Shown: positions 1 to 13,617 of the stretch, one piece after another | Layout of the letters: each line of letters opens with the position of its first letter | How positions within the stretch are numbered: position 1 is the stretch's first letter | NCBI GenBank assembly: GCA_020439605.1 | Contig: JAGQSI010000019.1 | Coordinates: forward strand, 1 to 13,617 | Source of the DNA: Acidimicrobiales bacterium | GTDB taxonomy: Bacteria; Actinomycetota; Acidimicrobiia; Acidimicrobiales; Iamiaceae | Length of the DNA stretch: 13,617 nt | Reading direction: 5' to 3' | Notes under the pieces: model-generated | Told to the model about the DNA's origin: nothing | The model's input: only the letters and a program-made list of their open reading frames with translations | The model's database searches: none | Program-made: the position numbers and the translations under genes

Positions 1-732
1 GACCGCCCACGGCACCGTTTCTGGATCTCCTGGGCCGTTTGAGAGAAACACACCGTGAGGATTGAGGCTCATCACCTCCTCTGCTGTTGTTCTTGCCGGC
101 ACAACCTCTACGGTCCCGAGCCCACCAAGATGGCGAAGGATCGTGGTCTTGATGCCAAAGTCATAGGCAACAATGCGCAGCGGACCCTCGCCGACGCTGT
201 ATCGCTCAGGAGTGGTTACCTGACTCACCAGGTCTACCCCTGCGGTTCCTGGCTCGGCGCGCGCTGCTTCGAGAAGCGAAGCCTCATCAACCTTGGTTCC
301 ATTGGGGGCCTCACCTACGATCCCGAAAGCGCCGGGCATCGCCCCGCTGTCTCTGATGTGGCGGGTGAGGCGGCGGGTGTCTATTCCACCGATACCCGCG
401 ATCGCGTGACGTACAAGCCAGCCGTCTAGATCCTCATCAGCACGCCAGTTTGATCTACGGCGAGCAAGATCTCGGACAATCACACCACGACAGTGCGGGC
501 GCTTGGCCTCGTTATCGGTTGGATTGACCCCGTAGTTACCGATATGGGGATAGGTGAAGGTGATGATCTGACCGGCGTAGGAGGGATCGGAAAGAACCTC
601 TTGGTATCCAGAGAGCACGGTGTTGAACACAACCTCGCCGGTGGCGATGCCCCCATCGGCAACGGCGCCGAGTGCTTCACCCTCGAACACGGTTCCGTCG
701 CTGAGCACGAGTAGAGCTTCTCTAACGCTCAC
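1..732 (-). CDS. carA: Carbamoyl-phosphate synthase small (glutaminase) chain, 5' part
   Basis: CarA hydrolyses glutamine and passes ammonia to CarB, making carbamoyl phosphate for pyrimidine and arginine synthesis in the cytoplasm. The 244 visible codons hold the whole N-terminal small-chain domain ([20 protein letters not shown] near residue 33, then [41 protein letters not shown]) and the beginning of the class I glutaminase domain ([25 protein letters not shown]). The Cys-His-Glu triad lies beyond the left edge, so the gene is cut by the window and not broken. The start is GTG at 732-730. It overlaps the TGA of a 27-codon leader ORF as GTGA, with GGGGGA eight bases upstream. carA is split from pyrC by an opposing dehydrogenase gene and has its own PyrR-type leader. 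Family assignment is firm; translational coupling to the leader peptide is inferred. Confidence 0.96.
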
Positions 733-812
733 TTGGCTGTCCCCCTATTGGAACTCTGGGCAAAAAGAAAGCCCCCGTTTGGGGGCCCCAGCGCAACAGT
801 GGATTGTGTCAT
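729..812 (-). CDS. carA leader peptide (27 aa) spanning the attenuator hairpin
   Basis: This short ORF begins with ATG at 812-810 and ends with TGA at 731-729, overlapping the carA GTG by four bases. It has a good Shine-Dalgarno, AGGAG at 823-819, six bases before the ATG; two bases of it belong to the 3' foot of the PyrR-binding loop. The peptide starts MTQSTVALG, continues PPNGG at residues 10-14 and ends NRGTAK. The five PPNGG codons are the GC hairpin of the attenuator, and the next codons (TTT CTT TTT) are its U-tract. PyrR itself carries PPYGG at exactly residues 10-14. No function is likely for the peptide as such; I infer that the act of translating it controls the hairpin and reloads ribosomes at carA. 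Translation is not proven by sequence alone. Confidence 0.7.
762..786 (-). terminator. Intrinsic terminator / attenuator in the carA leader
   Basis: Read on the minus strand, GCCCCC (786-781), loop AAAC, GGGGGC (776-771) forms a six-pair all-GC stem followed directly by TTTCTTTTT (770-762). This is the classic form of an intrinsic terminator. It lies between the PyrR-binding loop and the carA start, as an attenuator should, and inside the leader peptide frame (codons 10-17). Confidence 0.85.
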
Positions 813-821
813 CGCGATCTC

Positions 822-860
822 CTGTCCGTGTGAGCCTCACTGGACCCACTTCACGGTCAG
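822..860 (-). promoter_or_regulatory. PyrR-binding RNA loop of the carA leader
   Basis: The 39-nt element folds as a lower stem CTG-A-CCGTG with CACGG-A-CAG (eight pairs around an A-A mismatch), a 5'-side AAG bulge, a four-pair upper stem TGGG/CTCA and the ten-base loop TCCAGTGAGG. The loop with its flanking stem bases closely matches the known PyrR recognition sequence (UCCAGAGAGGCU type). The same element lies before pyrR at 4644-4682. In the PyrR family, binding is enhanced by UMP. Here the 3' foot touches the leader peptide ribosome site, so binding should hide it. Confidence 0.92.
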
Positions 861-866
861 ACGTGG

Positions 867-872
867 AGGTTA
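867..872 (-). promoter_or_regulatory. Candidate -10 box of the carA leader promoter
   Basis: TAACCT on the minus strand fits the actinobacterial TANNNT -10 pattern and ends six bases before the PyrR loop. The pyrR leader has TAGTTT at exactly the same distance. Transcription would start at or just before the first base of the loop. No convincing -35 box was seen. Confidence 0.45.
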
Positions 873-930
873 CCACCGCAAGGCGAGGTGCTCCACACTG
901 CAACCTCCGCCAAACCAGGAGCTAGCGCTG

Positions 931-936
931 TACGGT
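931..936 (+). promoter_or_regulatory. Candidate -10 box for the dehydrogenase gene (leaderless start)
   Basis: TACGGT fits TANNNT and lies six bases before the ATG at 943, the spacing expected if the transcript begins at the start codon. No Shine-Dalgarno lies at a useful distance (the nearest AGGAG is at 917-921, more than 20 bases upstream), which supports a leaderless transcript. It is divergent to the carA promoter. Confidence 0.35.
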
Positions 937-942
937 CTTGGT

Positions 943-1758
943 ATGGCCCTACCTACTCCCTCCGCAGATACCACTGCTCTAGTCACCGGCGCCTCCTCAG
1001 GCATTGGTGTGGAACTTGCCCGTCAGCTCGCCGCACGCGGCCATGGGGTAACGCTGGTGGCGCGCAGGGCCGACAAGTTGGAGGAGTTGGCAACCGAGCT
1101 TCGTTCTGTGGGTGTGCGAGCCGAGGTGATTGGCGCTGATCTATCCGATCGCTCTCAACGCGCCGAGCTACCAGAGCGCGTTGGTGAGCTCGACCTGAAC
1201 GTTTCGATTCTCGCGAACAATGCAGGACTGTCCACCTTTGGGTCTGTGGCCTCGGCGGATCCTGACGCAGAAATGAACATGGTCGAGGTAAACGTCACGG
1301 CGTTGGTGGATCTCACCACCCGGTTCCTCCCCGCAATGGTTCAACGTGGTTCAGGAGCAATCCTCAACGTTGCATCAACCGCTTCCTTCCAGCCTCTGCC
1401 GGGCCAGGCCGGATACGCAGCAACCAAGGCCTTCGTCCTGTCGTACACAAGATCGCTCGGTGGCGAGCTTCGTGGAACCGGCGTGAGTGCCACAGCTCTA
1501 TGTCCCGGCCCGGTACACACCGGTTTCGCTGATGCCGCAGGGATCTCAGCTGATGAGGCCGAAGGGTCCCTGCCCAGCTTCATGTGGGAGACGGCGCAGG
1601 CCGTAGCCAAGTGCGGCTTGGACGCACTGGAGAAGGGACACCCGGTGGCCATCCCCGGCCCGGCCAACCGCGTAGCAGCAATGGCCGCGCACCTGACGCC
1701 CAAACAGCTCTTGGTACCAATTCTCGCGAGCCGTCACCCTGGCCTGAAGCGTGACTGA
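943..1758 (+). CDS. Short-chain dehydrogenase/reductase (SDR), NAD(P)-dependent
   Basis: The 271-residue protein is a classical SDR with a Rossmann fold. It has the TGASSGIG cofactor loop at residues 15-22, an ARR after strand two (40-42) that suggests NADPH preference, NNAG at 92-95, catalytic Ser145 (NVAS), and Tyr158 with Lys162 in YAATK. After the active site comes the usual CPGPVHTGF segment. The sequence resembles the DltE/YqjQ-like branch of short-chain reductases, but the substrate cannot be read from it. The open frame extends upstream to 733, but those codons overlap the carA leader on the other strand and look non-protein, so ATG 943 is chosen; the SDR fold begins within 12 residues of it. 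It is the only clear plus-strand gene, divergent from carA and convergent with pyrC (32 bases apart). No role in pyrimidine synthesis is implied. Confidence 0.93.
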   Translation: MALPTPSADTTALVTGASSGIGVELARQLAARGHGVTLVARRADKLEELATELRSVGVRAEVIGADLSDRSQRAELPERVGELDLNVSILANNAGLSTFGSVASADPDAEMNMVEVNVTALVDLTTRFLPAMVQRGSGAILNVASTASFQPLPGQAGYAATKAFVLSYTRSLGGELRGTGVSATALCPGPVHTGFADAAGISADEAEGSLPSFMWETAQAVAKCGLDALEKGHPVAIPGPANRVAAMAAHLTPKQLLVPILASRHPGLKRD

Positions 1759-1790
1759 TCGTTCACAGCACCGAGGCGGAGCCACTGAGC

Positions 1791-3074
1791 TCACCGCTGG
1801 GCTTCACCACTAATCACTACCGGTTCACCGAACAACAACGTGTGGCGTACCTTGCCACGCAGTTCGCGACCTTCGTAGGGAGTGTTGGTGGAGCGGCTGG
1901 CCATATCTGATCCACGCACCGTCCATCGGTATTCAGGATCGAATACCGCGATGTTGGCCGGCTCCCCCGTTGCTATTGGGCGACCATGTTGGTCTCCGAT
2001 ACCCACCACCGCTGCTGGACGCCACGACAAAGCGGCGATGATCTGTTCGATCGGCAGTTGCAGCTCCGTGAGACACAACGCCAGTGCAGTCTCAAGGCCC
2101 AACATCCCCGGAGGCGCTTGGTCAAAGGGCAGTTCCTTTGTCTCGGCGGCATGAGGAGCATGATCTGTGGCAATGATCCCAATCGCACCATCCGCCAAGC
2201 CTGCCTTGACCGCGGCTACATCTTCAGCGGTACGCAGCGGCGGGTTCACCTTGAACACCGGGTCATAGCTGGCACACTGCGCGTGGGTGAGCGTGAAGTG
2301 ATGTGTTGTGGCCTCGGCGGTAACGGCCAGGCCCGCAGCGATTGCTTCACGAATCATCGCAACCGAACGCGCCGTGCTCATGTGTTGGAAGTGAACACGG
2401 GCACCGGTGAGACGAGCCAGTGCGATATCGCGCATCACCATGAGCTCTTCGGCTTCGGCTGGCTGTCCGGCGATACCAAGACGAGCGGACCACTCCCCTT
2501 CGTGCATGTGTCCGCCACCACAAAGTGCGTCGTCCTCACAATGCTGAGCGAGCACAACACCCAGACCTACCGAGTACTCCATCGCACGACGCATCAAGGC
2601 GTTGTCCTGCACACCGGCACCATCGTCGGTGAACAAGCGCACGCCAAGCGCGGCCATCTCAGCCATCGGGGCCAACTGCTCCCCGGCTCGATCAACCGTG
2701 ATTGCTCCAGACACATGAACGTCACAAGGAGCAACCCGGCCAAGTTCTTGAACCTGTCTCACTACCGCAGCCGAATCGATAGCTGGCGTTGTGTTGGGCA
2801 TTGCCACGATCGCGCTGTAGCCGCCCAGCGCTGCGCCGCGGGCTCCCGTCTCAACCGTTTCTGCTTCTTCTTTGCCCGGCTCGCGCAGATGGGAGTGGAT
2901 ATCTACGAAGCCGGGAGAGACGATGCAGCCAGCAGCGTCAAGTGTGCGATCTGCACTGAGATCTTCCCCAACTGCGGCGATCCGGCCATCGACAACTACT
3001 ACATCTGCATCTCGTTGACCGGTTGAGTCAACGATGTGACCGCCCTTGATAACTACAGAGTGGGTGTTGGTCAC
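1791..3074 (-). CDS. pyrC: Dihydroorotase (class I)
   Basis: This enzyme cyclises carbamoyl-aspartate to dihydroorotate, the third step of pyrimidine synthesis. The protein has 427 residues, normal for class I bacterial dihydroorotases. Visible metal-site and substrate motifs are DIHSHLREPG (His60 and His62), RLFTDDG, AQHCED, VHFQHMSTA, NPPLR and IIATDHAPH, followed by the C-terminal composite segment (GRELRGKVRHTLLFGEPV). The frame is open to 3107, but the GTG at 3074-3072 is a better start. AGGAG lies seven bases upstream inside the end of pyrB, only one base separates this GTG from the pyrB stop, and the conserved strand (VVIKGGHIVD) begins six residues in. It is the last gene of pyrR-pyrB-pyrC and ends 32 bases from the opposing SDR gene. 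No hairpin terminator was seen in that gap. Confidence 0.96.
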   Translation of the reverse strand: MTNTHSVVIKGGHIVDSTGQRDADVVVVDGRIAAVGEDLSADRTLDAAGCIVSPGFVDIHSHLREPGKEEAETVETGARGAALGGYSAIVAMPNTTPAIDSAAVVRQVQELGRVAPCDVHVSGAITVDRAGEQLAPMAEMAALGVRLFTDDGAGVQDNALMRRAMEYSVGLGVVLAQHCEDDALCGGGHMHEGEWSARLGIAGQPAEAEELMVMRDIALARLTGARVHFQHMSTARSVAMIREAIAAGLAVTAEATTHHFTLTHAQCASYDPVFKVNPPLRTAEDVAAVKAGLADGAIGIIATDHAPHAAETKELPFDQAPPGMLGLETALALCLTELQLPIEQIIAALSWRPAAVVGIGDQHGRPIATGEPANIAVFDPEYRWTVRGSDMASRSTNTPYEGRELRGKVRHTLLFGEPVVISGEAQR

Positions 3075-3075
3075 T

Positions 3076-4062
3076 TCATTTCTCCTGATCGCTGGTTTCG
3101 GAAGCATTGGTCAAGGTGCCTGCAGGCGACGGCAGTTCAGCGCCGGAACCAAGCAGTAGGTAGAGAACCGCCATACGCACGGACACCCCGTTGCGTACCT
3201 GATCCAAGATGACCGAGCGTGGCAGGTCAGCTACCTCTGCTGAGATCTCTACCCCTCGGTTCATGGGACCTGGGTGCATGACGAGCGCGTCATCTTTCAG
3301 CAGTTCCACTCTCTGGTTGGTGAGACCATAGGTGGCCGTGTATTCACGAAGCGATGGCACCAGTGCCTCGGTCATTCGTTCGCGCTGCATACGAAGCAAG
3401 TACATGACATCGACGCTTGGAACAACTGCGTCCAGGTCATGGCTCACAGTGACCGGCCATCCATCGAGGTTTGGCGGCAACAAGGTGGGCGGAGCAACCA
3501 GCACAACCTCTGCGCCCATAGCGGTGAATGCGGTGACATCTGAGCGAGCAACTCGGCTGTGTTTGATATCGCCGACAATTGCTATGCGCCTGCCTTCCAA
3601 CCCTCCGAGATGTTCACGGATCGTGTAGCAGTCGAGTAGGGCCTGGGTGGGGTGTTGATGCCAACCATCGCCGGCGTTGACCACCGACGCATCCACCCAC
3701 TGAGCGATTCTGTGCGGGGCACCCGCAGAGGAGTGACGCACAACTATCGCATCTATACCCATGGCCTCGATCGTCTTGGCTGTGTCTCTCAGGGACTCGC
3801 CCTTCTTGACCGAGGACGAACTGACCGAGAAGTTCATGGTGTCTGCGGAGAGACGTTTGGCAGCCGTCTCAAAAGAGAGACGAGTTCTGGTTGAGTCTTC
3901 ATAGAACAACCAAGCAATTGTCTTGCCTCGAAGTGCAGGCACTTTTGGGATCTGGCGTTGAGAGACCTCGACAAAAGAATCCGTGAGACGCATCACTGTC
4001 TCGATTCCTTCTCGTCCGCCGAGATCATCGATGTCTAGGAGGTGACGTGACGTGGCGCTCAT
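3076..4062 (-). CDS. pyrB: Aspartate carbamoyltransferase catalytic subunit
   Basis: PyrB transfers the carbamoyl group from carbamoyl phosphate to aspartate, the committed step of pyrimidine synthesis. The 328 residues show the carbamoyl-phosphate site STRTRLSFE (57-65), the SVKKGES loop (84-90), VVRHSSAGAP (107-116) and HPTQALLD (137-144) in the first domain, and the aspartate-domain MHPGPMNRGVEIS motif near the C-terminus. Length and motif order are normal for the catalytic chain. The ATG at 4062-4060 overlaps the pyrR stop as ATGA, so translation is probably coupled. No pyrI regulatory subunit is present here, as is usual outside enterics; control probably comes from PyrR at the operon leader. 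Confidence 0.97.
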   Translation of the reverse strand: MSATSRHLLDIDDLGGREGIETVMRLTDSFVEVSQRQIPKVPALRGKTIAWLFYEDSTRTRLSFETAAKRLSADTMNFSVSSSSVKKGESLRDTAKTIEAMGIDAIVVRHSSAGAPHRIAQWVDASVVNAGDGWHQHPTQALLDCYTIREHLGGLEGRRIAIVGDIKHSRVARSDVTAFTAMGAEVVLVAPPTLLPPNLDGWPVTVSHDLDAVVPSVDVMYLLRMQRERMTEALVPSLREYTATYGLTNQRVELLKDDALVMHPGPMNRGVEISAEVADLPRSVILDQVRNGVSVRMAVLYLLLGSGAELPSPAGTLTNASETSDQEK

Positions 4063-4628
4063 CGGACCATCTCACCGAGGTCTACGCCGTCATCGGTCAC
4101 GTCCACCACTTCGTCTCGCCGGGTCGGCAGATTTTTACCGACATAATCCGGCCGGATCGGCAACTCGCGGTGGCCCCGATCAACCATTACCGCCAACTGC
4201 ACAGCACGTGGGCGCCCGTAATCGCTCAGGGCGTTGAGAGCCGCACGAATAGTTCTGCCGGTAAAGAGCACATCATCACACAACACCACCGTCTGGCCGT
4301 CGAGAGACCAGGGAATATCGGTTACCGCTTCAGGCAGCACTGGCCTCAAGCCGATGTCGTCACGATAGAAGGCTACGTCGAGGGTCCCAACCGGGAGTTC
4401 TTCTCGGGGTTCGATACCCACTAGAGCCTTGGCGAGCGAGTGCGAAAGTGCGACTCCACCGGTTTGAAGACCGATCAGAATCAGTCCATCGAGACCATGG
4501 TTGGCCTCGATTATCTCGTGGGCCATTCTCCACACTGCACGTTGGATGTCCTCGCCATCCATTACCCGGGTACGGGGCGCGAAAACGCCCCCGTATGGGG
4601 GCGCTTGGCGTCTCTCACGTTCGGCCAT
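4059..4628 (-). CDS. pyrR: PyrR, pyrimidine operon RNA-binding regulator / uracil phosphoribosyltransferase
   Basis: PyrR binds pyr leader RNA when UMP is high and lowers expression; many members also make UMP from uracil and PRPP. In the 189 residues the type I phosphoribosyltransferase core is clear: AHEIIEANHG (36-45), LIGLQTGGV (51-59), the PRPP loop VVLCDDVLFTGRTIRAAL (114-131) and the RGHRELPIRPDYVGKNLPT segment (151-169). The first about 20 residues precede the conserved core and include PPYGG at 10-14, encoded by a GC hairpin. The ATG at 4628 is preferred because AAGGAG lies nine bases upstream, whereas the alternative Met23 has no ribosome site and would cut the first core strand. 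Mycobacterial PyrR proteins, as I recall, also carry an N-terminal extension. It is the first gene of pyrR-pyrB-pyrC and overlaps pyrB by four bases. Confidence 0.95.
   Translation of the reverse strand: MAERERRQAPPYGGVFAPRTRVMDGEDIQRAVWRMAHEIIEANHGLDGLILIGLQTGGVALSHSLAKALVGIEPREELPVGTLDVAFYRDDIGLRPVLPEAVTDIPWSLDGQTVVLCDDVLFTGRTIRAALNALSDYGRPRAVQLAVMVDRGHRELPIRPDYVGKNLPTRRDEVVDVTDDGVDLGEMVR
4582..4603 (-). terminator. Terminator-like hairpin inside the 5' end of pyrR
   Basis: On the minus strand CGCCCCC (4603-4597), loop ATAC, GGGGGCG (4592-4586) makes a seven-pair GC stem followed by TTTT (4585-4582). It falls on codons 9-15 of pyrR, downstream of the PyrR-binding loop. The U-tract is short (TTTTCG), so it may terminate weakly without help. 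The carA leader has a near-identical hairpin at the same codon position. Confidence 0.6.
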
Positions 4629-4643
4629 TTTGGGCCTCTCCTT

Positions 4644-4682
4644 CTGTCCGTACGAGCCTCACTGGACCCGCTTGACGGTCAG
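4644..4682 (-). promoter_or_regulatory. PyrR-binding RNA loop of the pyrR operon leader
   Basis: This 39-nt element has the same layout as the one before carA: CTG-A-CCGT paired with ACGG-A-CAG, an AAG bulge, an upper stem CGGG/CTCG and the loop TCCAGTGAGG. Relative to the carA copy, one upper-stem pair changes from U-A to C-G, a compensatory change that supports the fold. One lower-stem pair is a C-U mismatch here. The strong Shine-Dalgarno of pyrR (AAGGAG, 4643-4638) starts at the next base, so bound PyrR should block translation of its own gene and the operon. Confidence 0.92.
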
Positions 4683-4688
4683 ATCTCG

Positions 4689-4694
4689 AAACTA
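4689..4694 (-). promoter_or_regulatory. Candidate -10 box of the pyrR operon promoter
   Basis: TAGTTT on the minus strand fits TANNNT and ends six bases before the PyrR loop, matching the carA leader exactly. It lies in the short gap after nusB, so the pyr operon would have its own transcript starting almost at the loop. No clear -35 box was recognised. Confidence 0.45.
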
Positions 4695-4729
4695 TCAGCT
4701 TCTGCTAGGCGTCGCGTCAGGCGAGCGCG

Positions 4730-5242
4730 CTATCTGAGTTTCTTGGCTATTGCCGAGAGCATCCCGTTGACGAAGGTGCCCGAATCGTCAGTCGAATAGC
4801 GCTTGGCGAGCTCTACCGCCTCGGAGATGCATGCTCCAACCGGTACATCGGTGTGACCCAGTTCGAACGCCGACATCCGCAGCAGTGCGCGATCCAACGC
4901 AGGCATGCGCTCAAGGGGCCAACGATGAGAGCACGAGGAGATCAATTCGTCGAGATCTTCAAGGTGGTCACTTACACCGACCACCAGAAATCTGGCGAAC
5001 TCCACCGGGGCGAGCGCGACATCATCAAGAACTGCGGCTAGCGGCAGAAGGGATTTCTGTTCGGCTTCATAAAGGAGGCTGAGAGCTCGTTCACGAGCCT
5101 CACGGCGAGTGCCGATCCCATCGAAACCCGAGGTTTTCGGTTCCGGCTGGGGCTCTTCTAGTTCCTCTATGGCTTCGACCACATCGCCGTCGTCGAGTTG
5201 CAGTTCTGGAGGAAGCAGAGTTGGGTCTATCGGATCTGGCAC
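4730..5242 (-). CDS. nusB: Transcription antitermination factor NusB
   Basis: NusB pairs with NusE (ribosomal protein S10) on boxA RNA to protect rRNA transcripts from premature termination. The helical NusB core begins at about residue 43 (TRREARERALSLLYEAEQ) and runs to the end. It includes ERMPALDRALLRMSAFEL, the PVGACISEAVELAKRY segment and the terminal GTFVNGMLSAIAKKL, all typical. The preceding about 40 residues are acidic and Pro/Glu-rich (for example EELEEPQPEP) and are not part of the usual fold. The frame is open to 5293, inside efp. The GTG at 5242-5240, ten bases past the efp stop, is the first sensible start and gives 170 residues; a shorter start is possible. There is a 101-base gap before pyrR that holds the pyr promoter and PyrR loop. 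Confidence 0.9.
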   Translation of the reverse strand: MPDPIDPTLLPPELQLDDGDVVEAIEELEEPQPEPKTSGFDGIGTRREARERALSLLYEAEQKSLLPLAAVLDDVALAPVEFARFLVVGVSDHLEDLDELISSCSHRWPLERMPALDRALLRMSAFELGHTDVPVGACISEAVELAKRYSTDDSGTFVNGMLSAIAKKLR

Positions 5243-5252
5243 AGCGAGAGCC

Positions 5253-5813
5253 CTAGGCCCGTGTGATGTACTCGCCGGTGCGAGTATCCACACGCAGCTT
5301 GTCGCCGATGTTTACGAACAGCGGCACCTGAATGACCTTGCCGGTCTCAAGCGTGGCCGGCTTACGTGCACCAGAGACACGATCTCCTTGGATTCCGGGC
5401 TCTGTTTCGGCCACGGTGAGCTCAACTGCCGCAGGAAGATCCACGCCCACGATCTCGTCGCCATACATCTGCAAGATGGCGCTGTCTGACTCACGCAGAT
5501 AGCTAGCGGCATCGCCTAGCGCTACGGGAGACACATTTAGTTGCTCGTAGCTCTCTGCGTCCATGAACACATAGTCCGTACCGTCGTTGTAGAGGTACTG
5601 CATGTCTCGCTTGTCGATCTTGGCCTGCTCAACCTTTTCGCCGGCACGGAAGGTCTTGTCGAGCTGGGACCCGGTCCTGACGTTGCGAAGCGTGGTGCGA
5701 ACAAAGGCGCCGCCCTTACCGGGCTTTACATGTTGAAACTCGACTACCTGATAGAGCCCTTCGGGAAGGTTGAGGCTCATTCCGTTCTTGAGGTCGTTAG
5801 TCGTGATTGCCAT
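5253..5813 (-). CDS. efp: Translation elongation factor P
   Basis: EF-P binds between the ribosomal P and E sites and rescues ribosomes stalled on polyproline stretches. The 186 residues are the standard length, with an N-terminal KOW-like domain followed by two OB domains. The tip loop HVKPGKGGAF (28-37) places Lys33 at the position that contacts the CCA end of the tRNA; it is the short Gly-Lys-Gly loop. The C-terminal domain ends with the characteristic GDKLRVDTRTGEYITRA. The ATG has GGAG eight bases upstream (CGGAGAAACGCA). It sits between the aminopeptidase gene and nusB in the order pepP-efp-nusB, which is common in Gram-positive bacteria. A link to the Pro-Pro codons at the pyrR and carA leaders is a speculation recorded among the findings. 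Confidence 0.98.
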   Translation of the reverse strand: MAITTNDLKNGMSLNLPEGLYQVVEFQHVKPGKGGAFVRTTLRNVRTGSQLDKTFRAGEKVEQAKIDKRDMQYLYNDGTDYVFMDAESYEQLNVSPVALGDAASYLRESDSAILQMYGDEIVGVDLPAAVELTVAETEPGIQGDRVSGARKPATLETGKVIQVPLFVNIGDKLRVDTRTGEYITRA

Positions 5814-5841
5814 TGCGTTTCTCCGGCATTAGTTGGTGTGT

Positions 5842-6951
5842 TCAGACACCGATGGTCTTTGGGGCGAGCGTGATTGGGCGGCAACCGTCCGAGGTGACGA
5901 CGACCGTGTCTTCGATGCGAACACCACCGTGAGCGGGGAGGTAAACACCCGGCTCAACCGTGATGACGCAGCGCTCGACAAGCGTAGCAGTGGAGCTCTG
6001 CGCAACCCGTGGGTCTTCATGGATGTCAAGGCCTACGCCGTGACCTGTGCCATGGAGAAATGCCTCTCCCCAACCGGCTTCGACGATGATGTCACGGCAC
6101 ACTGTGTCCACGTCCTTGCAAGCCACTTCGCTCGCAACTGCCTCCACACCTGCAGCCTGCGAGCGAGCCACTACGTCCCACATCTTTTGTTGGGTATCCG
6201 AGATGTCTCCAACTGCGATCGTTCGAGTCATGTCGGAGTGGTAGCCATCTACGAGTGCACCGAAATCAATGACTACCAGGTCTCCACCTGTGATGGTGCG
6301 GGTTCCGGGGTGGTGGTGAGGAAGAGCACCGTTGGGGCCCGATGCCACGATGGTCTCGAAACTGAGATCATCCGCGCCGAGTGATCGCATCGCTGCGTTG
6401 AGCTCCAGAGCAAACTCTGTTTCGGTTGGTCGATCATTGAGTCTGTGTCTGACCTGGGCCAGCGCCGAATCAGCAATGGCTGCCGCCGCTTCCAGACGAG
6501 CCAGCTCTCCATCGTCTTTGATCAGGCGTAGCTCACCAACGAGTCCCTTGGTGGAGACCAGCTCCAGATCCGGAAACCACTTGTCATCGTAGGTTTGGAC
6601 TGCGGACCACGTAACCGATTCGGCTTCTAGACCCAACCGGGTTGCCCCAGAGGCTTCCACAGCAGCGACGACGATGTCCTTCTGGTTGAGCGATGACACC
6701 TCGATAGTGGCGTTCACACCAGCGGCTTTGAGTTCAGCCTCTGATTGTTGGCCGTATCTGCCATCGGTCACAAAGGTAAGGCCGTCCGGGCTTACCAATA
6801 GAAGAGCAGCAGAGCCCGTGAAGCCACTCAGATAACGAATGCTGGTGAGGTGGGTGACCAACAGTGCAGGAATCTGGGCTTGTTCCATGGCTTGCCTGAG
6901 ACGATCCACCCGTCCAGCAACGTCCATTGGGGCCAAGGTTGAGAGGTCCAT
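5842..6951 (-). CDS. pepP: M24 family Xaa-Pro aminopeptidase
   Basis: The enzyme removes the N-terminal residue before a proline using two metal ions. The 369 residues have a creatinase-like N-terminal domain (about 1-140) and a pita-bread catalytic domain. All five metal ligands are visible: Asp229 (VVIDFG), Asp240 (SDMTRT), His304 (HGTGHGVG), Glu333 (TVEPGVY) and Glu347 (RIEDT), plus PHHHPG near 211-215. The frame is open to 7065 within aroQ, but the ATG at 6951-6949 overlaps the aroQ stop as TGATG and has GGAG seven bases upstream, so it is taken as the start. The short N-domain resembles the Gram-positive YqhT/PepQ type, so the exact symbol is uncertain. It precedes efp by 28 bases. Confidence 0.93.
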   Translation of the reverse strand: MDLSTLAPMDVAGRVDRLRQAMEQAQIPALLVTHLTSIRYLSGFTGSAALLLVSPDGLTFVTDGRYGQQSEAELKAAGVNATIEVSSLNQKDIVVAAVEASGATRLGLEAESVTWSAVQTYDDKWFPDLELVSTKGLVGELRLIKDDGELARLEAAAAIADSALAQVRHRLNDRPTETEFALELNAAMRSLGADDLSFETIVASGPNGALPHHHPGTRTITGGDLVVIDFGALVDGYHSDMTRTIAVGDISDTQQKMWDVVARSQAAGVEAVASEVACKDVDTVCRDIIVEAGWGEAFLHGTGHGVGLDIHEDPRVAQSSTATLVERCVITVEPGVYLPAHGGVRIEDTVVVTSDGCRPITLAPKTIGV

Positions 6952-7409
6952 CAGGTCACTCCAAGCTCTTTTGCTGCTGCTTCTATGGCCATCCGGTAGC
7001 CATCGCCACCATGACCAGCAATGGTCAGGGTAGCCACTGGCTCCACCACCGAAACGTGACGCCAAGGCTCACGAGATTTGGGATCGGAGAGATGCAGTTC
7101 TATGACCGGCCCGTCGAAGGCCGCTAGCGCATCGTGTAGCGACCATGCGTAGTGGGTCAATGCGCCCGGGTTGATGATGATTGCCGCACAGCGCCGTCGA
7201 GCCGTATGGATGGCATCGATGATGACGCCCTCATGATTCGATTGAAGGTGCTCAAGGTCCAGCCCAAGATCTTCGGCTGCCGCTGCTGCAGTCGCCACAT
7301 GGTCAGCGAGAGTTTCCGGTCCGTAGATCTTCGGCTCGCGCTCTCCGAGCAGGTTCAGGTTTGGCCCCGAGAGCAACAACACCACTGGATTATCGACATG
7401 CGCGCTCAC
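6951..7409 (-). CDS. aroQ: Type II 3-dehydroquinate dehydratase
   Basis: AroQ dehydrates 3-dehydroquinate to 3-dehydroshikimate, the third shikimate step. The 152 residues are the usual size of this dodecameric family. Active-site elements are GPNLNLLGEREPKIYG (15-30, with Arg24 and catalytic Tyr29), QSNHEG (56-61), INPGALTHYA (79-88) and ELHLSDPKSRE (104-114, with His106 and Arg113). The last motif has SDPKS where many members read SNIHA or SNPHA, a mild variation. The start is GTG at 7409, overlapping the aroB stop as GTGA; the stop overlaps the aminopeptidase start as TGATG. Both overlaps suggest coupled translation. Confidence 0.96.
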   Translation of the reverse strand: MSAHVDNPVVLLLSGPNLNLLGEREPKIYGPETLADHVATAAAAAEDLGLDLEHLQSNHEGVIIDAIHTARRRCAAIIINPGALTHYAWSLHDALAAFDGPVIELHLSDPKSREPWRHVSVVEPVATLTIAGHGGDGYRMAIEAAAKELGVT

Positions 7410-8407
7410 AGGAGCCCTTCCATTGATTGGCGAAGCAGATCGGTATCGGTGATACGAACCGGTTCCACCCCGTTGAGGCCGTCGAGCACGAATGTGACAC
7501 CGTCTATGGCCTTCTTGTCCCTGTTGAACAGCGCAATCAACTGTTCTGGATCAGAGCCCGGCGGAATGACCATCGGCAGGTCGTAGCCAGCCACAACCGA
7601 GCGGTGTTCCTGCACCCTTGTGGCACTGATGCGCCCAAGGTTGTGGGCAAGTTCTGCTGCGTAGATGAGCCCGATGGCGACTGCTTCACCATGTCGAAGG
7701 TCATAGCCTCCAGCGGTTTCCAACGCGTGGCCAAGTGTGTGGCCATAGTTGAGAATTGCTCTGCGTCCGCCTTCGCGCTCGTCGGATGCGACAACTTCGG
7801 CCTTGCATGCCACACAGGCGGCCACGGCCTCGTCGAGAGATAGATCTGCCAGATCCGCCACACCGAGAAACGCGTACTTGGCCATTTCTCCGAGCCCGTT
7901 GCGGTATTCACGTGCAGGAAGGGTTGAAAGAACCTCGGTGTCACACAGCACTGCTGAAGGTTGCCAGAAGGACCCGACCAGGTTCTTGCCTTCTGGCAGG
8001 TTCACTCCGGTCTTGCCACCTATGGCGGCATCTATTTGGCCGAGAAGTGTGGTTGCCACATGTACAACAGGGATTCCACGGTGGTACACAGCCGCGGCAA
8101 AGCCGGCGGTATCGGTCACCACTCCCCCTCCCACGCCTACTACACAGTCTCCACGGGTCAGTCCCCACTGGGCCCATTGCCGGCATAGATCCTCAACAGT
8201 TGAGAGATCCTTACCGGATTCGCCATCGGGCATCGTGAAGACACGATGATCTACGCCCGGATCCACCTCGACCGGAATTGAGCTCTGCGTAACCACTGCA
8301 ACCCGTCTGACACCGCTGGGCAGAACCTCGCCGAGACGATGACGGGCCCCGGCCCCAACCAGGACGGGATAGGAGCGGTCCTCAAGGGCAACACTGAGTT
8401 CGATCAT
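7406..8407 (-). CDS. aroB: 3-dehydroquinate synthase
   Basis: AroB converts DAHP to 3-dehydroquinate using NAD and a divalent metal, the second shikimate step. The 333 residues are slightly shorter than the common 350-360. Visible are VVGVGGGVVTDTAGFAAA (89-106, NAD site), HVATTLLGQIDAAIGGKTGV (116-135), GKNLVGSFWQP (140-150), the metal ligand Glu174 in NGLGEMAKYA, NYGHTLGHALE (220-230) and RHGEAVAIG (238-246). The ATG at 8407 overlaps the aroK stop as ATGA, and its stop overlaps the aroQ start, so the gene is locked into a coupled aroK-aroB-aroQ run. Confidence 0.97.
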   Translation of the reverse strand: MIELSVALEDRSYPVLVGAGARHRLGEVLPSGVRRVAVVTQSSIPVEVDPGVDHRVFTMPDGESGKDLSTVEDLCRQWAQWGLTRGDCVVGVGGGVVTDTAGFAAAVYHRGIPVVHVATTLLGQIDAAIGGKTGVNLPEGKNLVGSFWQPSAVLCDTEVLSTLPAREYRNGLGEMAKYAFLGVADLADLSLDEAVAACVACKAEVVASDEREGGRRAILNYGHTLGHALETAGGYDLRHGEAVAIGLIYAAELAHNLGRISATRVQEHRSVVAGYDLPMVIPPGSDPEQLIALFNRDKKAIDGVTFVLDGLNGVEPVRITDTDLLRQSMEGLL

Positions 8408-9003
8408 CGGGGTGCCACCGAATGGTTCACGACCTCTGGCGCCACTAGCTCAGCGTTCACCAATGCCTCAACCACTTGCCGCGCCAGGCGCCATTTCGGA
8501 CTTTCACCTGATTCGTGTGCTGGACGAACTTCGACAATCACGTCAGCAACCTCTCTGTACCAAGGGTCTCTGGCCTCATACATCTGAGCCAGAATCTCCT
8601 TTGGGTCTACATCACCAGACAGCAGCGGGCGATGCGGTTTCGGTTTTGCACGCGAACCCAAGAAGTTGGGATCACCGTGAAGGTAGGCCACCGCAACATC
8701 GTCACGTTGAAGGCGAAGTCGGTTACGACCCGTGACTACCACCCCTCCTCCGGCCCCGATGACCACAGGGGAACCCGACTCCAACAGGTCATCTAGAACG
8801 TCGGCTTCTGCTTCTCGGAACTCGAGCTCGCCAAGTTCTTCGAACCAACTGGCCACTGTGCGTCCGAAGCGCTGCTCCAGCTCCTCGTCCCCGTCCACAA
8901 AGCGTGACCCCAACAAGGCAGCAACCTTGCGACCAACGGTTGTCTTGCCAGAGCCCATGAGCCCCACGAGAACAACATGTGGAACCTTCTGGGTTTCAGG
9001 CAC
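8404..9003 (-). CDS. aroK: Shikimate kinase
   Basis: AroK phosphorylates shikimate with ATP. The Walker A loop GLMGSGKT is at 14-21, the shikimate-binding DGD at 37-39, Arg63 in ELEFREAE, the GAGGG loop at 83-87, the lid arginine in HRPLL near 125, and RDPWYREVAD near 145-154. The tail after about residue 170 is a poorly conserved extension (total 199 residues against about 170 usually). The frame is open to 9054, deep in aroC. I choose GTG at 9003-9001 because it overlaps the aroC stop by eight bases (GTGCCTGA) and leaves a normal short N-terminus before the first strand. Its ribosome site is weak, consistent with re-initiation. An ATG at 9027 is the alternative. Confidence 0.93.
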   Translation of the reverse strand: MPETQKVPHVVLVGLMGSGKTTVGRKVAALLGSRFVDGDEELEQRFGRTVASWFEELGELEFREAEADVLDDLLESGSPVVIGAGGGVVVTGRNRLRLQRDDVAVAYLHGDPNFLGSRAKPKPHRPLLSGDVDPKEILAQMYEARDPWYREVADVIVEVRPAHESGESPKWRLARQVVEALVNAELVAPEVVNHSVAPR

Positions 9004-10183
9004 CGACAGGACCGCCAGCAATCGCATCCTTCGAAGCTCGGGCGTTTCGCACAAACTCGTTCAGCGAGTCTCCACCAAACTTTCGAGCGGACTCGTTGGC
9101 GAGTACCAGTGCCACCATGTGTTCAAGCACCACTCCTAGTGCAGGTACGGCGGTCACGTCTGTGCGTTCCTTGAACGACACGCCCGGTTCTTTGGTAGCA
9201 GTGTCCACCGTGGCGAGGGTTGGACGGTTGAGTGTGGCCAACGGCTTCATTGCTGCTCGAACCACTACTGGTTCGCCGGTGGAGATACCACCTTCTAGCC
9301 CGCCTGAGAGGTTGGAGTTGCGTTCGTACCCATTGGCATCTGTCCATGTGATCGGATCATGGGCACTACTTCCGCGCCGACCCGCTACTTCAAATCCGTC
9401 GCCGATCTCCACGCCTTTTACCGCCTGAATACTCATTGCGGCCTGTGCCAGAGCCGCATCGAGCTTGCGATCCCAGTGGACATGGCTTCCGAGTCCTATC
9501 GGTACGCCGTAGGCAATCGCCTCGACTATTCCACCGAGTGAATCTCCGTCCTTTGACGCAGCTTTGATCTCAGCGATCATTTCCTCGGCGCCTTGTTCAT
9601 CCAGGCAGCGAACCTCATTGGCGTCCACCAACGAAAGGTCCTTTGGTCCAGGGCGCTGGGCAGATTCTGAGCTAGCAGACCCCATCTGGATCACATGGGA
9701 AACGATGTCAACGCCAATTTGGGCCAGTAGGAGTTTGGCCAAGGTTCCCGCTGCAACTCGTGCCGCAGTTTCTCGGGCGGATGCTCGCTCCAACACGTCA
9801 CGGGCATCTGTGAAGCCATACTTCTGCATTCCAGCGAGGTCTGCATGGCCGGGTCGAACCTGGCTGAGCGGCATCTGGGTTGGACCATCTTCAGCGCGTG
9901 GAGACATTTCGCGCTGCCATTTTTCCGGGTTGCGATCCCATTCTGTGTTGGCGATCTCAATGGCGACTGGCGAACCGAGAGTTCGACCATGACGCACACC
10001 GCTCACCAGGGTGACCTGGTCCTGTTCGAAGCGCATCCGTGGCCCCCGCCCATAGCCGAGGCGCCTACGTCCAAGTTCTGCGGCGACGTCCTCAGCAGTA
10101 ACCGACAGGCCAGCAGGCAGGCCTTCTACGATCACCACAAGGGCGCGGCCGTGCGATTCTCCAGCGGTCAGATAACGGATCAC
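8996..10183 (-). CDS. aroC: Chorismate synthase
   Basis: AroC makes chorismate from EPSP with reduced FMN as a required cofactor, the last shikimate step. The 395 residues match the family length. Signature segments are YLTAGESHG (4-12), RRRLGYGRGPRM (39-50), SQVRPGHADLAGMQKYGF, RDVLERASARETAARVAAG, and GGLEGGISTGEPVVVRAAMKP in the second half, with RTDVTAVPALGVVLE near the end. The start is GTG at 10183-10181, nine bases after the prepilin peptidase stop with AGG eight bases upstream. It is the first gene of the overlapping aroC-aroK-aroB-aroQ run. Confidence 0.97.
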   Translation of the reverse strand: MIRYLTAGESHGRALVVIVEGLPAGLSVTAEDVAAELGRRRLGYGRGPRMRFEQDQVTLVSGVRHGRTLGSPVAIEIANTEWDRNPEKWQREMSPRAEDGPTQMPLSQVRPGHADLAGMQKYGFTDARDVLERASARETAARVAAGTLAKLLLAQIGVDIVSHVIQMGSASSESAQRPGPKDLSLVDANEVRCLDEQGAEEMIAEIKAASKDGDSLGGIVEAIAYGVPIGLGSHVHWDRKLDAALAQAAMSIQAVKGVEIGDGFEVAGRRGSSAHDPITWTDANGYERNSNLSGGLEGGISTGEPVVVRAAMKPLATLNRPTLATVDTATKEPGVSFKERTDVTAVPALGVVLEHMVALVLANESARKFGGDSLNEFVRNARASKDAIAGGPVGA

Positions 10184-10192
10184 TGTGTAAAC

Positions 10193-11047
10193 CTACCGGC
10201 CTGAAGGGACCTCGAACGAAGCCGGAACAGGACTTCGAAGCGCACCTTCGTCCTCGCCATCGAATCCGTAGAAGCGAATGATCGGGTTTGCGGCAAGCAC
10301 CACGATGATCGTGCCAATAGCGAGCGATGGGCCGAATGGGAAATAGTCGCTCTTTCCACGCTTCATCATGAAGCCCACGCCTACAACTATTCCAACGAAA
10401 CTCGACACGATCAGTGCAACCAACGGCAGAACCGGGTGAAGCCATCCAAGCCACATACCCAAGATGACTGCGAGCTTCACATCGCCCATCCCCATCCCGT
10501 CCTTGCGGGTGATGGCGGCATAGCCGACGAGGGTCAACAGCAACAGGCCCGCAAAGGCGACTGCACATATGTATGCCCACATGATGGCTGCACCAGGATT
10601 CTCAGCCACCATGAACGACAGAACTGGAATGGCCAGAGCCGAGACCACCATCGTTGGGTAGGTGATGCGGTTCGGAAGTATGTAGAGCTCTAGGTCTATG
10701 ACCGAGAGCACCAGCAGAACCGAGAACAACAAGCAGAAGGCGATAATGACCGGAATGCTGTTGAATCTCACACCCACCGCTACCCATAGAAGCGCGTTGG
10801 CGATTTCCACCAACGGGTAGCCCGCTGGGATCGGCTCACCACAGTTGCGACATTTACCTTTGAGCAGCAGCCACGAGACAACCGGAATGTTGTCGCGCTT
10901 TTCGATGGGTTTCTCGCACAGAGGACATTTGGATGGCGGATGAAGCAGGGACTCCTCGCTGGGCACCCGCACTATCACAACGTTGAGGAAAGACCCCACG
11001 GCCAAACCAAAGACACCGAGGAGAACAAGCAGCAGGGTTGTAGTCAT
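10193..11047 (-). CDS. Type IV prepilin leader peptidase / N-methyltransferase
   Basis: This membrane aspartyl protease (family A24) cleaves the leader of type IV prepilins and pseudopilins and often methylates the new N-terminus. The 284 residues show the N-terminal GSFLNVVIVRVP (18-29), the zinc-type cysteine pairs CPLC (41-44) and CRNC (66-69) of the methylase domain, and the two catalytic aspartates Asp118 (DLELYILPNR) and Asp189 (GMGMGDVKLA). About seven hydrophobic segments are spread through the chain. All key residues are present, so both activities are likely. It is PilD/PilD-like (TadV and ComC belong to the same family); no pilin gene is in the window. It lies 9 bases before aroC and 61 bases after the DUF4388 gene. 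Confidence 0.95.
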   Translation of the reverse strand: MTTTLLLVLLGVFGLAVGSFLNVVIVRVPSEESLLHPPSKCPLCEKPIEKRDNIPVVSWLLLKGKCRNCGEPIPAGYPLVEIANALLWVAVGVRFNSIPVIIAFCLLFSVLLVLSVIDLELYILPNRITYPTMVVSALAIPVLSFMVAENPGAAIMWAYICAVAFAGLLLLTLVGYAAITRKDGMGMGDVKLAVILGMWLGWLHPVLPLVALIVSSFVGIVVGVGFMMKRGKSDYFPFGPSLAIGTIIVVLAANPIIRFYGFDGEDEGALRSPVPASFEVPSGR

Positions 11048-11064
11048 GGTTCCAGAAACCTACA

Positions 11065-11087
11065 GACTCCGGCTCTCAAATGGAGTC
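11065..11087. repeat. Inverted repeat GACTCC-N11-GGAGTC before the prepilin peptidase gene
   Basis: A perfect six-base inverted repeat with an 11-base spacer lies in the 61-base gap between the DUF4388 gene and the prepilin peptidase gene. It lacks a following U-tract, so it is not an intrinsic terminator. It could be an operator or a weak mRNA hairpin. Such a short repeat may arise by chance. Confidence 0.3.
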
Positions 11088-11108
11088 ATTGGTATGGCCA
11101 CCGCTGGC

Positions 11109-12155
11109 TCAGGGGTTGACGCTTGAGAGGAACTTCAGCAGCGAACCACGCTCATCTTCGTTTTCAGTGTCGTTGTTGTCACCTGAGATCGCTGCGTCGG
11201 ACTCTCCCTCCACGCTTTCGAGAGCGACCTCGCTCAGATGGAAAGGGGACACATCACCTGCCTCGGTGTCCGGGTCTACGTCGAGCTCAGCCTCATGGTC
11301 AGGCGAAGCGTCTTCGGAGTCTCCCAATAGCGCAGAGACATCGAACTCACGACCATCGACCGACCCGGTAATTTCTTCGCCCTCGAAGGCAACGCCTTCA
11401 CCGGGAAGTGGTTCTGGCAGGAGCGGATCGTCGGAGTCCTCTAGTTTCACCTGACGATCATCGGTGCCTAGCTTTGCCAGCTCGTCTACCGACTCCTGGG
11501 ACCAATCAGTATCCGGGGCTCCAGCAACGACCCCCTCGTAGGTAGTTGCAGGCTCACTCGAACCATAAACCTGTTGGATGATCACTCGTTGCGAACTGTC
11601 GGAACCTTCTGGCGCTGATTCTGCGATCTGAATCAGATCTGCCTCACCCAGCGAGATCACTGACCGGCAGGCTTCGCGATGATCTAGTTCGAGAATTTGA
11701 GCGATCTCTCCAACTGTTGCGCCGCTGCCGATCGTGACCACTGTGCGCCACTCTCGAGCAGTGAGGGTCAGCTCATCTTCGCCATCGTCGAACATGAGCG
11801 ACACCCATGCATCCATGGTTGGCACCACGGCTTGAATCTCTGCCCACTCCGCCTCAAGGTCATCTACAGCGCTCAAAGCCGCTTCTATGTCAAGCGCTTC
11901 ATCGCCTGACTGCTCACCCTCGTCAAACGCAAAGGCGCCTTCCTCGAGCTTCAGGAGTTCATATAGAACCTCAACCGGGTCCTGACCAGGCGAATTCGCG
12001 CCAAGCGCTCCGTGAACTATCTGGCCACCATCCAACCCAACCGCACCTGACACTTCGGCGCTGTTGACTTCCAGGAGTCCGGATTTGGACGTAGCTGCAA
12101 GCAAGCGCAACACGTCAGGTAGAGCGAAAGATTGGATATCTCCCTGCAGGGCCAC
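11109..12155 (-). CDS. DUF4388 (PATAN-type) domain protein with acidic C-terminal region
   Basis: The N-terminal about 80 residues match the DUF4388/PATAN pattern: LQGDIQSFALPDVLRLLAA (3-21), then SGLLEV, and GGQIVHGALG (43-52). This domain is known mostly from response-regulator and gliding or type IV pilus signalling proteins. Residues about 130-180 look like a small winged-helix (REWRTVVTIGSG, TVGEIAQILELDHREACRSV). The remainder is acidic, low-complexity and probably disordered (runs rich in Asp, Glu and Ser), ending SLLKFLSSVNP. No kinase or receiver domain and no membrane segment are seen. The start is GTG at 12155 with GGAGG five bases upstream. An ATG five bases further up is out of frame. 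Its neighbour is the prepilin peptidase, which fits a pilus-related regulatory role, but the function is unknown. Confidence 0.8.
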   Translation of the reverse strand: MALQGDIQSFALPDVLRLLAATSKSGLLEVNSAEVSGAVGLDGGQIVHGALGANSPGQDPVEVLYELLKLEEGAFAFDEGEQSGDEALDIEAALSAVDDLEAEWAEIQAVVPTMDAWVSLMFDDGEDELTLTAREWRTVVTIGSGATVGEIAQILELDHREACRSVISLGEADLIQIAESAPEGSDSSQRVIIQQVYGSSEPATTYEGVVAGAPDTDWSQESVDELAKLGTDDRQVKLEDSDDPLLPEPLPGEGVAFEGEEITGSVDGREFDVSALLGDSEDASPDHEAELDVDPDTEAGDVSPFHLSEVALESVEGESDAAISGDNNDTENEDERGSLLKFLSSVNP

Positions 12156-12185
12156 GACATCCTCCTCGGGGATGGGCTCGGCGAC

Positions 12186-12196
12186 TTAGGTCCTAA
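12186..12196. repeat. Palindrome TTAGG-T-CCTAA upstream of the DUF4388 gene
   Basis: A five-plus-five inverted repeat around one base lies 31 bases upstream of the DUF4388 start and nine bases from a larger 16-base palindrome. Together they look like an operator region. The binding protein is unknown. Confidence 0.35.
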
Positions 12197-12205
12197 TCAA
12201 TCGGC

Positions 12206-12221
12206 ACTTTGGCGCCAAAGT
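12206..12221. promoter_or_regulatory. Perfect 16-bp palindrome, candidate operator
   Basis: ACTTTGGCGCCAAAGT is its own reverse complement across all 16 bases. It sits in the 99-base gap between aroE and the DUF4388 gene, about 50 bases upstream of the latter. There is no loop, so an RNA hairpin is unlikely; a site for a dimeric DNA-binding protein is the simpler reading. A chance perfect 16-mer palindrome is unlikely in this window. Confidence 0.5.
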
Positions 12222-12254
12222 TGAAGAAATGCCCAAGGCTTTGGATGACGCGGC

Positions 12255-13088
12255 TCAGATTGCGGCGCGGCGCATTACCTCAAGATCTGGCGTGAGGGAG
12301 CTCCAGTGCTCGAAGGCCAATGCCGCTTGATGCACCAACATTCCCAGGCCGTCTACCGCTGTAGCCCCAACCTCTTGGGCCTGAGCCAACAGTGCTGTTC
12401 GCAATGGTTTGTAGACCAGATCCACAATCACCTGCGAGGAGTTCAACAACTCAACCGGTACAGGTGAATCCCCTAACGCTGCATCCTTGCCCATGCCCAC
12501 ACTGGTTGCGTTGATCACCACATCCGCGTCCTGCACCGCTTCGAGAGTTGCGGTCGAACCAAGCGGGCCGGCTAGCGACGCAGCAATCTCAGCGCGCTCA
12601 GGGCTGCGGTTGATGACCACCACATTTCGTACACCACTTTTGGACAGGGCCAGTACAACAGACCGAGCAGCACCACCAGCTCCGAGCACAACGCAACGCT
12701 TGTCCGCAAGGTCAATGCCATGATCTAGCTGCAAGGACCTAACCAGCCCTGCCCCATCTGTGTTGTGACCAACCAGCGCATCGCCTTGACGAGCGATGCA
12801 GTTGACCGCTCCGAGAGCTTCGGCATCGCCTGAGAGCGAATCGAGCGCCGGCATTACTGCGGCCTTTAGTGGCATCGTCACCGAGAAGCCCCGAATACCC
12901 AACGCTCTCATGGCCGCGACGGAATCGGGCGCATCTGCTTCGGAGACTTCGAACGCTGTGAACACCCAATTCATGCCTGCTGCCTGAAACGCTGCATTCA
13001 TGATGGCCGGGGAACGCGAATGGCGAACCGGTGACCCGATTACTGCGGCGAGTTGAGTCTCACCATCGATCGAGGGTGAGCTAGCCAC
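12255..13088 (-). CDS. aroE: Shikimate dehydrogenase
   Basis: AroE reduces 3-dehydroshikimate to shikimate with NADPH. The 277 residues include the substrate loop VIGSPVRHSRSPAIMN (16-31, Ser24 and Ser26), catalytic Lys75 in SVTMPLK (the usual form is NVTMPHK; the lysine is kept), Asp111 in NTDGAG, the nucleotide loop VLGAGGAARSV, the NRSPERA phosphate-binding stretch, INATSVGM, and GLGMLVHQAALAFEHW near the end. The frame is open to 13217 inside mltG. The GTG at 13088-13086 is chosen because it overlaps the mltG stop by eight bases (GTGGCTAG) and gives a normal-length protein. The order mltG-aroE is common in Gram-positive bacteria. Confidence 0.95.
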   Translation of the reverse strand: MASSPSIDGETQLAAVIGSPVRHSRSPAIMNAAFQAAGMNWVFTAFEVSEADAPDSVAAMRALGIRGFSVTMPLKAAVMPALDSLSGDAEALGAVNCIARQGDALVGHNTDGAGLVRSLQLDHGIDLADKRCVVLGAGGAARSVVLALSKSGVRNVVVINRSPERAEIAASLAGPLGSTATLEAVQDADVVINATSVGMGKDAALGDSPVPVELLNSSQVIVDLVYKPLRTALLAQAQEVGATAVDGLGMLVHQAALAFEHWSSLTPDLEVMRRAAI

Positions 13089-13575
13089 AGCCGAGGTCCC
13101 TTTGAATGCAGAGCTGCTTTGCGGCGAGAAAATCGTCGTAGCTCTCGGTGAAGGTGACCTCATCCACATCGGTAACAACGAAGTAGAGCCACGGTCCATC
13201 TGCTGGCTGAAATGCACCCTCTAGCGCCAGTTCTCCTGGTGCAGCGATTGGTGTTGGTGGCAGGCCAGAACGAACTCTGGTGTTGTAGGGCGTGTCCTTT
13301 TGATAGTCGACCTTTGCAGGGTCGAGGCCCTGCAGCCGCGCCTCATAGGCAGATGTTGCGTCGTACTGCAGCGGCATACCCTTTTGGAGCCGGTTGTAGG
13401 TAACCGCACCAATCTTGGGAGCATCGGCAGGGACCGCCGCCTCATACTGAATCAGCGATGCGACAATGACCATGTCGTAGGCGTCTAGCTCCAAGCCCCA
13501 CCGCTGGGAGATAGGTGCCATGGCTTCTTTGATCCGGAGCGTCGCAACCCGGTTCTCCAGCGCAGATTCCATCAT
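13081..13575 (-). CDS. mltG: Endolytic transglycosylase MltG, C-terminal part (possibly disrupted)
   Basis: MltG cleaves nascent peptidoglycan glycan strands at the membrane and ends their growth. The 164 residues cover the catalytic YceG-like domain: VASLIQYEAAVPADAPKIG (with the conserved glutamate region), TYNRLQKGMPLQYDAT, TPYNTRVRSGLPPTPIAAPG and WLYFVVTDVDEVTFTESYDD. The N-terminal membrane anchor and LysM-like part are missing. The window continues 42 bases past this ORF, and in the same frame there is a TAG at 13581-13579. Codons on the far side of it (AADAAVAL) read naturally into TMMESAL, as if the TAG replaced a sense codon such as CAG. So either the gene is broken by a nonsense change, or this is a sequencing error. 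The ATG at 13575 has no ribosome site and is unlikely to be the true start. Confidence 0.85.
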   Translation of the reverse strand: MMESALENRVATLRIKEAMAPISQRWGLELDAYDMVIVASLIQYEAAVPADAPKIGAVTYNRLQKGMPLQYDATSAYEARLQGLDPAKVDYQKDTPYNTRVRSGLPPTPIAAPGELALEGAFQPADGPWLYFVVTDVDEVTFTESYDDFLAAKQLCIQRDLGCG

Positions 13576-13617
13576 CGTCTAGAGCGCGACTGCAGCATCT
13601 GCGGCTTGGACTGCGTG

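Follow-up and report, generated by a model that had tools for sequence, protein, structure and literature searches.

A candidate PyrR-controlled, ribosome-gated transcription attenuator preceding carA and lying within pyrR in Acidimicrobiales bacteria

Two PyrR leaders in one stretch of DNA

The window analyzed here is a stretch of 13,617 nt (GenBank assembly GCA_020439605.1, contig JAGQSI010000019.1) from an Acidimicrobiales bacterium of the family Iamiaceae, a member of a little-studied group. Its minus strand carries carA for the carbamoyl phosphate synthase small subunit (1-732, cut by the window end; NCBIfam TIGR01368, E 7e-74) and pyrR (4628-4059, with an ATG at 4628; NF003549, E 3e-61). 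Downstream from pyrR are pyrB for aspartate carbamoyltransferase (4062-3076; NF002032) and then pyrC for dihydroorotase (3107-1791; TIGR00857, above its cut-off), all on the same strand. A short-chain dehydrogenase gene lies between pyrC and carA on the plus strand (943-1758), and its opposite orientation may explain why carA has a leader of its own here. Directly upstream of pyrR on the minus strand (4730-5813) are nusB and, judged by eye, an EF-P-like gene. That genes for antitermination and for the translation of Pro-Pro adjoin a Pro-Pro-coding attenuator is probably a coincidence.

The carA leader, on the minus strand, begins with a TANNNT element resembling a -10 box (TAACCT, 872-867) that is located six bases 5' of a predicted PyrR-binding loop, CUGACCGUGAAGUGGGUCCAGUGAGGCUCACACGGACAG (860-822). 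The loop is indicated by a sub-threshold Rfam match and by folding, and its helices covary in the alignment A2 described below. An AGGAG ribosome site (823-819) shares two bases with the loop foot, and six bases past it an ATG (812-810) opens a leader ORF of 27 codons plus TGA (812-729). Within this ORF is a putative terminator hairpin of six G-C pairs (786-771, or 789-768 if G-U pairs are included), followed by the U-tract UUUCUUUUU (770-762), which codes for Phe-Leu-Phe. The leader TGA (731-729) overlaps the carA GTG (732-730) to form GTGA (732-729). The initial annotation had described the loop, the AGGAG in its foot and the ATG six bases on, and these were confirmed to the base; its 27-codon frame through the terminator, with a stop overlapping carA as GTGA, likewise holds at the positions given here. 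In addition, carA has its own AGGGGG (746-741), which resembles a ribosome site and counts against the model proposed below.

When folded alone, the carA-leader loop forms the expected two-helix PyrR structure (-15.1 kcal/mol), although 12 of 200 shuffles fold as well; for the hairpin, three of 200 shuffles do. By number of pairs, this hairpin tops the 12 terminator-like sites in the 13.6 kb (nine pairs versus at most eight elsewhere), where 9.5 such sites are expected by chance. The fold of the whole leader is no more stable than its shuffles (z -0.32), so fold energy alone proves nothing and comparative evidence must carry the case.

The Rfam model for PyrR elements, RF00515, aligns to positions 860-762 and has no other match in the window at E values up to 1. 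The score of 32.6 bits (E 0.28) is below the gathering cutoff of 54, and at E 0.001 the model matches nothing in the genome from which the window comes. Thermus composti served as a control for that genome search. In a separate control, the model accepts two leaders from Bacillus and one from Paenibacillus. Because RF00515 is blank in the source genome at this cutoff, a covariance model (R1) was built from the leaders of relatives. The features of an RF00515-type structure are nevertheless present in the carA leader, namely a two-helix loop, a UCCAGNGAGG-type core, and a purine bulge (a GAA bulge, UCCAGUGAGGCU).

A second leader precedes pyrR on the minus strand (4694-4582), and its terminator lies inside the pyrR reading frame, a point that the initial annotation had overlooked. 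Here the TANNNT element (TAGTTT, 4694-4689) again sits six bases 5' of the loop (4682-4644, predicted from sequence and folding), and the AAGGAG ribosome site of pyrR (4643-4638) adjoins the loop foot. The putative terminator hairpin, GCGCCCCC AUAC GGGGGCGU (4604-4585), occupies pyrR codons 9-15. It is identified by folding, by the codon bias of relatives and by an even sample of the order. At -16.9 kcal/mol it is matched by none of 200 shuffles. Its U-tract (UUUU, 4585-4582) is short, and this too counts against the model.

The hairpin codes for Pro-Pro-Tyr-Gly-Gly-Val-Phe, and its codon register, CCC CCA nAC GGG GGC, is identical in the pyrR and carA leaders. PyrR residues 1-19 precede the part of the protein that aligns to solved PyrR structures (the alignment starts at residue 20 or 21), which places the terminator in an N-terminal extension.

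Leader peptides before carA in relatives

A PyrR-loop motif is found within 200 nt 5' of carA at only three of 70 loci (the window, L062, and L064), and at most of the others the end of pyrC appears by eye to be directly upstream. Within the window's family, 21 of 24 genomes match the R1 model. A separate carA leader is present in 13 of the 24, one of which has two, giving 14 leaders. Start codons were picked by a rule that is blind to reading frame. Nonetheless, no stop codon interrupts any of the 14 frames before the end of the hairpin, and each frame ends at the apparent start of carA (as ATGA, GTGA, or TTGA). The initial annotation had looked to relatives for a shared leader frame, hairpin, and stop-start overlap, all of which are kept in the 14 leaders. 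It had named broken leader frames beside an intact loop and hairpin as the contrary case, and the family has none (0 of 14).

The 14 ORFs differ in length: five have 22 codons, two have 23, one has 24, three have 27, one has 28, and two have 31. Gly-Gly occupies codons 13-14 in every one of them, and Pro-Pro occupies codons 10-11 in nine, in each case the same place as in pyrR (for example, the leader peptide MAQPTSSPTPPAGGFSFAREAVA beside the PyrR start MAERERRLTPPYGGVFVAR). From these shared places we infer that the carA leader arose as a copy of the 5' end of pyrR. A genome of a more distant family (G019, locus L207) has a PyrR loop and an ATG before carA, with a different hairpin, no U-tract, and no matching stop. 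The palindrome after the loop at this locus is long and near-perfect, TGCATGTTCGTGCAC...GTGCATGAACATGCA.

Codons of pyrR that build a hairpin

To survey the order, 148 genomes were drawn evenly from it. PyrR was found in 139 and 138 pyrR starts were used, the remaining one (G326) being cut at a contig end. A recognizable PyrR loop core precedes 132 of the 138 and is missing from six. A hairpin was called terminator-like if its energy was -8.5 kcal/mol or lower, if at least four T residues followed in the next eight bases, and if it lay no more than 115 nt past the core. By this rule, 86 of the 132 loop-bearing leaders (of 138 pyrR genes) have such a hairpin, and in all 86 it is inside the open pyrR frame; five shuffles of the sample gave only 3 to 8 per 132. 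The 46 loop-bearing leaders that have no hairpin by the rule include all four sampled genomes of one group (f2) and three of four from another (f5), as well as near misses such as G378, where the stem is intact and the tail is poor in U. The in-gene pyrR terminator is therefore common in the order, but far from universal.

The TANNNT element is also placed with regularity. Among relatives, 70 of 98 pyrR leaders have it exactly 27 nt 5' of the loop core, and 94 of the 101 occurrences within the 60 nt before the core fall at 25-29 nt. This placement suggests a transcription start at the loop or beside it.

For codon choice we turned to close relatives: 111 pyrR loci, taken from the best 80 of 543 in a GTDB scan and the best 30 of the even-sample search. 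Once a duplicate of the window (L031) and 11 further identical sequences had been taken out, 99 distinct starts remained, in a set that is biased to near kin. Of the 80 titles in the GTDB scan, 47 refer to Acidimicrobiales, Acidimicrobiia, Acidimicrobiaceae, or Microthrix and most others give only the phylum; three labels read Bifidobacterium breve and one Acidobacteria, and these seem to belong to mislabelled MAGs. A helix of at least five pairs, at -9 kcal/mol or better, forms from codons 8-16 in 90 of the 99 starts. At least five T residues occur in the nine nucleotides of codons 15-17 in 82, and both traits are combined in 76.

Because a Pro-Pro/Gly-Gly protein motif could make a hairpin by itself, synonymous codon choice was examined. 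Thr9 is ACG in 66 of 77 close relatives (20% in the rest of pyrR), and Gly13 is GGG in 76 of 99 (22%). Past the stem the preference turns to U: Val15 is GTT in 69 of 90 and Val17 in 58 of 76 (6% elsewhere in both cases), and Phe16 is TTT in 42 of 98 (10%). The control position Val22 is GTT in only four of 85. Mean hairpin energy across the 99 starts is -16.0 kcal/mol for the natural sequences versus -10.7 kcal/mol after synonymous recoding. Taken gene by gene, as-stable versions make up at most 5% of the recoded sequences in 42 of 99 starts and more than 50% in 11. Codon 15 is GTT in 68 of 90 starts with the hairpin versus one of nine without it (Fisher p 0.0002, relatedness ignored). In the 48-sequence alignment A2, two-sided changes occur in 12 of 22 pairs (four of eight in the hairpin), which exceeds all 500 shuffles (0 of 500 as high) and all slid versions; related sequences are not independent events. 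The bias indicates that synonymous codons in close relatives are bent to build the pyrR terminator, and thus that codons are selected at the RNA level.

Stalling at Pro-Pro was considered as a gate and set aside, since 21 of the 99 close relatives have Arg-Pro. At three loci (L071, L076, and L083), an out-of-frame short ORF can be seen by eye upstream of pyrR. It runs from the loop foot to a TGA within the first codons of pyrR, in TTGGCTGA or ATGGCTGA, which gives the impression that a separate leader re-arose before the fused form.

The codon data bear on the possibility that regulation is purely translational, as in mycobacteria. PyrR would then hide the ribosome site of the leader, and hence affect the coupled carA, or would hide that of pyrR. 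The hairpin would not terminate transcription, and would be either a by-product of the Pro-Pro-x-Gly-Gly motif or an aid to initiation or mRNA stability. Such a mechanism agrees with a loop foot that overlaps or adjoins the ribosome site in both leaders and with the 46 of 132 order leaders that have a loop and no hairpin by the rule. It also gains from the ease with which Pro-Pro and Gly-Gly codons form hairpins in G+C-rich genomes, as the recoded mean of -10.7 kcal/mol illustrates. However, neither the protein nor a plain hairpin accounts for codons bent to U after the stem (Val15 GTT in 69 of 90 against 6%). Hairpin and U codons moreover vanish together, and the carA leaders of the family keep the hairpin although their peptide differs. 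We consider purely translational repression to be unlikely.

Search for an antiterminator

In a classical switch of the Bacillus type, an antiterminator would preclude the terminator as well as the PyrR loop, and the reading frame would be open only incidentally. Several features are compatible with such a switch. The loop core is the same and a terminator lies downstream; RF00515 aligns, if weakly (32.6 bits), to the whole stretch; and the spacing between loop and hairpin (33-40 nt) is little shorter than in Bacillus velezensis (about 47 nt).

When leaders were folded only as far as the 3' arm of the terminator (n=48), the probability that the 5' arm pairs with the loop region averaged 0.08 and exceeded 0.5 in three, but the antiterminator of B. 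velezensis likewise went unseen. Loop and terminator were held together in 36 of 48 complete leaders, by the same folding that missed the B. velezensis antiterminator. Raw duplexes are no less strong in these leaders (median energy -13.3) than in Bacillus (-9.9). Given how weak the folding and duplex tests proved against this control, shared complementary runs were counted instead.

No helix of at least five pairs between the loop and the 5' side of the terminator is common to more than 11 of 48 leaders at one alignment place, a count that leaves aside helices whose position shifts. By the same count, the loop is formed in 48 of 48 leaders and the terminator in 42 of 48, and two B. velezensis leaders show runs of six and ten pairs. 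The pyrR leader of the window has no alternative loop-terminator helix of at least five pairs. Its carA leader has a seven-pair match, which might be taken to favor the Bacillus type, between the loop and positions 793-787; this touches only the outer G-U pairs of the hairpin. In these leaders, then, a conserved antiterminator was not found, in line with the initial annotation, which had seen none by eye, and a Bacillus-type exclusion of loop and terminator by a helix at a fixed place does not appear to operate. Together with a leader frame and stop overlap that are kept in 14 of 14 carA leaders, this makes a Bacillus-type switch very unlikely.

Leaders beyond the order

With stricter filters, the model matches 109 of 118 order genomes, 84 of 148 class genomes, and 81 of 296 phylum genomes. 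We read 72 loci outside the window's order, from 52 of the 61 genomes beyond the order that matched in the phylum scan and 20 of 50 in the class scan, mostly the better-scoring ones. Three of the 72 had no recognizable core, leaving 69; L273, L274, L298, and L299 were excluded for weak energy or tail. By the rule, a terminator-like hairpin is present at 50 of the 69 loci, and 47 of the 50 have a start codon (L257, L275, and L286 have none by rule). In 40 of these 47 leaders the chosen frame stays open to the end of the hairpin, compared with 26 and 33 for the two shifted frames; in the other seven it closes earlier. At L243 the frame ends inside the hairpin.

Eight of the 47 leaders are fused in frame to the gene. 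Among the 39 that are unfused, 17 have a stop no more than 4 nt from an in-frame gene start, versus one and three in the shifted frames. The entire arrangement of loop, start, terminator in an open frame, and stop on the pyrR start occurs at many of the loci, including L230 and L249 (ATGA), L234 and L268 (GTGA), and L246 and L279 (TGATG). In other orders of the class, leader and pyrR make up one continuous frame that contains the hairpin (L288, L289, and L293-L297). Four loci (L253, L255, L262, and L281) have no hairpin by rule and look purely translational. A plasmid PyrR search supplied controls from Collinsella, Nonomuraea, Microbacterium, Bacillus, and Paenibacillus, and by eye the Nonomuraea and Microbacterium leaders also have a purely translational look.

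Some matches were of other kinds. A search of the 296 genomes with the short pattern GTCCAGHGAGGC was abandoned because its reversed-pattern control was of similar size among the matches listed, and its loci (L001-L030) were discarded. Some weak model matches (L161/L205, L204, L206, and L218) correspond to neither pyrR nor carA. At L250 (G449), a PyrR-like loop is followed by a short ORF that ends, by eye, just before a carB-like start, with no terminator by rule. In another class (L244, L269, and L271), the leader TGA overlaps what looks by eye like a CTG start of pyrR. Upstream of pyrR in Collinsella aerofaciens (L307) is a diverged loop-like hairpin with an ATG in its foot and a frame that stays open to a run of seven T residues; the usual PyrR core is missing there, and the locus has no Rfam match.

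A proposed ribosome-gated mechanism

The explanation that we consider best, and likely to be correct, is a transcription attenuator that is controlled by PyrR and gated by the ribosome. It builds on what the sequences display directly: the anatomy of the leaders, their conservation, the keeping of the frame, codon selection at the RNA level, and the lack of a shared antiterminator helix. When UMP is present, PyrR would hold the loop. The ribosome site is in the loop foot or next to it, and the first codons would stay untranslated. The hairpin could then form, and RNA polymerase would terminate ahead of carA; on the pyrR copy it would do so inside pyrR, without reaching pyrB and pyrC. When UMP is absent, a ribosome would load at once, its footprint would cover the hairpin, and transcription would continue. 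The translated stretch would be a disposable 27-codon leader before carA and the N-terminus of PyrR itself before pyrR. On the carA leader, the ribosome would finish on the carA start and could restart there, which would add translational coupling. For pyrR, the attenuator would amount to autoregulation that also sets the genes behind it.

The strongest logical support for this mechanism comes from pyrR. PyrR must be made despite the terminator inside its own gene, so something must open that terminator, and the ribosome is the only evident agent.

The strongest objection comes from Escherichia coli. Terminators in the first 100 nt of ORFs are about 100% efficient in this organism (Li et al. 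2015), according to excerpts of a review that gives as the reason that transcription there runs ahead of the ribosome (PMC7858274). The hairpins described here start 23-26 nt past the start codon. These data argue against ribosome gating being easy, and the model consequently needs polymerase pausing. Excerpts of the same review state that polymerase tends to pause within the first 100 nt (PMC7858274), and a NusA-stabilized pause at the Bacillus subtilis pyr attenuators is noted in excerpts of another paper (PMC7430163).

The initial annotation had read the carA leader as a hybrid in which termination and the masking of a ribosome site are joined, and the relatives support this view of the architecture. 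The steps that involve UMP, PyrR, the ribosome, and termination are those we infer, namely promoter activity, PyrR-UMP binding, termination, ribosome gating, and reinitiation.

Gating might instead follow the E. coli pyrBI pattern, where the signal would be UTP-sensitive pausing of polymerase 5' of the hairpin, acting in place of PyrR or beside it. A leader ORF that passes through the terminator, as in pyrBI, speaks for this possibility. However, no run of more than two U residues occurs between the loop start and the hairpin of the carA leader, and the PyrR loop is conserved and covaries, which renders a pyrBI-type signal highly improbable. Least probable is a hairpin that always terminates part of the transcripts, free of regulation, and so keeps basal expression low while PyrR acts only on translation. 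The high efficiency of early in-gene terminators in E. coli (excerpts of PMC7858274) favors this possibility, but most pyr transcripts would be wasted permanently, and it would be left unexplained why the leader frame crosses the hairpin and reaches the carA start in 14 of 14 leaders.

Relation to known PyrR and pyr attenuators

The principle proposed here is not new. Van de Casteele et al., writing in J Bacteriol in 1997, reportedly proposed the same logic for the pyr operon of Thermus strain ZO5: control by PyrR, no antiterminator, and a translating ribosome that prevents formation of the terminator hairpin. The elements reported for that scheme, which are a loop, a translated stretch through the terminator, and no antiterminator, are all found here at the level of sequence. 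Thermus belongs to a different phylum. We know of no terminator inside pyrR, and of no second copy before carA, in Thermus ZO5.

In the E. coli pyrBI operon, a leader ORF also runs through the terminator and the ribosome keeps the terminator open, with UTP-dependent pausing as the sensor. That system has no PyrR loop, whereas the carA leader of the window does not have the U-rich pause region (its longest U-run between loop start and hairpin is two).

The literature consulted contains no description that we found of a combined PyrR, ribosome, and terminator architecture in Actinomycetota. It includes excerpts of PMC2965389, PMC4347634, PMC4833913, PMC3766115, PMC7858274, PMC3416667, and PMC7430163; subscription papers fall mostly outside it, which makes this weak evidence of novelty. 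What appears to be new is the placing of a terminator within the coding sequence of pyrR, together with the spread of the arrangement over Actinomycetota. It is possible, although we would stop just short of calling it probable, that the ribosome-gated PyrR attenuator is an old form across deep lineages of Actinomycetota. By this account, the leader peptide became fused to PyrR in Acidimicrobiia, so that the N-terminus of the protein is the attenuator; the carA leader derives from a copy of the 5' end of pyrR; and loss of the hairpin gave rise to the purely translational repression of mycobacteria.

If the mechanism is correct, an N-terminal protein extension gains a regulatory reason at the RNA level, and these leaders would offer a clean way of learning whether a ribosome can hold off an intrinsic terminator that begins a mere 24 nt or so inside a gene, a possibility that the E. 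coli data speak against. Our findings also suggest that terminator surveys confined to untranslated leaders would miss such switches.

The leaders stand between two systems in their anatomy. Fields and Switzer are said to have reported in 2007 that PyrR of Mycobacterium smegmatis represses translation through a loop next to a ribosome site, with no terminator, the last point being made in the initial annotation too. The ribosome site in or at the loop foot is found here as well (AGGAG at 823-819 overlaps the foot and AAGGAG at 4643-4638 adjoins it), but both leaders of the window have a hairpin and U-tract. With the B. subtilis pyr attenuators, as described in excerpts of PMC7430163, they share the PyrR loop core UCCAGNGAGG, a PyrR homolog, and an intrinsic terminator. 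In B. subtilis, however, an antiterminator excludes loop and terminator (PMC7430163, excerpts), whereas here there is no shared antiterminator helix and the terminator is in a reading frame. If the proposed mechanism holds, these leaders would be a natural intermediate linking two PyrR mechanisms that are taught as separate, termination in Firmicutes and the block of translation in mycobacteria.
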